Source: Larkinella humicola (GTDB lineage Bacteria > Bacteroidota > Bacteroidia > Cytophagales > Spirosomataceae). Taken from it: a stretch of DNA of 64,000 nucleotides. This document shows positions 1 through 64,000 of the stretch, in pieces. Position 1 is the first letter of the stretch, and every line of letters begins with the position of its first letter. The position numbers were made by a program, and so were the translations under genes. Under the pieces are notes generated by a model that did not search any database, was not told where the DNA came from, and saw only the letters and a program-made list of their open reading frames with translations. Location: NCBI RefSeq assembly GCF_008727875.1, contig NZ_VTWS01000011.1, positions 62,001 through 126,000 on the forward strand. Direction: 5' to 3'.

Positions 1-2
1 AC

Positions 3-893
3 ACGTATTCGGGTTTGAACCTGCTGGTCAGTGGTGCCACGGTAACGCTATCCGACAATGCCGGGAATCAGGAGGTGCTTCGGGAAGCCAGTCCGGGCTA
101 TTACCAAACTGCGGCAACCGGCATCCGGGGCACTGTAGGCCGCTCGTATAAAATCGCCATCCGAACCACCGACGGGAAACAATATGAATCGTCTCTGGAA
201 GTATTAAAAACCGCCCCGCCGATTAGCCAACTGAGTTACGAATACCAGTATAATACGGCATCCTTCGAAAACGACAAACGGAACACCTGGGCCGTTTATC
301 TGGACACCAAAGACCCGGAAACGCCCGGCGATTATTACCGGTGGGTGTGGAAGAATTACGAGTTTACGGCAGCCTGTCAGTTGAGCCCCAATATCAATTC
401 GGAGGGATACTACATGGGGTTACCTTGCTGCACGGATTGCTGGGATATTAACCAGTGCTACAGCAACTGCATCAACATCAGCTCCGACGCGGCCATCAAC
501 GGAAAAGCCATTAGCCGTCAATATATTATGAGCGTACCGTTTACGTCGCGCGGCATGTATTACGTGGAAGTGGAGCAGCAATCGATCAGTCCGGGTGCCT
601 ACCAGTTTTTCAACAGTGTCAAAAAACTGGTCAACAACACGGGCGGTTTATTTGATGCCGCTCCGGCGGCCGTTGGCGGAAATATCAAGTGTACCAGCAA
701 TCCGGGCGAGGTCGTTTACGGGTATTTTGGGGCCGCCGGGGTTAGCGTAATGGCTTTAAAAGTCGATCGGTCGAAAGAGGCCGTCGGCATTCCAAACGGC
801 AAGAATATCCTGCTCGATAACCTGGCGCCCTGCCTTGCCTGCGAAAACAGCATCTACCGAACACCCAACAAACCCCGATTCTGGGATCAGTAG
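3..893 (+). CDS. DUF4249 domain-containing protein, 3' part
   Basis: The reading frame is already open at the left edge, so the N-terminus (signal peptide or lipobox) is missing; the first in-frame start-like codon, TTG at 15, is internal. The visible part has the DUF4249 pattern: a beta-rich stretch with GATVTLSDNAG, then GIRGTVGRSYKIAIRTTDGK, and near the C-terminus GEVVYGYFGAAGVSVMAL. Members are cell-envelope proteins of Bacteroidota, usually encoded beside TonB receptors; their function is unknown. Eight or more cysteines lie in the middle part. The last six codons and the stop form the left arm of a REP hairpin (876-956), so the gene ends inside an inverted repeat. Confidence 0.75.
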   Translation, partial: TYSGLNLLVSGATVTLSDNAGNQEVLREASPGYYQTAATGIRGTVGRSYKIAIRTTDGKQYESSLEVLKTAPPISQLSYEYQYNTASFENDKRNTWAVYLDTKDPETPGDYYRWVWKNYEFTAACQLSPNINSEGYYMGLPCCTDCWDINQCYSNCINISSDAAINGKAISRQYIMSVPFTSRGMYYVEVEQQSISPGAYQFFNSVKKLVNNTGGLFDAAPAAVGGNIKCTSNPGEVVYGYFGAAGVSVMALKVDRSKEAVGIPNGKNILLDNLAPCLACENSIYRTPNKPRFWDQ

Positions 894-956
894 CTTCCCA
901 CCCCGTCAGCGGTCGCAGACCCTGACAGCGGTGGGAAGCCACTGATCCCAGAATCG
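876..956 (+). repeat. REP hairpin 1, overlapping the DUF4249 3' end
   Basis: An imperfect inverted repeat of about 27 bases per arm encloses the core CCCCGTCAG-CGGTCGCAGACC-CTGACAG. The outer left arm (876-902) is the 3' end of the DUF4249 gene including its stop. The outer right arm (930-956) is its reverse complement with one mismatch. The core is shared with the three other hairpins around the RAYT gene; the outer arms are not. Confidence 0.85.
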
Positions 957-1000
957 TCCAAATAAACCGCTAATAGGGTCCCAAATAACACCTTCCAAGG

Positions 1001-1070
1001 TCATCCAATCAGGATCCGCACCCCGTCAGGGTCTTCGACCGCTGACGGGGTGCGGATCCTGATTGGATGA
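1001..1070 (-). repeat. REP hairpin 2, upstream of the RAYT gene
   Basis: A perfect inverted repeat: 1001-1029 is the exact reverse complement of 1042-1070, giving a 29-bp stem with a 12-nt loop. The inner part is the REP core in the opposite orientation to hairpin 1. The outer 17-19 bp are unique to this copy. It ends 42 bp before the RAYT start codon. Confidence 0.9.
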
Positions 1071-1112
1071 CTTTTAGTACCGGTTTTCGTCAAAACCTAA
1101 AACGAAAAACCG

Positions 1113-1739
1113 ATGGAAGAAATTGAGCCCCTCGAGCCAGGGCGGTATTACCACATTTACAACCGTGGAATCAATGGAACAGCCCTTTTTTCCACCGCCC
1201 ACCATTATCGTTTCTTCTTAATACAATATGCCAACTACCTAACTCCGGTTGTTGACACGTTTGCATATTGCCTCATGAAAAACCACTTTCATCTGATGGT
1301 TCGGGTAAAAGAAGTGCATGAATTTGATCAGGAGAAACTTTTAAGCGAACGGGGCTGGTTGAAAGTCCCCAATGCCAGCCGACAATTTTCCAATCTCTTC
1401 AACAGTTATGCGCAAGATTTCAATGCCAATACCCAACGAACCGGCAGTTTGTTCGAACGCCCTTTTCACCGGAAAGTGGTTACGGATGACTCTTACTTTA
1501 CCCGGCTTATTTTCTACATTCACAATAACCCCGTTAAACACGGCGTAACCGGAGATTTGACAACGTATTTGTCTTCTTCCTACCAGAGTCACCTATCGGC
1601 TAAGCCTACTTTATTGATGCGGGAAGCGGTTTTGACGTGGTTTGGCGGGAGAAAAGAATACATTCATTTCCACCAGGACATGAGCAACGAGGACTTTGGC
1701 GACCTATTCACCCACCCCGTCAGCGGTCGCAGACCCTGA
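1113..1739 (+). CDS. REP-associated tyrosine transposase (RAYT, Y1_Tnp family)
   Basis: A 208-residue single-domain HUH nuclease related to IS200/IS605 TnpA. It has the family opening YYHIYNRG, the metal-binding histidine pair in MKNHFHLMV (about residue 52), and SLFERPFHRKVV followed by YFTRLIFYIHNNPVKHG, where the catalytic tyrosine is expected. RAYTs are domesticated transposases that bind and cut REP hairpins, and this gene lies between two inverted pairs of such hairpins (876-1070 and 1712-1833). The last nine codons (HPVSGRRP and stop) lie inside the third REP copy. The ATG at 1113 gives a normal family length. Confidence 0.9.
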   Translation: MEEIEPLEPGRYYHIYNRGINGTALFSTAHHYRFFLIQYANYLTPVVDTFAYCLMKNHFHLMVRVKEVHEFDQEKLLSERGWLKVPNASRQFSNLFNSYAQDFNANTQRTGSLFERPFHRKVVTDDSYFTRLIFYIHNNPVKHGVTGDLTTYLSSSYQSHLSAKPTLLMREAVLTWFGGRKEYIHFHQDMSNEDFGDLFTHPVSGRRP

Positions 1740-1745
1740 CAGGGT
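1712..1745 (+). repeat. REP hairpin 3, overlapping the RAYT stop
   Basis: A forward copy of the REP core (CACCCCGTCAG, then CGGTCGCAGACC, then CTGACAGGGTT). It has only the short core stem and no long unique arms. The RAYT stop codon TGA (1737-1739) is part of the CTGACAG half-site, so the transposase C-terminus is encoded by its own repeat. Confidence 0.8.
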
Positions 1746-1756
1746 TGAAATCCGGG

Positions 1757-1833
1757 CCCTACTTGATTGTGATACCCTACCGCTGTCAGGGTCTGCGACC
1801 ACTGACGGGGTGGGGTATCACAATCAAGTAGGG
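1757..1833 (-). repeat. REP hairpin 4, downstream of the RAYT gene
   Basis: The outer arms are a perfect 21-bp inverted repeat beginning CCCTACTTGATTG at 1757 and ending at 1833. Inside is a REP core in reverse orientation whose two halves differ slightly (CTGTCAG against CCGTCAG). With hairpin 3 it forms a head-to-head pair, mirroring hairpins 1 and 2. Confidence 0.88.
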
Positions 1834-1901
1834 TCACCATTCGCACAGGTTTTACACCTTTCCTTCAAATATCTCCCGGCCATATCGTAAATTTGGCGGC
1901 A

Positions 1902-2924
1902 ATGCATACCACCCCTGCCAAGTTTCTGATTATCCGGTTTTCGTCCATCGGCGACATCGTGCTGACGACGCCGGTTATACGTTGCCTGAAACAACAGGTT
2001 CCGGGTGCCGAAATCCATTATTGCACCAAGCGATCCTTTCAGTCCCTCATCGAATCCAATCCCTATGTCGACAAGGGAATTTATCTGGATGGAAACCTGA
2101 ACGACCTCATTCGCCAGCTCCGAACCGAGCGGTATGATTTCATCATCGACCTGCACAATAACCTCCGTACCCGCATCATCAAGCTGCGGCTGGCCGTTCC
2201 GTCGCGTAGTTTTGATAAGCTCAACTGGGAGAAATGGCTCTATGTTCAGTTCAAAGTGAACACCATGCCCCCCCTCCACATTGTCGACCGATACTTGAAA
2301 ACGACGGAATCATTTGGGGTGGTCAACGATGGAAAAGGGCTGGATTACTTCATTCCGTACAAGGACATTGTGGAACCCGAATGGTTTCCCATCACCCACC
2401 GCCGGGGATTTGTCGCCTACGCCATTGGCGGTCAGCACAATACCAAAAAACTCCCCGTAGCGCGCATGATTGAATTGTGCCGAAAAATCAATTATCCGGT
2501 AGTGCTGCTGGGGGGCAAAGAAGACGCTGTTGCCGGCGACGAAGTGCTTCAGGCATTGGGTGACAAACTGATTTACAACGCCTGCGGAAAATACAACCTG
2601 AACCAGTCGGCTTCGATTCTCCAGCAGTCGGCGCTGGTTTTTAGCCACGATACGGGGCTGATGCACATTGCGGCTGCCTTCCGGAAAAAAACCTACGCGA
2701 TCTGGGGCAACACCACGCCACAACTGGGCATGTACCCCTACAAAACCAATTTTGTTTCGCTCGAAAACAAACTGTTGCCCTGTCGTCCTTGTTCTAAAAT
2801 AGGCTATGACCAGTGTCCGAAGGGTCATTTCAACTGCATGAATGAACTGCGGTTTGATTTTGACCTGAAAGAACTGAAACGGGGCCCCGGGCCTTCCACG
2901 CACAGAACCGGCCCGGAACGTTAA
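1902..2924 (+). CDS. Glycosyltransferase family 9 (heptosyltransferase-like)
   Basis: A 340-residue cytoplasmic GT-B glycosyltransferase of family GT9, expected to move a sugar from a nucleotide-sugar donor to a lipopolysaccharide core or other surface glycan. The N-terminus KFLIIRFSSIGDIVLTTPVI is the GT9 signature. The C-terminal donor-binding part has FSHDTGLMHIAAAF and a following IWGNTTP. I start at ATG 1902 rather than TTG 1893, because the GT9 motif then begins about seven residues in. It ends 17 bp before aguB, so the two may be cotranscribed. The sugar and acceptor cannot be read from sequence. Confidence 0.85.
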   Translation: MHTTPAKFLIIRFSSIGDIVLTTPVIRCLKQQVPGAEIHYCTKRSFQSLIESNPYVDKGIYLDGNLNDLIRQLRTERYDFIIDLHNNLRTRIIKLRLAVPSRSFDKLNWEKWLYVQFKVNTMPPLHIVDRYLKTTESFGVVNDGKGLDYFIPYKDIVEPEWFPITHRRGFVAYAIGGQHNTKKLPVARMIELCRKINYPVVLLGGKEDAVAGDEVLQALGDKLIYNACGKYNLNQSASILQQSALVFSHDTGLMHIAAAFRKKTYAIWGNTTPQLGMYPYKTNFVSLENKLLPCRPCSKIGYDQCPKGHFNCMNELRFDFDLKELKRGPGPSTHRTGPER

Positions 2925-2941
2925 TCCCTTTGAAAGATCAC

Positions 2942-3814
2942 ATGTCAAAAAAAGTAAACATTGGCCTGGTGCAGATGTCCTGCTCGGCCGACCTGGACGC
3001 TAATCTCGAAAAAGCCATTGCCGGGATTCGGGAAGCTGCCGCCAAAGGCGCCCAAATTGTGTGTTTGCAGGAATTGTTCCGCTCGCTGTATTTCTGCGAC
3101 GTGGAAGATCACCACAATTTCAGTCTGGCCGAAGCCATCCCCGGCCCCACCACCGAACGGCTGGGGGAAATTGCACGGGAAACCAATACCGTTGTCATTG
3201 CGTCGTTATTTGAAAAACGGGCCGCCGGTTTGTACCACAACACGACCGCCGTTCTGGATGCCGATGGCGCGTATCTGGGCAAATACCGCAAGATGCACAT
3301 TCCCGACGACCCCGGTTATTACGAAAAGTTTTACTTCACCCCCGGCGATCTGGGCTACAAGGTGTTTGAAACGAAATATGCCAAAATCGGTGTCCTGATT
3401 TGCTGGGATCAATGGTATCCCGAACCGGCCCGCATTACGTCTCTGATGGGTGCCGAAATCCTGTTTTACCCCACTGCCATCGGCTGGGATACGGAAGAAA
3501 CCGATCCCAACGTGGATGAAGAACAATACAGCGCCTGGCAAACCATTCAGCGCAGCCACGCCATAGCCAACGGCGTTCATGTGGTTTCGGTGAACCGGGT
3601 CGGGCAGGAAAGGGGCCAGAAATTCTGGGGCGGGTCCTTTGTAGCCAATCCCCACGGCACCCTGCTGTACCTGGCTCCACACGAAGGAGAAGTCACTCAC
3701 GTTCAGGAAATTGATTTAAGTTTAACCGACAAATACCGTACGACCTGGCCTTATTTTCGTGACCGCCGAATCGATTCGTACCAACCCATCACGAAACGCT
3801 ATTTGGACGAATGA
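2942..3814 (+). CDS. aguB: N-carbamoylputrescine amidase
   Basis: A 290-residue nitrilase-superfamily enzyme that hydrolyses N-carbamoylputrescine to putrescine, CO2 and ammonia, the last step of agmatine-dependent putrescine synthesis. All three catalytic positions are visible: Glu in CLQELF (residue 44), Lys in KYRKMHIPDD, and Cys in LICWDQWYPE. The family-specific stretches GYYEKFYFTPGD and IGWDTEETDPNVDEEQ separate it from other nitrilases. The start is ATG 2942, not TTG 2930. Its stop overlaps the next start (ATGA at 3811). The partner enzyme agmatine deiminase is at 9330 in the same orientation. Confidence 0.93.
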   Translation: MSKKVNIGLVQMSCSADLDANLEKAIAGIREAAAKGAQIVCLQELFRSLYFCDVEDHHNFSLAEAIPGPTTERLGEIARETNTVVIASLFEKRAAGLYHNTTAVLDADGAYLGKYRKMHIPDDPGYYEKFYFTPGDLGYKVFETKYAKIGVLICWDQWYPEPARITSLMGAEILFYPTAIGWDTEETDPNVDEEQYSAWQTIQRSHAIANGVHVVSVNRVGQERGQKFWGGSFVANPHGTLLYLAPHEGEVTHVQEIDLSLTDKYRTTWPYFRDRRIDSYQPITKRYLDE

Positions 3815-5493
3815 CCAACCGTATGAAGCTTTTTCTGATTTCTTTAGTTGTTGCTCTGGCCGGGTTCGGTTTATGGTACAATCGTTCAATCAGTGGACCT
3901 GAGCCGGTCATCGTACCCCATCAGGGTGCTTTACCTGCCCAAACCGCCCTGACCCCAACACCCCGGCAATCCTTTACCCCTACTACCCGCAAAGGCTACT
4001 GGAATCCGGATGTTGTCGGGGATTTTACTCTCCCCGCCACCAAATCCGTGACGTTCAGCGGTGCCGGGCGCAACCTGCACGTCGATCAGGATTGGTCAAA
4101 GCTGTTCCGCCGGGGCTTTTCGTCTGTCGACAAAACCCGGATGTCGCCCGACGAATACCGCAGTGAATGGAATCCCAAGCCGCCAGGCTGGACCAGTCGG
4201 CTAAAACCGTCTCAGCGGGCGTTGACCATTGGCCAGGGCTACATGGCCGGTGCGCCTTTTAACATCGAATGGGCGCGGTCGGGCGACAAAGCACCGGAAA
4301 CCTGGTACAAGCGTCCGTGGGGTGACCAGAGATTTAAAAACAGTGTGTATACCGCCATGCAGGAACTCAACGGAGAATGCGAAAATTTTGGCGATTGTAA
4401 CCCGAACAACAAATTAAATACCTACGGAAAAATCTTTTTCGACATTGAAAATGAAGGCGTTGGCAACGTTCTGAACCGGCAGGAACAGGTCAATCTCTAT
4501 GTTTTTATGATGAAGTCGCTTCAGGAGTGGATCAGTCCCTATACTGAAATTGGCTCCATTGCTCCCGTTCCGCTCAACGGTTATGGGTATTCCCGCGCCC
4601 GCGAGTACAAGGGCTCCCCGGAATGGCTCTGGGCCATGCCCGCCCGGCACACAGCCACCTCGCGCCAACGCGGGATGCCCGACGAAATTGTTGGCAAGAC
4701 CTTCGCCGACTACATTGATTTTCAGATGCCGGGCACGTATTACATGTTCCCGGATTTCGATTATTCCATCCCGCACAGCGACGACGGTGCCCGCCACTGG
4801 CTCGGCGCTTTGTTACACGAACAGGAGGTAAACGCCCGGCTTTCGCCCAAGAAACGCATTGCCTGGCAGTGGCTTTTCAACACCCAAAGCAGTGAATTCC
4901 CCAATAGTGAGAAAGCGAAAAACGCGGCTCCCCCAGCCGTGGCCGAAGGAATTGCGGTTTTTTACTGGTTTACGGGTGCCTACGGAGTCATGTTCTGGGA
5001 TGACGCGACGGAATTGAAACCCGATCAGCCAACTCCAGCCGATGTAAATCAGCAGGGCCTGGGCAACGACCGGGTGTATGCCTGTTACGAACACTACATC
5101 CATGGTCTCTGGCGGTTGTTCAAACACCACGGTGACCTATTCAATGGGCGAGAAAAATACCTGAACGACCAAACCGAATGCTCGGTCGACGGCGGAAAAA
5201 CCTGGTATAAATACACCGCCAATCAGCTAAAAACCAACAACGTGCCGTTTGTCAGAGCCATCGTAAACGGGAATCAGATTCTGGTAGCAGCAACCCAACC
5301 CTACGGAAAACCCGACCAGCGCGAACAGGTACTGGTGCGATACGTTCAGGATGGGTACCAGTTTTATACGACTATCAACCTGAAAGGTGACGAAATATTT
5401 CTGGGCCGGGCAACGATGCAGGGTGAGGCCGGAAGCCGGAAGAAGGCCGCCGGAAGTCCAAAGAAAACGACTGTAAATCGAAAGAAGGCCTGA
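3811..5493 (+). CDS. Exported or membrane-anchored protein of unknown function, coupled to aguB
   Basis: A 560-residue protein with one N-terminal hydrophobic segment (LFLISLVVALAGFGLWY, residues 7-23) acting as signal peptide or anchor, then a proline- and threonine-rich linker to about residue 65 and a large soluble region rich in Trp and Tyr. The middle has alternating hydrophobic strands and acidic loops (KIFFDIENEG, IDFQMPGTYYMFPDFD, VAEGIAVFYWF) that would suit a TIM-barrel glycoside-hydrolase-like fold; that is a guess. The C-terminus is Lys/Arg-rich (KKAAGSPKKTTVNRKKA). It shares ATGA with aguB, implying translational coupling, but I see no link to polyamines. Confidence 0.7.
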   Translation: MTNRMKLFLISLVVALAGFGLWYNRSISGPEPVIVPHQGALPAQTALTPTPRQSFTPTTRKGYWNPDVVGDFTLPATKSVTFSGAGRNLHVDQDWSKLFRRGFSSVDKTRMSPDEYRSEWNPKPPGWTSRLKPSQRALTIGQGYMAGAPFNIEWARSGDKAPETWYKRPWGDQRFKNSVYTAMQELNGECENFGDCNPNNKLNTYGKIFFDIENEGVGNVLNRQEQVNLYVFMMKSLQEWISPYTEIGSIAPVPLNGYGYSRAREYKGSPEWLWAMPARHTATSRQRGMPDEIVGKTFADYIDFQMPGTYYMFPDFDYSIPHSDDGARHWLGALLHEQEVNARLSPKKRIAWQWLFNTQSSEFPNSEKAKNAAPPAVAEGIAVFYWFTGAYGVMFWDDATELKPDQPTPADVNQQGLGNDRVYACYEHYIHGLWRLFKHHGDLFNGREKYLNDQTECSVDGGKTWYKYTANQLKTNNVPFVRAIVNGNQILVAATQPYGKPDQREQVLVRYVQDGYQFYTTINLKGDEIFLGRATMQGEAGSRKKAAGSPKKTTVNRKKA

Positions 5494-5521
5494 TTCTATT
5501 CTGCCTTACGACTAAAACCCT

Positions 5522-5558
5522 AAAACCGGGTCGATACATGAAGTTCGGCCCGGTTTTT
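5522..5558 (+). terminator. Rho-independent terminator after the aguB operon
   Basis: The stem AAAACCGGG pairs with CCCGGTTTT around an 18-nt loop and ends in a T run. It sits 28 bp after the stop of the 560-residue gene. Confidence 0.7.
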
Positions 5559-5676
5559 ATCCTTACAGGCCATCAGTAAACCGTTTGGCTTAAAACGGTT
5601 ATTTTATCATCTTGCACCCATCTAATATTGTTCCGTCTTTCATCGGCAAGAACGATACGTTTTAACCTAACACAAG

Positions 5677-6408
5677 ATGGCAGAACAAGAAACGAGTTCC
5701 GGGCTGGAGGGCTTCGGAAAAAAACTCCTGAATCTCTTTATCAAAGACGAACCGACGACGGGTAAGCCGATAACGGCCTTTCCACAAAACCCGCCCAATC
5801 CGGTTTCCGTGCCGACAACACCGGCTGGCCCGGTTCCTGCAGCAGCGGTGCGTGAACCTACTGCTTCGTCAGCGGTGCCCGAGGGTGCTGTCGATACGAA
5901 GTTTGTCGATCATTTCGCGGCTGTGCTGTCGAAAGCCAACCAGCCCGGCCCCGATTATTTCGAGTTTCGGGAAACGCTGAAAAACCTGTCGAATCTCAAT
6001 CTGAGTGAAGACCAGCAGTATCAGGCGGCCTGGGCCAGTTTCAAGGCAATGGGCGGTTCGGCGAATGTGGCCGGTTTGGTCAGTTCGGCCAACCAGTATC
6101 TGACGGCCCTGAACAACGACCAGCAGGCGTTTTCGAAAACCGTTGAAGAAGCCCTGACCGAAAAAGTCGGCGGGTTGTCCAACGAACAGAAACAACTGCA
6201 ATCGGAGAACGAGCAACTGGCCAAACAGATGCTGGAAATTCAGCGAAAAATGGACGCCAACAACGAACGGCTTTCCAAAATTGGCGGAGAGTTAAACGAC
6301 CAACGGCAGAAAATCACCCAGAACCAAAGCAATTACGAAGCGACACTGGCCGTCTTCGTCGGTCAGATCAAGCGGGATTTGCTCAAACTGGGAGAGTATA
6401 TTAAATGA
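5677..6408 (+). CDS. Coiled-coil protein, first gene of a PspA/ASKHA module
   Basis: A 243-residue protein with no signal peptide. A flexible Pro/Thr/Ala-rich segment occupies residues 28-70, a helical domain about 75-150 (VDTKFVDHFAAVLSKANQ, DYFEFRETLKNLSNLNLSEDQQ), and a long coiled coil 165-235 with heptads (QKQLQSENEQLAKQMLEIQ). It carries no catalytic motif. It is 30 bp upstream of the PspA-like gene and probably starts this four-gene transcription unit. Function unknown; a scaffold or regulator of the membrane proteins downstream is an inference from context. Confidence 0.75.
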   Translation: MAEQETSSGLEGFGKKLLNLFIKDEPTTGKPITAFPQNPPNPVSVPTTPAGPVPAAAVREPTASSAVPEGAVDTKFVDHFAAVLSKANQPGPDYFEFRETLKNLSNLNLSEDQQYQAAWASFKAMGGSANVAGLVSSANQYLTALNNDQQAFSKTVEEALTEKVGGLSNEQKQLQSENEQLAKQMLEIQRKMDANNERLSKIGGELNDQRQKITQNQSNYEATLAVFVGQIKRDLLKLGEYIK

Positions 6409-6438
6409 CGATTTAAACCATAAACCTTACACATAACA

Positions 6439-7464
6439 ATGGCATCAACTCCTGATTTTTCACAAGTGGGTGGCCGAACCGAGGACGGCGACAAGCGTTC
6501 GTTCTGGAGTCGCCCGGAAGGCATCGCGGGGCTGTTTTTTCTGGCCGCCATCGGTGCCATGGGATTGGTATACTTCAACCGGATTGTTGAATTTCTGATC
6601 AAGGTTACCGAAAATACGCTGTATCTGGCGGGTTTGCTGGCGGTTCTGGGCTTCCTGATCTTCCTGTTTACGAGCAAGGATGTGCGGACGGCGGTTTTCT
6701 TCCTGTATAAAACGCTGATGCGGAAATTGACAGGTCTCGTGATTCAGCTCGATCCGATTGCGATCATGAAGATTTACGTCAACGATCTGAAAGACAAACG
6801 ACGCAGCATGCAGGGACAGATTGACACGCTGGCGGGACAACTGGTGAAACTGAACCGGAAAATTACCGAGAACAACGAGGTGATCAAACAGAAGTTTGCC
6901 GAAGCCAACAAAGCCAATGCCATGACCGACCGGCCCGGTATGCGGGAAGCCGCCCAACTCGCCACCATTGAAGGCGCCGGTTTGCAGGAAATGAACGAGA
7001 AACTGCAGCCGCTTCAGCGCAACATGCGGACGGTGCTGGAATTCATGGAGAAAGTGAATAAAAGCGCCGACTACATCATCAAAGAAACTGAGATCAAGGT
7101 CAAACTGAAAGAAGCGGAATACCAGATTGTAAAGGAAAGCTCCAACGCTTTGCGGACGGCCATTAGCATCTTCAAAGGCGATCCCGACAAGAAGTTTTAC
7201 TTCGACGAGTCGATGGAGTATATCCAGGACGACATGAGCAAAAAGCTCGGCGAAATGAAGCGGGCCATGGATATGTCGATGGACTTCATCAACTCGGTCG
7301 ACATCCAGAACGGGATTCTTTCGGACAAAGGCCAGGCTTTGCTGGAAGCCTACAACCACGGTGAATTCAAAATCATCAAGCTGGACGAAGCCCCCCCGGC
7401 CACACCCGCCAGTCGGCAGGTCAACCCGCCGAAGGACACTGGTTACCGGAGTCTCCTGGATTAA
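6439..7464 (+). CDS. PspA-like coiled-coil protein with two N-terminal membrane segments
   Basis: A 341-residue protein. Residues about 30-48 and 55-75 are hydrophobic (GIAGLFFLAAIGAMGLVYF; LYLAGLLAVLGFLIFLF). From residue 100 on it is almost wholly helical and coiled-coil (DPIAIMKIYVNDLKDKRRSM, ALRTAISIFKGDPDKKFYFD, SMDFINSVDIQNGILSD). The pattern resembles the PspA/Vipp1 (bacterial ESCRT-III-like) group and Bacteroidota proteins often misannotated as microtubule-binding. Those proteins are usually soluble; here the coiled coil is fused to membrane anchors. A role in inner-membrane maintenance is inferred. Confidence 0.72.
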   Translation: MASTPDFSQVGGRTEDGDKRSFWSRPEGIAGLFFLAAIGAMGLVYFNRIVEFLIKVTENTLYLAGLLAVLGFLIFLFTSKDVRTAVFFLYKTLMRKLTGLVIQLDPIAIMKIYVNDLKDKRRSMQGQIDTLAGQLVKLNRKITENNEVIKQKFAEANKANAMTDRPGMREAAQLATIEGAGLQEMNEKLQPLQRNMRTVLEFMEKVNKSADYIIKETEIKVKLKEAEYQIVKESSNALRTAISIFKGDPDKKFYFDESMEYIQDDMSKKLGEMKRAMDMSMDFINSVDIQNGILSDKGQALLEAYNHGEFKIIKLDEAPPATPASRQVNPPKDTGYRSLLD

Positions 7465-7466
7465 TG

Positions 7467-7571
7467 AGTGAGTTGTGATTGAGCGATTGAGTGAAAGTAT
7501 GTTCATTGATTTTCACGCAACCGCTCAATCACAACTCACTTAACAACCAATTCACACAATCGCTCAATCAC
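7467..7571 (+). repeat. Intergenic palindrome of gattgag words
   Basis: The left arm AGTGAGTTGTGATTGAGCG (7467-7485) is the exact reverse complement of 7522-7540, enclosing 36 nt. Degenerate copies of the same word follow (7561-7571 repeats CGCTCAATCAC). It fills the spacer between two genes of one apparent operon. Confidence 0.8.
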
Positions 7572-7594
7572 TAATTCACACAATTGATCAAACC

Positions 7595-8629
7595 ATGCAA
7601 CGCTTAACCGTAGCCGGAAGGCTTCTCATCACGGCCCTGATCCTGGCCGCTATCTACTTTGGTTTTAAATACATCGGTGGAGTCGATTTACTGAAAAAAT
7701 TAGCTCCGAAAGAAACCGCACAACAAACCTCCGACTCGCCATCGATGCCGTCGACCTCTTCGGATGCGACGTCTGAAGAAAGTGCCAAACCCGCCGACAC
7801 GGAAGCGACCGACGAAGCCGGTTCGCGCCCCACGTTCAACTACACCCCACCGGCCCCGCAAAACGGCAAACTGAAAGGTGTCGTAGAATTGGGGGCCAGC
7901 GGTTTTAACTCGTTCATCATTACGGTTGACGCGCAGAAAGCCTGGAAACTGGAGAAATCCGAATTTGGGAATAGCCTGGTGCTGGAAAATATGGCCACCG
8001 ACCAGGACGTTCGCGAAGGGTTGAAAAAATACATTTCCCAGATGCTGAACTTCGGGGTAGCTGGCCGTGACATTCACTTTGTCGTCAGCTCGGGAGCGGT
8101 GAAAGCCGACAATACCCAGAAAATCATCAAGGCGTTAAAGTCACTCAACTACGTGGTCAATACCGTAACCGCCGAACAGGAAGGTCGTCTGGCGTTGCGG
8201 TCGGTTTTGCCGAAAGATTTTGAAAGCAACGGTTTTGTGGTGGACATTGGCTCCGGAAACACCAAGATTTCGTGGAAAGACGGTGGCAAAACCGCTGCGC
8301 TGGAAAGCTACGGTGCCAAATATTTCCAGAATGGCGACGATGATACCAAAGTGTACAACGCGGTGAAAGCGGAGGCCGAGAAAATTCCGGCGGCCAACCG
8401 CAAGACCTGCTTCATCATTGGCGGGGTGCCTTTCGAACTGGCCAAGCAGGTCCGGAACGGCAAGGAGCGTTATACGGTTTTGAACGCTCCATCGGCGTAT
8501 ACATCCGGTGAAGCCAAAACCAAAGCCGGTGTCAACATCTACAAAGCCATCGCCGACGGTACCAACTGCGACCAGTTCGTCTTCGACTGGGATGCGAACT
8601 TTACGATTGGTTATCTGCTGACGTTGTAA
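7595..8629 (+). CDS. Membrane-anchored ASKHA-fold (actin/Hsp70/Ppx-like) protein
   Basis: A 344-residue protein with one N-terminal membrane segment (residues 8-25), a Ser/Thr/Glu-rich linker to about residue 85, then a nucleotide-binding fold with two phosphate-loop-like motifs: VELGASGFNSFII (about residue 95) and FVVDIGSGNTKIS (about 212). A third Gly-rich motif, CFIIGGVPFEL, lies near residue 273. This order fits the actin-like ATPase / exopolyphosphatase superfamily. Whether it hydrolyses ATP is not decidable: the usual adenosine motif GGxx is weakened. Its place between a PspA-like and a multi-pass membrane gene suggests a membrane-bound nucleotide sensor. Confidence 0.7.
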   Translation: MQRLTVAGRLLITALILAAIYFGFKYIGGVDLLKKLAPKETAQQTSDSPSMPSTSSDATSEESAKPADTEATDEAGSRPTFNYTPPAPQNGKLKGVVELGASGFNSFIITVDAQKAWKLEKSEFGNSLVLENMATDQDVREGLKKYISQMLNFGVAGRDIHFVVSSGAVKADNTQKIIKALKSLNYVVNTVTAEQEGRLALRSVLPKDFESNGFVVDIGSGNTKISWKDGGKTAALESYGAKYFQNGDDDTKVYNAVKAEAEKIPAANRKTCFIIGGVPFELAKQVRNGKERYTVLNAPSAYTSGEAKTKAGVNIYKAIADGTNCDQFVFDWDANFTIGYLLTL

Positions 8630-8638
8630 CAAGAGTTG

Positions 8639-8730
8639 TTTCGCGGAGATGAGCGGAGAAAAAAGGGAGCTAAGCGGAGAGAATTAATAACTCCGTTTAA
8701 CTCCTTCTTTCTCCGCTCAACTCCGCGAAA
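8639..8730 (+). repeat. Intergenic palindrome of GGAG/CTCC words
   Basis: A 23-base arm at 8639-8661 pairs with 8708-8730 with one mismatch, and inner GGAG..CGGAG words pair with CTCCG..CTCC words, so nearly the whole spacer folds as one hairpin. It lies between the ASKHA gene and the next membrane gene, 13 bp before the latter's ATG. Confidence 0.82.
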
Positions 8731-8743
8731 TAATTTTATAATC

Positions 8744-9247
8744 ATGACACTACAGGATTTCTTCGACGCCGTTTCTGCCAACCCAGCCCTTCTGACGGTT
8801 TTTCTGCTGGCCATTCCGGCACTGGCATTTGTCGTCAATATGTGGTCGGGCGAGAAGGCGGAGGAGATTTGGCGGTGGCGGTTTGTGTACGCAACACTGG
8901 TGTACCTGGCCTGCATTCCCGGTATTTTTGCCTTTACATTAAACGTCTATCTGTTCCTCTTCGAACGGCAAAGCATCTGGCGGATGAACCTGGTCACGCA
9001 GGTGTTGCCGGTGCTGACGATGGTGGCCACGCTGATGCTCATAAAACGCAAACTGCCTTTCGCCTACATCCCCGGTTTTGGCAAACTGTCGGGCTTCATG
9101 ACGCTCATTGCGGCCCTCATCGGCATTCTCTGGATCATCGACCGAACCCGCATCTACGCCGTCACTTATATTCCCTTTACCTACATTCTGGTTGGATTCG
9201 TCGGACTGCTGCTGCTCGTTCGTTTCGCCTGGAGCAAGCTGTTTTAG
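8744..9247 (+). CDS. Small multi-pass membrane protein, last gene of the PspA/ASKHA module
   Basis: A 167-residue protein with about five hydrophobic helices (PALLTVFLLAIPALAFVVNMW, FVYATLVYLACIPGIFAFTL, LVTQVLPVLTMVATLMLI, GFMTLIAALIGILWII, TYILVGFVGLLLLVRFAW). No known family is recognised. The frame is open upstream to 8636, but that stretch is the palindrome, so ATG 8744 is chosen. It completes a same-strand block 5677-9247. Confidence 0.75.
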   Translation: MTLQDFFDAVSANPALLTVFLLAIPALAFVVNMWSGEKAEEIWRWRFVYATLVYLACIPGIFAFTLNVYLFLFERQSIWRMNLVTQVLPVLTMVATLMLIKRKLPFAYIPGFGKLSGFMTLIAALIGILWIIDRTRIYAVTYIPFTYILVGFVGLLLLVRFAWSKLF

Positions 9248-9281
9248 CTCAGTCCAGTTTCGGAAGGTGTTCATTCATGAG

Positions 9282-9309
9282 TTGAGTCATCCATAATTTT
9301 GTATTTTTG
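9282..9309 (+). promoter_or_regulatory. Probable Bacteroidota promoter of aguA
   Basis: TTG at 9282 is followed after 17 bp by TATTTTTG (9302-9309), matching the Bacteroidota -7 consensus TAnnTTTG; an overlapping TAATTTTG lies at 9294-9301. The ATG of aguA is at 9330, giving a short leader. Confidence 0.5.
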
Positions 9310-9329
9310 TGGTGTGATCGAAAAATTGC

Positions 9330-10409
9330 ATGAATAGACAAACCCAACATCATACGCCCAATTCTCCTTTCATTCCGGCTCAGAACGGTTTTTTCTTCCC
9401 GGCCGAATGGCATCCGCACGTCGCAACCTGGCTCAGTTGGCCGCATACCGAAGCCTCATGGTCGAACGAGCGGCAGGAACTCATGTTTCCGGCTTACCTG
9501 GAGTTTATCCGGGCCATCAGCGAAAGCGAGCAGGTGTGCATCAACGCCCACAACGAAACCGTTATACAGACAGCCAAAATGCGGCTCTTGATGGCGGGGA
9601 TCGATCTGGAAAAAGTAACACTTCTGCCCCACCCGACCAACGATTCCTGGTGCCGCGACCACGGCCCGGCATTTCTGATCAATCCCGCTTCGAAGGAAAA
9701 AATTATTGTCAACTGGGAATACAACGCCTGGGGTGGAAAGTATCCGCCGTACGAACGGGACGGGCTCATTCCGGTCGAAATTGCACATTACCGGCACTTG
9801 CCCTATGTCAATCCGGGCATTGTCATGGAAGGGGGCGCGGTCGAGTTCAATGGCAAAGGCACGGTTCTGACCAGCCGGGCGTGTCTGCTGAATCAAAACC
9901 GGAATTCGCACCTGACCCAGGCCCAGATCGAACAGTATCTGTGTGATTATTACGGGGTTCAGCAAGTGCTGTGGGTGGAAGAAGGCATTGTCGGCGATGA
10001 TACGGACGGACACATCGACGATACCGTCCGGTTTGTCAATGAAGATACGGTGGTGGTGGCAACCGAAAACAACCCCAACGATGAGAACTTTCCGTTCCTG
10101 CAGGAAATTCAGCAGGAGGTGAAAGCCATGCGTTTGCTCAACGGCAAGCAACTGAACATCATTGAGTTGCCCATGCCTGACCCAGTCCTGAGCGAAGGCC
10201 AGCGCTTACCGGCTTCCTACGCCAATTTTTACATTTCCAACGGCTCCGTCATCGTTCCAACCTTCCGGTGCGACAAAGACCAGACGGCCCTCGATATTCT
10301 TACCACCTGCTTCCCAACCCGGAAAGTGGTGGGCATCGACGCAACCGAAATCGTCTGGGGCTTAGGCACTTTTCATTGCCTGAGCCAGCAGGAACCGACC
10401 CTGGACTGA
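9330..10409 (+). CDS. aguA: Agmatine deiminase
   Basis: A 359-residue member of the peptidyl-arginine-deiminase-like family that turns agmatine into N-carbamoylputrescine and ammonia. The guanidino-modifying fold and active site are clear: HPHVATWLSWPH near the N-terminus, SWCRDHGPAF, WEYNAWGGKYPPYERD, MEGGAVEFNGKGT, the DDTDGHIDD histidine region (about residue 229), and the nucleophile Cys in GLGTFHCLSQQEP near the C-terminus. Its product is the substrate of AguB (2942). It is followed with a TGATG overlap by the 112-residue gene at 10409. Confidence 0.94.
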   Translation: MNRQTQHHTPNSPFIPAQNGFFFPAEWHPHVATWLSWPHTEASWSNERQELMFPAYLEFIRAISESEQVCINAHNETVIQTAKMRLLMAGIDLEKVTLLPHPTNDSWCRDHGPAFLINPASKEKIIVNWEYNAWGGKYPPYERDGLIPVEIAHYRHLPYVNPGIVMEGGAVEFNGKGTVLTSRACLLNQNRNSHLTQAQIEQYLCDYYGVQQVLWVEEGIVGDDTDGHIDDTVRFVNEDTVVVATENNPNDENFPFLQEIQQEVKAMRLLNGKQLNIIELPMPDPVLSEGQRLPASYANFYISNGSVIVPTFRCDKDQTALDILTTCFPTRKVVGIDATEIVWGLGTFHCLSQQEPTLD

Positions 10410-10747
10410 TGCAGTACGACAGGAAAATATTTGGCTCGGTTGCCAATACCGACAACGGGGAAGTAAGTGCCGCAACAACGTTCTGGTATCACCAGGAGGG
10501 CGAGGTGGTCTGGGCCGAATACCGGGGCGGTACGGTAGTCAAAGGGTTTCTCGTCGCGAAAGTGCTGACCGACGGGGAACTAGACATGGTGTATCAGCAT
10601 TTGAATACGGACGGTGACTTCCGAACCGGTGTCTGCCGTTCCACACCCGAAGTGCTGCCCGACGGTCGCATTCGGCTGCACGAACGCTGGCGATGGACCA
10701 ACGGCGACGGCTCGGAAGGCGCGTCGGTGATTGAAGAAATTGCCTGA
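10409..10747 (+). CDS. Small beta-rich protein often annotated n-acetylglutamate synthase
   Basis: A 112-residue cytoplasmic protein. The pattern KIFGSVANTDNGEVSAATTF, HLNTDGDFRTGVCRSTPE, LPDGRIRLHERWRWTNGDGSEG is that of a small beta-barrel family in Bacteroidota whose common name, n-acetylglutamate synthase, is not supported by any GNAT motif. I regard the function as unknown. The start is ATG 10409, overlapping the aguA stop, so it is likely translationally coupled to aguA. Confidence 0.72.
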   Translation: MQYDRKIFGSVANTDNGEVSAATTFWYHQEGEVVWAEYRGGTVVKGFLVAKVLTDGELDMVYQHLNTDGDFRTGVCRSTPEVLPDGRIRLHERWRWTNGDGSEGASVIEEIA

Positions 10748-10757
10748 TCAACCTCGT

Positions 10758-11438
10758 ATGAAATTTCTCTATTTATTTGGTATTCTGTTTGTTACCGCTT
10801 GTTCCAGTCAAAAGCCGCTCACGGCGGAAATGAAACTCAGCCAGCTCAAAGCGGTTAATCTGGAAGAGACACTGACCCGGAAAGACGAGCTGATGATGAC
10901 GTGGTCGCTCACGGCATTCGATAGTAAAAACCGCCTGGTGGGGGTTGCTTCCAGCGCCTGGGGTGTAGAAAAGGTTCAGAAAGGGGCGGTTTTATCCTTT
11001 GAAAATCAAGCTCCTGTGCAGGTGTCCATGCCGAAAGGCGGTAAGGTTGTTGCGTCCCTGTTGCTGATTGAAGTCGATGACTACAGCCAGGCCCAGCAAT
11101 GGATCAAACGCGTTCGCGACATCAACGGCTGGATTCAGGTGCCGGTCGGCTTTTTCGAGATTGGCTCCGAACTGCTGACACCCCTGAAATACGTTACCAC
11201 CGCCCTGGCAGCCGCCGGAATGGGCGTTCAGTTGACCGACCGGCTGGACAAAGACGATATTCTGGGACAAAGCAGCGTCGAGTTGCGGGACAGCAGCAAC
11301 GACCGCCAAAAGAAGGAGACGGCGATGCACGTACCGGCCCGGTTTTCAGGACGACACCTGCGCGATTCGTTTGAATACCAGGTCGACTATGACATTCGGC
11401 TAAAAAGAATAAAAATAAAGCCCGCTTCCAGTCGTTAA
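10758..11438 (+). CDS. Hypothetical lipoprotein
   Basis: A 226-residue protein with a clear lipoprotein signal: MKFLYLFGILFVTAC, Cys about residue 15. The mature part is mixed alpha/beta with no recognised domain and a basic C-terminus (LKRIKIKPASSR). ATG 10758 is chosen over an upstream TTG because it places the signal peptide at the N-terminus. It begins 10 bp after the preceding gene and is followed 33 bp later by a lipoprotein PPIase, so an envelope role is likely. I do not recognise the family. Confidence 0.7.
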   Translation: MKFLYLFGILFVTACSSQKPLTAEMKLSQLKAVNLEETLTRKDELMMTWSLTAFDSKNRLVGVASSAWGVEKVQKGAVLSFENQAPVQVSMPKGGKVVASLLLIEVDDYSQAQQWIKRVRDINGWIQVPVGFFEIGSELLTPLKYVTTALAAAGMGVQLTDRLDKDDILGQSSVELRDSSNDRQKKETAMHVPARFSGRHLRDSFEYQVDYDIRLKRIKIKPASSR

Positions 11439-11471
11439 AAAGTAGATAACCGATTCTAATTCATATCCGTT

Positions 11472-13805
11472 TTGACTTCAAACCGTATTTCACAAAAAGT
11501 GCCCGGTATCGTGTTGCTTTGTCTGCTGGCAGGCTGCAAATCCTCGGCACCCGTCGTTACCAAAGCACCCGAACCGGTTATTCTGAAACTGGGCAACAAG
11601 TCATTCACCACCGACGAGTTCTTTCAGTCGTTCACCAAAAATCAAATTAATGGCGATTCGGCCCGCCGGACGGATCTGCGCGAATACATCGATTTATTTA
11701 CCAACCTGAAACTGAAAGTGATGGCCGCCGAGCAGGAAGGGCGCGACACCACGGAAGGTTTCCGGGAAGAAATTTCCACCTACCGGAAGCAACTGGCGCA
11801 ATCGTATCTCAATGATAAAGAAGTCATTGAACACCTGACGGCGGAAGCCTACCAGCATTTAAAGGAAGAAGTCAACATTTCGCACATCCTGTTTGCCGTG
11901 GCCGAAGATGCGACCCCGACCGACACCCTGGCTGCTTATAATCAGGCCCTCGATGTTCGGAAACAGCTACTGGCCGGCACCGATTTTTCAACGGCGGCCC
12001 GGCAATACTCCAAAGATCCCACAGCCGCGATGAACGGTGGCAACCTGGGGTATCTGACGGCATTTCAAGTGGTTTATCCACTCGAACTGGCGGCCTACGC
12101 CACGCCCGTTGGCAGCGTTTCGGCACCGGTGCGGTCGCGGTCGGGTTATCACCTCGTGAAAGTGCTGGACAAGCGGGCCAACCGGGGCAAGATTCACGTC
12201 GCGCACATCCTGGTGCGGATCAGCCCCAGCGCGACCACATCCGGCGGGGGTGACGAAGGCCAGCGGGCCGCCAAAGCCCGCATCGACGAAGCCTACAACC
12301 GGCTGGAAAAAGGCGAACCGTTCGACATGTTGGTGAAAGAATTTTCCGACGACCGCGAATCCCGCAACACCGGCGGTGTTTTACCCGTCTTTGGTGTTGG
12401 CCAGATGGTGCAGCCGTTCGAGGAAGCGGCCTATGGGTTGTCGCAACCCGGCAGTTATTCCAAACCGTTCCAAACCAACTACGGCTGGCACATTGTGCGG
12501 TTGATTGAACGGCAACCCTTGGAATCGTTTGAATCGATGGCGGGGGCCTTGCGGCAGAAAGTGGTAACCGACACCCGGGCTGAAGTGGTGCGTCAGGCGC
12601 TGGTGCAACGGCTTCGAAAAACGTATTCGGTGACTGAATCGCCTGACGTGCTGGCCAAAACCCTCGCCATGGCCGACAGCAGTTTGCTGACGGGCAAATG
12701 GAAACTACCGGCAACGCTGGACGCGGCCATAAAAAAAAAACCGATTGTGCTGGTCAACAAACAACCCTATACCGCGAATGAATTTCTGGAAACCGTGGTG
12801 CGCCGTCAGCAGCCCCGCAAGGACCCGAGTTCTTCGGCGCGGGTGCAGATGGAGCGGTTGTTCCGGCGGTTTGTCGATGATAAAGTGATCGAACAGGAAG
12901 AGGCCGCTCTGGAAAAGAAGTACCCCGAATTCCGCTCGCTGATGAACGACATCCGCGATGGCGTGCTGCTTTCGCAGGTAATGGAAATCAACGTCTGGGA
13001 AAAATCACTGGTCGATTCGGTTGGCCAACGGGCTTATTACGACGCTCACAAGGAAAAATACCGCTACGACCAGCGGGCTGCGGCCACAATTCTGGAGGTT
13101 CCAAACGACGACGTGCTCAAACAGGCGTCGGAAATGCTGGCGAAGAGTCCCTACCAGCTTCGGCGGTCGGTCGAAGAACTGAACTACGGCGTCAATCAAA
13201 GTGCGCTGACTACCAAGCAGCGGGAAACGCTGTTTGATTTATTGGTGTTGATGATAAAAAACTCCGACTACCTCGTGGAGGTTTCCGGATCCGCCGATGC
13301 CACGGAGCGGGATACGGTTTCGGCCAGCCGGATTCGGACCGTGGTGAATTTCCTGACGGCCAACCGCATCCCGATTGTCCGGATCATGGAAAAGGACTAC
13401 GGAAAATTCCGGCCCGGCCCCACCACCGGACCGGGTAAAAATGAGAAGGCCCGGCGCGTGACCTTTCAGTTGTTTTCGACGTCTAAAAAAGATGTGGAGA
13501 AGATTCTGAATGCCAAACAACCGGGCGCTGTTAAACTGACGGAAGGGATTTTTGCCAAAGGAGCCAACCCTTTTCTCGACGCCGTTGCCTGGCAACCGGG
13601 AACGACAACCATCCGGCGCGACGGAAAAGTGGCGCTTGTCAAGATCGATCAGATCGACCCGCCCCGGTTGAAAACCTTCGATGAAGCGCGGGGAGCGGTG
13701 ATCAACGACTACCAGGCGGTTCTGGAAAAGCAGTGGCTCGACCGGCTCAAGCAACAGTATCCGGTGCAAATGAACGAAGAAGAGGTACGCAAGCTGGCCA
13801 AATAG
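11472..13805 (+). CDS. Peptidylprolyl isomerase lipoprotein with two parvulin domains
   Basis: A 777-residue SurA/PrsA-type periplasmic folding factor. The lipoprotein signal is VPGIVLLCLLAGC. A helical N-domain is followed by two parvulin (PpiC) domains: about residues 133-235 (VNISHILFAVAED .. GGNLGYLTAFQVVYP .. GYHLVKVLDK) and 240-350 (KIHVAHILVRISP .. GGVLPVFGVGQMVQPFEEAA .. YGWHIVRLIER). The C-terminal 400 residues are helical with a degenerate third repeat (RVTFQLFSTSKK). No ATG exists in the early frame, so TTG 11472 is the probable start. It precedes a second SurA-like gene by 88 bp. Confidence 0.87.
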   Translation: MTSNRISQKVPGIVLLCLLAGCKSSAPVVTKAPEPVILKLGNKSFTTDEFFQSFTKNQINGDSARRTDLREYIDLFTNLKLKVMAAEQEGRDTTEGFREEISTYRKQLAQSYLNDKEVIEHLTAEAYQHLKEEVNISHILFAVAEDATPTDTLAAYNQALDVRKQLLAGTDFSTAARQYSKDPTAAMNGGNLGYLTAFQVVYPLELAAYATPVGSVSAPVRSRSGYHLVKVLDKRANRGKIHVAHILVRISPSATTSGGGDEGQRAAKARIDEAYNRLEKGEPFDMLVKEFSDDRESRNTGGVLPVFGVGQMVQPFEEAAYGLSQPGSYSKPFQTNYGWHIVRLIERQPLESFESMAGALRQKVVTDTRAEVVRQALVQRLRKTYSVTESPDVLAKTLAMADSSLLTGKWKLPATLDAAIKKKPIVLVNKQPYTANEFLETVVRRQQPRKDPSSSARVQMERLFRRFVDDKVIEQEEAALEKKYPEFRSLMNDIRDGVLLSQVMEINVWEKSLVDSVGQRAYYDAHKEKYRYDQRAAATILEVPNDDVLKQASEMLAKSPYQLRRSVEELNYGVNQSALTTKQRETLFDLLVLMIKNSDYLVEVSGSADATERDTVSASRIRTVVNFLTANRIPIVRIMEKDYGKFRPGPTTGPGKNEKARRVTFQLFSTSKKDVEKILNAKQPGAVKLTEGIFAKGANPFLDAVAWQPGTTTIRRDGKVALVKIDQIDPPRLKTFDEARGAVINDYQAVLEKQWLDRLKQQYPVQMNEEEVRKLAK

Positions 13806-13893
13806 GCTATTTCTTAACATCATTTAACAGATTCGACGTTTCGGCATATCAATAAATCCTGCCGAAATCCGTAATATTGAGTAATAAACCTGA

Positions 13894-15267
13894 ATGAAGT
13901 TCTTAATGAAATCAATCCTTCTCTCCTCCTTTATTCTGACGGCGCTACTGGTTTCCGTATCGTCTCCCTCCTATTCGCAGGGGAAAGGAGTCAGTTTAAA
14001 CAAGATCATTGCGAAAATCGATAATTACTACGTGCTTAAGTCGGATCTGGAACAGGCCCGTCAGTCCTACGCACAACAGAATCAGAAGGCCCCGGCCGAT
14101 TGCCAGCTTCTGGAAAGTCTGGTCGTTCAGAAAGTTCTTCTGGCCAAAGCCGAAATTGACTCCGTTACGGTCGACGACAAGCTGATCGAAAACCAGATGG
14201 ATGGCCGGATGTCGTACATGATTCAGCAATTCGGTTCGGAAAAAAACCTGGTTGAAGCCTACGGCAAAAGCATCGAAGCGCTGAAAAGTGAACTCCGGAC
14301 GGAAGTGAAAGAACAGATGCTGGGGCAACGGATGCAGACCAAAATCACCGACGATGTGAAGGTGAGTCCCAACGAGGTCCGCAAGTTTTTCAACGGTATT
14401 CCGAAAGACAGCCTGCCCTATATCCCGGCCGAAGTCGAAATCGGTCACATTGTGCGTCTGGCCAAAGTGACCAAAGAACAGACTGAAGAATTGAAAAAAC
14501 GGCTGCTGGCCCTGCGGGAACGCGTTGAAAAAGGCGAAGATTTTGCCAAACTAGCCACCGAATTTTCCGAAGACGTCGGTTCTGCCCAGAAAGGCGGCAG
14601 CCTGGGATTTGCCAAACGCGGGGCGATGGTTGCCGAATTCGAGGGAGCGGCCATGAAACTGAAACCCAACGAAATGTCGGACATTGTCCAGTCGGAATTT
14701 GGTCTTCACCTGATTCAGCTTATTGAAGTGCGCGGGGCTGAATACCACGCCCGTCACATCCTGCTCCGGCCCGACTACAACCGGCTCGACCTGACAGAAC
14801 CCCGCCGGTTTCTAGACAGCCTGCGGACATTGATCGTCGCCGACAGTATCAAATTCGAAAAAGCCGCCAAGGACTTTTCCGAGGATAAAATGACGGCCGA
14901 TGCCGGTGGTGTCATTCGTGATCAACAATCGAACAGCACCTTGATGCCGCATGATCAGAATATGGATTACACCCTGTTCATGACACTGGATACGATGAAA
15001 GTCGGCAGTGTCAGCCCGCCGATGGATTACCGGCTGGAAGATGGAAAAAGTGCCGTACGGCTGCTCTATTACAAGCGGAAGGTGGCCCCGCACACGGCCA
15101 GTTTGAAAGACGATTTTGAGAAGATCGCTAACATTGTGATGGTGAACAAAAAGAACACCGCCATCGATGCCTGGTTCCGAAAAGCCGTCAGCGACGTCTA
15201 CATCAATGTGGACCCGGAATACCGAAGCTGCAATATTTTGGGTGCCCAAAAAACCGAAGGACCTTAG
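13894..15267 (+). CDS. SurA-like periplasmic peptidylprolyl isomerase
   Basis: A 457-residue chaperone with a Sec signal peptide (residues 1-29, ending SYSQG). The SurA N-terminal chaperone domain begins LNKIIAKIDNYYVLKSDLEQA. Two parvulin domains follow, about 184-285 (VEIGHIVRLAKVT .. GGSLGFAKRGAMVAEFEGAA .. FGLHLIQLIEVRG) and 287-395 (YHARHILLRPDYN .. GGVIRDQQSNSTLMP). Expected substrates are outer-membrane beta-barrels such as the TonB receptor at 17327. The second domain lacks several usual catalytic residues and may be non-catalytic, as in E. coli SurA domain 1. Confidence 0.9.
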   Translation: MKFLMKSILLSSFILTALLVSVSSPSYSQGKGVSLNKIIAKIDNYYVLKSDLEQARQSYAQQNQKAPADCQLLESLVVQKVLLAKAEIDSVTVDDKLIENQMDGRMSYMIQQFGSEKNLVEAYGKSIEALKSELRTEVKEQMLGQRMQTKITDDVKVSPNEVRKFFNGIPKDSLPYIPAEVEIGHIVRLAKVTKEQTEELKKRLLALRERVEKGEDFAKLATEFSEDVGSAQKGGSLGFAKRGAMVAEFEGAAMKLKPNEMSDIVQSEFGLHLIQLIEVRGAEYHARHILLRPDYNRLDLTEPRRFLDSLRTLIVADSIKFEKAAKDFSEDKMTADAGGVIRDQQSNSTLMPHDQNMDYTLFMTLDTMKVGSVSPPMDYRLEDGKSAVRLLYYKRKVAPHTASLKDDFEKIANIVMVNKKNTAIDAWFRKAVSDVYINVDPEYRSCNILGAQKTEGP

Positions 15268-15269
15268 AA

Positions 15270-15334
15270 GAGTTAAGAGTTAAAAATTAACTTCCAACTC
15301 TTAACTTCCAACTCTTAACTTCCAACTCTTAACT
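15270..15334 (+). repeat. Intergenic block of CTTCCAACTCTTAA repeats
   Basis: Three direct copies of a 14-base word (CTTCCAACTCTTAA), preceded by the inverse words GAGTTAAGAGTTAA at 15279-15293, so the block can fold on itself. It occupies almost the whole spacer between the SurA-like gene and moxR. Confidence 0.8.
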
Positions 15335-15342
15335 CCTATCCT

Positions 15343-16308
15343 GTGGTACAATATAATTCTGACGTTGAGGCTGCTGAAGCGCTGAATGAAGCGTATAAAC
15401 GATTGAAAAGTGAGATTTCGAAAGTAGTCATCGGTCAGGAAGAAACCGTGCGGCTGTTATTAACCGCCATTTTTTGCCAGGGACACTGTCTTCTGGTGGG
15501 CGTACCGGGTCTCGCCAAAACGTTGCTCATTCAGACCATCGCCGGGGCACTCGACCTGAGTTTCAACCGGATTCAGTTTACCCCGGATTTGATGCCGTCG
15601 GACATTCTGGGTTCCGAAACGCTCGATCAGGAACGGCGGTTTAAATTCATCAAAGGGCCGGTTTTTGCCAACATCATTCTGGCAGATGAAATCAACCGGA
15701 CTCCGCCCAAAACGCAGTCGGCCCTGCTGGAAGCCATGCAGGAATATTCGGTGACCATTGCCGGACAGAAATACCCGCTTGAACGACCGTTCTTCGTGCT
15801 GGCTACCCAGAATCCGATCGAACAGGAAGGAACCTATCCGCTGCCGGAAGCGCAATTGGACCGGTTTATGTTCAACGTTTTCCTGGACTATCCTTCGTAC
15901 CAATCGGAGTTGGACATTGTGAAGTCGACAACCAACGACGCGAAATACCAGGTACAAAAAGTCTTATCGGGCGACGAACTGCTGGCCTTCCAACACCTGG
16001 TGCGCCGGGTTCCGGTGGTCGATAATGTGGTCGAATACGCCGTCAAACTGGTGCATAAAACTCGCCCGAATACCGAAATGGGTTCACCCGATGCCAATAC
16101 GTATCTGGAATGGGGTGCCGGACCACGGGCGTCGCAGGCGCTTATTCTGGCGGCCAAATGCAACGCCCTGCTCAACGGCAAGTATTCGCCGGACATCGAA
16201 GACGTTCGCGCCGTTGCCTACCCAATCATCCGTCACCGCATTGTCCGGAACTTCAAAGCCGAAGCCGAGGGTATTACGGTTGACCAACTCATCAAACGGC
16301 TTTTGTAA
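15343..16308 (+). CDS. MoxR-family AAA+ ATPase
   Basis: A 321-residue AAA+ protein. Visible are the Walker A GVPGLAKT (about residue 60), the Walker B IILADEINRTPPKTQSALLEAMQE, sensor 1 FVLATQNPIEQEGTYPLPEAQLDRF, and the C-terminal lid with YLEWGAGPRASQAL. MoxR proteins act as metal-insertion or maturation chaperones, usually with a von Willebrand A-domain protein; none follows here. The start is GTG 15343, just after the repeat block. A strong terminator follows (16335). Confidence 0.92.
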   Translation: MVQYNSDVEAAEALNEAYKRLKSEISKVVIGQEETVRLLLTAIFCQGHCLLVGVPGLAKTLLIQTIAGALDLSFNRIQFTPDLMPSDILGSETLDQERRFKFIKGPVFANIILADEINRTPPKTQSALLEAMQEYSVTIAGQKYPLERPFFVLATQNPIEQEGTYPLPEAQLDRFMFNVFLDYPSYQSELDIVKSTTNDAKYQVQKVLSGDELLAFQHLVRRVPVVDNVVEYAVKLVHKTRPNTEMGSPDANTYLEWGAGPRASQALILAAKCNALLNGKYSPDIEDVRAVAYPIIRHRIVRNFKAEAEGITVDQLIKRLL

Positions 16309-16334
16309 GAAGTACGATTTTCGATACTGACTGC

Positions 16335-16372
16335 GATGCGGTTTTCCTGACGGGAAACCGCATCTTTTTTTT
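16335..16372 (+). terminator. Rho-independent terminator after moxR
   Basis: GATGCGGTTT pairs perfectly with AAACCGCATC around a short loop and is followed by eight T. Confidence 0.85.
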
Positions 16373-16446
16373 GACCGATTAGTAAATTGTCATCTTTGGG
16401 CCGGGATCGTAACGAAATAATTATAAACTTGATCGTCGGATTGTGC

Positions 16447-16485
16447 ATTCTCCGTCATCAACCTTTTCGGTTGATGACGGAGAAT
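16447..16485 (+). repeat. Perfect 17-bp hairpin in the leader of the 16509 gene
   Basis: ATTCTCCGTCATCAACC at 16447-16463 is repeated as its exact reverse complement at 16469-16485 with a TTTTC loop. There is no T run, and the ATG at 16509 lies 23 bp downstream, so a leader-RNA or protein-binding role is as likely as termination. Confidence 0.75.
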
Positions 16486-16508
16486 CTAACCGCGCAACCC
16501 GATCCCCT

Positions 16509-17288
16509 ATGACCCTAAACTCCCTGGCATTTTTCGCCAGCCGACATCCGAAAGTGGCCGCAGGGCTGATTATCCTGTCGGAATGTACGAACGCCGTTCT
16601 GGGTCTGCTCCTGGGCAGTTCGCTTCTGGCCGACCAGCCGGGCTGGTACCTGTCGTTCCTGCTTGGCGGGCTGGTTTTAGTGCGGTTTCAATTCGGCCGA
16701 TACATCGCCCTCCGCTTGCCGGAGCTGGTTTCGAGGGAACGGTTCTGGTTTCAGAAACACAGCTACGCGGTTTTGTTTCTGATCAACTTCCTGGCGTACG
16801 GCATAGCGGGTGGCATCAGTGGCCGGACCATAATTCACCCGGAACCATCGGTCAGCGTGGCCAGTGAACGTTCCAGTTCATTTTCCGTATCGAGCGAAAA
16901 AGACACCCTGGCTGCGGTTTCGTCCACCCAGCCCACCAGCCAAACGGCGGTGTCTCCTTCTACGGAAAAGCCGCATACCGGAACCAAAATTGCGTATGTT
17001 CTTCTGTTTTTGGCCAGCATCCCCCTTTTCATTCTATCCAGTCGGCTGGCCTGTTCGCTGGCTTGTTCTAATCAGGGCTTTGCTGCGGTTTTTGTTATCT
17101 TACTTGGGCTGGGCGTGCTGGCAGGTGGTTTTTATTTCCTGGGCCGTGCCCTCGACAAAACTATGAAACCGTATAAGCAAATGACCGCGTCAGATCGCAA
17201 GCGGGAAGGTCGACGTTTCGGCAGAACCTTGTTGGGAACGGTTTTGGGGTTACTTATTTTCGCGTTGTTGCCATCACTCCTCCGGTGA
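16509..17288 (+). CDS. Hypothetical multi-pass membrane protein
   Basis: A 259-residue protein with about six hydrophobic segments: residues 18-37 (LIILSECTNAVLGLLLGSSL), 46-62, 84-105 (YAVLFLINFLAYGIAGGISG), 155-170 (IAYVLLFLASIPLFIL), 182-204 (GFAAVFVILLGLGVLAGGFYF) and the C-terminal end. A Ser/Thr-rich loop sits in the middle (about 112-150). I chose ATG 16509 because the longer frame runs through the hairpin at 16447. Family not recognised. Confidence 0.68.
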   Translation: MTLNSLAFFASRHPKVAAGLIILSECTNAVLGLLLGSSLLADQPGWYLSFLLGGLVLVRFQFGRYIALRLPELVSRERFWFQKHSYAVLFLINFLAYGIAGGISGRTIIHPEPSVSVASERSSSFSVSSEKDTLAAVSSTQPTSQTAVSPSTEKPHTGTKIAYVLLFLASIPLFILSSRLACSLACSNQGFAAVFVILLGLGVLAGGFYFLGRALDKTMKPYKQMTASDRKREGRRFGRTLLGTVLGLLIFALLPSLLR

Positions 17289-17326
17289 CCCTTTTTATCT
17301 TTTGTGTTGAAAGACCCAATTATTCT

Positions 17327-19777
17327 ATGAAATACATTTTTTATCTGCTTTTCTATTTTGGTTCATATACATTATTCGCTCAATCTGCACTCACCCAAAC
17401 CGTCCGGGGCCGAATTTCCGACAAGGAATCCAAATACCCCTTATCCGACGTTACCATTCAGATTCTGACTACGAATTCTACCGGGATCACGGCCGGAGCC
17501 CTCACGGATTCATCCGGGCACTACCGCATCCCGAATGTGCAGGTTGGCCGCCGAACCATTCGAATTACCCGAATTGGGTATAAAGAGGCTCTGCTAAACA
17601 ACATCATTGTCGATGCGGGGCGTGAGACCATTCTGGACGTCGATCTGGAAGAAGCTATTACGGAACTGGCAGGCGTCACCGTCAAGGCGCAGCGAACCGG
17701 CGACGCCCGCAACGAAATGGCGGTGGTTTCGGCCCGGCAATTTACGGTCGATGAAGCCGACCGCTACGCCGGAAGCCGGGGCGAACCTGCCCGGATGGCG
17801 TCCAATTTCGCCGGGGTGCAGGGGGCTGATGATTCGCGCAATGACATTGTTATCCGGGGAAACTCACCGGGCGGAGTTCTCTGGCGAGTCGAGGGCGTCA
17901 GCATTCCGAACCCGAACCACTTTGCGGTTTCGGGAACCACGGGCGGACCGGTGAGCATCATCAGCAACAAAATGCTGGCCAATTCCGACTTTTTTACGGG
18001 TGCCTTTCCGGCTGAATTCGGCAACGGGATTGCCGGGGTTTTCGACCTTCGCCTGCGCAATGGCAACAACGAAAAACACCAGCGGACACTCCAGTTTGGT
18101 TTTCTCGGTACCGAAGCCGCGCTGGAAGGGCCGCTTTCCAAAAAAACCGGCTCGTCCTATTTTGTAACCTACCGCTACGCCAACCTCTGGCTGTTTAATA
18201 AGGCGGGTATCGACATTGGAACTCAGGCCGTTCCGACCTACCAGGATGCCTCGTTCCGGTTTAATTTCCCGCTGAAAAACAACGCCCGGCTGGCTTTCTG
18301 GGGGTTCGGCGGCACCAGCACCATCGACGTGCTGATCAGTGAACAGAAAGTCTCGGACCGAAATATTTACGGCCAAAACGACCGCGATCAGTATTACACC
18401 TCCCGCATGGGCGTTGTGGGCATGACCTACGAAAAACCGCTCAATCACCGGACGTTTCTCCGCGCCACGCTCGCCCAATCGGGTTATGTGCAGTTTACGC
18501 ACCACAACTACCTGTTCTTTCAGAACGACGCCAACGGTCGGCCGGTAGTCGAAAACGACCGGTACAAAATAACGAGCCAGGCCAAGGTACTGGAATACCG
18601 GTTTGCTGACACCAAAACCGCTTTAGCTGCGTCGGTTAACCACAAATTCAGTCCGCGCAGCACGTTGAAAGCCGGTTTGAACGCCGATCTGTATCGCTTC
18701 AACTTTGTCGATAGCGCCCGGACCGTCACGATATTACCCAATCTGCCGACCCAGTTAGAGCCCTGGCAAACCCGCTGGAATTCACAGCAGTCGGCCCTGC
18801 TGGTGCAGCCTTACGTGCAATGGCGCGTCAATCTGGCCGACCGGCTGACATTGAGCGCCGGTTTAACCAGTCTCTATTTTTCACTCAACCAAAACAGTTT
18901 TTCACCCCTCGAACCCCGCGCCGGACTGGCCTGGGACTTACCAAACCGCCAAAAACTCAGCGTTGCGGTGGGGCTGCACAGCCAGATTCAGCCTACTTAC
19001 ATCTATTTTTATCGATTCTATCAACAGAGTACTCCTCCGGGCGGGCAATTCAGCCGGGATCTGGGGCTAACCAAAAGCTGGCACTACGTGACTTCGTACG
19101 ACTGGCTTCCGGGTCGGAACCTGCGGTTAAAAGTCGAAGCGTATTACCAGAAACTGTTCAACGTACCGGTGGAAGTGCAGAGCAGTTCGTTTTCGATTTT
19201 GAATACCGGCGCGAGTTTCTCGCGGGTTTTTCCGGGCCGGATGGTGAATAAAGGCACTGGCCGCAACTACGGGGCGGAATTGACGCTGGAGAAGTTTTTC
19301 AGCGACGGCTACTATTTTCTGGTAACGGGTTCGCTGTTCGATGCCAAATACAAAGGTTCCGACGGCGTATTGCGGAATACGGACTTCAACGGAAAGTATG
19401 CCTACAACGCGGTTTTTGCGAAGGAGTTTACGCTCGGCCGAAACACGTTGAGTGTGGGAGCCAAATTCACGGCCATCGGCGGACGCTGGTATGGCCCGGT
19501 TGATGATGCCAAATCGAAAGCGGCTCAGGACATCATTTACCAGACTGCCAATCGCAACACGCTCCAGTTCCCGGACTACCGCCGGTTCGACGTGAAAGTC
19601 GATTACAAACTAAACCGCACCCGGTTGACACACACCATTGCAGTCGATTTCGTCAATGTGCTGGGCATTCAGAACATCCTGAGCCTGAGTTACGCCCCCC
19701 AACCCGACGGTACATTCATCAAGCGGGAATACCAGCTAGGCTTCCTGCCGGTTTTTTATTACCGGGTTGATTTTTAA
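17327..19777 (+). CDS. TonB-dependent receptor with carboxypeptidase-like N-terminal domain
   Basis: An 816-residue outer-membrane receptor. The signal peptide ends at TLFAQ (about residue 19). A carboxypeptidase-regulatory-like beta-sandwich spans about 22-110 (VRGRISDKESKYPLSDVTIQ, SGHYRIPNVQVGRRTIRITR). The plug follows (EPARMASNFAGVQGADDSRN, DIVIRGNSPGGVLWRVEGVS), then a barrel with C-terminal YQLGFLPVFYYRVDF. It has no SusD partner, so it is not a typical glycan-uptake pair; the substrate is unknown. ATG 17327 puts the signal peptide first; it lies 38 bp after the preceding gene. Confidence 0.9.
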   Translation: MKYIFYLLFYFGSYTLFAQSALTQTVRGRISDKESKYPLSDVTIQILTTNSTGITAGALTDSSGHYRIPNVQVGRRTIRITRIGYKEALLNNIIVDAGRETILDVDLEEAITELAGVTVKAQRTGDARNEMAVVSARQFTVDEADRYAGSRGEPARMASNFAGVQGADDSRNDIVIRGNSPGGVLWRVEGVSIPNPNHFAVSGTTGGPVSIISNKMLANSDFFTGAFPAEFGNGIAGVFDLRLRNGNNEKHQRTLQFGFLGTEAALEGPLSKKTGSSYFVTYRYANLWLFNKAGIDIGTQAVPTYQDASFRFNFPLKNNARLAFWGFGGTSTIDVLISEQKVSDRNIYGQNDRDQYYTSRMGVVGMTYEKPLNHRTFLRATLAQSGYVQFTHHNYLFFQNDANGRPVVENDRYKITSQAKVLEYRFADTKTALAASVNHKFSPRSTLKAGLNADLYRFNFVDSARTVTILPNLPTQLEPWQTRWNSQQSALLVQPYVQWRVNLADRLTLSAGLTSLYFSLNQNSFSPLEPRAGLAWDLPNRQKLSVAVGLHSQIQPTYIYFYRFYQQSTPPGGQFSRDLGLTKSWHYVTSYDWLPGRNLRLKVEAYYQKLFNVPVEVQSSSFSILNTGASFSRVFPGRMVNKGTGRNYGAELTLEKFFSDGYYFLVTGSLFDAKYKGSDGVLRNTDFNGKYAYNAVFAKEFTLGRNTLSVGAKFTAIGGRWYGPVDDAKSKAAQDIIYQTANRNTLQFPDYRRFDVKVDYKLNRTRLTHTIAVDFVNVLGIQNILSLSYAPQPDGTFIKREYQLGFLPVFYYRVDF

Positions 19778-19781
19778 GAGA

Positions 19782-19818
19782 CTAGACAAAAGCACAGAGA
19801 AAAAAGGTGCCTGTCTAG
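19782..19818. terminator. Bidirectional terminator between convergent genes
   Basis: CTAGACA (19782-19788) pairs with TGTCTAG (19812-19818), with an inner GCAC/GTGC pair and an A-rich loop. It fills the gap between the TonB receptor and the reverse-strand reductase, and overlaps the latter's stop codon. Confidence 0.55.
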
Positions 19819-20387
19819 CTGCGTTTGGGTTCGTAGTGAAGGACAACAATTCCGCAGTCGAAAGCGGTGGATTTGACCAGTTTCAGATTTTGCCGGCCGT
19901 CAACTTCTTTGAAAATCGACATTCCGTTTCCAATGGCCGCGGGATTGATGAACAAATGGTATTCGTCAATTAAATCGTGTTTGATAAGTGCCGATACAAA
20001 AGTTGCCCCACCGTAGGCAATGATGTCCTGACCGTCCTGTTTTTTTAACGTGTTGATCGCGTCAACCAGGTCGTTTTTGGCTAACACCGTATTTTCCCAT
20101 TCAGACTTTTCGAGGGTTTGGGTGAACACGACTTTGGGGGTTTGGGTAAATTTTATCCCGGCCGAAACCTGCGGATCGTCCGGGTTTACGGCCACAGATC
20201 CCCAGTACGGAATGAATCCTTCTGCCAGTTTGCGTCCCAGCACGATGCAATCGATTGGATCGGTTATGGCACCCACATACGTTTTCAGTTCTTCATCCCA
20301 GTCGAACGTCAACCAGTCCATTTCGCCCTTTGGTCCCGCGATGAAACCATCGACGGTCATTTGCACCTGAAGTTTTAGTTTTCTCAT
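19815..20387 (-). CDS. Dihydrofolate reductase family protein (RibD C-terminal-like)
   Basis: A 190-residue cytoplasmic protein of the RibD C-terminal/DHFR-like superfamily, NADPH-dependent reductases with mostly unknown substrates. Visible are the opening LKLQVQMTVDGFIAGPKGEMDW, the nucleotide-binding IDCIVLGRKLAEG, GQDIIAYGGATFVSALIKHD and the terminal LHYEPKRS. It is too short to be RibD itself (no deaminase domain). It stands alone between convergent and same-strand neighbours. Confidence 0.85.
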   Translation of the reverse strand: MRKLKLQVQMTVDGFIAGPKGEMDWLTFDWDEELKTYVGAITDPIDCIVLGRKLAEGFIPYWGSVAVNPDDPQVSAGIKFTQTPKVVFTQTLEKSEWENTVLAKNDLVDAINTLKKQDGQDIIAYGGATFVSALIKHDLIDEYHLFINPAAIGNGMSIFKEVDGRQNLKLVKSTAFDCGIVVLHYEPKRS

Positions 20388-20499
20388 CTTTTTGTAAGGT
20401 TATTCACAAAAATACAGCGTGCAACTAAAAGTGAAGGGTTGTTGGTGCGGCTTTAAACGGGGGCGATTGCGACAAAGGCGGTTTTCTTCTCAGGTTGCC

Positions 20500-21090
20500 T
20501 CACAATCCCAAAAACCGCTCGACATCCTGGCTCGTATCCAGATCGATGCTTCCCGGTTCAAAGGGGACTTCGGCACAGTCGTCGGGGTGGTTTTTGATGA
20601 TCCATTTCGCGCCCCGATCTCCTTCCAGACTGAGCAGTTCACTGATGTATTTCCGGTCGAAAAGTGCCGGAACGCCGAGGCTGTTGGCGTAGCCGGACGC
20701 CACGATGCCTTTCCCGGACTCTTCATAAACCTGCACCAGTTGCAACAATAAACCCCGGTCGACGTGAGGCTGATCGGTGAGCAGAAACACCACGGCGTCG
20801 ATCTCTTTCTGGGTCAGATACACGGCCGCCAGACCGGTTTTTACCGACGACGACAATCCCTGCTGCCAGTGTTGATTGTCGATAATGGTCACGGGCAACC
20901 CTTCCAGTTCGGGTGCGATGCGGTTTTTATTCGCCCCGACGACCACCACGACGGGCCGAAACGTTGTTGCCAGGGCGGTATCGACCACTCGCCGGAGCAG
21001 CGTACGCCCCTCCCACTCAATCAGTTGCTTGGGCTGGTGATTCAGCCGGGAGGAGGTTCCGGCAGCTAATATGATGATGGCAATGTTCAT
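20500..21090 (-). CDS. mocA: Molybdenum cofactor cytidylyltransferase-like NTP transferase
   Basis: A 196-residue nucleotidyltransferase of the MobA-like fold. The N-terminal NTP-binding signature is IAIIILAAGTSSRLNHQPKQL, followed by VVVVVGANK and the metal site VVFLLTDQPHVD. MocA makes the MCD form of molybdopterin for xanthine-dehydrogenase-type enzymes, and the adjacent xdhC supports that assignment. ATG 21090 is preferred to the upstream start by family length. The molybdoenzyme subunits are not in the window. Confidence 0.85.
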   Translation of the reverse strand: MNIAIIILAAGTSSRLNHQPKQLIEWEGRTLLRRVVDTALATTFRPVVVVVGANKNRIAPELEGLPVTIIDNQHWQQGLSSSVKTGLAAVYLTQKEIDAVVFLLTDQPHVDRGLLLQLVQVYEESGKGIVASGYANSLGVPALFDRKYISELLSLEGDRGAKWIIKNHPDDCAEVPFEPGSIDLDTSQDVERFLGL

Positions 21091-21104
21091 AAGGAAATGC
21101 CCCA

Positions 21105-21146
21105 ACCCCTAAAGGGGCTTTTGCCGATACTTAAAGCCCCTTTAGG
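21105..21146 (-). repeat. Intergenic CCCCTAAAGGGGC palindrome
   Basis: CCCCTAAAGGGGCTTT is mirrored by AAAGCCCCTTTAGGG about 12 nt away; each half is itself palindromic. It sits between xdhC and mocA, on the transcript from xdhC into mocA. Confidence 0.75.
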
Positions 21147-21159
21147 GATCGGAATAAAA

Positions 21160-22143
21160 TTAAGTGAGATCTACCGAAGTGCTGATGGACTGCACTGGCT
21201 GGTGGATGGGCGCATTCTTAAATTTCAGCGGTTGCGCGGAAGATTTGCGGAAAACCGCCTGAATCTCAGCCAAAATAGACAGCGCAATTTCCTGCGGATT
21301 GTCGGCACCGACGTCCAGCCCCACGGGCCAAAAAAGTCGCCGTTCATCCGTCGGCGCTACAAAATCACGAACGTCATCCAACAAGGCATCGCCCCGTTTT
21401 TTGGGACCCAGCAGACCAATGTAGGGAATCTCGGTTTGCAGCAATTCCTGTAAAACCGCCTTGTCGTATTTAAAGTTATGAGAAATTAACACCGCTGCGG
21501 AGTACGCGTCGATCGGAATCTGTTGCCGGATCTCATGCCGCTGAACGGCCAGCATGTCGTCGGCTTCGCCAAACCGCCGGGGTTGCAGGTGCGCCACGCA
21601 GTCGTCGGTGATCACCACGCGCCAGCCAATCTGTTTCGCCAGTTTTACGAGAGGAACGGCATCGTACCCGCCCCCAAAAACCAGCAACTGAATGTCCGGT
21701 TTGAGCTCTTCCACAAAAACACCCGCTCCGTCCGGCAAGGCGGTTTCGAAGATTAAGGGCCGCCGGTCCTGCATGACGCGGTCGAGAGTTTCGAGCGGAT
21801 TTTTCGAATCGTTCGGGTCGATGGACTGAATCAGGACGTCCAGCACCCCGTTGCAGCCCAGCCCGATGCCGAAATTTTCACCCTCGGGGTCGGACGTGTC
21901 GTAGGTTACCAGACGGGCTTGCCGGGTCTGCATCACCTCACGGGCTTTCCGCAGGGCGTCGCCCTCCAGACAGCCGCCACTGATGGCCCCGATCCACTGC
22001 CCATCGTCGGTGATGTACATGCGGGCACCCGGCCGGCGATAGCCCGAACCGCTCAGCCCCACAACAGTCGCCAGGGCGGCTTTACGCTGGCTGAAGTCGG
22101 TTTTTCGGTAGGCCCGGATAATTTGTTGAAATTCGTTGATCAC
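21160..22143 (-). CDS. xdhC: XdhC/CoxI family protein
   Basis: A 327-residue molybdenum-cofactor chaperone. XdhC proteins bind sulfurated Moco and hand it to xanthine-dehydrogenase-type enzymes. Signature stretches are SGYRRPGARMYITDDGQWIG, AISGGCLEGDALRKA, GIGLGCNGVLDVL and the Rossmann-like IQLLVFGGGYDAVPLV, then PYIGLLGPKKR and GLDVGADNPQEIALSILAEI. I place the start at GTG 22143 (VINEFQQI); the frame continues to 22224 but only through repeat sequence. It is followed by mocA, its usual partner. Confidence 0.88.
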   Translation of the reverse strand: MINEFQQIIRAYRKTDFSQRKAALATVVGLSGSGYRRPGARMYITDDGQWIGAISGGCLEGDALRKAREVMQTRQARLVTYDTSDPEGENFGIGLGCNGVLDVLIQSIDPNDSKNPLETLDRVMQDRRPLIFETALPDGAGVFVEELKPDIQLLVFGGGYDAVPLVKLAKQIGWRVVITDDCVAHLQPRRFGEADDMLAVQRHEIRQQIPIDAYSAAVLISHNFKYDKAVLQELLQTEIPYIGLLGPKKRGDALLDDVRDFVAPTDERRLFWPVGLDVGADNPQEIALSILAEIQAVFRKSSAQPLKFKNAPIHQPVQSISTSVDLT

Positions 22144-22250
22144 GTTCTTAAATGATGATGACCGGGTCGCCGGTGCGATGATGAACGATGGATGATGAAT
22201 TAAGGCTAATTTAGAAACATTCATCGTTCATCGTTCATCATTCATCATTT
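22144..22250 (-). repeat. Intergenic GATGAACGATG palindrome
   Basis: Repeated GATGATGAACGATG words at 22176-22200 face repeated TTCATCGTTCATC words at 22219-22247, so the spacer between truA and xdhC folds into a long hairpin. The last residues of TruA (MMNDER) are encoded by the repeat. Confidence 0.75.
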
Positions 22251-22998
22251 TCTTACTAAATACTTCCGACGGATAGCCCACTTCGACCAGAAACAGCCCG
22301 CTGGCCGGGGCCGAACGACCAGCTTTCCGGCGGTCGTTCGCCAGCAGAATCTCTTTAAATTCGGCAACCGTCATCCGCCCCTGCCCCACTTCCAGCATGG
22401 TTCCGACCAGCGTCCGGACCATGCCGTAGAGAAACCGGTTGGCCTTGATGTGAAACACCAGTTGATCGTGTTCTACGACCCACTCTGCCCGGTAAATCAC
22501 GCAGCGGAAATGCGAAACATTCGTTCGCACCTTGCTGAAGCTCTCAAAATCAGTATGTTGCAAAACAAGTCGGGCAGCTTCGTTCATCAGGTCAATGTTC
22601 AGCTCCGGGCGAAAAACATAGACGAGAAAATCCAGAAATGGGCTTTTTTGCTTCCGAATGCGGTATTGATAATAGCGGGTCGTGGCCGAAAACCGGGCGT
22701 GAGACGCCGGATCGACCGGAAAAATAGACTGAATCGCAATGTCGGACGGTAACATGCAGTTGAGGGCATGGATCATCAAATCCGTCAGGGCAATGGGTTT
22801 TTCGATGTCAAAATGCGCAAACTGCTGTTCGGCGTGCACCCCGGCATCCGTCCGACCGCTCCCCACAATGGCAATGCGCTCTTTCAGAATCAGGCTCAGC
22901 TTCTGCTCCAGAACCTCCTGAACACTAATGCCGTTGGGTTGAAATTGCCAGCCGTGGTAGGCCGTTCCGCGGTAGGAAAGTTGAATAAAGTAGCGCAT
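22228..22998 (-). CDS. truA: tRNA pseudouridine(38-40) synthase
   Basis: A 256-residue enzyme that isomerises uridines 38-40 in the tRNA anticodon arm. The catalytic Asp lies in GSGRTDAGVHA (about residue 50). YFIQLSYRGTAYHGWQFQ opens the protein, and KANRFLYGMVRTLVGTMLEVG is the C-terminal signature. ATG 22998 is used since the frame upstream adds ten unrelated residues. The C-terminus runs a few codons into the intergenic repeat. Confidence 0.94.
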   Translation of the reverse strand: MRYFIQLSYRGTAYHGWQFQPNGISVQEVLEQKLSLILKERIAIVGSGRTDAGVHAEQQFAHFDIEKPIALTDLMIHALNCMLPSDIAIQSIFPVDPASHARFSATTRYYQYRIRKQKSPFLDFLVYVFRPELNIDLMNEAARLVLQHTDFESFSKVRTNVSHFRCVIYRAEWVVEHDQLVFHIKANRFLYGMVRTLVGTMLEVGQGRMTVAEFKEILLANDRRKAGRSAPASGLFLVEVGYPSEVFSKKMMNDER

Positions 22999-23037
22999 AA
23001 AATGCAAAAATAACGCTCCAATGCGCAAAACCGTCTT

Positions 23038-23640
23038 TTAAGACCGAACAGGTTCTTCGTCGATCGCTGTAAAATCGATGCCTTCGTAGATGGCCCCGAC
23101 AGATAATTCAAAATTAAAGCGCGGAAAGACCACGAGATCTTCCGGTTGGACATACCGCTGGTAAGTCCACTGATCCGTATTCTCCACCCGGGCATATAAC
23201 TCAACTCCCAGCTTATACTGGTTAATCAATAGGTAATATAATAGGGATGGCATTTTCTGATATTCCTCCCATTTATAATCCCGATCGGTAGCCACCGATG
23301 ATTTGGATAAAACTTCAACGATCAGGCTCGGCTGTCGGATGATATACTGGCTTTGTAAATCGAAAGGATGACAGGTCAGAACAATGTCAGGATACGGATA
23401 GTACTCATTTTTGACTACTTCTACTTTGACGGTTTCGGAATAAACCCGACATCCTTTTGGGCGAAAATGACTTTTCAATAAATCTTTTACGCTATCAACC
23501 AGCAAGTTATGGCGAAGTGTGCTCCCCGCCATATCATAGATTTGTCCTTTGTAAAACTCATGACGAATTTCACTGGCTTCTTCCAGCTTGAAATATTCTT
23601 CTGCCGTTAAAATCGGTTTTCCTACCGGAAGAGTATCCAT
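23038..23640 (-). CDS. Uma2 family endonuclease-like protein (DUF820)
   Basis: A 200-residue protein of the Uma2/DUF820 family, PD-(D/E)XK-fold proteins of unknown biological role. Typical stretches are LTAEEYFKLEEASEIRHEFY, GQIYDMAGSTLRHNLL, YPDIVLTCHP and SLIVEVLSKSSVATDRDYKWEEY (catalytic D, E and K), then SLLYYLLINQYKLGVELY. It lies 15 bp downstream of purL on the same strand. Confidence 0.88.
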   Translation of the reverse strand: MDTLPVGKPILTAEEYFKLEEASEIRHEFYKGQIYDMAGSTLRHNLLVDSVKDLLKSHFRPKGCRVYSETVKVEVVKNEYYPYPDIVLTCHPFDLQSQYIIRQPSLIVEVLSKSSVATDRDYKWEEYQKMPSLLYYLLINQYKLGVELYARVENTDQWTYQRYVQPEDLVVFPRFNFELSVGAIYEGIDFTAIDEEPVRS

Positions 23641-23655
23641 ATTGTCAAAGGTTCT

Positions 23656-25905
23656 TTATTGCATCTTCTTACCCAACGCATTGTCATACAACTCCTTCGC
23701 TTCGACAACTGACAAAATCGTCTCACCGTCGATTACAAAACCGCCTTCCGAAACCGTTCCTAATCGCGTAATGGAGACACCCGATTTTTCCAGTGATCCT
23801 TCGAATTGAGCCTGTTTGTCCGGCGAAACCGACACCACCACCCGGCTCTGGCTCTCACCAAACAGGAAGGCATCTTTCCGGAAACTGCCGTTGGTCTGGA
23901 TCGTAAAACCGGTTTCACCCGCCATCGCCGATTCCGCCAGCGTGACGAACAAACCGCCGTCTGAAATGTCGTGCGCGGACACAATCAGTTTTTCAAGAAT
24001 AATCCCTTTTACAACCGCTTGCAGGGTGAATTCTTCCTCCAGATCGAAAACCGGGGCCGGAGACCCTTTTACATTCCGGTACGAATACAGGTATTCCGAA
24101 GAACCGACGTCATTTTTCGACTCACCCAGCAGGTAAATCAGATCACCGGGTTTCTGGAATCCGAGCGTCATGCGATTGTCCGGGCTTTCCATCAGACCCA
24201 GCATGCCGATCGTCGGCGTTGGGAAAACCGGGCCTTCGTCGGAGCTTTGGTTATAGAAACTGACGTTACCGCCCGTGACCGGCGTGTTGAACCGCTCGCA
24301 GGCCTTTTTCATGCCTTTGATAGCGCCCACAAATTGCCAGTAAACTTCCGGCACGTAGGGATTCCCAAAGTTCAGGCAGTTCGTGATGGCCAGCGGCTCA
24401 CCTCCCGAGCAAACAATGTTGCGGGCGGCTTCGGCCACGGCAATGGCGCAACCCTCTTCGGGGTCGGCGTTTACGTAGCGGCTGTTGCAATCGACCGTAA
24501 TGACGATGGATTTATCGGTGCCTTTGACGCTGACGACAGCGGCATCCGAGGGCGCGTTCGTGCTGCGGTTGGCGGTTCCCACCATCGAGTCGTATTGCTC
24601 ATACACCCACCGGCGCGAACAAATATTGGGGTGCGAAAGCAGGTGTCCGGCAACCGTCCGAATCTCACCGGTTTCCACATCCGGAATGCTATCGATGGAG
24701 AACTTTTTAAACTCCTGGAAATAAGCCGGTTCGCGGTATTCGCGTTCGTATTGTGGCGCACCACCACCCAGCACCAGGTCATCGGCAGGCACATCGGCAA
24801 CCAGTTGGCCGTAGCGGTGAAAATGCAAACGACCGGTATCGGTAACGACGCCAATCTGTTCACAATTCAAATCCCATTTATCAAAAATCTGACGAATGAC
24901 GTCTTCTTTTCCTTTTTCGATGACCACCAGCATCCGCTCCTGCGACTCCGACAGCAAAATTTCGAACGGTTCCATGTTGAGCTGGCGCGTGGGGACTTTG
25001 TCCAGGTCGATGTACATGCCGTGTTCGCCTTTGGCACTCATTTCGGAGGTCGAGCAGATGATACCGGCTGCTCCCATATCCTGAATACCAACGACATAGC
25101 CCGTTGCAATGATCTCCAGCGTGGCTTCGAGCAGCAGTTTTTCCATGAACGGATCGCCGACCTGCACCGCCGGGAGTTTTTCGGTCGATTTATCCGAAAT
25201 ATCTTCCGATGCAAAGGTGGCTCCGTGAATACCGTCTTTACCCGTGGCCGAACCGACGATAAACACCGGGTTCCCGACACCATACGAAGTCGCCTTGGCC
25301 ACTTTATCGGTTTCGACAATCCCGGCCGAAAACGCGTTTACGAGCGGATTGACATTATAACAGTCGTCGAAATACACTTCCCCGCCTACCGTCGGAATAC
25401 CGAACGCATTGCCGTAATCGCCGATGCCTTTGACAACCCCTTTCAGCAAACGCCGGGTTTTGGGCAGCGATAGGTTACCAAACCGCAGGGAGTTCAACTG
25501 GGCAATGGGCCGGGCGCCCATCGTGAAAATATCGCGGTTGATGCCACCCACACCTGTTGCCGCGCCCTGGTAGGGTTCAATGGCCGACGGGTGGTTGTGC
25601 GACTCGATCTTGAAACTACAGGCCAGCCCGTCGCCAATGTCGACCAGTCCGGCGTTTTCTTCACCCGCTTTGGCCAGCATCCGGCTCGGCGCATCGCCCG
25701 TCGTGTCGCGGGGCAGGGTTTTGAGCCAGATGATCGAGTTTTTATACGAGCAGTGCTCCGACCACATGACGGAGAAGATACTCAACTCTGTAAAATTGGG
25801 TTTACGGCCCAAAATGGCAATAATACGGTCGTATTCGTCGGGAAGCAGACCCAGTTTGCGGGCCGTTTCGAGGGTTGGTAATTGATCGGTCGTTTCGGCA
25901 GACAT
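23656..25905 (-). CDS. purL: Phosphoribosylformylglycinamidine synthase subunit PurL
   Basis: A 749-residue FGAM synthase II, the small three-component type that needs separate PurQ and PurS. It performs the fourth step of purine synthesis. Visible are [20 protein letters not shown] (catalytic His), [33 protein letters not shown]-type [21 protein letters not shown], and the second half [20 protein letters not shown] and [20 protein letters not shown]. The start is ATG 25905; upstream frame sequence is non-homologous. purQ and purS are not in this window. Confidence 0.95.
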
Positions 25906-26086
25906 GCGGATTGAGCAGAATGTTCGTTCCGGCAAAGGTAAGGCTTTTCGGCCATCCTGCCGAAGTCCACACCAAACGAATCGGGAATTCGACCCGGTTT
26001 TCTCAAAAAATTGGCCTAAATTTCCCGCAAACTCGCACTGAACACCGGAATCGACCGGTTCTGTCGGGTAAACCCGTTTATGAACG

Positions 26087-26887
26087 ATGCTTATGAACAA
26101 CCGCGAACCTGAACTCCGAACCGTCCAGGTAACCCGGTATGTAACGCCCCTGCGTGAAGGTGGTTCGCTGCCCGCCATTGTGGAAGCCGACGATGATTTT
26201 CTATACGTGTTGAAGTTTCGGGGGGCCGGTCAGGGTGTGAAAGCACTGATTGCCGAACTGATCGCTGGTGAAATCGCCCGCGCCCTCGGTTTCCGGATTC
26301 CCGAAATTGTCTTCGCCATTCTGGACCCGGTAATGGCCCGCACCGAACCGGATGAGGAAATTCAGGATTTGCTGCGGGCAAGTGGAGGGCTGAATCTGGG
26401 TCTTCACTACCTGTCCCGCGCCATCACCTTCGATGCCATTGTGAACGACGTCGACGCCCGGTTGGCTTCCCAAATTGTCTGGCTCGACTGCTTCATTACC
26501 AACGTAGACCGCACCGCCCGCAACACCAATATGCTGATCTGGCACAAAGAACTGTGGCTGATCGACCACGGTGCCGCGCTCTATTTTCACCATTCGGGGC
26601 AGAACTGGGCCGAACAGGCCGTCAAACCGTTCGGGGCCGTGAAAGACCACGTGCTGCTGTCGAAGGCGACTGAACTCGAAACGGTCGATGCCGAATTTCG
26701 CCGGATCTTAACGCGCGAACGCATCGCGTCCATCGTGGCGCTCGTTCCCGATGCGTGGCTGGTTCAGGAAGGCTCTACCGATTCGGCAGAGGAGCAGCGG
26801 CTCGTTTACACCCGGTTTTTAGAAACCCGGCTTGCCCATTCAGAAATTTTTGTCAAGGAAGCGCAACATGCCAAAACACTTGTTTGA
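26087..26887 (+). CDS. HipA-like kinase family protein
   Basis: A 266-residue protein resembling the HipA kinase core without its N-terminal domain. It has [28 protein letters not shown] for the nucleotide-binding lobe, the catalytic-loop pattern [18 protein letters not shown] (about residue 135) with the conserved D and N residues, and the metal-binding [14 protein letters not shown]. Members are almost always paired with a DUF3037 gene, as here. No HipB-like antitoxin is adjacent. ATG 26087 or 26093 are both possible. Substrate unknown. Confidence 0.82.
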
Positions 26888-27251
26888 GTACGCCGTCATC
26901 CGGGTCGTACCGCGCGTCGAACGGGAAGAATTTCTCAACGTCGGCGTCATTCTGTATTGCCCGGCGCAGGGCTTTTTGAAAACCGTATTTGAGCTGAATG
27001 TCGCACGGCTGAGTGCATTTTGCCGCGAGATCGACCTGCCGGAACTCCACGAACGGCTGCGTGCTTTTGAGCGAATCTGCGCCGGTCGCCGGGAAGGCGG
27101 AGCCATCGGACAATTACCCATTGCCTCCCGGTTTCGGTGGCTCACCGCCAACCGCAGCACCATCGTCCAAACCTCGCCGACGCATACCGGTTTGTGTGAC
27201 GATGCCGGAGAGACTTTATCCCGGCTTTTTGAGCAACTAGTGCAACAATAA
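26868..27251 (+). CDS. DUF3037 domain-containing protein
   Basis: A 127-residue protein matching DUF3037: [25 protein letters not shown], then FCREIDLPELHERLRAFERI and FRWLTANRSTIVQTSPTHTGLCDD. The start codon overlaps the HipA-like kinase gene by 20 bp, which suggests coupled translation and a joint function. The biochemical role is unknown. Confidence 0.85.
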   Translation: MPKHLFEYAVIRVVPRVEREEFLNVGVILYCPAQGFLKTVFELNVARLSAFCREIDLPELHERLRAFERICAGRREGGAIGQLPIASRFRWLTANRSTIVQTSPTHTGLCDDAGETLSRLFEQLVQQ

Positions 27252-27377
27252 TCCATTAACAACCCGTCAGTCAACCCACTGTAGAAGTTGGTAAAAAACC
27301 GCTTTTAACAGAGATTTAATAGACATTAATATTTAGTTAATTCACTAATTATCAAGTACTAATGACAAAGTTATGGT

Positions 27378-27385
27378 TAATTTTG
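27378..27385 (+). promoter_or_regulatory. -7 box upstream of a 33-residue membrane peptide
   Basis: TAATTTTG matches TAnnTTTG exactly in an otherwise AT-rich spacer, 38 bp before the ATG at 27423. No clear -33 element is visible. Confidence 0.4.
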
Positions 27386-27422
27386 TATATCAATCTTACA
27401 TCATACCTTGAACGATTACCCT

Positions 27423-27524
27423 ATGCTTCAACGTAATTCTACGGAGAAAGAAACCACTTTATGGGCGCTTCTGGTTTTAATGGCTTTAATCGGAGTTGCC
27501 GGTATCGTGGTCAATTTTATATAG
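27423..27524 (+). CDS. Small single-pass membrane peptide
   Basis: A 33-residue frame from ATG to TAG. The first 13 residues are polar and charged (MLQRNSTEKETTL), the rest one membrane helix (WALLVLMALIGVAGIVVNFI). It has its own -7 box. Size and layout match many small membrane proteins, but coding is not proven by length. Confidence 0.5.
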   Translation: MLQRNSTEKETTLWALLVLMALIGVAGIVVNFI

Positions 27525-27549
27525 TCCCGGTCGCACTGGAATGACGAGG

Positions 27550-27789
27550 TTAAGCATGCGGTTTGGGCTCGTCGGCGGAATCATGTTTTCCCTCGTATAC
27601 TTCCTTTAGGAACAAACCGGTTGAGCCCGAAAACGACATGATGGCGTACTGGGTAGCGGTATAGCCCTGCTTCCCTTTCACCTTTGCCAGATCCAGCATA
27701 GCCTCCCGCTTCAACTCCAGGTGCTCATTCAACCAGGCAATCATCTGATTGAAGGCTATCGTATACTCCAGTTCTTCCTCGGGTGTCAT
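27550..27789 (-). CDS. Small hypothetical protein
   Basis: A 79-residue, mainly helical acidic protein (EEELEYTIAFNQMIAWLNEHLELKREAM cut short: the helix spans residues 3-30), ending in a His/Asp/Pro-rich tail. No family recognised. It lies alone between a convergent small gene and the tRNA. Confidence 0.5.
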   Translation of the reverse strand: MTPEEELEYTIAFNQMIAWLNEHLELKREAMLDLAKVKGKQGYTATQYAIMSFSGSTGLFLKEVYEGKHDSADEPKPHA

Positions 27790-27911
27790 TACTCAATCAA
27801 TTCAGCTCTATAACCAGGATTGGGTGGAAATGGGACCAGTGCGGTATCGACCGGGGTGCGAAAGAAAATAGCCACCCTTCCAAAAGAGCGGCTAAGTGAC
27901 TTGAAATCCGG

Positions 27912-27985
27912 TGATCCCGTTTGGATTCGAACCAAAGACCGTCTGATTAGAAATCAGATGCTCTATCCAACTGAGCTACGGGACC
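27912..27985 (-). tRNA. tRNA-Arg (anticodon UCU)
   Basis: The reverse strand gives a 74-nt cloverleaf. The acceptor GGTCCCG pairs with CGGGATC (one G-T pair), the D arm is GCTC..GAGC, the anticodon stem TCTGA/TCAGA encloses TTTCTAA with anticodon TCT, and the T arm is TTTGG-TTCGAAT-CCAAA. CCA is not encoded. No phage integrase or att-like repeat is evident beside it. Confidence 0.95.
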
Positions 27986-28051
27986 GAAATCGAGCCCAAA
28001 AGTACAGGATTAGCCGCAATTCCACAAGAAAACACCGGTTCAATGTCTAAT

Positions 28052-28528
28052 TTATGAAACGTACAGGCCCCCTGCGGCTTGCAGCAGGGTAGCAATATCA
28101 ATCTTCTCCATCGTCATCAGGGCCTGCATCACCCGCTGGGACTTAGCGGGGTCTTTATCGTATAAAAGCTCCCCTAAAATGGTGGGAACAATCTGCCACG
28201 ACAACCCGAATTGGTCTTTCAGCCAACCGCACCGCGATGTTGAGCCTCCTTTGGAAAGTTTTTCCCAGAATTCATCCACTTCGTCCTGCGTGTCGCAGTT
28301 GACAAAAAACGATACGGCTTCATTAAATTTGAAGTGCGGCCCGGCATTTAACGTCATAAACTTTTGTCCTTCGAGCTGAAAGCTTCCGCTCATTACCGGC
28401 CCATCGGCACCCATGCGGTTCAGACTTAGAATCGCCGAATTTTTAAAGATGGAAACGTAAAAATTCATGGCCTCTTCGGCCTGGTTGTCGAACCACAGGA
28501 ACGGGGTAACTTTTGGCTGGAATGTCAT
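28052..28528 (-). CDS. VOC family protein (PhnB/3-demethylubiquinone methyltransferase-like)
   Basis: A 158-residue protein of the vicinal-oxygen-chelate superfamily. It has the PhnB-like pattern KVTPFLWFDNQAEEAMNFYVSIF, SGSFQLEGQKFMTLNAGPHF, and GWLKDQFGLSWQIVP followed by the helical end PAKSQRVMQALMTM. The family name refers to a fold; no methyltransferase activity is implied. Substrate unknown. Confidence 0.88.
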   Translation of the reverse strand: MTFQPKVTPFLWFDNQAEEAMNFYVSIFKNSAILSLNRMGADGPVMSGSFQLEGQKFMTLNAGPHFKFNEAVSFFVNCDTQDEVDEFWEKLSKGGSTSRCGWLKDQFGLSWQIVPTILGELLYDKDPAKSQRVMQALMTMEKIDIATLLQAAGGLYVS

Positions 28529-28722
28529 CGTAGTCGGAGAAAAAAGTAATTCTTTTCAACAAATGTATCACGATTATCGCTGGAAAGACGGGGGTAAACA
28601 CGACAATCTAACGGGGCAATTACGCCATCAGAACCGGGTTCAGTAGTAATTACGACACCAAATATTCTTTGGAAAATTGTCAGGTTTTTTTTAAAAGTGA
28701 AGAATTCATCTTGTCCTAAACC

Positions 28723-28962
28723 ATGGATAACTTCGACGAATGGAATGACGCAGCCAGTGACTCCCCGGATGATCAACAATCCGGAAGCCTGAGAGAATCT
28801 CTGATCCGGTTCATCAGCCGGATTGACCCAACCATTGACTGGTCGAAAGTTCACTGGGACCAGCAGGAAGGGGACGGTTTTGGCTCCTGCTCCTCAGACG
28901 ATCAGGAGACGACCCGGAAGCTCGAAGCAGCTTTTTATGCCTTACAGCGTAAAAACGAATAG
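28723..28962 (+). CDS. Small acidic hypothetical protein
   Basis: A 79-residue acidic protein starting at ATG 28723 (MDNFDEWNDAASDSPDDQQ). Acidic and Ser/Gln-rich ends flank a helix RESLIRFISRIDPTIDWSKV. No signal peptide, no known family. A 387-bp spacer follows. Confidence 0.45.
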   Translation: MDNFDEWNDAASDSPDDQQSGSLRESLIRFISRIDPTIDWSKVHWDQQEGDGFGSCSSDDQETTRKLEAAFYALQRKNE

Positions 28963-29349
28963 CTCTTGGCCCAGTGGCATCAATCCGGTATTTCGGCAGT
29001 GTATTGCCACAGCAAAATTAACGTCAATTTTAACGTCTTAAACAACATCTGAACAAACGTTAAATTATCCAAATTAGCACACCATTTTATTCACGCTGAC
29101 CTCCCCAACTATTCTGGTTTAAGGTAATTTAATGGCTTTCCAAGCCCTCTAAACTTGAAAAATCTTATATGTTCGATAGTGCTATCGATCAATACGGTTT
29201 ATAGCGTTAATGCGTCAGTTTATGTCTACACACAAAATTAATATTAACATAGTTGTATTCTTTTTTAACTTTAAGCCGCATACAGCTCCTAATTGTGCAA
29301 GAGCTGGCTGTTTAAACAAGTTTACATCCCTATTCCCCTTTCATTTCGT
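28963..29349. other. AT-rich gene-free spacer before the T9SS repeat protein
   Basis: No frame with coding character is seen. The only distinct structure is a palindrome TCGATAG-TG-CTATCGA at 29173-29188, a possible operator. No clear TAnnTTTG box was found. Confidence 0.4.
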
Positions 29350-31677
29350 ATGAAAAACAACTACCGTTTAACCCTGACACGCCAGGGGTTATTACTTTTC
29401 GTCGCGCTGTGGGGAAGTATTTCCTCCCTGCTGGCCCAGTCCCCTGTTCCACCGGTCTACTGGCAAACGGTTTTCGATAAAACCAATACGCCGGATTTTA
29501 GCCGGGGCGACCTTTTTAGTTCCGTAGAAATAGCACGCACGCCTGACGGGGGTAGTGTCATCATGGCAAGCCCCTTTTTCTTCAATGCGAGTACACCGTT
29601 CGTTACCAAACTGGATCCAAGCGGCAAAGTCGCCTGGACAACCGCTCTGCCTAACTTTTTTTTCCCCACCGGAATCCAAACCCAGCCAAATGGGAACATT
29701 GTGGTAGCGGGAAATTTTTCATCAAATTTTGCTCCGATCAGTATTGGCTTTATTCGTCTTAACCCGGCTGGTTACATAAATTATAACAGCGCCCTTGACC
29801 TGCCCAATAAATTCACCATACAGCGTAATCTGGGCGATATGGTTCCCGCTCCGGATGGTGGTTTTCTGTTGATTGGTTATGATACCCCTCTGAATAGCCC
29901 TACCCAGCGTCTGGACATTGTGTTAGCGAAAGTTGACCAAAACCTTACTTTAAGCTGGTATAAAACGATAGGCGGAAGCGGAGTAACGTTTTTATTTAAA
30001 GCGATTCGGGCCTCTGAGGGCGGAGGTTATCTGATTCATGCTACGTCCAGTGATCCTGCGATCACTGGCAATCCGGATATGACCTATGGGCTTTCATTCG
30101 ATTTTAAAATTGATGAAACCGGCACGATTGTCTGGCAAAGTGTAGGCCGCCAGAACGGCGTCCTGCGCGCGCTTTCTTCGCGGAAAGGCGGTTATTTTGC
30201 CATCGGAAATTACGGCTGGATTGCATCCAGGGCGGTGTTTAAACTCGACGAACAACTCAATATCATTCAAGGCGTTCCATTGCCTGATTCGGAAGAAAAT
30301 AACAGTCAACATTCAATTTCAGTAGCCACAACACCCGATGGAGGGTGTATTGCCGTTGATAAATCCACAGACAGCTATCCCAATGGACCACATTCGAACT
30401 ACCGGATCACGAAGTACTCTCCCAATTTGGACATCGAATGGCAGGAACAAGGGGGAGGCCCTGGAAATGATGAAGCCCGGCGCGTCATTGTTAATCCCGA
30501 CGGAACCTACCTGATAGCGGGTACTACGGCATCACCCCGGACATTTGGCGGGATCGATGACGGGGGGAAAGTGGCCGTTTGGGTCCGTCGACAGGCGGCT
30601 TCAGGTAATGCTTTGCAGCTCAAGACGCCGACCTATAATTGTGCCACCGGGGCTATTACGTTCAACACGACAGGCGGAGATGGCTCCCCCGTTTCTTTTT
30701 CAGCGCCGGGTATCGCCCGGTCCAGTGCCACGAGCCATACAGGAACAGTGGAAGACGGTTTGCGGTTTGACCCCAAGCCCATCCCCATCCAGGCCACCCA
30801 AAGTGGCGTAACGGTAAGCCTTGCATTTGACCTCAAAGCGTACTGCAACGGCGGGCAGCCTTCTCCGGGGGGAGGTAGCCTGTTGCTGACGCAGCCCACC
30901 TACGATTGCAATACCGGGGCCATTACGTTCAACACGACAGGCGGAGATGGCTCCCCCGTTTCTTTTTCAGCGCCGGGTATCGCCCGGTCCAGTGCCACGA
31001 GCCATACAGGAACAGTGGAAGACGGTTTGCGGTTTGACCCCAAGCCCATCCCCATCCAGGCCACCCAAAGTGGCGTAACGGTAAGCCTTGCATTTGACCT
31101 CAAAGCGTACTGCAACGGCGGGCAGCCTTCTCCGGGGGGAAGTGACCTGTCGTTTACCCAGCCCACGTACGATTGCAATACCGGGGCCATTACGTTCAAC
31201 ACGACGGGCGGAGATGGCTCCCCCATTTCTTTTTCGGCGCCGGGAATCGCCCGGTCCAGTGCCACGAGCCAAACGGGAACGGTGGAAGCCGGTTTACGGT
31301 TTGACCCCAAACCCATCCCCATTCAGGCCACCCAAAGCGGTAAAACCATAAATTATCTTTTTGATTTACCCGCTTATTGTAGCCCCAATCGGAACGCCCG
31401 TCTTGGAGAAAGCGACAATCACGAAAAACTGACGGTTCGAATCCTGGAAAACCCCGTACGTCACCAACTCCGTGTTCAACTGGCAGGGTCCGCTCAGGCA
31501 CCAATCCAGTTGCGGATTACCGATTTACAAGGCCATGTCCTCCAAACCCGGACCATCAATCCCGACCAACGAAAAGACAATCAGGTGTTTGGGGTTGATC
31601 CGTTGCCAGCCGGACTCTTCATTCTGCAGGCTACGACGGGTGAACAGGGCCAAAGCATTAAGTTCCTGAAAAAATAA
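29350..31677 (+). CDS. Secreted protein with type IX sorting domain and three near-identical repeats
   Basis: A 775-residue exported protein. The signal peptide is residues 1-30 (LLLFVALWGSISSLLAQ). Residues about 35-415 form beta-propeller-like blades of Bacteroidota type (IARTPDGGSVIMA, MVPAPDGGFLLIGYD, RVIVNPDGTYLIAGTT). Three tandem 89-residue modules follow (residues about 422-680), each with TYxCxTGAITFNTTGGDGSP and GLRFDPKPIPIQATQSG. The last ~80 residues are a type A T9SS sorting domain (VRILENPVRHQLRVQL .. LPAGLFILQATTGEQG .. KFLKK). ATG 29350 is chosen for the signal peptide. It is likely displayed or secreted via T9SS; the ligand is unknown. Confidence 0.87.
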   Translation: MKNNYRLTLTRQGLLLFVALWGSISSLLAQSPVPPVYWQTVFDKTNTPDFSRGDLFSSVEIARTPDGGSVIMASPFFFNASTPFVTKLDPSGKVAWTTALPNFFFPTGIQTQPNGNIVVAGNFSSNFAPISIGFIRLNPAGYINYNSALDLPNKFTIQRNLGDMVPAPDGGFLLIGYDTPLNSPTQRLDIVLAKVDQNLTLSWYKTIGGSGVTFLFKAIRASEGGGYLIHATSSDPAITGNPDMTYGLSFDFKIDETGTIVWQSVGRQNGVLRALSSRKGGYFAIGNYGWIASRAVFKLDEQLNIIQGVPLPDSEENNSQHSISVATTPDGGCIAVDKSTDSYPNGPHSNYRITKYSPNLDIEWQEQGGGPGNDEARRVIVNPDGTYLIAGTTASPRTFGGIDDGGKVAVWVRRQAASGNALQLKTPTYNCATGAITFNTTGGDGSPVSFSAPGIARSSATSHTGTVEDGLRFDPKPIPIQATQSGVTVSLAFDLKAYCNGGQPSPGGGSLLLTQPTYDCNTGAITFNTTGGDGSPVSFSAPGIARSSATSHTGTVEDGLRFDPKPIPIQATQSGVTVSLAFDLKAYCNGGQPSPGGSDLSFTQPTYDCNTGAITFNTTGGDGSPISFSAPGIARSSATSQTGTVEAGLRFDPKPIPIQATQSGKTINYLFDLPAYCSPNRNARLGESDNHEKLTVRILENPVRHQLRVQLAGSAQAPIQLRITDLQGHVLQTRTINPDQRKDNQVFGVDPLPAGLFILQATTGEQGQSIKFLKK
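30613..31379 (+). repeat. Three tandem 267-bp coding repeats
   Basis: The repeats start at about 30613, 30880 and 31147 with an exact 267-bp period (89 codons). Long stretches of copies 1 and 2 are identical at DNA level; copy 3 diverges more, especially at its end. The low third-base divergence indicates recent duplication or gene conversion. Confidence 0.9.
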
Positions 31678-31691
31678 CCTGTTTTTATCAG

Positions 31692-31760
31692 AACCGGCTC
31701 CACATCATCAAGCCATGGCCTTATTCGCCGGAGGGCAGAGTGACGTGGAGCCGGTTTTTT
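31692..31760 (+). terminator. Terminator with 12-bp stem after the T9SS protein gene
   Basis: AACCGGCTCCAC (31692-31703) pairs perfectly with GTGGAGCCGGTT (31745-31756), followed by a T run. The loop is unusually long (41 nt). Confidence 0.65.
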
Positions 31761-32038
31761 GATCGATGTTGAGCGTACGCAACGGGTGGATTTGAATCCC
31801 TTTTGTGAAGCATTCGTCCCATTTTCAGCCCTCTTCACCCCACTTTTTCATTCGGAATGTGCTAGCCCGGTATTCTTGCAAAAAGTTACCGTTACATCCG
31901 AAACGAACACATTGAGCGGAACGTACAATTCATCGGGCTGCGTCGCGCCAAGCGGTTCTCCGGTATCATGCCCTCAGGTTCTTCTGAAGGTGTGTGGAAT
32001 TCAGAACAGGAGTTGTCAACCTTTTCACCAACTGGATC

Positions 32039-34480
32039 ATGATTGGAAGTTACATCAAGACATCGGGACGGAACCTGATGCGCAACAAGCTCTTCTCGTT
32101 TATCAATATTGCTGGTCTTGCCATCGGCATGTCGGTCGGATTATTGCTCATCGCATTCATCTTCGACCTTCGTTCGTATGACCGGTTTCATGAGCATGGT
32201 GGACGGATCTATCGCATTACCAGTGTATTGACTAAAAACCGTGAGCAAAGCGGCAAGTTTGCAACCACCTCGGTAAAAACCGGAAAGCTCATTCGGGAGA
32301 AAGTGACCGGCATTGAAGACGTAGCCATTTTGCACAACGACTTTTCGCAGGATGCGAAGGTTGGCGACCATATTCTTCCCATCAAGGGATTCTGGGCCGA
32401 TCCATCACTATTCAGAATTTTTACATTCCCGATGCTGGAAGGCAATCCCGATACGGCGCTGAAAGAGCCTTTCTCGATTGTTCTTACGGAGACAGCAGCG
32501 AAAAAGCTATTTGGCAACCAATCTGCACTGGGCAAGTCAATCAACTTCAATGCGCTTTATTACCGGGTGACCGGTGTTGTGAAGGACGTTCCCTTCTTTT
32601 CGCACCTTACTTTTGAAGCGCTGGTATCCCTTTCAACGGCCGAGCAGCTCAACAGGAGTAACCATAATTTCGACACCTGGACAAACCTGTCGTCAAGCTA
32701 CGTGTACCTCCGGCTGCCTCCATCTGCCGACAGGACCGCAATTCAGTCACAACTCGATGCCATTGCCAGGACCGAAAATCTCGCTGAAGAAAACACGAAG
32801 ATCCAACTCGAACTTCTTCCTTTGTACCAGATCGTGGTCGGCGAAAACCATCGCCCTTCCGAAGGTGGTTCTGGCTCCGTGGGTCCTCACCTGCCTCCGG
32901 TTGTACTTTGGATACTCGGTGGTCTTGCATTCGTTGTGATCGTGTCTGCGTGTTTCAATTATACCAATCTTTCGATCGCACGGGCCCTGCGACGCTTTAA
33001 GGAAGTAGGTCTTCGCAAAGCGATCGGTGCCGGAAAGAGTCAGGTTCAGCAACAGTTTCTGGTGGAAGCCATCCTGATCTCGCTGGCATCCCTTCTCCTT
33101 TCATTCTGTATCTTTCTCGTATTAAGACCATTGCTGATCAATCTGGCTCCGGAGATGCAGCGCATGGTAAAGCTCGAGCTCACGCCGTCCCGGATCGCAG
33201 CCTTTATCGTCTTCGCCGTGATCGTCGGTGTGATTGCCGGTTTGATGCCGGCCCTGTTCTTTTCGAAAGTAAGCGCGATCAATGCGCTTCGCAATGGGTC
33301 CGCCCCGGCGCACCGGTCGCTAAAAGGATTTAAATACCTTACCCTCCGACGCGCCCTGATGGTGGTTCAATATACGCTCACTCTGATTTTTATAACAACC
33401 ACCGCCATCGGCTATGTGCAGTATAAAAACATCCTGGCCTTCGATCTGGGATTCAACACCGAGAACATCCTGAACATCCCGATGCAGGGTAATCAACCGG
33501 ACGCTCTTCTTAAGGCTCTACGCGAGATGCCGGAAGTAACGGGCCTGTCCCGGTCGTTAATCGTCACCAGCATTGGGAATGCGTGGGGCGGTTTTATGAA
33601 ATACAAAGATTCGCGGGACTCCGCGCTGGTCTTGACCAATAACGTCGATGAAACTTACTTGCCCCTGCATGAATACCAGCTTATTGCCGGAGGAAATTTC
33701 AGGGCACGACCCACTACCGCCAGCGCTGCCACCGAAGTGATCGTCAACCAGCAATTCCTGAAACGGTTCAACATCAGGGCCAACGATCCAGCTAAAGCCA
33801 TCGGGGAACAGATCACATTCAGTAATTTTCGCACCAATGGCCGCAAGATGACCATTGTTGGTGTTATGAAAGACTTTCACTATGGCAAAGTCGAGAATCG
33901 TATCGGGCCGGTAGCCTTGATGTTCTGGACTCCCGAAGACCAGGCCACCCTAAATGTTAAAATTAAGAGTACGGATCTGCGGGCGACCCTGGCCAGGATC
34001 GAGTCGGCCTGGAAGGCGATCGATCGTGTTCATCCCTTTCAGGCCCAATTTTTTGATGAAGCAATTGAAGAAGCCTACAGCGAATTTTCCATCCTGATCA
34101 AGATCATTGGTTTTCTTTCGATCCTCGCCATTTCGATCGCATCGATGGGGCTGTTCGGCATGGTGTCGTTTACGACCGAAACCAGGCTGAAGGAGATTAG
34201 CATCCGCAAAGTGATGGGTGCAAGTGCCTCCAACCTGGTCTACTTATTGAGCCGCGGTTTTCTCGTTCTGCTATCGATATCGGCCCTCATCGCGCTGCCC
34301 GTCACGTACCTGTTCATCGAAAAGGTTGTTCTCACGAATTTTCCGTATCACACCCCCGTGCAAATTGCCGAGTTGTTCGCCGGCTTGCTGGTAGTCTTGC
34401 TGATCGCCGTTCTGATGATCGGTTCGCAGACAATGAAGGCGGCAAAGAGCAATCCGGCGGAAGTCCTGAAGAATGACTAG
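32039..34480 (+). CDS. ABC transporter permease, FtsX/MacB type
   Basis: An 813-residue inner-membrane permease with two FtsX-like halves. After NLMRNKLFSFINIAGLAIGMSV (first helix, about residues 20-40), a large MacB-type periplasmic domain spans about 45-275, then three helices (PPVVLWILGGLAFVVIVSA..). A second periplasmic part follows from about 480, and three final helices (IIGFLSILAISIASMGLFGM .. LRGF-like SRGFLVLLSISALIALPVT .. AELFAGLLVVLLIAVLM). In this family it moves peptides, antimicrobials or lipoproteins using a separate ATPase, which is not adjacent. ATG 32039 gives the usual N-terminus. Confidence 0.9.
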   Translation: MIGSYIKTSGRNLMRNKLFSFINIAGLAIGMSVGLLLIAFIFDLRSYDRFHEHGGRIYRITSVLTKNREQSGKFATTSVKTGKLIREKVTGIEDVAILHNDFSQDAKVGDHILPIKGFWADPSLFRIFTFPMLEGNPDTALKEPFSIVLTETAAKKLFGNQSALGKSINFNALYYRVTGVVKDVPFFSHLTFEALVSLSTAEQLNRSNHNFDTWTNLSSSYVYLRLPPSADRTAIQSQLDAIARTENLAEENTKIQLELLPLYQIVVGENHRPSEGGSGSVGPHLPPVVLWILGGLAFVVIVSACFNYTNLSIARALRRFKEVGLRKAIGAGKSQVQQQFLVEAILISLASLLLSFCIFLVLRPLLINLAPEMQRMVKLELTPSRIAAFIVFAVIVGVIAGLMPALFFSKVSAINALRNGSAPAHRSLKGFKYLTLRRALMVVQYTLTLIFITTTAIGYVQYKNILAFDLGFNTENILNIPMQGNQPDALLKALREMPEVTGLSRSLIVTSIGNAWGGFMKYKDSRDSALVLTNNVDETYLPLHEYQLIAGGNFRARPTTASAATEVIVNQQFLKRFNIRANDPAKAIGEQITFSNFRTNGRKMTIVGVMKDFHYGKVENRIGPVALMFWTPEDQATLNVKIKSTDLRATLARIESAWKAIDRVHPFQAQFFDEAIEEAYSEFSILIKIIGFLSILAISIASMGLFGMVSFTTETRLKEISIRKVMGASASNLVYLLSRGFLVLLSISALIALPVTYLFIEKVVLTNFPYHTPVQIAELFAGLLVVLLIAVLMIGSQTMKAAKSNPAEVLKND

Positions 34481-34625
34481 TGTCCCCGGACGGTCCGCAT
34501 CCGGGGTAATGGGTAGTAGGTCTTCTTTTCGTATTCAATCCTGGAAAGCCTGCCTCTTTCCGAAGACGAATTTACAACGCAAGCGATCCAACATTCAGTT
34601 ACACCTGTTTGCCAAGATGTTCGGT

Positions 34626-35054
34626 TTACTTTACCACCTCACTCACCAGAATGACAGGACTGATATTGGTATAATTTGGAAAATCCGCACGAATGGCATC
34701 CCTGTTTGGTCCGATAGACGCTTGATAGTCACTTAAGCTTTTCACATAAAATGTGCCAATAGCCATAAAAGGCAGAGGTTGGTTAGGAATTCCACTGGCA
34801 AGGCCTTTTTCAATGGTGTATTTAACCAAATTCGATCCTAAATACCCTGCTACCATAGGCATGTGCCTGGTCTCATAGTACTCCATGTTAAATGTTTTAC
34901 CTTCGGCATAAGGGTACATAATGGATACTTTAACCAAGGCTTTTTCAACTACAGCCGTGTTTTTCCCTGTAGATTTTCGAGATTCCTTTTCCTGGCTAAA
35001 CGCAGTAAAACCAGCGGTTAAAAGAAAAAATGATACGATCAGTTTACATTTCAT
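34626..35054 (-). CDS. Exported EthD-family protein
   Basis: A 142-residue protein with a signal peptide (residues 1-20, ending FTAFSQ) and an EthD-like ferredoxin-fold domain: VKVSIMYPYAEGKTFNMEYY, ETRHMPMV and LPFMAIGTFYVKSLSDYQASI. EthD proteins are small dimeric accessory proteins of oxidative degradation, usually cytoplasmic, so an exported one is unusual. It diverges from the LysR gene at 35179, which likely regulates it. Confidence 0.82.
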   Translation of the reverse strand: MKCKLIVSFFLLTAGFTAFSQEKESRKSTGKNTAVVEKALVKVSIMYPYAEGKTFNMEYYETRHMPMVAGYLGSNLVKYTIEKGLASGIPNQPLPFMAIGTFYVKSLSDYQASIGPNRDAIRADFPNYTNISPVILVSEVVK

Positions 35055-35143
35055 ACGTAATCTATTTAAGAGGTAAAATGCTCAATTTGAACCCATACTC
35101 CGCAAATATCTAAACTGTACTTATCTTTACAAAACGCTATTTT

Positions 35144-35160
35144 TCGATGAAATCAATCGA
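35144..35160. promoter_or_regulatory. Inverted repeat, candidate LysR operator
   Basis: TCGAT-GAAATCA-ATCGA is a perfect inverted repeat 18 bp before the LysR gene start, in the 124-bp divergent spacer. The size and symmetry suit a LysR-type site; binding is inferred. Confidence 0.4.
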
Positions 35161-35178
35161 TAAAACCGATTTGGAAAT

Positions 35179-36042
35179 ATGGAATTGAGACAGCTCAACT
35201 ATTTCTTAAAAGCCAAAGAATTATTAAATTTTACGGAAGCTGCCAAGGCTTTGAATATCAGCCAAAGCACGCTCTCTCAGCAAATTAAGCAACTGGAAGA
35301 CGAATTAACGATTCCGTTATTTAACCGTATCGGAAAACGGATTACAGTTACTGAAGCTGGTTACCTGTTTGGTGAGTATGCTTTGCAGTGCATAAATAAA
35401 GCTCATGAAGGGTTATTGCTTTTGCAAGATTTGAAAAACCTGATTACGGGAAAAATCACCATCGGTGTGATTTACTCCATGCGGATTCCTTTTGCCAAAA
35501 CATTGATTCAGTTTGCAACATACTATCCGAATATTAAAATCCAGGTTGTATTTGGCACCACAAAAGACCTCCTCGAAAGACTTAATCTGCATCAATTTGA
35601 CTTTGTGTTGATATTCCATGAAAAGTCTGAAGAAGCACACCTGAACTATCAACCTCTTTTAAGCTCGAATATGGTGCTGGTAACAGCTAAAAAATCATCG
35701 CTGGCCCAAAGAAGCACGATTTCACTTCATGAAGTGGCTGAGCTCCCATTGGCTTTGCCTTTTAGCGGTTACAGCACGATACAGTTTTTTGAGGAATCAT
35801 TCCGCCGAAAAAATCTGGACCCGAATATTTGTATGGAGATAAATGATATACCTACTTTATTTGAAATTGTAAAAACAGGGCATTGGCACACGATATTAAG
35901 TGATATCAGTATAAACGATCCTGATGTAGTGGCCATCCCCATCAAAGGAAAAAACATGAGACGAACCATTATGATCGTTTCTCTCAAAGAAGCCTATGAA
36001 AAGAATGCGGTGAAAAAATTCTATGAGATGCTGAAAAATTAA
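35179..36042 (+). CDS. LysR family transcriptional regulator
   Basis: A 287-residue regulator. The N-terminal winged helix is MELRQLNYFLKAKELLNFTE .. ALNISQSTLSQQIKQLEDEL .. LFNRIGKRITVTEAG (residues 1-65), and the effector domain 90-287 begins GKITIGVIYSMRIPF. The gene is divergent from the EthD-like gene, the classical arrangement for LysR control of its neighbour. It is AT-richer than the housekeeping genes to the left. Confidence 0.92.
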   Translation: MELRQLNYFLKAKELLNFTEAAKALNISQSTLSQQIKQLEDELTIPLFNRIGKRITVTEAGYLFGEYALQCINKAHEGLLLLQDLKNLITGKITIGVIYSMRIPFAKTLIQFATYYPNIKIQVVFGTTKDLLERLNLHQFDFVLIFHEKSEEAHLNYQPLLSSNMVLVTAKKSSLAQRSTISLHEVAELPLALPFSGYSTIQFFEESFRRKNLDPNICMEINDIPTLFEIVKTGHWHTILSDISINDPDVVAIPIKGKNMRRTIMIVSLKEAYEKNAVKKFYEMLKN

Positions 36043-36742
36043 GTTAAAGCATGAAGGGGTACTCTTGTCGACTTACGATGACCTTAGGTACCGACGACAA
36101 CATTCTGGACAAGGTTGTTGCCAGCGGAACGTGCGGGAATCTGCGCCAGCACACCCGGCGTTCGCCATTCGGTCGGAAACCCGGACCTGAACAAAACCGA
36201 CGAATCCCTGACCGGCGCTGATCAAGAAGCTGCTTTCTGACGTTCTAATGCACAATGTTGAACCTGCCCGATGGTTTGCTGCTGCCATCTTATCCTCTCA
36301 ATGAAAACGGCCGGTGATCAGAAAACCGTACTGCACCTGGCAAACAGCATCGTGTTGCGGCTGGTCAACTCGACCCCAATGTAAACAGAAATTAGAGTGC
36401 CATACGCTCAAGAGTCATAAGTTGATCGAACGACCTGTAGCCCTGGACTTAAATCGAGTTCACTGAGGCTACTCTATTTCAATTTTCCACGAGTGTACCA
36501 CCCTTTATGATTGTCTTCCCGGCTAAAAAATGCCGGTAGTTGGCGAACAGATCATGATCGAACGAGATCAAATCGTCAGGCGATCACACGGTTTCTTTCA
36601 TCGGGCAACAACGAACTCCACGTTGGTTCTGACCCATTCGGTTTTCCGGGTGTGATGAAGAGCACGGTTGAAAGCTACAAATTGGCCAATTTATAAAATT
36701 CTTTGCGAGACCCGGTCCGGCTAACCTGCTCGTCCGGGCGAC
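36043..36742. other. Gene-free stretch containing prophage debris
   Basis: No intact gene is seen. Positions 36073-36165 are a decayed primase fragment (separate entry). A short frame at 36301-36384 and degenerate reverse-strand coding-like sequence around 36480-36700 may be further debris, unidentified. Confidence 0.5.
36073..36165 (+). pseudogene. Relic of the prophage primase-helicase 3' region
   Basis: This stretch aligns base by base with 44664-44735 in the primase gene: GACGACAACATTCTGGA against GACGACGACATTCTGGA, then GGAACGTGCGGGAATCTGCG against GGAACGCGCGGGATTCTGCG and the following CCAGCACACC. It has mismatches and an indel and no open frame. It is the first of three relics in prophage order. 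Confidence 0.75.
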
Positions 36743-37591
36743 TTAACTATTCGTGTTGATCACTTCGTACCGGGCGCGTACAAACATGAATATACCGTAG
36801 CAGAACAACCCCAAGGCTACCGCGCCAAGCAGAAACGAGCCGTAACTGGCTTTCTCCAGAAAAGCAAAAGCACTGCTACTCCCTCCGGCTTCGCTGGCAT
36901 TAGACTCCATGGCCGCTTTTATAAATAAATACCCGATCAGGCCCCAGACGATGCCCCGCGCGATGTATCCAATTTTCCCGGATCGGATGATCATCTCCTT
37001 CAGTTCCGGTTTGATGGATGAGGTCTGGACATTTTTCAGGTATTTACCAGACATAGCCCGGTAGATCTGGTATAACCCGATTCCAATGATACACAGGCCA
37101 ATCAGGCCGACGAGCCATTGGCCATACGGTTTCTGCAAAATTTCACGAACGAGGGTCTGGCGCGAATGCCCCCCCCCCTGATTACCCCGGCTACCCAATA
37201 CCATCCGGAAAGAACCATACGCCAGGAATCCATAAACCAACCCGCTGAAGGCATACCCTAACCGACGACCGATGCCTTTGGCGTCGGTCCCTTTGTGCTC
37301 GTTATCGAGAAAAGCCTGCGTTAGCCGCCAGAGGGCATAGCAGACCAGACCTGCGGCCACCAGTGCCAGCAAAATCTGCCCAAACGGTTGAGCCAGTATA
37401 AATCGAAAGACTCCCTGTTTGTTAAGATTACGTTCCGTACTGCCGCCGATTTCAAAAGCAGCCATAAACGCCAGTATACCCACCAGGCAGTAAACGACTC
37501 CTTTGGCCATCAGGCCAAACTTGGCAAAACGCTTCACCCATTCAGGCTGGGTCGAGGGGATGTGGGAGGAGATGCCGGATAAATTCATCAT
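36743..37591 (-). CDS. DUF1206 membrane protein
   Basis: A 282-residue inner-membrane protein with six helices in three internal repeats, each opening with an Arg/Lys-Phe/Gly-x-x-A-(K/R)-G motif: RFAKFGLMAKGVVYCLVGIL, RLGYAFSGLVYGFLAYGSF and RSGKIGYIARGIVWGLIGYL. This is the DUF1206 repeat; function unknown. The start is ATG 37591. It lies between two prophage relics on the opposite strand to them. Confidence 0.9.
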   Translation of the reverse strand: MMNLSGISSHIPSTQPEWVKRFAKFGLMAKGVVYCLVGILAFMAAFEIGGSTERNLNKQGVFRFILAQPFGQILLALVAAGLVCYALWRLTQAFLDNEHKGTDAKGIGRRLGYAFSGLVYGFLAYGSFRMVLGSRGNQGGGHSRQTLVREILQKPYGQWLVGLIGLCIIGIGLYQIYRAMSGKYLKNVQTSSIKPELKEMIIRSGKIGYIARGIVWGLIGYLFIKAAMESNASEAGGSSSAFAFLEKASYGSFLLGAVALGLFCYGIFMFVRARYEVINTNS

Positions 37592-37749
37592 CAAAATCGT
37601 TTTGTGTAAGTTGCTTTCAGCCCAATCGGTCTTCTTTAAATAACATAAGTGATTTAAATACTAAATGTTTTATGGTTCGCTGCAGAACAAGCCATCGACG
37701 ATTGTAGCCGGGCCTCCATCGCGTACTACAATCTGCTTTCCAACAACGC

Positions 37750-38035
37750 CTTCAAGGGACGTGTAGGACAGCGACAAATCTGACGAGCTGCCCCTGTATA
37801 AACACAGCAAGAGCATTCTGACCGCCCTGATCGAAATTGCCAAATGGCGCGTATTCGGCAACTTCAATCAGATTTGTAAACAGAATGTCCAGACGTTCTG
37901 GAGTTTCCTGCGGAATTACAGTATAAAGATCATACGCAAAACCGAGCGGATGGCAAGGATATGGAGGATTTTAAAACAGAAGCCGAGTGAGAAATTTGTA
38001 TTATTTTATAACTCGTTAGACACCATTTATGGTGA
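37750..38035 (+). pseudogene. Relic of the prophage gene at 50859
   Basis: The sequence follows 51480-51731 of the intact prophage: GCGACAAATCTGACGAGCTG against GCGACGAGTCGGACGAACCG, then GGCAACTTCAATCAGATTTG against GGCAACTTCGATCAGGTCTG, and it continues past the end of the intact frame. The frame is broken upstream. It is the second relic in prophage order. Confidence 0.8.
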
Positions 38036-38075
38036 TAAATAAAGCGTCACGTGCATTTAATTCACTTGGTAAATC

Positions 38076-38552
38076 TTAGTTTATCCCTTCATTAAGCTTA
38101 GCATTTTGGCCTGCTACTATGCGCCAACTGCCCTCTTTGTTGGTTAAGAGGATCGTTCGTCGAAACCGGAAGGTCTGGCCCGGATAGCGTTCATCGCCAC
38201 TTAGGTCCGTACGGACATGAACCAGTGCCATATCCGGTTTGAGGAAGGTTATATCCTCAATGGAACGGGTGGTAAACTGAGTCGATTTAAAATAGGTCGT
38301 GTGGGTTGTTTGGTAGTGTTTCTCAATCTCAGCCCGGCCCTTGTAATAGGCACCAAACCAGTTGACCCAAGTGGCATCCGTATGGTATTGCTCGGCTAAT
38401 GCTTTAGCATCGTGGCGGTTCCAAGCCTGTTCATAGTTGGTAATAACTGATTTAATGGCTTCTTGGCTTGTTGTCCGGTTGTCCGGCTGGGCACTTGTTG
38501 AGTGTGCGAATACGCTTGAAAGGGCAATTAGGGCCAGTACTATCTTTTTCAT
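38076..38552 (-). CDS. Exported SnoaL-like/DUF4440 protein
   Basis: A 158-residue protein with a signal peptide (residues 1-21, ending STSAQ) and an NTF2-like domain of the SgcJ/EcaC or DUF4440 type: VITNYEQAWNRHDAKALAEQ, DATWVNWFGAYYKGRAEIEKH and PGQTFRFRRTILLTNKEGSW, then RIVAGQNAKL. The fold binds small hydrophobic ligands; the role is unknown. It lies between the second and third prophage relics. Confidence 0.85.
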   Translation of the reverse strand: MKKIVLALIALSSVFAHSTSAQPDNRTTSQEAIKSVITNYEQAWNRHDAKALAEQYHTDATWVNWFGAYYKGRAEIEKHYQTTHTTYFKSTQFTTRSIEDITFLKPDMALVHVRTDLSGDERYPGQTFRFRRTILLTNKEGSWRIVAGQNAKLNEGIN

Positions 38553-38789
38553 GATGAAGTGAAAGTATATTTTTCTTATGTGAGGTAAATGAGGTCAAGT
38601 CACTCGTCTACACTACTGTCCTCTTTTTATTCAAGGGGGCAGGTTAGTTGACCTGTTTTTTAATAGATAGGGACTGTTGTATCATCAGCAATTATTTAAT
38701 CAATGACCCAATTTAAGAAAGATTGGATGACTTTTTTGCAATTACTCTTTTAATCCTGTCCTGTCGCATCGCCCTCAAATACCCCATTT

Positions 38790-39114
38790 TCGCCGGAAAT
38801 TAGCTGAATCACGATGCTTTCCGGCGACTTTCCCTCTTGTATGGACTCCTGGGCTCCGGCCCATCCAGTTTGGGCGAGAGCCGGGCTATCGGGATTGCTC
38901 GGTGAGCCGCAACAACGAAGCCTCCCGCCGGATTGCGGCCGCTATTCTATTTTCGCGCCGGAAAGTGCCGGTGGTCCAAAAGCAGTACAGCTGCATCCTG
39001 ACACAACAGCACCAGGGTGCGGCTGATCAACTCAGCCCGCTTCCGGTAGCGGGGAAGGACGGCGGAAACGGTTAATGGGTGGTTGCCCAATTGCCGGAAC
39101 GGGCGGCTGGGGCG
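38790..39114 (+). pseudogene. Relic joining the start of the 54459 gene to the end of the 56957 gene
   Basis: 38790-38875 matches the leader and first codons of the intact gene at 54459 (MLSGDF.. in both, and matching sequence upstream of the ATG). From about 38890 it matches the end of the gene at 56957: CGCCGGATTGCGGCCGC, GCCGGAAAGTGCCGG, AACGGTTAATGGGTGG-like blocks. About 2.5 kb of intervening prophage sequence is deleted. The frame is mixed, so the apparent 70-codon ORF at 38814 is not a real gene. Confidence 0.85.
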
Positions 39115-39328
39115 TGATACCCCCTCTCTCCATTTACCTTTTCGAAGAGTATTAACCTTCGTCTGGATTCGTCTCACAAACTCAGGCGAGGTCTAAAAAA
39201 TAAAACATTACAGCAGAAGATAATGATTTGAGAGCCATTTTCACTTATATTGAAAAGGGTTTGGTAGTAGGCCAGGTGTCGGGGTAAACGGGCGTTTGGT
39301 GCGATGACCAACCAGGCTTACTCTACGA

Positions 39329-39360
39329 CAACACAAAGTACGCATTGCGATTTTGTGTTG
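39329..39360. promoter_or_regulatory. Inverted repeat upstream of the Crp/Fnr gene
   Basis: CAACACAAA (39329-39337) is mirrored by TTTGTGTTG (39352-39360), 61 bp before the regulator's ATG. It could be an autoregulatory site or an attenuating hairpin. Confidence 0.35.
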
Positions 39361-39420
39361 AGCGTGCGTCAATCGGCGAGTTGGTAGCAAGTGTACAAAA
39401 AGCAATAATATACAAAAACA

Positions 39421-39999
39421 ATGCAAGACACACTATTTGACTTTATATCTAACTACATTTCTCTGACAGAAGATGAGAAGAACGCACTACTTTCGTTAGA
39501 CCTGTTTCACTCGGTAAAGAAAGGGACAACTTTACTCAAAGAGGGACAAAAATCACAAGATTTCTATTTTGTTTTAAAAGGATGCATACGGAAATATTAC
39601 ATCATAGATGGTGAAGAAAAAACTACCGCTTTTTACACCGAAATGGACGCCTTAACACCTCATTGTGTTTTAACTAATACTCCTTCCGAATATTTCATTA
39701 GTTGTGTCGAAGACAGCATTCTTTTGATCTCAAATTCTGATGTAAGCGCAGAGATAAACAATAAATTTCCAAAGTTTGACATAATGTGTAGAATATTGTC
39801 GGAAGAATTGTTAGCCAAACAACAGATCAATTTTGACGAGTTTAAGACGTCTTCGCCTGAACTACGATACCTGAACTTATTGCAAAATAGACCAGACCTT
39901 ATTCAACGTGTCCCACAACACCAATTAGCGAGCTATTTAGGTATAAAACCTCAATCATTAAGCAGACTAAGAGCAAGAATTCTTGAAAAGAAGAGCTAA
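39421..39999 (+). CDS. Crp/Fnr family transcriptional regulator
   Basis: A 192-residue regulator. A cyclic-nucleotide-binding-type beta-roll occupies residues 20-115 (KKGTTLLKEGQKSQDFYFVL, KGCIRKYYI), a dimerisation helix follows, and the C-terminal helix-turn-helix is RVPQHQLASYLGIKPQSLSRLRARI. It lacks the Fnr cysteines; the ligand is unknown. It is AT-rich, like the following outer-membrane-protein genes, and probably arrived with them. Confidence 0.9.
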   Translation: MQDTLFDFISNYISLTEDEKNALLSLDLFHSVKKGTTLLKEGQKSQDFYFVLKGCIRKYYIIDGEEKTTAFYTEMDALTPHCVLTNTPSEYFISCVEDSILLISNSDVSAEINNKFPKFDIMCRILSEELLAKQQINFDEFKTSSPELRYLNLLQNRPDLIQRVPQHQLASYLGIKPQSLSRLRARILEKKS

Positions 40000-40046
40000 G
40001 ATGCATTTCTTAACTTAAGTGAACGAATTATGGCAACTCGCCAATT

Positions 40047-40054
40047 TACTTTTG
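40047..40054 (+). promoter_or_regulatory. -7 box of the 40083 gene
   Basis: TACTTTTG matches TAnnTTTG. It is preceded by the near-palindrome CGAATTATGGCAACTCG (40024-40040). The whole leader from about 40000 is repeated in front of the paralogue at 41463. Confidence 0.55.
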
Positions 40055-40082
40055 CCGTATCGTTTCACACAAAGAAAAGGAA

Positions 40083-40703
40083 ATGCAAAAGAAATCTTTA
40101 TGGATTGGACTTGTCTTAATGTTGGCAGGCAGTCTACAAGTGAATGCACAATATGACAAACAAGATAGCACCTACAAAAGGTGGTTCGTTGGGAGTACAT
40201 TCTTGTTGTTAGGAAATTTTGATAAAGTAAACAATCCTGAGTTTATACAATTAAATATTGGATATAGAATAACCCCTAATGATGTTGTTTCCTTTGAATT
40301 TAAAAGATCCATTTATTCTTGGCCATTAGGTATCCCTTGGGGAAAATCATTTGATGCGCCGGGAGAAAACTATCCTGGACATGCACGCATACTTGCCCCT
40401 ACCTTAGCATACCAGCGTTTTTGGTGGAAGGGAGTCTATACATCCGTTCATGCACTGAACGCTTTTGAAAAATACATGCATGCGGATAATAAAAAAATTG
40501 GAAATGGATACACGCTATATTTAACCTACCGTTTGGGTTACCAGCTTAAGTTTTTTAAAAACCGTTTCTTTTTTGAACCATCTATAGGTTTTACTCATTG
40601 GCCTGTAAGGACTAAGGTACCACAATCTTTTGAATTAAAAGAAAGTAAATGGCCTAAATACTTTGGCTATGAACCCGGGTTTCATTTTGGGTATAACTTT
40701 TAG
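40083..40703 (+). CDS. Small outer-membrane beta-barrel-like protein, paralogue 1
   Basis: A 206-residue exported protein: signal peptide 1-22 (ending LQVNAQ), then alternating strands with aromatic ends, finishing in FGYEPGFHFGYNF, a typical outer-membrane barrel terminus (final Phe). It shares the block YKRWFVGSTFLLLGN with the gene at 41463 and its leader sequence. Not assigned to a named family. A decayed third copy lies just downstream (40757-40914). Confidence 0.72.
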   Translation: MQKKSLWIGLVLMLAGSLQVNAQYDKQDSTYKRWFVGSTFLLLGNFDKVNNPEFIQLNIGYRITPNDVVSFEFKRSIYSWPLGIPWGKSFDAPGENYPGHARILAPTLAYQRFWWKGVYTSVHALNAFEKYMHADNKKIGNGYTLYLTYRLGYQLKFFKNRFFFEPSIGFTHWPVRTKVPQSFELKESKWPKYFGYEPGFHFGYNF

Positions 40704-40756
40704 TATCCTTATCGAGAAATTAACCGAATACCTTTCAACATAATCCCCCCAACCGC

Positions 40757-40914
40757 TTCCCCGTTTAAGAATAGGTTTTTTTATAAAACCTTCCATTGTG
40801 GCCATGTCCTGTCCTGTGAGCACCAACATGCCGGAAATTTTTAAAGGACAAGACAACAAGTGGAAAAAGCACTTCATCGGTGACCCGGACCTGCATTTCG
40901 CATTTAAAGTTTAA
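40757..40914 (+). pseudogene. Decayed third paralogue of the small outer-membrane protein
   Basis: Reading the forward strand with one frameshift near 40776 gives FKNRFF, then IKPSI..PVSTNMPEIFKGQDNKW and IGDPDLHFAFKV, which aligns with the C-termini of the genes at 40083 and 41463 (e.g. KMPDEFKQLDDKW .. FGEPGFHFGFNF). The N-terminal two thirds are missing. Confidence 0.75.
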
Positions 40915-40951
40915 TACATTCCTAACAATAAATAAATAAATAAATACTACA

Positions 40952-41323
40952 ATGAAAAAGACCGGCATTTATTCCGTATTGATATTGCTCACAGCATTTC
41001 TTAGTTCATGCGGGATTGGTACCGCCCTTGTTACCAACCACAATCAAAACGCCACGGAGGTACACTTAAGTGGGAACAACTTCAAAGTAATTGATCAGGT
41101 AAGCGGAAGTTCGGAGGTATCATATGTATTGGCAATTGGAGGTATGAGAAAAAGGCAATTGTACGAAAATGCGTATTCAACGATGATGAAAAAAGCCAAC
41201 CTGTTGAATGGTTCCAAAGCCATAATCAACGTGATGACAGAGGAACACGTCAGTGGTTTTGCTCCTTTCTATGTCAGAAGAACGATAACTGTGAGTGCTC
41301 AAGTCGTTGAATTTACGAGGTAA
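40952..41323 (+). CDS. DUF6567-like lipoprotein
   Basis: A 123-residue lipoprotein, signal MKKTGIYSVLILLTAFLSSC with the modified Cys at residue 20. The mature part has HLSGNNFKVIDQVSGSSEVS, VLAIGGMRKRQLYENAYSTM, GSKAIINVMTEEHVSG and RRTITVSAQVVEF, the pattern of a Bacteroidota lipoprotein family (DUF6567). Function unknown. It sits between two paralogous outer-membrane genes. Confidence 0.75.
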   Translation: MKKTGIYSVLILLTAFLSSCGIGTALVTNHNQNATEVHLSGNNFKVIDQVSGSSEVSYVLAIGGMRKRQLYENAYSTMMKKANLLNGSKAIINVMTEEHVSGFAPFYVRRTITVSAQVVEFTR

Positions 41324-41403
41324 GTAAAAGATGTATCATCAAGCCGGTTAAGAAAAAGAAGCCTTAAAGAAAGAGCTAAAATGTATTTCTTAACTTAAGT
41401 GAA

Positions 41404-41434
41404 CGAGTTATGGCAACTCGTCAATCTACTTTTG
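41404..41434 (+). promoter_or_regulatory. Operator-like palindrome and -7 box of the 41463 gene
   Basis: CGAGTT-ATGGC-AACTCG (41404-41420) is a perfect inverted repeat, 6 bp upstream of TACTTTTG (41427-41434). The same arrangement with one changed base lies before the paralogue at 40083. Confidence 0.55.
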
Positions 41435-41462
41435 CAATATCGTTTTACATAAAGAAAAGGAA

Positions 41463-42089
41463 ATGCAAAAGAAAATTTTATTCATTGGTTTTGTCTTGAT
41501 GATGACAAGCACGCTCCAACTCAGTGCACAATATGCTAAGACAGACAGCACTTACAAACGGTGGTTCGTTGGTAGCACTGTATTTTTATTAGGTAATTTG
41601 GCTTCCACAAACCCTCCCGACTTCGCTCAACTCAATTTTGGCTATCGCATTACAGGAAAAGATGTCATTACATTAGAACCAAAAACCTGGAAATATGCCT
41701 GGCCAAATGGTATTCACCCATTTTTAAACAAAGCGTACGGAAAGAAGGAAGAAAAATTTCCGGGGTACATTCGTGAGTATGGCTTATCAGTGGCATACCA
41801 ACGATTTTTTGGGGAAAGTTTATATGCCGAACTTAATGTAATGCCTTCTTATCAAGATTTTGTAAACGACAAAGGCAAAAAAATTGACAACGGGTTTCAG
41901 ATTTTTAATACCTACCGCATTGGTTATCACATCAAACTATTTAAGGATAGATTTTTTATTCAACCATCAATTGCAATTACCCACCGTGCTTATCACACAA
42001 AAATGCCTGATGAATTTAAACAACTAGACGACAAATGGTCGAAATTTGTCTTCGGAGAACCGGGGTTTCATTTTGGGTTTAATTTTTAG
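41463..42089 (+). CDS. Small outer-membrane beta-barrel-like protein, paralogue 2
   Basis: A 208-residue paralogue of the product at 40083: signal peptide ending LQLSAQ, YKRWFVGSTVFLLGNLAST, a middle with FPGYIREYGLSVAYQRFF, FKDRFFIQPSIAITHRAYHT and the C-terminal FGEPGFHFGFNF. The roughly 90 bp upstream are also duplicated, so both copies probably answer to the same regulator, plausibly the Crp/Fnr protein at 39421. Confidence 0.72.
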   Translation: MQKKILFIGFVLMMTSTLQLSAQYAKTDSTYKRWFVGSTVFLLGNLASTNPPDFAQLNFGYRITGKDVITLEPKTWKYAWPNGIHPFLNKAYGKKEEKFPGYIREYGLSVAYQRFFGESLYAELNVMPSYQDFVNDKGKKIDNGFQIFNTYRIGYHIKLFKDRFFIQPSIAITHRAYHTKMPDEFKQLDDKWSKFVFGEPGFHFGFNF

Positions 42090-42277
42090 TTTATTAATTA
42101 TGAATACACAAAAAACGCCACAAAATACACGGAAAGACATCAAAGTTAATTTGTAACTGAAGCTCGTTACGCTATGGATTAGTTTTATATCTCTCTATGT
42201 CTGTGTTGGTTATTTCCACATCTATATGGAGCACCAGATAGAAAAAAGTCTGAGACGGTAAAGTAACTCATTTCCTG

Positions 42278-42388
42278 TTGCAGTGGTATAGTCTGCTGGC
42301 GGATCTGATCCTGCTGGCGCTGGGCATCTGTTGCCCGCGCCTGTGGATCTGGCTGATGGATGAACCCAAAAAGAAACGCAAGCGATGA
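42278..42388 (+). CDS. Possible 36-residue membrane peptide overlapping the primase start
   Basis: From a TTG at 42278, the frame reads a short hydrophobic helix (WYSLLADLILLALGICC) followed by a basic tail (DEPKKKRKR). It overlaps the primase start by 29 bp. No ATG is available, so it may be a truncated or spurious frame. Confidence 0.3.
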   Translation: MQWYSLLADLILLALGICCPRLWIWLMDEPKKKRKR

Positions 42389-44876
42389 TCGAGCGCCTTC
42401 AGAACTATTCATTTTCCTTTTTCCAGGGGTAATCGACCGAAAAAAGCCCACCGCCACCCTCACCCTGGCGGATGCCGTCCAGATGATTTCGGACGGTACC
42501 TACCGGGCGAAAGTGGAACAACTCCGAACGTTTCCGGACCCCAAAGCCCGTAAACCGCCCAAGGACAGCCTGGACTACCTGACGCTTTCGGGCCGGTTTG
42601 AACCCTCCCGCCTGGCTAAAAATCTCAAACAGCATTCGGGGCTGATGGCCATTGACTTCGATGACATTGCCCACTTTACCGAAACCCGCCTGCAACTTCA
42701 GGCCGATCCGTACATCCTGGTCCTGTTCGAATCCCCTTCCGGTAACCGGCTCAAGGCCGTTGTCGAAACCGACCCGAACCGGCATGCCGATGCCTTTGCG
42801 GATCTGGCCTTCTACTTCCGACAGACCTATCAACTGGAGATCGATGCCAGTGGCTCCGATGTGTGCCGCCCCTGCTTCGTCGGTTACGACCCCAACCTCT
42901 ACGTTAATCCGTTGGCGGAGCCGTATCCCATCAAAGGCCTGGCGAAACGGAAGGAAAAGCCAAAAACTGACATCCAGATCAGGAAGGATGCGACGGAGGT
43001 TTTCCGCCACGTGGCGGCCGTGGTCGAGCGGATTGTTGCCGCCCGTGTCGATATCACCGGCAACTACTCCCATGAATGGCTTCTGATTGCTTTTTGCATG
43101 GCCACCCTCAGCGAAGATGGCCGGGCCTTATTCCACCAGGTTAGTCAGTTCAACCCGAACTACATGGTGGAAGATGCCGATGAGAAATTTACCAATGCCA
43201 TCCAGACCACCCGGTTTACGCACCCCTGGAAATTCTTTCAGATTGCTAAAGATTACAACATCGACGTGTCCAAACCCCGCCGGGAAAAGAAGGAAACGGC
43301 ACCCGAAGAAAGCAAACCGCAGCCCGATCCGGAAGCCAAACCCGTTGACAAACCCAAGAAGGCCGAACGGATTCTATCACAGAACGTCGATTACCGCGAC
43401 GGCGGGATCTGGATCTGGGTCACCAAGAACTGGATCTGCGTGGCCGAAAATTTTCAGATTTACGTCAAGTACTGCACCGAAGACGAAAACGAGGAAAAGT
43501 CCTGGATTCTGGAGATTCTGCGCATCGGCATCGCCAAACCGCTCTACATTGAAATTTCCCACGAGGAATTTTGTTCGGCGACCAAACTCAAAAACAAGCT
43601 GGCCAGCCACCGACTGGCGCTTAAGATCACCGACACCTACCTGGGTGAACTCTGGCAGCACCTGTTCCGGATGAATTTTCCGAACGCCGTCAAAGTCACC
43701 CGGCTGGGTTACCATCCGGAGAGCCGCGTGTTTTTCTTTTCCAACAAAGCCATCAGCGTCGATTCGGCCGATGCGGTGCTGGAACCCGATGAGTTCGGCA
43801 TCGTGGCGGTCAATCCGCCGGACGGCCAGCCTCCCCTGTGCCTGTCCATGCCGGTGGTCAAGAAAAAACGGGCGCACCTGTTTCAGTTAGCCCCCGGCAA
43901 CTTGACGTTCAATGAGTGGTTTGGCTTGCTGGTGCAGGTGCACAAATACGAGAATGCGATCATTCCGGCGACTTTCTACCTGATGGCGCTGTTCCGCGAC
44001 CTGGTGGTCAAACACACCAACGCCAGTCCGATCCTGTATTTGAAGGGCGGAGCCAGCAGCGGAAAAAGCTCCATTGCCCGGTCGCTTTGCCGACTCTACA
44101 ACCTGCACGAAGCGGTAGCCAACCTCAAAAACAAGAACACCGAAGCGGGGCTGGTCCGGGTGATGTCGCACACCTCCAACGGGATGATCTGGATGGACGA
44201 GTACCACAATGATTTTCCGTTTGAAGGCTTGCTGCAGTCGGCTTACGACGACAATGGCTACATCCGGGCCGAAGAAAACAGCCGCGACGGCACCGACACC
44301 ATCGACATTTACAGCGCCCTGGTGCTGACCTCCAACTACATTCCGGAAAACCCGATTTTCTTCAGCCTCTGTCTGTTTGTGCCCATCACCGAACAGCAGA
44401 AAACCGACGAGCAGGTGGAAGCCTTCGCGCGGTTTAAAGACATCGAGCAGGACGGTTTGTCGTTTGTGACGCTGGAAATGCTGAAACACCGGGCGCTGGT
44501 GGAAGCCAATCTCAAACAGGCTTACGATGATCTGTATACGCCCCTGAAGGAAGCGACCCGGCACGAAAAACCGGTGGAACGGCTGATCTCCAACATGGCC
44601 CGCGTGCTGTCGGTGGCCTACATCCTCCAGATTTTCGGCAAGATCAACCTGCAGTTCGAGGTGACCAGCGACGACGACATTCTGGATGAGTTCGTCGCCA
44701 TCGGAACGCGCGGGATTCTGCGCCAGCACACCATTCAGACCGAGAAAACGGCGCTGTCGGAATTCTTCGAGATCATCCAGAACCAGTACGAGAACGGCTT
44801 TATCCAGGAAGACATTCATTTCCGGTTTGAGGGCAGCCTGCTGCACCTGCGGTTTCCTTCGCTTTATACCATTTAA
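42360..44876 (+). CDS. Prophage primase-helicase, BT4734/VirE_N type, C-terminus cut by a stop
   Basis: An 838-residue replication protein. Residues about 30-190 match the BT4734-like/VirE N-terminal primase domain (VEQLRTFPDPKARKPPKDSL, HSGLMAIDFDDI, DVCRPCFVGYDPNLYVN). A middle helical domain follows (about 210-310). From about residue 540 comes a helicase-like ATPase with Walker A LKGGASSGKSSIARS and Walker B GMIWMDEYHNDF. The TAA at 44874 is followed in the same frame by 84 codons of fitting sequence (44877-45131), so the C-terminus looks truncated by a nonsense change. Confidence 0.85.
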   Translation: MNPKRNASDDRAPSELFIFLFPGVIDRKKPTATLTLADAVQMISDGTYRAKVEQLRTFPDPKARKPPKDSLDYLTLSGRFEPSRLAKNLKQHSGLMAIDFDDIAHFTETRLQLQADPYILVLFESPSGNRLKAVVETDPNRHADAFADLAFYFRQTYQLEIDASGSDVCRPCFVGYDPNLYVNPLAEPYPIKGLAKRKEKPKTDIQIRKDATEVFRHVAAVVERIVAARVDITGNYSHEWLLIAFCMATLSEDGRALFHQVSQFNPNYMVEDADEKFTNAIQTTRFTHPWKFFQIAKDYNIDVSKPRREKKETAPEESKPQPDPEAKPVDKPKKAERILSQNVDYRDGGIWIWVTKNWICVAENFQIYVKYCTEDENEEKSWILEILRIGIAKPLYIEISHEEFCSATKLKNKLASHRLALKITDTYLGELWQHLFRMNFPNAVKVTRLGYHPESRVFFFSNKAISVDSADAVLEPDEFGIVAVNPPDGQPPLCLSMPVVKKKRAHLFQLAPGNLTFNEWFGLLVQVHKYENAIIPATFYLMALFRDLVVKHTNASPILYLKGGASSGKSSIARSLCRLYNLHEAVANLKNKNTEAGLVRVMSHTSNGMIWMDEYHNDFPFEGLLQSAYDDNGYIRAEENSRDGTDTIDIYSALVLTSNYIPENPIFFSLCLFVPITEQQKTDEQVEAFARFKDIEQDGLSFVTLEMLKHRALVEANLKQAYDDLYTPLKEATRHEKPVERLISNMARVLSVAYILQIFGKINLQFEVTSDDDILDEFVAIGTRGILRQHTIQTEKTALSEFFEIIQNQYENGFIQEDIHFRFEGSLLHLRFPSLYTI

Positions 44877-45131
44877 GCCCAGAAATACCGGCAGACGTTT
44901 TGGAAGTCACCGGCCGAGCGCGACACGTTGCGCGACGAAATGCTGGCCTTCGAGTCGCCGGCGAACCCCGACAAATTTTTCCGCAACATCCGGTTTATGA
45001 CCGACGAGAGCGAAACGGCTCCGGGCGGATCTCGCTCGGTCAGCGGCTCATGCACAATGACTTATAGCAAGATTACCGACAAGTTCGGGGTGGATCTGAG
45101 GGGTAGGAAGATCGAAAAAGGCTTAACCTAA
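44877..45131 (+). pseudogene. Detached C-terminal part of the primase-helicase
   Basis: In frame with the primase after its TAA, this reads AQKYRQTFWKSPAERDTLRD, then MLAFESPANPDKFFRNIRFM and TYSKITDKFGVDLRGRKIEK, a plausible DNA-binding helical end, up to TAA at 45129. An internal ATG at 44943 could allow separate translation. Confidence 0.65.
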
Positions 45132-45156
45132 ACTCAAAAAAAAACCGGCTTTTTGC

Positions 45157-45344
45157 TACCACGCTACCACAGCAGCAGTAAAGCCCCTGATAATCAGTAC
45201 TCAATCTGTAATAAAGTTGTGGTAATTCTGTGGTAAAGGTGTGGTAGTGTGGTATTTGTAATATGGGCTACCACAAAAATAATACAGCAAAAGGCACTCA
45301 ATTCATTAGTATTTAATGCTTTAACTTTTTGTAGTAGTGTGGTA
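45157..45344. repeat. Iteron-like GTGGTA cluster, candidate replication origin
   Basis: Eight copies of the hexamer GTGGTA lie here: forward at 45219, 45230, 45241, 45249 and 45339; reverse (TACCAC) at 45157, 45165 and 45269. Forward copies are spaced 11, 11 and 8 bp. The surrounding sequence is AT-rich and gene-free, between the primase and a small early gene. Confidence 0.6.
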
Positions 45345-45375
45345 GAAATACAACCGTGAAAAATCAGCAAAAAAC

Positions 45376-45642
45376 ATGGAAGCAAACGAAGTCGAAACCG
45401 AAAAAGTACAAAAAGCCGAACCGGTGATTGCCCGCTTCAGCCGCTGGCGGGATGGGCAGGGACAACTGTTTCTGGTGCTCTACAAAGTGGGAGGTTTCGA
45501 TGTCGGCGGCACCTGGCGCGTGAAGCAGATCGGCTTTCTGAATATCGATGAAGAACAACCCCGCGAAGTGCCGCTCCGGGAGTTTCAGGACTGGATTGAG
45601 GCCGGGATTCTGACCCGCTTTACGGGGGTCATCGGGCTATAG
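45376..45642 (+). CDS. Small phage-type early protein, unknown
   Basis: An 88-residue soluble protein, acidic N-terminus (MEANEVETEKVQKAE), then beta-rich ARFSRWRDGQGQLFLVLYKV and FDVGGTWRVKQIGFL. No family recognised. It follows the iteron cluster directly and precedes the SSB-like gene by 35 bp, so it probably belongs to the replication operon. Confidence 0.62.
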   Translation: MEANEVETEKVQKAEPVIARFSRWRDGQGQLFLVLYKVGGFDVGGTWRVKQIGFLNIDEEQPREVPLREFQDWIEAGILTRFTGVIGL

Positions 45643-45677
45643 CAACTCAATTTTTAACTTTATAAAACCAAAATCCC

Positions 45678-46103
45678 ATGCAAGACTCCCAAGTCATTAC
45701 CGGCAAGTTTTTCGGGGCCGGTGCCATCAAATACGTTGGCGAGAACAATTACGCCGTCCGGTCTTTCTGGATCGACATCACCACCAATCCGGATTTTCCC
45801 AATACGCCAGAGTTTCAGTTGAAGGGCGACAAAGTGAACCTGGTCAACGAGCTGCGGAAAGGGCAGTCCGTGGTGATCAAGTACAACCTGGATGGCCGGA
45901 AATACGACAAGACGGCGGAAGGCGGGCGGAAAGGGGTGATTACGAACCTGAACGCCTGGCGCATCGAGGTAGTGCAAATGCAGTTGGCGGCAACGGTGGC
46001 CACGGCTCCCCAGGCGGCTCCCGCCCTGCGACCGGCGGGATTGCCGCAGCCCGCGCCGACCAGCCCCTCTTTTCAGGAAGAAGATAACGATCTGCGGTTC
46101 TGA
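45678..46103 (+). CDS. DUF3127 single-stranded-DNA-binding-like protein
   Basis: A 141-residue protein. Residues about 5-105 match DUF3127, an OB-fold family that substitutes for SSB in Bacteroidota phages and elements (VITGKFFGAGAIKYVGENNY, VRSFWIDITTN, GQSVVIKYNLDGRKYD). A Pro/Ala-rich linker leads to an acidic tip EEDNDLRF, similar in kind to the SSB C-terminal tail that recruits replication partners. The stop overlaps the next ATG by one base. Confidence 0.78.
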   Translation: MQDSQVITGKFFGAGAIKYVGENNYAVRSFWIDITTNPDFPNTPEFQLKGDKVNLVNELRKGQSVVIKYNLDGRKYDKTAEGGRKGVITNLNAWRIEVVQMQLAATVATAPQAAPALRPAGLPQPAPTSPSFQEEDNDLRF

Positions 46104-46534
46104 TGCCCGTCGATTACAAACGCTATCATCCGAAGTGGAGCCTGATCAGTCGCCTGATCCGGTTCCACCGAGCAAAAGGCCGGTGTGAATGCTGTGGCGT
46201 GCGGAACTATGCAGTCGGTCATTGGGAGAAGGGCCAGTGGATTCCGATTGGGGGCAATGCCGAAGCGGATCATCTAGGGGCGGGGTATGGCACCTATAAG
46301 GAAGCGGCCGCCTACCGGGACCTCCACAACCATCTGCTGGCCGGGGACGGAACGCCCAGATTGTCGGTGGTGCTAACGGTGGCTCATCTGGATCACGATA
46401 TCACCCACAACCGGTTCGATAACCTCCAGGCGCGGTGCCAGCTCTGCCATTTGTCGCACGACCGGCGGGACAATGCCGAACGCCGGATGTACGGGCGGAC
46501 GGGGAGGTTTTACAATCAACTTCGACTTTTATGA
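46103..46534 (+). CDS. HNH endonuclease-like zinc protein
   Basis: A 143-residue protein with two Cys pairs, CECC (about residue 30) and CQLC (about 113), framing an HNH-type core: VVLTVAHLDHDITHNRFDNL then QARCQLCHLSHDRRDN. The N-residue and histidines of the nuclease site are present. In phages such proteins help packaging or homing. It is coupled to the DUF3127 gene. Confidence 0.78.
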   Translation: MPVDYKRYHPKWSLISRLIRFHRAKGRCECCGVRNYAVGHWEKGQWIPIGGNAEADHLGAGYGTYKEAAAYRDLHNHLLAGDGTPRLSVVLTVAHLDHDITHNRFDNLQARCQLCHLSHDRRDNAERRMYGRTGRFYNQLRLL

Positions 46535-47015
46535 ATGGGGAAGAGAATAATCTAACAAGGTTCTAACTTTCTCTAATCAATTCATTGCACATGAATCTCT
46601 GGTCAATAAATCCCGGTCAATAAACTGACGTTTTTCGTATGTTGATTGTTGGACCGAGTTAAATAGCTGAATAATGATAATGGATTGATATCGAGTTATT
46701 GGATAAAATATCCACATTTTAAGGACTTAATCTAATCTCACTCAATGTTTTGATTGGCACAGAAAAAAAAATGTTATTTTGTGAAATGGTAATTTGTGCC
46801 ATTTACATGAAACCGAGAACTGTCACGTGGCAGGATACGGCCCCGGTTCGTTAAAATGGCCTGTCGCGAGACACAAATTTTGGGGTCAAAACGGAGTTGT
46901 GATTTTTAGACCAATTTAATCGGTTGTTCTTTAAAAGCGGGTAAAGCGACATTGCAGATTTGACCAATGCAGACACTAACCTAAATTATTTGGTTTGACT
47001 ATAATTTTTAACATA
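46535..47015. other. AT-rich gene-free spacer, possible cargo boundary
   Basis: No coding frame is seen. At 46755-46803 GGCACA and TGTGCC flank an A/T-rich stretch as an inverted repeat. Base composition changes sharply at its right side, where the AT-rich gene begins. Confidence 0.4.
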
Positions 47016-47906
47016 ATGATACGAGCAACGAAGGCTTTTCTTATTTTACTTTTTTGTATACAACTCTCCAATGCAAATACGCCCACAGACTCTTTAAAAG
47101 CTCAAATGGTGAAATTAAGTGGAGTCTTTAAAAAACAGGGAGAACTATTGAAAAAGCAAAACGACTCTTTGCAACGTGAAATCTTATATTATAAAGTAAA
47201 GGAAGATTTTTATACCGAATCATTGGGAGGACAAACGGCTATATTTTCCTTTATAACTGGCACCCTGCTTACTTTAGCTGCCTTTATATCCTGGAAATTT
47301 ATTTCAGATCGAATTTCAACGGTTAAAAGAGATCTTTCTAATGAAATAGATTCTGTAGAAAAAAAATTAGAAGAGAAACAAGAAAATGATATTATAGTTA
47401 GGTATCAGACACTTAAAAATGGCTTTGATCTTGGACATACAATGTTAAGTTCAATGACGGAAAGTAAAATAGGTTCAGAAATAGGTGAAATAGATTTTGG
47501 AATCGGTGTTTTTATGGGAATAACATTGATGGTCCAAGCTAATCAAGCAATTAAAGTTCATCCTAAACGCTTGATAAATAGTTCCAGATTCAATGAGGAT
47601 CCACAACAGTTTATTAATACATTTAATAACTTATCTCTTTTTGTTAGAGGTAGGCTATTATCAATTATCGATATATTAGATAACTCAAATATAGAAACTT
47701 TGGAATTTATGATGAAAATGTATACACCAATGTGTGAATATAATTTAATCCAATTAATAGAAGATATATTTGAAGGTGGCAGAAGAAGTGATATTATAGA
47801 AATAAAATTTTTGTATTCAAATTTAATCAAAGAAATAACCAAAATATCTAGTGATATGAAAAATAAAACATCAGTAATAGATATTGAAAGCGAAGAGGAA
47901 AAATAA
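47016..47906 (+). CDS. AT-rich membrane protein, prophage cargo
   Basis: A 296-residue protein. A signal peptide or first helix spans residues 5-20 (AFLILLFCIQLSNAN), a short periplasmic coiled coil follows (MVKLSGVFKKQGELLKKQND), then a second helix (AIFSFITGTLLTLAAFISWKF, about 75-95) and a helical cytoplasmic domain with a coiled coil (VKRDLSNEIDSVEKKLEEKQ). The C-terminus is very acidic. No family recognised. ATG 47016 is used over TTG 46995. Base use is far AT-richer than the phage genes on both sides. Confidence 0.65.
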   Translation: MIRATKAFLILLFCIQLSNANTPTDSLKAQMVKLSGVFKKQGELLKKQNDSLQREILYYKVKEDFYTESLGGQTAIFSFITGTLLTLAAFISWKFISDRISTVKRDLSNEIDSVEKKLEEKQENDIIVRYQTLKNGFDLGHTMLSSMTESKIGSEIGEIDFGIGVFMGITLMVQANQAIKVHPKRLINSSRFNEDPQQFINTFNNLSLFVRGRLLSIIDILDNSNIETLEFMMKMYTPMCEYNLIQLIEDIFEGGRRSDIIEIKFLYSNLIKEITKISSDMKNKTSVIDIESEEEK

Positions 47907-48290
47907 AATAACGCTTCGACTATTTCGCTATTCTAAAAATATATGTTCGATTGAGCACTTCCATGTGAGCAATTATAGGCTTTAATTCTTTAAAAAACCA
48001 CCTAAATAATGGCCGAAGCTATCACCATCGTTTCGGTTCAATATTCTATATACTGATTAACGAAAACCACATTCTCCGGACAACTGCAAGGATTGTCTTA
48101 GGCAGTTGGAAATGCATCATCTCGAAAAGTTACCCCAACCAGTCAAAAATCGTCCGATTCATTACTCACTTATTTTGCGGACTTAGGTAAATACGTTGGT
48201 TTTATTAAATTGGGTAACCTACTGTTTAATGATTCCAAAAATGGTTTTCGGCGTAAATCCGAACTTTTTCATCAGTAATCAATTCATGGA
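47907..48290. other. Gene-free spacer
   Basis: No coding frame, hairpin or promoter box stands out. A short start ATGGCCGAAGCTATCACCAT at 48008 that stops after 15 codons may be phage-gene debris. Confidence 0.35.
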
Positions 48291-49139
48291 ATGAATGTAA
48301 AAAACCTCAGTCGAGTTTACCTCATACTCGTCCCTTTTGTGGTGGCAATACTTGGTTTTGCCTTAGGGCATAGTCATTACAAGCTGTATATTCCCATTTG
48401 GCTCATTCACGCCGGTTTAATGAGCTGGGCAACATGGACCCTGAGTAAAGAGTCCATCCACAATCAGCATCAGCGAAAAAGTCATCTCCTCATTGGCATT
48501 TTGTTTCTGATAGCTCCCTGGCTATTTATCGCCATTTTTGCCGGTATGGGTCCACCACCCACCACGGCAAAAGCCTGGGTAGCTACCGCTACTGAACAAC
48601 AAGTGCGCTACTGTATTCTGGTGATTAGCGGGGTATTGATCACCATTGGATTTACCTTCTTAAGCCATCAATTAAAACAAGCGGGTGAAGAGGTTTATTC
48701 GTTGCTCGGGTTAGTAGCCTTTTTTTTGGCAATGCCCTTGTTCATACTTAATATGACGTACTGGGGTAGCTTTTTAACCGAATCTTTCCGGATTTTTGTA
48801 GCCTCTGGTTCGACTAAAAGACCTGACTGGTACTTACCTTTGCGAGACCTATTTGCCTGGATAAGCGGAATTGAAGTAGGGTTGACCTACTTGGCCAGTG
48901 CTGCTTTTGGGGCCTCGCTGAAAACGACTCGTTGGTTCAAGCCACGAGCTTGCTGGAGCTACATCCTGATTAGTTTACTAGGCTTTTTACTGAGCGTCTT
49001 ACCAGACTTCTCCTTGATGCCCCTTACGGTCGGCTCTTATTTGGTTTCTATTCCAGCAATTCCGTTTATAATACCCTACTTAATGGCGGTTAATCTGCTG
49101 AGTCGTTCTGGCACGATTCAACCAGTTCAAGAAATTTAA
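48291..49139 (+). CDS. Hypothetical multi-pass membrane protein
   Basis: A 282-residue protein with about eight hydrophobic helices (VYLILVPFVVAILGFALGHS, LIGILFLIAPWLFIAIFAGM, YCILVISGVLITIGFTFL, LLGLVAFFLAMPLFIL, YILISLLGFLLSVLPDF and others). No catalytic motif or named family seen. It is not a phage-type gene and stands among cargo genes on the prophage. Confidence 0.62.
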   Translation: MNVKNLSRVYLILVPFVVAILGFALGHSHYKLYIPIWLIHAGLMSWATWTLSKESIHNQHQRKSHLLIGILFLIAPWLFIAIFAGMGPPPTTAKAWVATATEQQVRYCILVISGVLITIGFTFLSHQLKQAGEEVYSLLGLVAFFLAMPLFILNMTYWGSFLTESFRIFVASGSTKRPDWYLPLRDLFAWISGIEVGLTYLASAAFGASLKTTRWFKPRACWSYILISLLGFLLSVLPDFSLMPLTVGSYLVSIPAIPFIIPYLMAVNLLSRSGTIQPVQEI

Positions 49140-49284
49140 TTATTTCTACAAAGCAGGCATCTTACCATTTTGAAACCTATCTAACGAATTACCTACCTAA
49201 TCTAACGTGAGTTATACAGGCCCATTAAGGGAAAGGAAATTTCTTCCAAGTTTCCTTATTGGTATTTAGTTAATAAAACGTCCC

Positions 49285-49311
49285 AAAAATAAAACCCGAC
49301 ACTGTGCCGGG
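49285..49311 (-). terminator. Terminator for the reverse-strand gene at 49407
   Basis: On the reverse strand CCCGGCACAGTGTCGGG is followed by TTTTATTTTT. It lies about 95 bp after the end of that gene. Confidence 0.45.
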
Positions 49312-49406
49312 CTGTGTATGGAGGTACATCAAGATCACTTATTTATTTCACAATTATCAAACCATCTATTATGGACACAAGCCTGATTCCGGAGCGGAAA
49401 GAAGGA

Positions 49407-49667
49407 TTAGTCTTCTTGCTTATTAAATGCCATCTGATAGCCATCAGCTACAAACAAAGGAGCGTGCTTAGTATGTACAATAATAACATCGGTGGGGCCA
49501 CGCTGCAGGATACTGTAATCTTTTCCACTCCGTTGGGTCAGGCTGTTGGCTCGACCAGACGCTTCAGCAAGATTAGCACAAGTCCTGATTTTGGGCTTTT
49601 CAGTCCAGATTTCAGTAACCGATTTGGTAAAAAACCATGAGGCAATGCGCTGAAGAATTTTTGTCAT
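49407..49667 (-). CDS. Small hypothetical protein
   Basis: An 86-residue protein from ATG 49667: basic N-terminal helix (MTKILQRIASWFFTKSVTEI), then RTCANLAEASGRANSLTQRS and a beta-like end DVIIVHTKHAPLFVADGYQM. No family recognised. A competing forward frame over the same bases (49314-49640) looks less protein-like, and the terminator favours the reverse strand. Confidence 0.5.
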   Translation of the reverse strand: MTKILQRIASWFFTKSVTEIWTEKPKIRTCANLAEASGRANSLTQRSGKDYSILQRGPTDVIIVHTKHAPLFVADGYQMAFNKQED

Positions 49668-49762
49668 TAGTAGAAGTTTGATTACAGAGTACAATAATTG
49701 ATCCAACTAAAGTCAAGTAAAGAAAACCTCCGATATGGAAAGAAAGCATTTTTGCAATCACA

Positions 49763-49972
49763 TTAGAGGCTATTCATCCTTTTGTTCATAAACCGAAATC
49801 CAAGGAGCGTGTAGAGAGCAAGGGCCGAAGTTTCATAAAAAGCTTCAAAGTGCTCGCGCTGATAAACCCCGGTTTGGTAATCAGTTACCCAATCAAAAAT
49901 CGCATAGCAATATGCCGCGAAGCAAACTAAAACCCCTGCCACCAAAAGGATGGCGACTAACTGACCTTTCAT
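49763..49972 (-). CDS. Small two-helix membrane protein
   Basis: A 69-residue protein: helix 1 at residues 4-26 (LVAILLVAGVLVCFAAYCYAI), an acidic loop (FDWVTDYQTGVYQREHFEAF), and helix 2 near 49-60. It is on the same strand as the 86-residue gene, 95 bp upstream of it. Function unknown. Confidence 0.5.
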   Translation of the reverse strand: MKGQLVAILLVAGVLVCFAAYCYAIFDWVTDYQTGVYQREHFEAFYETSALALYTLLGFRFMNKRMNSL

Positions 49973-50200
49973 AGTGCATTTAGAAATGCACTATATAACA
50001 AACCAAAGAGCATAACGTAGACAATATACGGCAATTATTGAGGGAATGGCCCTTCGATGTTAATACTCAAGTCAAGAAACTCTACTTTGAAAAATAGGGG
50101 CATAGATTTTCAAAAATGCCATATAATCAATTAAATATTTGAATCGTCCTGTAACTGACCCAATTACGACTGTCGAATTTGGTCCATCATTCGTCCGAAA

Positions 50201-50232
50201 AAACAAACCCGGACTATATAATGAGCCGGGTT
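50201..50232 (-). terminator. Reverse-facing terminator without an upstream gene
   Basis: Read on the reverse strand, AACCCGG and CCGGGTT enclose a 13-nt loop, followed by TGTTTTTTC. No reverse gene runs into it from the right, so it may be left over from a lost cargo gene. Confidence 0.4.
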
Positions 50233-50249
50233 GTAAAAAAACTCTATCC

Positions 50250-50862
50250 ATGCGTGCACCATTTGCGTTAAGTTGGCTCACCAGCCAGAGCAGCCTGCAG
50301 ACCTGCCAGGACGAGCGCACCGCCCTGCTGCGGGAGAACTCCCGCCGGCAGGCCCTCTTCGACAGCATTCAGTACGCCGGTCAACTGGCCCACGGTCAGC
50401 AAATCATTTCCACCCAACAACAACGCATTCATGACTTGCAGGAAAAAATGGTGCGCGACAGTCTGCAGCATCTGTCTGAGCTGGACGCTCTAGGGGCAAT
50501 CGTCGATTACGTCACGCCAAAAAATACCGTGGGGTCCCGGAGGGACTCCCGCCGACAGCGTTAGCCTCATTCGCGAAGCCATCCGCAAGGCCCCGGCGGT
50601 ACTCGATTCACTGGTGCGCTACGAGTTTTTAAAACAGCGTACCGGCTACCTCAGGGCCGATGTGCAGCACTGCCAGGCCGAGCGGCTGAGCCTTACCCTT
50701 TCAATGATCAAACTGCGGGCCGAACGGGATTCCCTGAAAAAGGTGGTCACCCACCGGGACCCGCTGCGCCCCCGGCTGCAACGCGCCCGGCTCGAAAACT
50801 GGAGCTGGCGGGGACTGGCCGCCCTGGGGGTTTACCTTCAACTGCGTAGCTGGATTCGATGA
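50250..50862 (+). pseudogene. Phage coiled-coil protein gene with a +1 frameshift
   Basis: From ATG 50250 one frame runs to 50564 (coiled coil ERTALLRENSRRQALFDSIQ .. HDLQEKMVRDSLQHL). In the +1 frame a second coiled-coil stretch continues without a break in character to 50862 (EAIRKAPAVLDSLVRYEFLK, QHCQAERLSLTLSMIKLRAE) and ends in a hydrophobic helix LAALGVYLQLRSW. Dropping one A from the A6 run at about 50520-50525 joins them into a protein of about 203 residues. It could be a real mutation, a sequence error or a programmed +1 shift. Family unknown; it overlaps the next gene by 4 bp. Confidence 0.6.
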
Positions 50863-51719
50863 AAACCGTTTGGCTCAACGCCCATTCCTACCCGGTGCCG
50901 CAGGCCTGGCACGAATGCACCAGCCGCCAGATCGTGGCGCTCTTGCCGCTGACACTGGTTCCGCTGGAATTACTGGAGCCCCAGGAACGGACGGTACTAA
51001 AAGCCCGCGCCTTGGCGGAGCTCATGCCGATTCCGAAAAAAACCGCCCAACAACTGACCGTCGAGCAGCGGTACCGGTTGGGCCAGCTCACGCTCTGGAT
51101 CTGGAAAGAGAGATTGCAACACAAGCCCCTGGACTGGTTTGAAGTCGACGGCGTTCGCTACCACCTGCCCGATCCGCACTACAGCAACACCTCGGCTATT
51201 GAAATTGCGATGGCCAATATGCACTACCTGGCCTACACCCGCCCCGAAAACCCCAATTCGATGGCGGTGTATGCGCTGATCGCCACGCTGTGCCGCCCGG
51301 TGCGCAAAGACGCCGAGACGTTCCGCCAGTCGGCCGACTGGAACGGTGATCTGCGCGAAGAATTCAATTCAGTGCTGGCCGACGAACGCGCCCGCAAGTT
51401 TCAGAAGCTGTCCATCGGGCAGGTCATGGCGGTGCTGAAATATTTCGAATGGATGAACAACCGGTTTTTTGAGAGCTACCAGGATGTCTACGACAGCGAC
51501 GAGTCGGACGAACCGCCCCTGTACAAAAACGGCGAAGGCATCCTGACCTCGCTGATGGACATTGCCAAACTGGGCGTTTTCGGCAACTTCGATCAGGTCT
51601 GCAAACAGAACGTGCACACGGTCTGGATTTTTCTGCGGGACAACAACCTAAAGATTAAACGGGAAACTAAACTGATGGAAAAGGAAATAGAAAGTTATCG
51701 AGATTCGCAAAGTTGTTAG
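50859..51719 (+). CDS. Phage-type protein upstream of the tail module
   Basis: A 286-residue soluble helical protein. Stretches such as WHECTSRQIVALLPLTLVPL, QRYRLGQLTLWIWKERLQHK and VLKYFEWMNNRFFESYQDVY recall proteins encoded before tail genes in Bacteroidota prophages, but I cannot name a family. The start overlaps the preceding gene (ATGA). Its 3' half has a decayed copy at 37750-38035; beyond LKIKRETK the two diverge, so the C-terminus here may be altered. Confidence 0.65.
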   Translation: MKTVWLNAHSYPVPQAWHECTSRQIVALLPLTLVPLELLEPQERTVLKARALAELMPIPKKTAQQLTVEQRYRLGQLTLWIWKERLQHKPLDWFEVDGVRYHLPDPHYSNTSAIEIAMANMHYLAYTRPENPNSMAVYALIATLCRPVRKDAETFRQSADWNGDLREEFNSVLADERARKFQKLSIGQVMAVLKYFEWMNNRFFESYQDVYDSDESDEPPLYKNGEGILTSLMDIAKLGVFGNFDQVCKQNVHTVWIFLRDNNLKIKRETKLMEKEIESYRDSQSC

Positions 51720-52161
51720 AGACCATGTTAAATTATTTGAGAGAATCTAACATTTGGTAGGATTTCGTATATACCCAAATTATCGAGTTCCCCTCCATGA
51801 CTTTTTATTTCAATAGATAAACTGGTAATGTTCCATGGAAAATGAGATTAGGCCAGGATGAAAAATAGTAACTCACTAGAATAAATATATTATTGAGCTT
51901 AGAGACAATTATAATTTATTATACCTATCTAGTAAACGACACCAGTTGGAAATAAAAGGAAGATCAATAAAGAAAACATTAAAAAGCCGATAATATTCTC
52001 AGCTCAATATTAAACTATAATCTAAGTGCGAACCCATTGCAAAGAATATGAAAAGAAGTGCTCTATTAAAAATACGGGAAATTTCCCATTGCGAGGAATT
52101 AAGAAAAACACTTATTTAAAGGTTTCAAATTATTATGTAAAAACATCCCCTTAACTTCAAA
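51720..52161. other. AT-rich spacer between phage and cargo genes
   Basis: The first ~15 bp are still shared with the relic near 38020. The rest is very AT-rich with no frame, hairpin or clear promoter box; it marks the left boundary of the 698-residue cargo gene. Confidence 0.45.
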
Positions 52162-54258
52162 ATGGTATTAATGCTTAACCTCGCTGAAATAATTTCCACT
52201 GCTTTCATAAGCCTTGTCGGAATACTTTTATTTTCCTTCGTTATCATATCCGTAGAGCTAAGAAGAGTATACAACAAATATGAAAAAGCGAAGACTAACA
52301 ATGAATTACATATAATTCATGCACCAATTTATAATTTTTTTATAAATATTATTGCTTTCTGGAAAAAGGGGACACCAAAAACAATCAGAAAAATCCTAAA
52401 CGACTTAGACAATGTAAAAAATGACAATATTTCACACCCTAGAGTTATGTTCGCTTTATATTCCATAGTTGATTTAATATTTTTCTTAACTACTGCAAGA
52501 ATTATATTTTACTTCGACCATCACTTACTTCATAAATATGATAAAGACCCATTCTATACTTTAGTTGAGCATATTGATGCAGCCGGAATACTAAATGGAA
52601 TACTTGGTGTTGGTATCGCATGTATCATTGCATTAATTATCTACAAAGATGATCTAACAGAAAGAGAAAAATTAAAAAATGTAACAACCGACTTACAAGA
52701 TAAAGTTCAATATTTATTAACAAATTATACTGCATTAAGACTAGTAAACACATTTGATGGGAGACTTGAATCATTTGAGCACATTTTAAAAATCCAACAA
52801 GATAATATAAAAACTAATGAATTTTACATGATGAATTATTCAGCAGATTTTGGATATTTAAGATGCAATAATTTAGATATATTACTGTCATCTATTAAAG
52901 AAGAAAAGGATTTTGCTTCTGAAATGTTTGGGGCACATGAAAATTATAAAAAAGAAATTATAGATTTAAGGCAAAAACTAATAGAGTTATGCAGAAAAAA
53001 TCCCAATAGTACTAACATATCTTTTTTAGATACTTCATCAGAAAATAGCCAAGAAGGAAAATCAAGATATCACCGATACCTTTCGCGAGTATTTGATTAT
53101 GCAACGATAATACCATGGAAAAGAATAAAGAACATTCAGACAAGGAAAGAATTGGATACTCTATTAATTAATGATCAAGTCACAAATAGAATGGTAACAT
53201 ATATATATTTTGAATTGAGCTCAGAAATGCAAAATATATCCAAAAAAATAGTAAAGGAAAGGTTTATAAAATTTTTAATACAAAAAAACAACGAAAATAT
53301 TGAAGAATTCAATAGGATTCCGGGGTTTTCTGTTGACAGGATTGACCGAATTCCTTTTCAATTCATTGTCTCTAAACCTAAAATTGGGCCCGGAAGTGTA
53401 AAAAATCAAAGTTGCCTAATTACTTTTTCAAATATAGACGCAATTGGTGAAAACAGTGGGGTATACGCATTCCAAAGCTCTGACAGTGATGTAATTAACA
53501 ATCTTGCTGCAATCTACAACACTTACAAAAACCAACAGTTAACAAGAAACAATTCTGAAGAATTCACAAACTGGATTACTTTTATAAAACTTTTTGATTT
53601 AAATGAAGATAGTGAAGTTTACACTGTACTAAAATTTAAGCCGATTGATGAAAAAGAAATTGAATTACATCACGGAGTAGCTTTGTCAGACTTATTAGCT
53701 TTTTCCGAAATAGAAAAATTATTTTTAAATTTCCATGACAAACTCGCAATTGAACAAATGCCTCTATTAAAATATCATTCGAGAAAGGATGAATCAGGAA
53801 GAATTACGAGCAATGATTTTGGACTTTTTTCATTTAGGAGAGCAATTTACTTTGCTATTGGGTTATTTGGAAGCGCTAAAAGCGAATCAACATTGGCTGA
53901 ATACATCTGCAATAATTTTTCGAATGGAATAATAAATCTTCAAAGAAAACCTTTAGAAGGGAATGAGGCAGAAAAGAACACCCTCATAATAAAAAACTTA
54001 GGAACCTTCGAAAGTATTTGGAAATTTAACAAACCAGAAGATATAGGAATGATCGCAAAACTACAAGTACATATAAACGGAGGAAATTCTACTTTTTTTA
54101 TTCTTGGAGGACTTAATCATTATGGTACAGAAAAAATAGCAAACTATCTACGAGACAACTGGTTAAGTATTGCAAAGGAAACCGAAGGAAAACCATTTGT
54201 AAAAACTTACAAAATCACTGGAAATTTAATTGAGAAAAATGGTTTCACATTTTTGTAA
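52162..54258 (+). CDS. Large AT-rich membrane protein, prophage cargo
   Basis: A 698-residue protein with three membrane helices in the first 175 residues (about 10-30, ALYSIVDLIFFLTTARIIFYF near 95-115, GILNGILGVGIACIIALIIY near 140-162), then a 530-residue cytoplasmic part. Helical to about 380, it then has strands such as SCLITFSNIDAIGENSGVYA and ends in STFFILGGLNHYGTEKIANY, a Gly-rich turn reminiscent of ligand-binding Rossmann-like domains. No family is recognised. ATG 52162 or 52171 may be the start. The composition differs sharply from flanking phage genes; a defence or sensing role is a guess from position. Confidence 0.65.
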   Translation: MVLMLNLAEIISTAFISLVGILLFSFVIISVELRRVYNKYEKAKTNNELHIIHAPIYNFFINIIAFWKKGTPKTIRKILNDLDNVKNDNISHPRVMFALYSIVDLIFFLTTARIIFYFDHHLLHKYDKDPFYTLVEHIDAAGILNGILGVGIACIIALIIYKDDLTEREKLKNVTTDLQDKVQYLLTNYTALRLVNTFDGRLESFEHILKIQQDNIKTNEFYMMNYSADFGYLRCNNLDILLSSIKEEKDFASEMFGAHENYKKEIIDLRQKLIELCRKNPNSTNISFLDTSSENSQEGKSRYHRYLSRVFDYATIIPWKRIKNIQTRKELDTLLINDQVTNRMVTYIYFELSSEMQNISKKIVKERFIKFLIQKNNENIEEFNRIPGFSVDRIDRIPFQFIVSKPKIGPGSVKNQSCLITFSNIDAIGENSGVYAFQSSDSDVINNLAAIYNTYKNQQLTRNNSEEFTNWITFIKLFDLNEDSEVYTVLKFKPIDEKEIELHHGVALSDLLAFSEIEKLFLNFHDKLAIEQMPLLKYHSRKDESGRITSNDFGLFSFRRAIYFAIGLFGSAKSESTLAEYICNNFSNGIINLQRKPLEGNEAEKNTLIIKNLGTFESIWKFNKPEDIGMIAKLQVHINGGNSTFFILGGLNHYGTEKIANYLRDNWLSIAKETEGKPFVKTYKITGNLIEKNGFTFL

Positions 54259-54458
54259 CCTGAAAATTTTAAAACTTTAAGGTAGCCTTTTTCCTGTATA
54301 AATCAATTTATATTACTACAACATATTTTGAATTTTTTCTATTTTAGCTTTAACTAGCGATGTTACTATAATTATTTCGACATTTTAAATCCTAGAACAA
54401 ATCTTGTCCTATCAATTAGTTCCAACAACTTAGATTTTCGCCAGAAACCATCTAATAC

Positions 54459-54923
54459 ATGATGCTTTCCGGCGATTTTACTTCCTACTTGGACTACTTC
54501 CGGCAGTGGGCTTCGGCCCACCCCGATCTGAAATTCTTCCTCTACGGCGGGGTCGAAAAGGGTATGGATTACGCCCGATCCTTTCCCGATTTCGATTACC
54601 CCCTGGCCTGGCTCGAACAGCCCATCATCCTGCCCGGCGACAACTTTGCCGCCAACCACATGGCCGTCTACAAAACCGGCCTGTCGGTGCTGGTGCAGGC
54701 CCCGCTCGACGACAACGACGCCCAGGTGGCCGCCTATGATGACTCGTTCCGGATCATGCTGGCCCTGGTGAAAAAACTACGGCTGGACAACCGCAGCAAA
54801 ACCATCCTCTGTGATCTCAACAGCATCCGGCTCGAAGCCGTCAGCCTGCTCTGGGTCGACTCGCATTACGGCTGGCGCATGGAACTGAATGTGGAAATGA
54901 ACCTCAACGAATTTCTGTACTGA
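54459..54923 (+). CDS. Phage tail-region protein, unknown
   Basis: A 154-residue soluble protein (MMLSGDFTSYLDYFRQWASA, FFLYGGVEKGMDYARSFPDF, YDDSFRIMLALVKKL, GWRMELNVEMNLNEFLY). No family recognised. ATG 54459 and 54462 are adjacent candidates. It is 4 bp upstream of the DUF5977 protein gene. A relic of its 5' end, including sequence upstream of the ATG, is at 38790. Confidence 0.65.
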   Translation: MMLSGDFTSYLDYFRQWASAHPDLKFFLYGGVEKGMDYARSFPDFDYPLAWLEQPIILPGDNFAANHMAVYKTGLSVLVQAPLDDNDAQVAAYDDSFRIMLALVKKLRLDNRSKTILCDLNSIRLEAVSLLWVDSHYGWRMELNVEMNLNEFLY

Positions 54924-54926
54924 CCT

Positions 54927-56960
54927 ATGGACGCCCTGGCCACCCTGACCCATTACCCGGTCCACCTGACCGGCAACCCCATCGTCGTCAACACCGAAGC
55001 CGCCGACCCGATCACCTATCCCGACCGCACCGGCTTGCGCTACGGACTGACCCTGATGACCCCGCCCTATTTTCTGGCCAACACCTTCGAGGAGCTCGAT
55101 ACACTTGTGGCCTCAGAAATCCCCCCCGAGGTGCTGGCCACCGGTTCGGTGTACAAAGGCGCGTATTTCGATATTGCCCGGCACCTGGATTCGCTCTTGA
55201 TCCGCACCCCGCCCACCTTCCGGCAACCCACCATCGGGATCTGTGAGAGCCTGACGACGCCCTACTACGTGCGCCGGATTCGCACCCACGACGATGCGCT
55301 GATCGACCAGGTCGATTCGCCGGTGGCCTATGCCATCAAAGCCGGGGTGGCCGAGCGGGATTACGCAGCTTACCACGATTTCTTTTTCACCGAGTACATC
55401 GGCAAAGGCAAACGGTTTCTGACTTGGGCTGCCAACGCCCGCACCGTCCACGCCGATCAGCCCGAATACCTCTACCTGCTGACCCACTTTTCACCCCTGC
55501 CCACCAGCCTCAAGCTGATCAGTCAGGTTTATTACACCGATGGCACCTCGGAGCGACTCGTGGCCAATCAGCTCACGACGGTGTACCCCTACAAAGTCTA
55601 CTGCTTTCCGGTAGGACCCCAAGCCCTGGAGCTGACCAGTCGCCCCAAACCGGTGAGTCCTTACGAAGTCTGGGTCAGCAACCAGGACGACGAGCGGCTC
55701 ACCGAAATCCGCTGGTACCGGCTGGAAACCCAGTACCGCCGAACTGTGCGGTTTCTGCTGTTCGCCAACAGCCTGGGCGGATTCGATACGCTTTACTGCA
55801 CCGGTAAAGGCGTCGAGCAGGTCAGGTACGTGCGCCAGATCACCGAACGCTTTACCGGCTATGATTACCGACCCGAATTCTCCGAAAAGGAAATCAACGA
55901 GGTCACCGGTGAACGGGAACTGACTGTCTCAACCGGCTGGCTGAGCAAAGCCCAGGGCGACTATTTGCAGGAGCTGGCCCTATCACCCGAAATCTACCTG
56001 GTCACCGATCGGGCCTACCTGCCGGTGATCCCGGTCACCGACAGTTTGAAAACCGCTGATGACGACGAGACGCTGCTGGGCCGCAACTTTGTGTTCCGCT
56101 ACACCAATCCGGAACAGCACTACAGCCGCCTGCCCTCGCCCGACCACCTGCCGAAGCGCCCCACTGGCTGGCGACCCAAAGCCATTACCTGTTTGCTGGA
56201 TGCCAACGGCAAACGCACCGGCATGAAAGCCGCCGTCTTGCTGGAGAAGTATTACGTGGATGACAACACCCGCGTACCGGAAGCTCCCATCAAATCCAAC
56301 GTGCCCGGCACGGAAGGCTACTTGCCCCCCGTCCCCAGCGCCGACTGTCTGGCGTCGCCCTTTCTGAGCGCGGCCATCAGCCGGTCGGGCACCTTTCAAC
56401 GGAGCAACTGTGGTGCCGATCAGGTGGGTGGTCCCGCGCTGATCACCGTTCCCGCCGGTTTGTTTGGTTCCGAGGTCAGCCAGGCCGATGCCGACAGCAA
56501 GGCGGAAGCGGAGTTTACCCGGCTCATCACCCAAAGCTACGCCGATCAGTATGGCTCCTGCACGACGGCTCCGAAGCTGTACGCCTGGGACGTTCCCGCC
56601 GGTCACTGGCATTACCGTTCGGGCAGCCCCCAGCAGATGCAGGTGTATTTCGGCTCGCAGCCCTGGGGCAATAGCTGGACAGAGCAGGGCCAAACCGGCC
56701 CGTACGTTTTCCCGCAAAATGCCAACGATCTGAATTTCCCGGTGCAGGGCGATCTCTACTGGTGGTTCCTGATGCTTACCGGCAAAGCGGGCCAAACCTA
56801 CCGCATCGAAGTATTTTCAAATGGAACACTTGTCATCGACCGGTCGGTGGTGCTCAACCACGAAGGGGGCGAACACCTCTGGCTGTTCGGTACAGACGGC
56901 GTAAGCTTCTACAACCCGCTCAGCGGGTCGAAGGTGTACGTTAAAATGACGGAGCAATGA
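54927..56960 (+). CDS. Phage tail-region protein with a DUF5977 domain
   Basis: A 677-residue protein without signal peptide. The first ~400 residues are beta-rich with several Tyr/Trp strands. Residues about 475-545 match DUF5977: FLSAAISRSGTFQRSNCGAD, VPAGLFGSEVSQADADSKAE and SYADQYGSC. The C-terminal ~110 residues form a beta-sandwich-like domain (YRIEVFSNGTLVIDRSVVLN). DUF5977 occurs in surface and phage-encoded proteins of Bacteroidota, so a tail-tip or receptor-binding function is plausible but not shown. Its stop overlaps the next start. Confidence 0.7.
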   Translation: MDALATLTHYPVHLTGNPIVVNTEAADPITYPDRTGLRYGLTLMTPPYFLANTFEELDTLVASEIPPEVLATGSVYKGAYFDIARHLDSLLIRTPPTFRQPTIGICESLTTPYYVRRIRTHDDALIDQVDSPVAYAIKAGVAERDYAAYHDFFFTEYIGKGKRFLTWAANARTVHADQPEYLYLLTHFSPLPTSLKLISQVYYTDGTSERLVANQLTTVYPYKVYCFPVGPQALELTSRPKPVSPYEVWVSNQDDERLTEIRWYRLETQYRRTVRFLLFANSLGGFDTLYCTGKGVEQVRYVRQITERFTGYDYRPEFSEKEINEVTGERELTVSTGWLSKAQGDYLQELALSPEIYLVTDRAYLPVIPVTDSLKTADDDETLLGRNFVFRYTNPEQHYSRLPSPDHLPKRPTGWRPKAITCLLDANGKRTGMKAAVLLEKYYVDDNTRVPEAPIKSNVPGTEGYLPPVPSADCLASPFLSAAISRSGTFQRSNCGADQVGGPALITVPAGLFGSEVSQADADSKAEAEFTRLITQSYADQYGSCTTAPKLYAWDVPAGHWHYRSGSPQQMQVYFGSQPWGNSWTEQGQTGPYVFPQNANDLNFPVQGDLYWWFLMLTGKAGQTYRIEVFSNGTLVIDRSVVLNHEGGEHLWLFGTDGVSFYNPLSGSKVYVKMTEQ

Positions 56961-57505
56961 GCGACGATCTGGATTTACTCGATGAGCTGGCCGATCTGGC
57001 GCAGGAAATCGTGCACGACGGCGTGGTGATGTTCCAGCGGGCCATTGAAGAAAAAGGGTTGGTACTGACCGAAGAGCTGCTCCAGCAGTTCCAGGCCACC
57101 GTCAGCCGCTCGGCGTTGCAGTTGGTGGCAGAAATCTCCTTCCATGAATACGGCCGCTTCAAGGATATGTCCCAGGTGCGCTACGGCGACAAGTTGCCGC
57201 CCCTCGATGCGCTCGAGTCTTTTGTGAAAACCGTGGGGCTGGGGCAATTCGGGCGGGTGCCGGGCTACCGGGGCCGCTCGGTGAGCAGCATCAACGAAGC
57301 CGCCCGCCGGATTGCGGCCGCCATCCTATTCACCCGCCGGAAAGTGCCGGTAGTTAAAAAACAGTACAGCGGCACCTGGTACAACAGCACCAAGATGCGG
57401 CTGATCAACTCGGCCCGCTACCGGCTGCGGGTTCGGACGGCGGAAGTGGTTAATGGGTGGTATACCAGGTTACTGGAACGGGCGGGCGAGAATCAGGTTA
57501 ATTAA
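56957..57505 (+). CDS. Phage tail-region protein, unknown
   Basis: A 182-residue helical, basic protein: acidic N-terminus MSDDLDLLDELADLAQEIVH, then RSALQLVAEISFHEYGRFKD, and SINEAARRIAAAILFTRRKV with the Tyr/Arg-rich end (YNSTKMRLINSARYRLRVRT). The size and charge suit a tail-completion or connector protein, but no family is recognised. It shares ATGA with the preceding gene and overlaps the convergent kinase gene by 8 bp. Its 3' half is present as a relic at about 38890-39114. Confidence 0.65.
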   Translation: MSDDLDLLDELADLAQEIVHDGVVMFQRAIEEKGLVLTEELLQQFQATVSRSALQLVAEISFHEYGRFKDMSQVRYGDKLPPLDALESFVKTVGLGQFGRVPGYRGRSVSSINEAARRIAAAILFTRRKVPVVKKQYSGTWYNSTKMRLINSARYRLRVRTAEVVNGWYTRLLERAGENQVN

Positions 57506-59129
57506 GGTTCAGAGAATCTACAGGGCTATTTGGTAAAACAATCGTAAAGGTTGTTCCCAGCCCTTCATCACTTTGTACACTTAGGGTACCCCCGTGAAGT
57601 TCTACAAACTGACGGGCGATGACAAGCCCCAAGCCGGTTCCCTGAATAGAGGTGGTATTACCAGCTCGAAAAAAGGGTTGGAACAAGGATGAAAGATCAC
57701 TGGCGGGAATGCCGATACCCGTATCGATCACCTGAATCATAACCGTTTCGGACGTAAAGCGTAATACCAGTTGCGGGTTGTCCGGAGCGAATTTAAAAGC
57801 ATTGGATAGCAGGTTGACCAGGACATGACTCATCAGTTTTTCATCCAGGAAAGTGTTAGATGGTTCCCCTTCCACCGAAAAATCGACTACCCGGCCATCA
57901 ACTCGGTTACTAAAATACCGGTCAATAATGTGTTGGCATACCATTACGGCATCGGTCCAACGCGGATGAAACGCAATTTTTCCCGCTTCAACGGTTCCCA
58001 TAGTCAGCAGATCCGTCATCAACTCGTTTAAATGCCCAATCTGTTTAGCAATAACCCCTGTGTATTTTACGATGGCGGGCGTAGCAATATCCGGGGGTTT
58101 GACTAGATACAGTTTGATCAAATCCGTACTACTCTGGATGACAGTCAGGGGCGTGCGAAACTCATGAGAAGCGATGGAGACAAACCGGGATTTGAGTTGG
58201 TTAAGCTCCTGTTCCCGCTGCAAGGATTGTTGCAGGATGAGTTCATTTTCTTTTTGAGAAGTCACCTCGGCAGCCAAAATCATCACCCCGATGATGGTGT
58301 CGGATTCATCACGAAGAGGTGTATACGTATAGTTAAAATAAGCCTCCTGAAACGTTCCGTTCCGCTTTATCCGAACCCGCTCACCCGAGCCGAAGTAGGG
58401 CACTCCGGTGTCGTAAACCGTCTCCAGTAGTTCGATAAACCCCTGCCCTTTGAGCTCGGGCTGAAATTGAATCAATTCCATACCAACAACGGAGAAACGT
58501 TCCTGCCAGATTTCGTGCATGGCTTCATTCACCACATTAATGACCATATTCCGACCACTCAAAAGAGCAATTCCCAGAGGAGCCTGTTCAAAAAGGGTAC
58601 GGAAGCGTTCTTCACTTTGCCGTATTTTTTGTTGAGCAATTACCAATTGCGTGGTTTCCTGGCAAACGACCAAAATTCCACCGATTTGGCTAGAATCCGT
58701 CAAAACGGGACTGTAACCAAACGTCCAATAAACATTCTCAATTTGACCATTTCGGTAAATAGGAAGGAGTTGGTTTTCACTCCTGGTAGATTCCCCACCG
58801 GCAAGCACCTGATCGATCAGGGGCTTTATGACCGGCCAGATCTCAGGCCAGCAATCCTGACCCCGCTGGCCCAACGCCCCCGGATGTTTCCCCAGATTGC
58901 CTAAGCTAGGCCGGAAAGCGTCGTTATAGAACTGAATCAACTCGTCACCCCAATACAGTACCATGGGAAACTTGGATGAAAGGAGTAGTGATACCGTGGT
59001 AAGCAGACTTTGGGGCCACACATCGGGATTGCCCAATGGGGAATTTTCCCAATCAAAAGCGCGAGTTAGAGCACCCATTTCTCCCCCACCACTCAGGAAA
59101 TTGACCGATCGTGTGCGATTTTCCGACAT
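57498..59129 (-). CDS. PAS-domain sensor histidine kinase inside the prophage
   Basis: A 543-residue cytoplasmic kinase with no membrane helix. Two PAS domains are seen: about 25-160 (SKFPMVLYWGDELIQFYNDA) and 170-290 (RFRTLFEQAPLGIALLSGRN). HisKA follows with the phospho-acceptor in IASHEFRTPLTVI (about residue 318). The ATPase domain has NLLSNAFKFAP, IDTGIGIPASDL and GTGLGLVIARQF. No response regulator is adjacent. It opposes the phage genes and ends 8 bp inside the 3' end of one, so it is cargo fitted tightly into the tail module. Confidence 0.92.
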   Translation of the reverse strand: MSENRTRSVNFLSGGGEMGALTRAFDWENSPLGNPDVWPQSLLTTVSLLLSSKFPMVLYWGDELIQFYNDAFRPSLGNLGKHPGALGQRGQDCWPEIWPVIKPLIDQVLAGGESTRSENQLLPIYRNGQIENVYWTFGYSPVLTDSSQIGGILVVCQETTQLVIAQQKIRQSEERFRTLFEQAPLGIALLSGRNMVINVVNEAMHEIWQERFSVVGMELIQFQPELKGQGFIELLETVYDTGVPYFGSGERVRIKRNGTFQEAYFNYTYTPLRDESDTIIGVMILAAEVTSQKENELILQQSLQREQELNQLKSRFVSIASHEFRTPLTVIQSSTDLIKLYLVKPPDIATPAIVKYTGVIAKQIGHLNELMTDLLTMGTVEAGKIAFHPRWTDAVMVCQHIIDRYFSNRVDGRVVDFSVEGEPSNTFLDEKLMSHVLVNLLSNAFKFAPDNPQLVLRFTSETVMIQVIDTGIGIPASDLSSLFQPFFRAGNTTSIQGTGLGLVIARQFVELHGGTLSVQSDEGLGTTFTIVLPNSPVDSLNLN

Positions 59130-59711
59130 AAGTTCAAACTAAAAAAGATTTAATTAGCCTATGAACTGGGCATAGCGTGCAGTGAGGATCAAACTGGATG
59201 AGGCTTGGTGCAGATAAATTTACTTCTTTAATTTGATTAATACACCCCTTATTTTACCGCTTTTTAACGACTGATCGATGTGAATGGACATGGATCGGGG
59301 GTTTAAACTATCCACTCTGGTTAAAGTTTGGTTTGGTAGACCAAATCGAAAATCCCTTTATAACCAATGGGGCACTTGGTTATACGTACTTTCTGAAATC
59401 ATAATTATCCTTACCTCTGTAATTTCGGAGTGAATACCCTTTTGCTCGGGTCTATTTAATCATGACCCGCCTGGGTAAAGGATTTTAAATTTTACATAAT
59501 TTTTGAGTCGTCCCGAAAATATCGACATAGGCGTGCTTTAGGTTTCCGAATTCAAACTGGCAATTACAGGCTCGCTTGGCTTCAAGTCGGCATAAAAAAC
59601 TAATGTTTTTATGCCGACTTGAAGGACTTAATTTAATTTCCAGTCTTAAGCCGTCCTGTTTCCACTCAGGGCGGCTTTTCAATTTGGTGGCCAGTCCACT
59701 ACTGCCACCCC
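59130..59711. other. Gene-free spacer before the tape-measure gene
   Basis: No gene is seen except the hairpin at 59580-59624. The right part near 59640-59711 again has the composition of the phage genes. Confidence 0.45.
59580..59624 (+). repeat. Perfect 19-bp hairpin before the tape-measure gene
   Basis: CTTCAAGTCGGCATAAAAA (59580-59598) pairs exactly with 59606-59624 around a 7-nt loop. The stem has A and T runs on both sides. It lies 87 bp before the tape-measure ATG and could be a terminator for either direction or the end of an inserted segment. Confidence 0.7.
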
Positions 59712-62700
59712 ATGAATCAGGTTGAAGAGAGTAAAATCAAGCTCATCATCGACGGCGAGGATGCCGAGCGGAGCCTGGCCGGACTGCGCCAGGAAGCCCG
59801 CGAAATCACCGCCGAAATGCGCCGGATGAAGGAAGCCGGGGAAGAAAACACCGGCGCCTACCCCCAACTCGCCGAGCAGAAAAAGCAGCTCAACGTCGAG
59901 ACCCGCGAATACCCCCAGAATCTGGACCTCGAAAACGCGTCGATCAACGAACTCCGGGCCCGCAAGCGCCTGCTCATTGGCGAGCTAAAAGACCTCAAAG
60001 TCAACTCCGATGACTGGCTGGACAAACTGAAGGAGGTCGCCGATGTCGATCAGCGGCTCGACGCCGTCAACGCCGAAATGCGCGCCCTCAAAGACCACAC
60101 CGACGACAACGTTTTGGTCTGGAGCCGCCTGAAAGAAACGTTTCTGGGTACTTTCGCGGCTTTTGCCCTGGACGACATCATTCAGGAGGTCGTTCAGTTT
60201 GGCCGCGAGTCGATCCAGGCGGCCGCCGAAACCTCGGATGCCTTCGCCGATATCGCCAAAAGCACCCAGATGACCACCGACGAAGTCGCGGCCCTGGATG
60301 CCCAGATCCGGCAGATCGACACCCGCACCGCCCAGGCTGAGCTGCTGGAGATTGCCAAAGTCGGCGGGCAAATCAATATTGCCAAAGACGAGATGCTGGG
60401 CTTCGTGCGGGCCACCGACCAGGCCGTGGTGGCCCTGGGCGATGAATTTTCCGGCGGGGTCGAAGAAGTCACGTCCAAGCTGGGAACGATGAAAAATCTC
60501 TTTCAGGAAACCAAAGAGATGGATGCCGGAACGGCTATTTCCAAAATCGGTTCGGCCCTTAATGAACTTGGCTCAGCGGGTACCGCTACCGCCCCGGTGG
60601 TCGCTGATTTCACCACTCGAATGGGGCAACTCGGCGATCTGTCGCCCCAGATCAGCCAGACGCTGGGATTAGGGGCCGCCTTTCAGGAACTGGGTCTGAG
60701 TGCCGAAATCTCCGCCGGTGGTCTATCCAACATCCTGCTGACGGCCGCCCAGGACACGGCCACCTTCGCCCGCCAGCTCGGTCTCACGGAAGGTGTGATG
60801 AAAAAGCTCATCAACACCAACCCCAACGAGTTTCTGTTGAAACTGGCCGAAAGTCTCCGGGGTTTACCCGCCGATCAGGTCGCCAAACAGTTGTCCGATC
60901 TGGGCATCAAATCGCAGGAAGCCACCAAAGTCATGTCGCTGCTGAAAGACCAGACCCAACTGGTGCGCGACAATCAACTGCTGGCCAACACGGCGATGAA
61001 GGACGGCACGTCTCTGACCAAAGAGTTTGAAATCAAGAACCAGACGGCGGCCGCCCAACTCGCCAAATTCGGCAAGGAAGTGCAATCGGCCTCGGTCGAT
61101 CTGGGCAATAAACTCCTACCGGCGGTGCTCAAAGGGGGTGAACTGGCCCTGACCTTTGGCAAAGCCATCGGAGCCTTACCCGGTTTTTTGAACGAAAACA
61201 AAGTCTCGATCGGTTTGCTGGCTGCGGACCTGATTACCTTCAACGCCCAGGCCATTCTGGCCGAAGCCAACTCCCTGCGCCTGGCAGCCGCCGAGAAAAT
61301 CCGCACCATCGCCACCGAAGGAGCCGCCATCGCCCAGCGGCTGTTGAACGTGGCGATGTCGGCTAACCCCATCGGGGCCGTCATCGCCATTCTGCTCACG
61401 CTGGGGGCGGCCCTGGTGGCGGCTTACCAGCACAGCGAAACCTTCCGGGCGAGCGTCAACGGACTCTGGCAGGCGATGAAAACCGCGGCTGACGTCGCCA
61501 TCCAGTTTGTCAAAGCCTTTGTCACGATGGACATCAAGGGCATGGCCGACGCCATGCTCAACAGCGGCAAACGGGTGGCCGATGCCTTCAGTACCACCTA
61601 CCAGGCCACCCTCAAAGCGGGTCACGCCAAAACCGAAGCCGATCACCAGACCCACGTCGACAAAAAAGCCACGGCCTCCAAAACCGGGGCCGAGAAAGCC
61701 GCTAAAGATGCCCAACTCGCCAACCAAACGGGTCTCACCCAGATCACGCTGGACAATGCCGGTTTTCTTTCCGAGGATGCCAAAAAGCGCCAGGAGCACG
61801 AAAGGCAGCGGGCCGAAGAAAAGAAAAAGGCCAATCAGGACGCCATCGATGCGGCCCGCAAAGCCACGATCGAAGCCATCGCCGATGAAAAGGAGCGCAA
61901 AATCGCCCAGCTTCGTTTCGAAACCGATCAGGAAAAACAGCGTATCTGGGAAAGTGAAGCCGACCACAAATTGAAGCTGACGCAGTTTGCGGCCGCCGAA
62001 AGTGCCTACGAAACCTGCAAAGCCCAAATTGAAAAAGAGTACCGGGATAAAAAAGAGAAAGAGGATCGCGAAGCCGCCGAGAAACAGCAGAAACTGCTCA
62101 TCAGTCTGATCGCCGATGAACACGAGCGGAAACTGGCCGAGCTGACCTTCCAGGCCACCCAGGCCCGGGCCGAAGTCGAACTTACCATCACCGATGGAAA
62201 AAAGAGGGCCGACGCGCTCGACCAGATTAACAAGAAACTGTCGGCGGATATTCAGAAAGAAAACGAGGACCACCGCCAGCAGGAGCTGAAACGTAACCAG
62301 GAGAAGCGCGACAAGGAACTGGCCGCCGAAAAACAACTGTTCGATCTGCAGTTTCAGGCCGCCGTTGCCAATGCCGAGCTGTACCTGAATCTGGCCAAGA
62401 ATAACGCCCAGGCCATCTACGACGCCAAAAAACAGCGGCTCGATGCCGAATACCAGTACAACCGTCAGAAGCTGCAGAACGAAGCCGCCGAAGAAAAGGC
62501 CAAGAACGCCGAGCTGATCGCCGATCACGACAAACTTGCGGCCGCCGACAAAGCCATCGACGACCGGCTGAAAGCCCAGCTTACGGCCAACGACCAGAAG
62601 TACGAAGCCGACAAAACGACGCTGACCCAGGAACGCACCGCCCAGCGGCTGGCCAACCAGCAGCAGTTTTTCAATGCGGTGGATGGCCTGATGAAAGGCG

Positions 62701-63935
62701 ACTATACGTCGTTCATGACCCTTTTGAATCAGAAACTCGCCAACGAGCAGGCCAGGAACCAGAAAGCCCTGCAGGACTTCACCGCCAAAGGCCAGGAAAC
62801 CCTGCAGGTGGCCGGCCAGGCCGTGGCGTCTCTCCAGCAGCTCAACCAGAAATACCTCGACAGCCAGCTCAAAAAGATCGAGAAAGAGAAGGAATCCCAG
62901 CTCAAATCGTGGAAGGACCAGTACGACAAAGGCAAGATCTCCAAGGAGCAGTACGAGAAAACCATTGCCAAGATCAACGCCGATGCGGCTGAGAAAGAGA
63001 AGAACGAAAAGGTCAAAGCCTGGAAACGGGATCAGGCCATGCAGATTGCCATGGCGCTGATCAATGCCGCGATGGCGGCTCTCAAATCGCTGGCGACGAT
63101 GGGTTTCCCGCTGGGGCTGATCGGTGTGGCGGCCCCGGCGGCTATGGGGGCTATCCAGATCGGGATCATCAAATCCCAGAAACCGCCTTCCTTCGCCCAG
63201 GGTGGCTATTTACGCAACGGCGGGGTGCCGAACGGACCCGGCCACGGAAGTGCCTACGGCCAATCGGGCATTGCGCTGGTCCGGCGCGATTCGGGTCAGG
63301 AGGTCGGCGAAATGGAAGGGGGTGAACCCATCATGATTCTGTCACGTAACACCTACCGCAACAACCGGCCCATCATCGACAAACTGCTCAACTCCTCGCT
63401 GCACCGCAACGGCGCACCCATCATGGCCCGAAACGGTGCCTTGTATACCGATGGCGGAGATTACCGCTCCTACCTGGAGCCGCTACAAGGCGGGCGTAAG
63501 TATCTGTTTGGGTCGAAAAAAGCCAAGAAAGCCGCCAAAGAAGCCGAAGAAGAGGCCAAACGAATGGCGGCCGAAGCCGAAGCGGAAAGTGCCAGCTATG
63601 ATACGGGCGGTTACGATGCAGGGGACTACGGTGATTACGGCGGAGGTGGCGATTTGGAAGGCGTCGATGGCGATGCGGCCGGAGCGGTCTCGATGACCAA
63701 CGCCGAGATTGGCAAGTCCCAGCAGATGATGACGGCCATCGCCCAAAACACGGAAGAAACCGTCGAGATGCTGTCATCCACCAACGCCACCCTGGTCGGT
63801 CTTGCCAACCAGTTGAGCACGGCCAACGGCTACCTCGACCGCATTGCCGCCAAAGAACTCAGCGTCAGCGTGCACAACGTGGTCAACGTCATGAATGCCA
63901 TCAACGTAGTCAATAACGACAGCAACCTGAAATAA
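59712..63935 (+). CDS. Phage tail tape-measure protein
   Basis: A 1407-residue protein that would set tail length. An N-terminal coiled coil (residues 1-130) precedes a tape-measure core (about 140-420: QAAAETSDAFADIAKSTQMT, TTDEVAALDAQIRQI, GQLGDLSPQISQTLGLGAAF). Hydrophobic helices follow near 500-590 (VAMSANPIGAVIAILLTLGA), a very long charged coiled coil 640-1090, and further hydrophobic stretches about 1110-1150 (MAALKSLATMGFPLGLIGVA). The C-terminal ~200 residues are Gly-rich with GGYLRNGGVPNGPGHG. The length suggests a siphovirus- or tailocin-like tail. ATG 59712 has no competing start. Confidence 0.9.
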   Translation: MNQVEESKIKLIIDGEDAERSLAGLRQEAREITAEMRRMKEAGEENTGAYPQLAEQKKQLNVETREYPQNLDLENASINELRARKRLLIGELKDLKVNSDDWLDKLKEVADVDQRLDAVNAEMRALKDHTDDNVLVWSRLKETFLGTFAAFALDDIIQEVVQFGRESIQAAAETSDAFADIAKSTQMTTDEVAALDAQIRQIDTRTAQAELLEIAKVGGQINIAKDEMLGFVRATDQAVVALGDEFSGGVEEVTSKLGTMKNLFQETKEMDAGTAISKIGSALNELGSAGTATAPVVADFTTRMGQLGDLSPQISQTLGLGAAFQELGLSAEISAGGLSNILLTAAQDTATFARQLGLTEGVMKKLINTNPNEFLLKLAESLRGLPADQVAKQLSDLGIKSQEATKVMSLLKDQTQLVRDNQLLANTAMKDGTSLTKEFEIKNQTAAAQLAKFGKEVQSASVDLGNKLLPAVLKGGELALTFGKAIGALPGFLNENKVSIGLLAADLITFNAQAILAEANSLRLAAAEKIRTIATEGAAIAQRLLNVAMSANPIGAVIAILLTLGAALVAAYQHSETFRASVNGLWQAMKTAADVAIQFVKAFVTMDIKGMADAMLNSGKRVADAFSTTYQATLKAGHAKTEADHQTHVDKKATASKTGAEKAAKDAQLANQTGLTQITLDNAGFLSEDAKKRQEHERQRAEEKKKANQDAIDAARKATIEAIADEKERKIAQLRFETDQEKQRIWESEADHKLKLTQFAAAESAYETCKAQIEKEYRDKKEKEDREAAEKQQKLLISLIADEHERKLAELTFQATQARAEVELTITDGKKRADALDQINKKLSADIQKENEDHRQQELKRNQEKRDKELAAEKQLFDLQFQAAVANAELYLNLAKNNAQAIYDAKKQRLDAEYQYNRQKLQNEAAEEKAKNAELIADHDKLAAADKAIDDRLKAQLTANDQKYEADKTTLTQERTAQRLANQQQFFNAVDGLMKGDYTSFMTLLNQKLANEQARNQKALQDFTAKGQETLQVAGQAVASLQQLNQKYLDSQLKKIEKEKESQLKSWKDQYDKGKISKEQYEKTIAKINADAAEKEKNEKVKAWKRDQAMQIAMALINAAMAALKSLATMGFPLGLIGVAAPAAMGAIQIGIIKSQKPPSFAQGGYLRNGGVPNGPGHGSAYGQSGIALVRRDSGQEVGEMEGGEPIMILSRNTYRNNRPIIDKLLNSSLHRNGAPIMARNGALYTDGGDYRSYLEPLQGGRKYLFGSKKAKKAAKEAEEEAKRMAAEAEAESASYDTGGYDAGDYGDYGGGGDLEGVDGDAAGAVSMTNAEIGKSQQMMTAIAQNTEETVEMLSSTNATLVGLANQLSTANGYLDRIAAKELSVSVHNVVNVMNAINVVNNDSNLK

Positions 63936-64000
63936 TGTTAGACATTCGCATCGAAGGCGTGTCGGTCGACCGCAAACCCGGCATGGTGCTGACGCTGGAG
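63935..64000 (+). CDS. Start of the next phage tail gene, cut by the window edge
   Basis: ATG 63935 overlaps the tape-measure stop (TAATG) and the frame stays open for 22 codons to the edge (MLDIRIEGVSVDRKPGMVLT..). In tail operons the gene after the tape measure is usually a distal-tail or baseplate protein; the fragment is too short to confirm. Confidence 0.6.
   Translation, partial: MLDIRIEGVSVDRKPGMVLTLE

Follow-up and report, generated by a model that had tools for sequence, protein, structure and literature searches.

How did the hairpins around a transposase gene of Larkinella humicola come to carry long palindromic arms that differ from one site to the next? A sequence-only reading of this locus had held that RAYT insertion is tied to palindromes here, which it would either create by fold-back copying or target as terminator hairpins. 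The locus lies in the window, as we call the whole 64-kb stretch of DNA analysed, within the 7.86-Mb L. humicola genome (G000, the own genome), and has the gene order DUF4249 gene - REP - REP - RAYT - REP - REP - heptosyltransferase-like gene. Among the relatives, G004, G007 and G008 appear to be L. punicea ZZJ9, Larkinella sp. C7 and L. terrae KCTC 52001, respectively. A three-gene tree grouped the closest species as ((G000,G007),G004), at ~5% divergence, with G003, G005 and G008 14–16% away from these three and the position of G003 poorly supported. Nine of the 12 prepared flank queries were used.

A RAYT-like gene flanked by four REP cores

The central gene (1113..1739, + strand) encodes a RAYT-like Y1/HUH transposase of 208 aa with the motifs NHFH and YIHNNP. 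Its match to NF047646 (E 7.6e-13) scored 48.6 bits, under the cut-off of 80, and no Pfam match was found for it at 0.001. Four REP cores flank the gene. Cores 1 (901..931, +), 2 (1021..1050, -) and 3 (1780..1810, -) are the centres of what we call units 1, 2 and 3; core 4 (1715..1744, +) is bare and overlaps the 3' end of the RAYT gene, whose C-terminal residues PVSGRRP and TGA stop come from it. The typical core is CCCTGTCAGCGGTCNNNGACCCTGACAGCGG, a stem with single-base bulges, core 2 being a symmetric variant (CCCCG...CGGGG) and core 3 the variant GTCAGTGG. The own genome holds 49 core matches at up to 2 mismatches, many of them as close inverted pairs. A short many-copy hairpin repeat, partly in inverted pairs, and a Y1/HUH gene flanked by that repeat mark the locus as REP/RAYT.

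Core abundance tracks the cognate RAYT: the four genomes with RAYT at this locus have 17–60 exact cores and the five without it there have 0–3, while other NF047646 matches occur in 8/9 Larkinella genomes. Between the two bordering genes, RAYT and exact cores are both absent from G003 and G005, with a related hairpin there in G005; L. terrae has RAYT and four cores, all without arms. Since RAYT is missing from G003 and G005 at this locus, cores in common with L. terrae require loss or repeated insertion.

Several further observations concern the cores themselves. In-frame cores give an upstream ORF a new C-terminus, mostly PVSGRRP, and a TGA stop; such C-termini were seen at 1113-1739, L021, L086, L100, L116, L122, L125, L138 and L144, and the 150 exact cores analysed below include 13 frames of at least 100 codons, 4 of which are the RAYT gene in four species. 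L144, in L. terrae, is a tandem array of four REP cores at 71-bp spacing. The core pattern was found in 10 of 150 genomes of the family, six of them Larkinella and four (G081, G018, G033 and G032) from other genera. A second type of hairpin was recognised by eye at L081, the G005 locus, where it occupies the place of the RAYT unit of other species, with similar ones in L183, L287, L166, L184 and L288; it has a REP-like outer stem, an inner GGCC stem, a longer loop and often a TACGAC motif.

Three cores carry site-specific arms

Three of the four REP copies had been read as carrying inverted-repeat arms of their own, and this was confirmed. The inverted repeats span 876-902/930-956 in unit 1 (27 nt, 96%), 997-1029/1042-1074 in unit 2 (33 nt, 97%) and 1757-1781/1809-1833 in unit 3 (25 nt, 96%), so placed that 25, 24 and 23 nt of arm, respectively, lie outside the core; the fourth core is armless. 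Folding of the single-stranded DNA gave -37.1, -44.1 and -36.7 kcal/mol for units 1, 2 and 3 (z between -12 and -15, with 0/200 shuffles as good for each), against -9.3 kcal/mol for bare core 4 (z -2.8, 3/200 shuffles as good).

The arms, all given on the + strand, differ in how clearly their history can be read. The left arm of unit 1 (876..900) is the coding end of the DUF4249 gene (3' part at 15..893, +; PF14054, E 5.4e-36; its start may precede the window), as the sequence-only reading had it: the gene ends at 893, inside the arm, which is formed by its coding 3' end and stop codon. Orthologous sites have this left arm alone in G008, G003 and G005 and neither arm in the more distant G006, and the inverted copy of the coding end is seen only in the three close species. 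On this reading the left arm is the template and the right arm (932..956) its derived inverted copy. In unit 3 the right arm (1811..1833) matches an intergenic ATCATTTAT block that, by eye, is kept in G001, G002, G003, G005 and G008, and the left arm (1757..1779) would be the derived copy. With the less diverged arms of G004 the template side of unit 3 was present in G008, G005, G002 and G001 and absent in G003; with the own-genome arms neither arm was called in 5/5 orthologs. For unit 2, a short GATGACTTTT block on the opposite side, common to G008, weakly suggests that the left arm (997..1020) is the derived copy and the right arm (1051..1074) its inverted-repeat partner, the arm test itself returning 'neither'.

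Palindromic flanks are frequent but not obligatory

We then scored arms by aligning the flanks of 150 exact cores from six genomes: 39 from the own genome, 56 from G004, 17 from G007, 33 from G008 (those among the matches listed, of 60 exact cores in that genome), 2 from G003 and 3 from G005. Window unit 3, with its variant core, lies outside this set. The distribution was strongly split: 30/150 cores reached an arm score of at least 10, where 9000 mispaired flanks predict 0.2, 14 scored 6 to 9.5, and 106 scored below 6 and are called bare. A chance origin of the arms is excluded by this excess. Armed cores made up 8/39 in the own genome, 16/56 in G004, 4/17 in G007, 1/3 in G005, 0/2 in G003 and, among the matches listed, 1/33 in G008. 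The sequence-only reading had counted it as a refutation if other copies mostly lacked palindromic flanks, and this is the case for 120/150 copies, which fall below a score of 10; such flanks recur far beyond chance and are thus frequent but not obligatory. Likewise, the split into 30 armed, 14 intermediate and 106 bare cores means that insertion neither needs nor always makes a palindrome. The arms adjoin the core directly; a palindrome offset by up to 10 bases was found at 0/120 unarmed cores (2/900 mispaired controls).

Unarmed orthologs mostly have one arm

To polarise the arms we took a subset of the armed sites, the 20 with available orthologs (21 rows, RAYT3, the unit 3 site, being entered twice with two arm versions), and compared them with orthologs lacking the armed unit. 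Of 56 comparisons, 31 showed a single arm (left in 28, right in 3), 2 showed both arms and 23 neither; 15 of the 56 segments, including 7 of the 31, were anchored on a single flank. Because the threshold was set at 95% per arm, some weak calls will be chance, and calls at L041, L147, L086b and part of L109 and L098 passed by 1–2 points; five sites, RAYT2 (unit 2) included, were wholly unpolarised and L090 and L098 were mixed. The strongest cases are L120, with its left arm found in 5/5 species; L017, with matches of 12/12, 10/12 and 9/12 in 3/3 comparisons; L086a, with template-arm matches of 20/22 and 16/22; L122, with 14/18; and L027, where, as at L015, the right arm matched 17/17. At RAYT1, the site of unit 1, the left arm matched 17/25 in core-less G003.

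The pre-existing arm is coding DNA at six sites (RAYT1, L017, L021/L116, L086a, L086b and L122), that of L017 being a short ORF kept in core-less G003. At polarised sites one arm is therefore local single-copy DNA, and the idea that the arms are part of the mobile unit was rejected for this reason. A new inverted copy of single-copy flanking DNA is one of the traces that template switching should leave, and it was found in the 31 one-armed comparisons as well as at a palindrome without REP described below.

Whether arms came with the insertion or after it can be addressed at some sites. The orthologous cores of L. terrae are bare at four sites, RAYT1-3 and L122, at the last of which the REP is read in the same frame in both species; at these sites the arms are later than the insertion or were lost in L. 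terrae, and we take the comparison as suggesting that they probably postdate it. The bare state of G007 at L021 and L041 resembles a secondary deletion between two cores, so it is no proof of later arms there.

Arms change in concert and cores flip

We next compared 12 hand-chosen sites armed in at least two species, including L015, for which the set takes in G004, where the arm is largely broken. Of 395 paired cells, which are pairwise and not independent, 26 had changed on both sides and still paired (1.0 expected), at 9/12 sites; in 16 others a single side had changed, and in 1 both sides had changed and did not pair. At L028/L087/L134 a single pair reads G-C, A-T and C-G across three species. 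At the orthologous site L104 versus L192, by eye, the two species have unrelated ~20-bp arms and one has a variant core.

Inversion also affects the core itself: it lies in opposite orientations between its arms at L015/L128 and at L028-L087/L134, and the flipped core at L022/L106 is a bare one. Among 22 single-core ortholog pairs, 14 have the same orientation and 8 are inverted; 3 of these 8, at two sites, were accepted as flips, the third flip site, L015/L128, coming from a separate reading. The other 5 inverted pairs were not counted, as they come from distant species and may be separate insertions. Two-sided concerted change beyond chance and inversion of the spacer (core or loop) between arms are further traces of template switching.

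Palindromes without a REP core

Nine other places in the window have inverted repeats of at least 16 nt. One clear non-REP event is at L022:613-667, where the own genome has a perfect 25-bp palindrome and L. punicea the right arm only, with the five-base loop, by eye, inverted; template switching is expected to leave this footprint. In a survey of 103 palindromes, a loose pattern detected no core in 39, of which some are still REP-derived, and the other genome was also palindromic in 58/79 ortholog comparisons. At 7467, 8636 and 15270 the orthologous sites elsewhere are also palindromic, by eye with wholly different arm sequences in several species.

Some of these places deserve separate mention. 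At 7467-7571 and 15270-15335 several Larkinella species have a palindrome whose arm sequences, by eye, differ between some of them. The stretch 8636-8733 is a ~100-bp hairpin repeat (TTGTTTCGCGGAG...) with at least 57–67 matches in 6/9 genomes, on both strands; at the orthologous site, sp. C7 and G001 have, by eye, a palindrome of another family, both arms being exchanged. A perfect 17-bp palindrome at 16447-16485 is absent at the site in G004 and G007; its reading as a clean new creation was given up, as it is not clearly polarised: the right-arm matches lie upstream of the site and the arm test gave the right arm only in G007 and neither in G004. A separate stretch, 59200-60000, has matches in 5/9 genomes, partial outside the own genome, and was set aside.

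Probable fold-back copying seeded by REP hairpins

One-armed orthologs, coding template arms and arms that abut the core argue for the creation of palindromes at these sites and against insertion into existing loops. Taken together, the comparisons indicate that fold-back DNA copying probably wrote the arms in place, and that the hairpins did not enter ready-made palindromes; of the two alternatives that the sequence-only reading had offered, the first is supported. We consider general intrastrand template switching, seeded by REP hairpins that RAYT supplies, to be the likely mechanism. The cores of this RAYT family are short, stable hairpins, and after insertion the core hairpin would sometimes become the turning point of a template switch. 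A growing strand in which the core has just been copied would fold back on the core's own stem; its 3' end would copy the just-made strand outward from the core for ~10–28 bases and then return to the normal template. The outcome would be an inverted copy, on the core's other side, of the DNA next to it, which at several sites is coding sequence from a gene end. Later re-copying of one arm from the other would give concerted evolution, and also flips of the core between the arms. RAYT supplies the seed, and the copying would most likely be done by replication or repair enzymes, presumably on a replication intermediate, with the arms at most sites added after insertion. DNA polymerase I is said to bind palindromic units of E. 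coli. Loss of hairpin nucleases was considered as a cause and rejected: SbcD is present in 9/9 Larkinella genomes, and the ExoI C-terminal family, found in 0/9, is also absent from 13/14 control genomes, so its absence is uninformative.

Could RAYT itself write the arms? If it nicked the REP hairpin at its 3' foot, the freed 3' OH could prime fold-back synthesis along the left flank, at insertion or later. The template is indeed on the core's left at 10 uncontradicted sites (and at L086a in 2/3 comparisons) and on its right at 2; by our own reading of core classes, 36 of the 150 cores are symmetrised left-to-right and 5 right-to-left; and close relatives of the RAYT at this locus are present in the four genomes with at least 17 cores. 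Against this, several left calls are weak, the left flank, being coding in many cases, is easier to recognise, and the CAGGG and CAGCGG classes are perhaps mere subfamilies. A palindrome also arose at a non-REP site, L. terrae has RAYT and many cores with 1/33 armed among the matches listed, and 8/9 genomes of the genus have other NF047646 matches. We therefore regard direct writing by RAYT as unlikely, and we think it equally unlikely that REP/RAYT is an active palindrome-writing system, a mobile element through which ordinary ends of genes become long hairpins that are still evolving. A mechanism specific to REP, favoured at first, was weakened by the non-REP palindromes. The claim that RAYT insertion is tied to palindromes is not supported, given the 106/150 bare cores, the four armless L. 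terrae sites and the perfect palindrome at one clear non-REP site.

Selection on RNA is a quite unlikely source of the arms. They would then be RNA hairpins that stabilise 3' ends, with compensatory point mutations preserving the pairing. Several units do stand at gene 3' ends, pairing is maintained, and 7/16 one-sided changes involve a G-T pair; but 18/26 concerted changes are transversions, for which a single G-U intermediate offers no path, the stepwise building of perfect 20–28 bp copies of coding DNA is improbable, and cores flip. Selection may still act on the products of copying.

That a REP entered the loop of an existing terminator or other hairpin, the arms being the old stem, is very unlikely as a general account. 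Non-REP inverted repeats are common, as the nine other window places show, and the own genome is two-armed and core-less at L098. This is the only site with a convincing core-less two-armed ortholog, and its empty form seems to fit deletion of a palindrome centre. Orthologs lacking the unit have one arm far more often than two (31 versus 2 of 56), arms abut the core with no offset palindrome at any of the 120 unarmed cores, and coding ends of genes are among the arms. The armed stems also fail the form of an intrinsic terminator (a GC stem followed by a T tract): four terminator-like calls were made within 600-2200, where shuffling predicts 2.0, and none fell on an armed stem, one (1741-1760) overlapping the left arm of unit 3 at its outer end. 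Targeting of existing hairpins, contradicted at the polarised sites, was rejected as the general rule, and L098 was kept as an exception. Assembly or library fold-back artefacts are extremely improbable, for although some arms are seen in a single assembly (e.g. L120 in G004), arms that differ in a concerted way turn up in the independent assemblies of three species.

Relation to known elements and mechanisms

The Larkinella elements resemble the REP/RAYT systems (REPtron, tnpA_REP) of PMC6006769 in their many-copy hairpin repeats, often in inverted pairs, around an HUH/Y1 gene with NHFH and YIHNNP, and in the insertion of a REP into the transposase gene; judged by motifs alone, the nearest subclass is 2.4 of that paper. 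They differ in their long site-specific arms of inverted host DNA, which the portion of that paper available to us does not describe. At microRNA loci and in rRNA genes, RNA hairpins are reported to arise and persist through template switching (PMC8794818), with reverse-complement copies giving perfect stems, two-sided changes and loop inversions as here; in Larkinella, unlike there, the nucleus would be a mobile hairpin that grows outward into flanking bacterial DNA, coding sequence included. Correction of E. coli quasipalindromes by template switching (PMC7202029) and homogenisation of yeast inverted repeats with inversion of the spacer (PMC8604942) likewise parallel the arm homogenisation and the spacer inversion between inverted repeats; what those accounts describe is correction of existing imperfect repeats, whereas Larkinella also gains new arms beside a seed hairpin. 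Pseudomonas has TIRtrons as well as double inverted repeats in which REP is combined with unrelated stem-loops (PMC3733652); there too degenerate REP units are joined to stem-loops unrelated to them, in hundreds of copies and in structures called 'bizarre', and the available part of that paper gives no origin for them. Our searches of openly licensed PMC papers yielded no title or abstract opening linking REP elements and template switching. Both the element and the mutational mechanism described here are known; their combination did not turn up in these searches.

These results suggest a route by which REP hairpins gain unrelated outer stems, the form that was called bizarre in Pseudomonas, and show that gene ends can be converted to long hairpins, probably in one step. 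The Larkinella genomes offer a many-replicate natural record of the birth of palindromes in bacterial chromosomes, with the states before and after in species ~5% apart, and a system in which to ask whether mobile hairpins seed mutations and whether they are assisted in this by a Y1 transposase.
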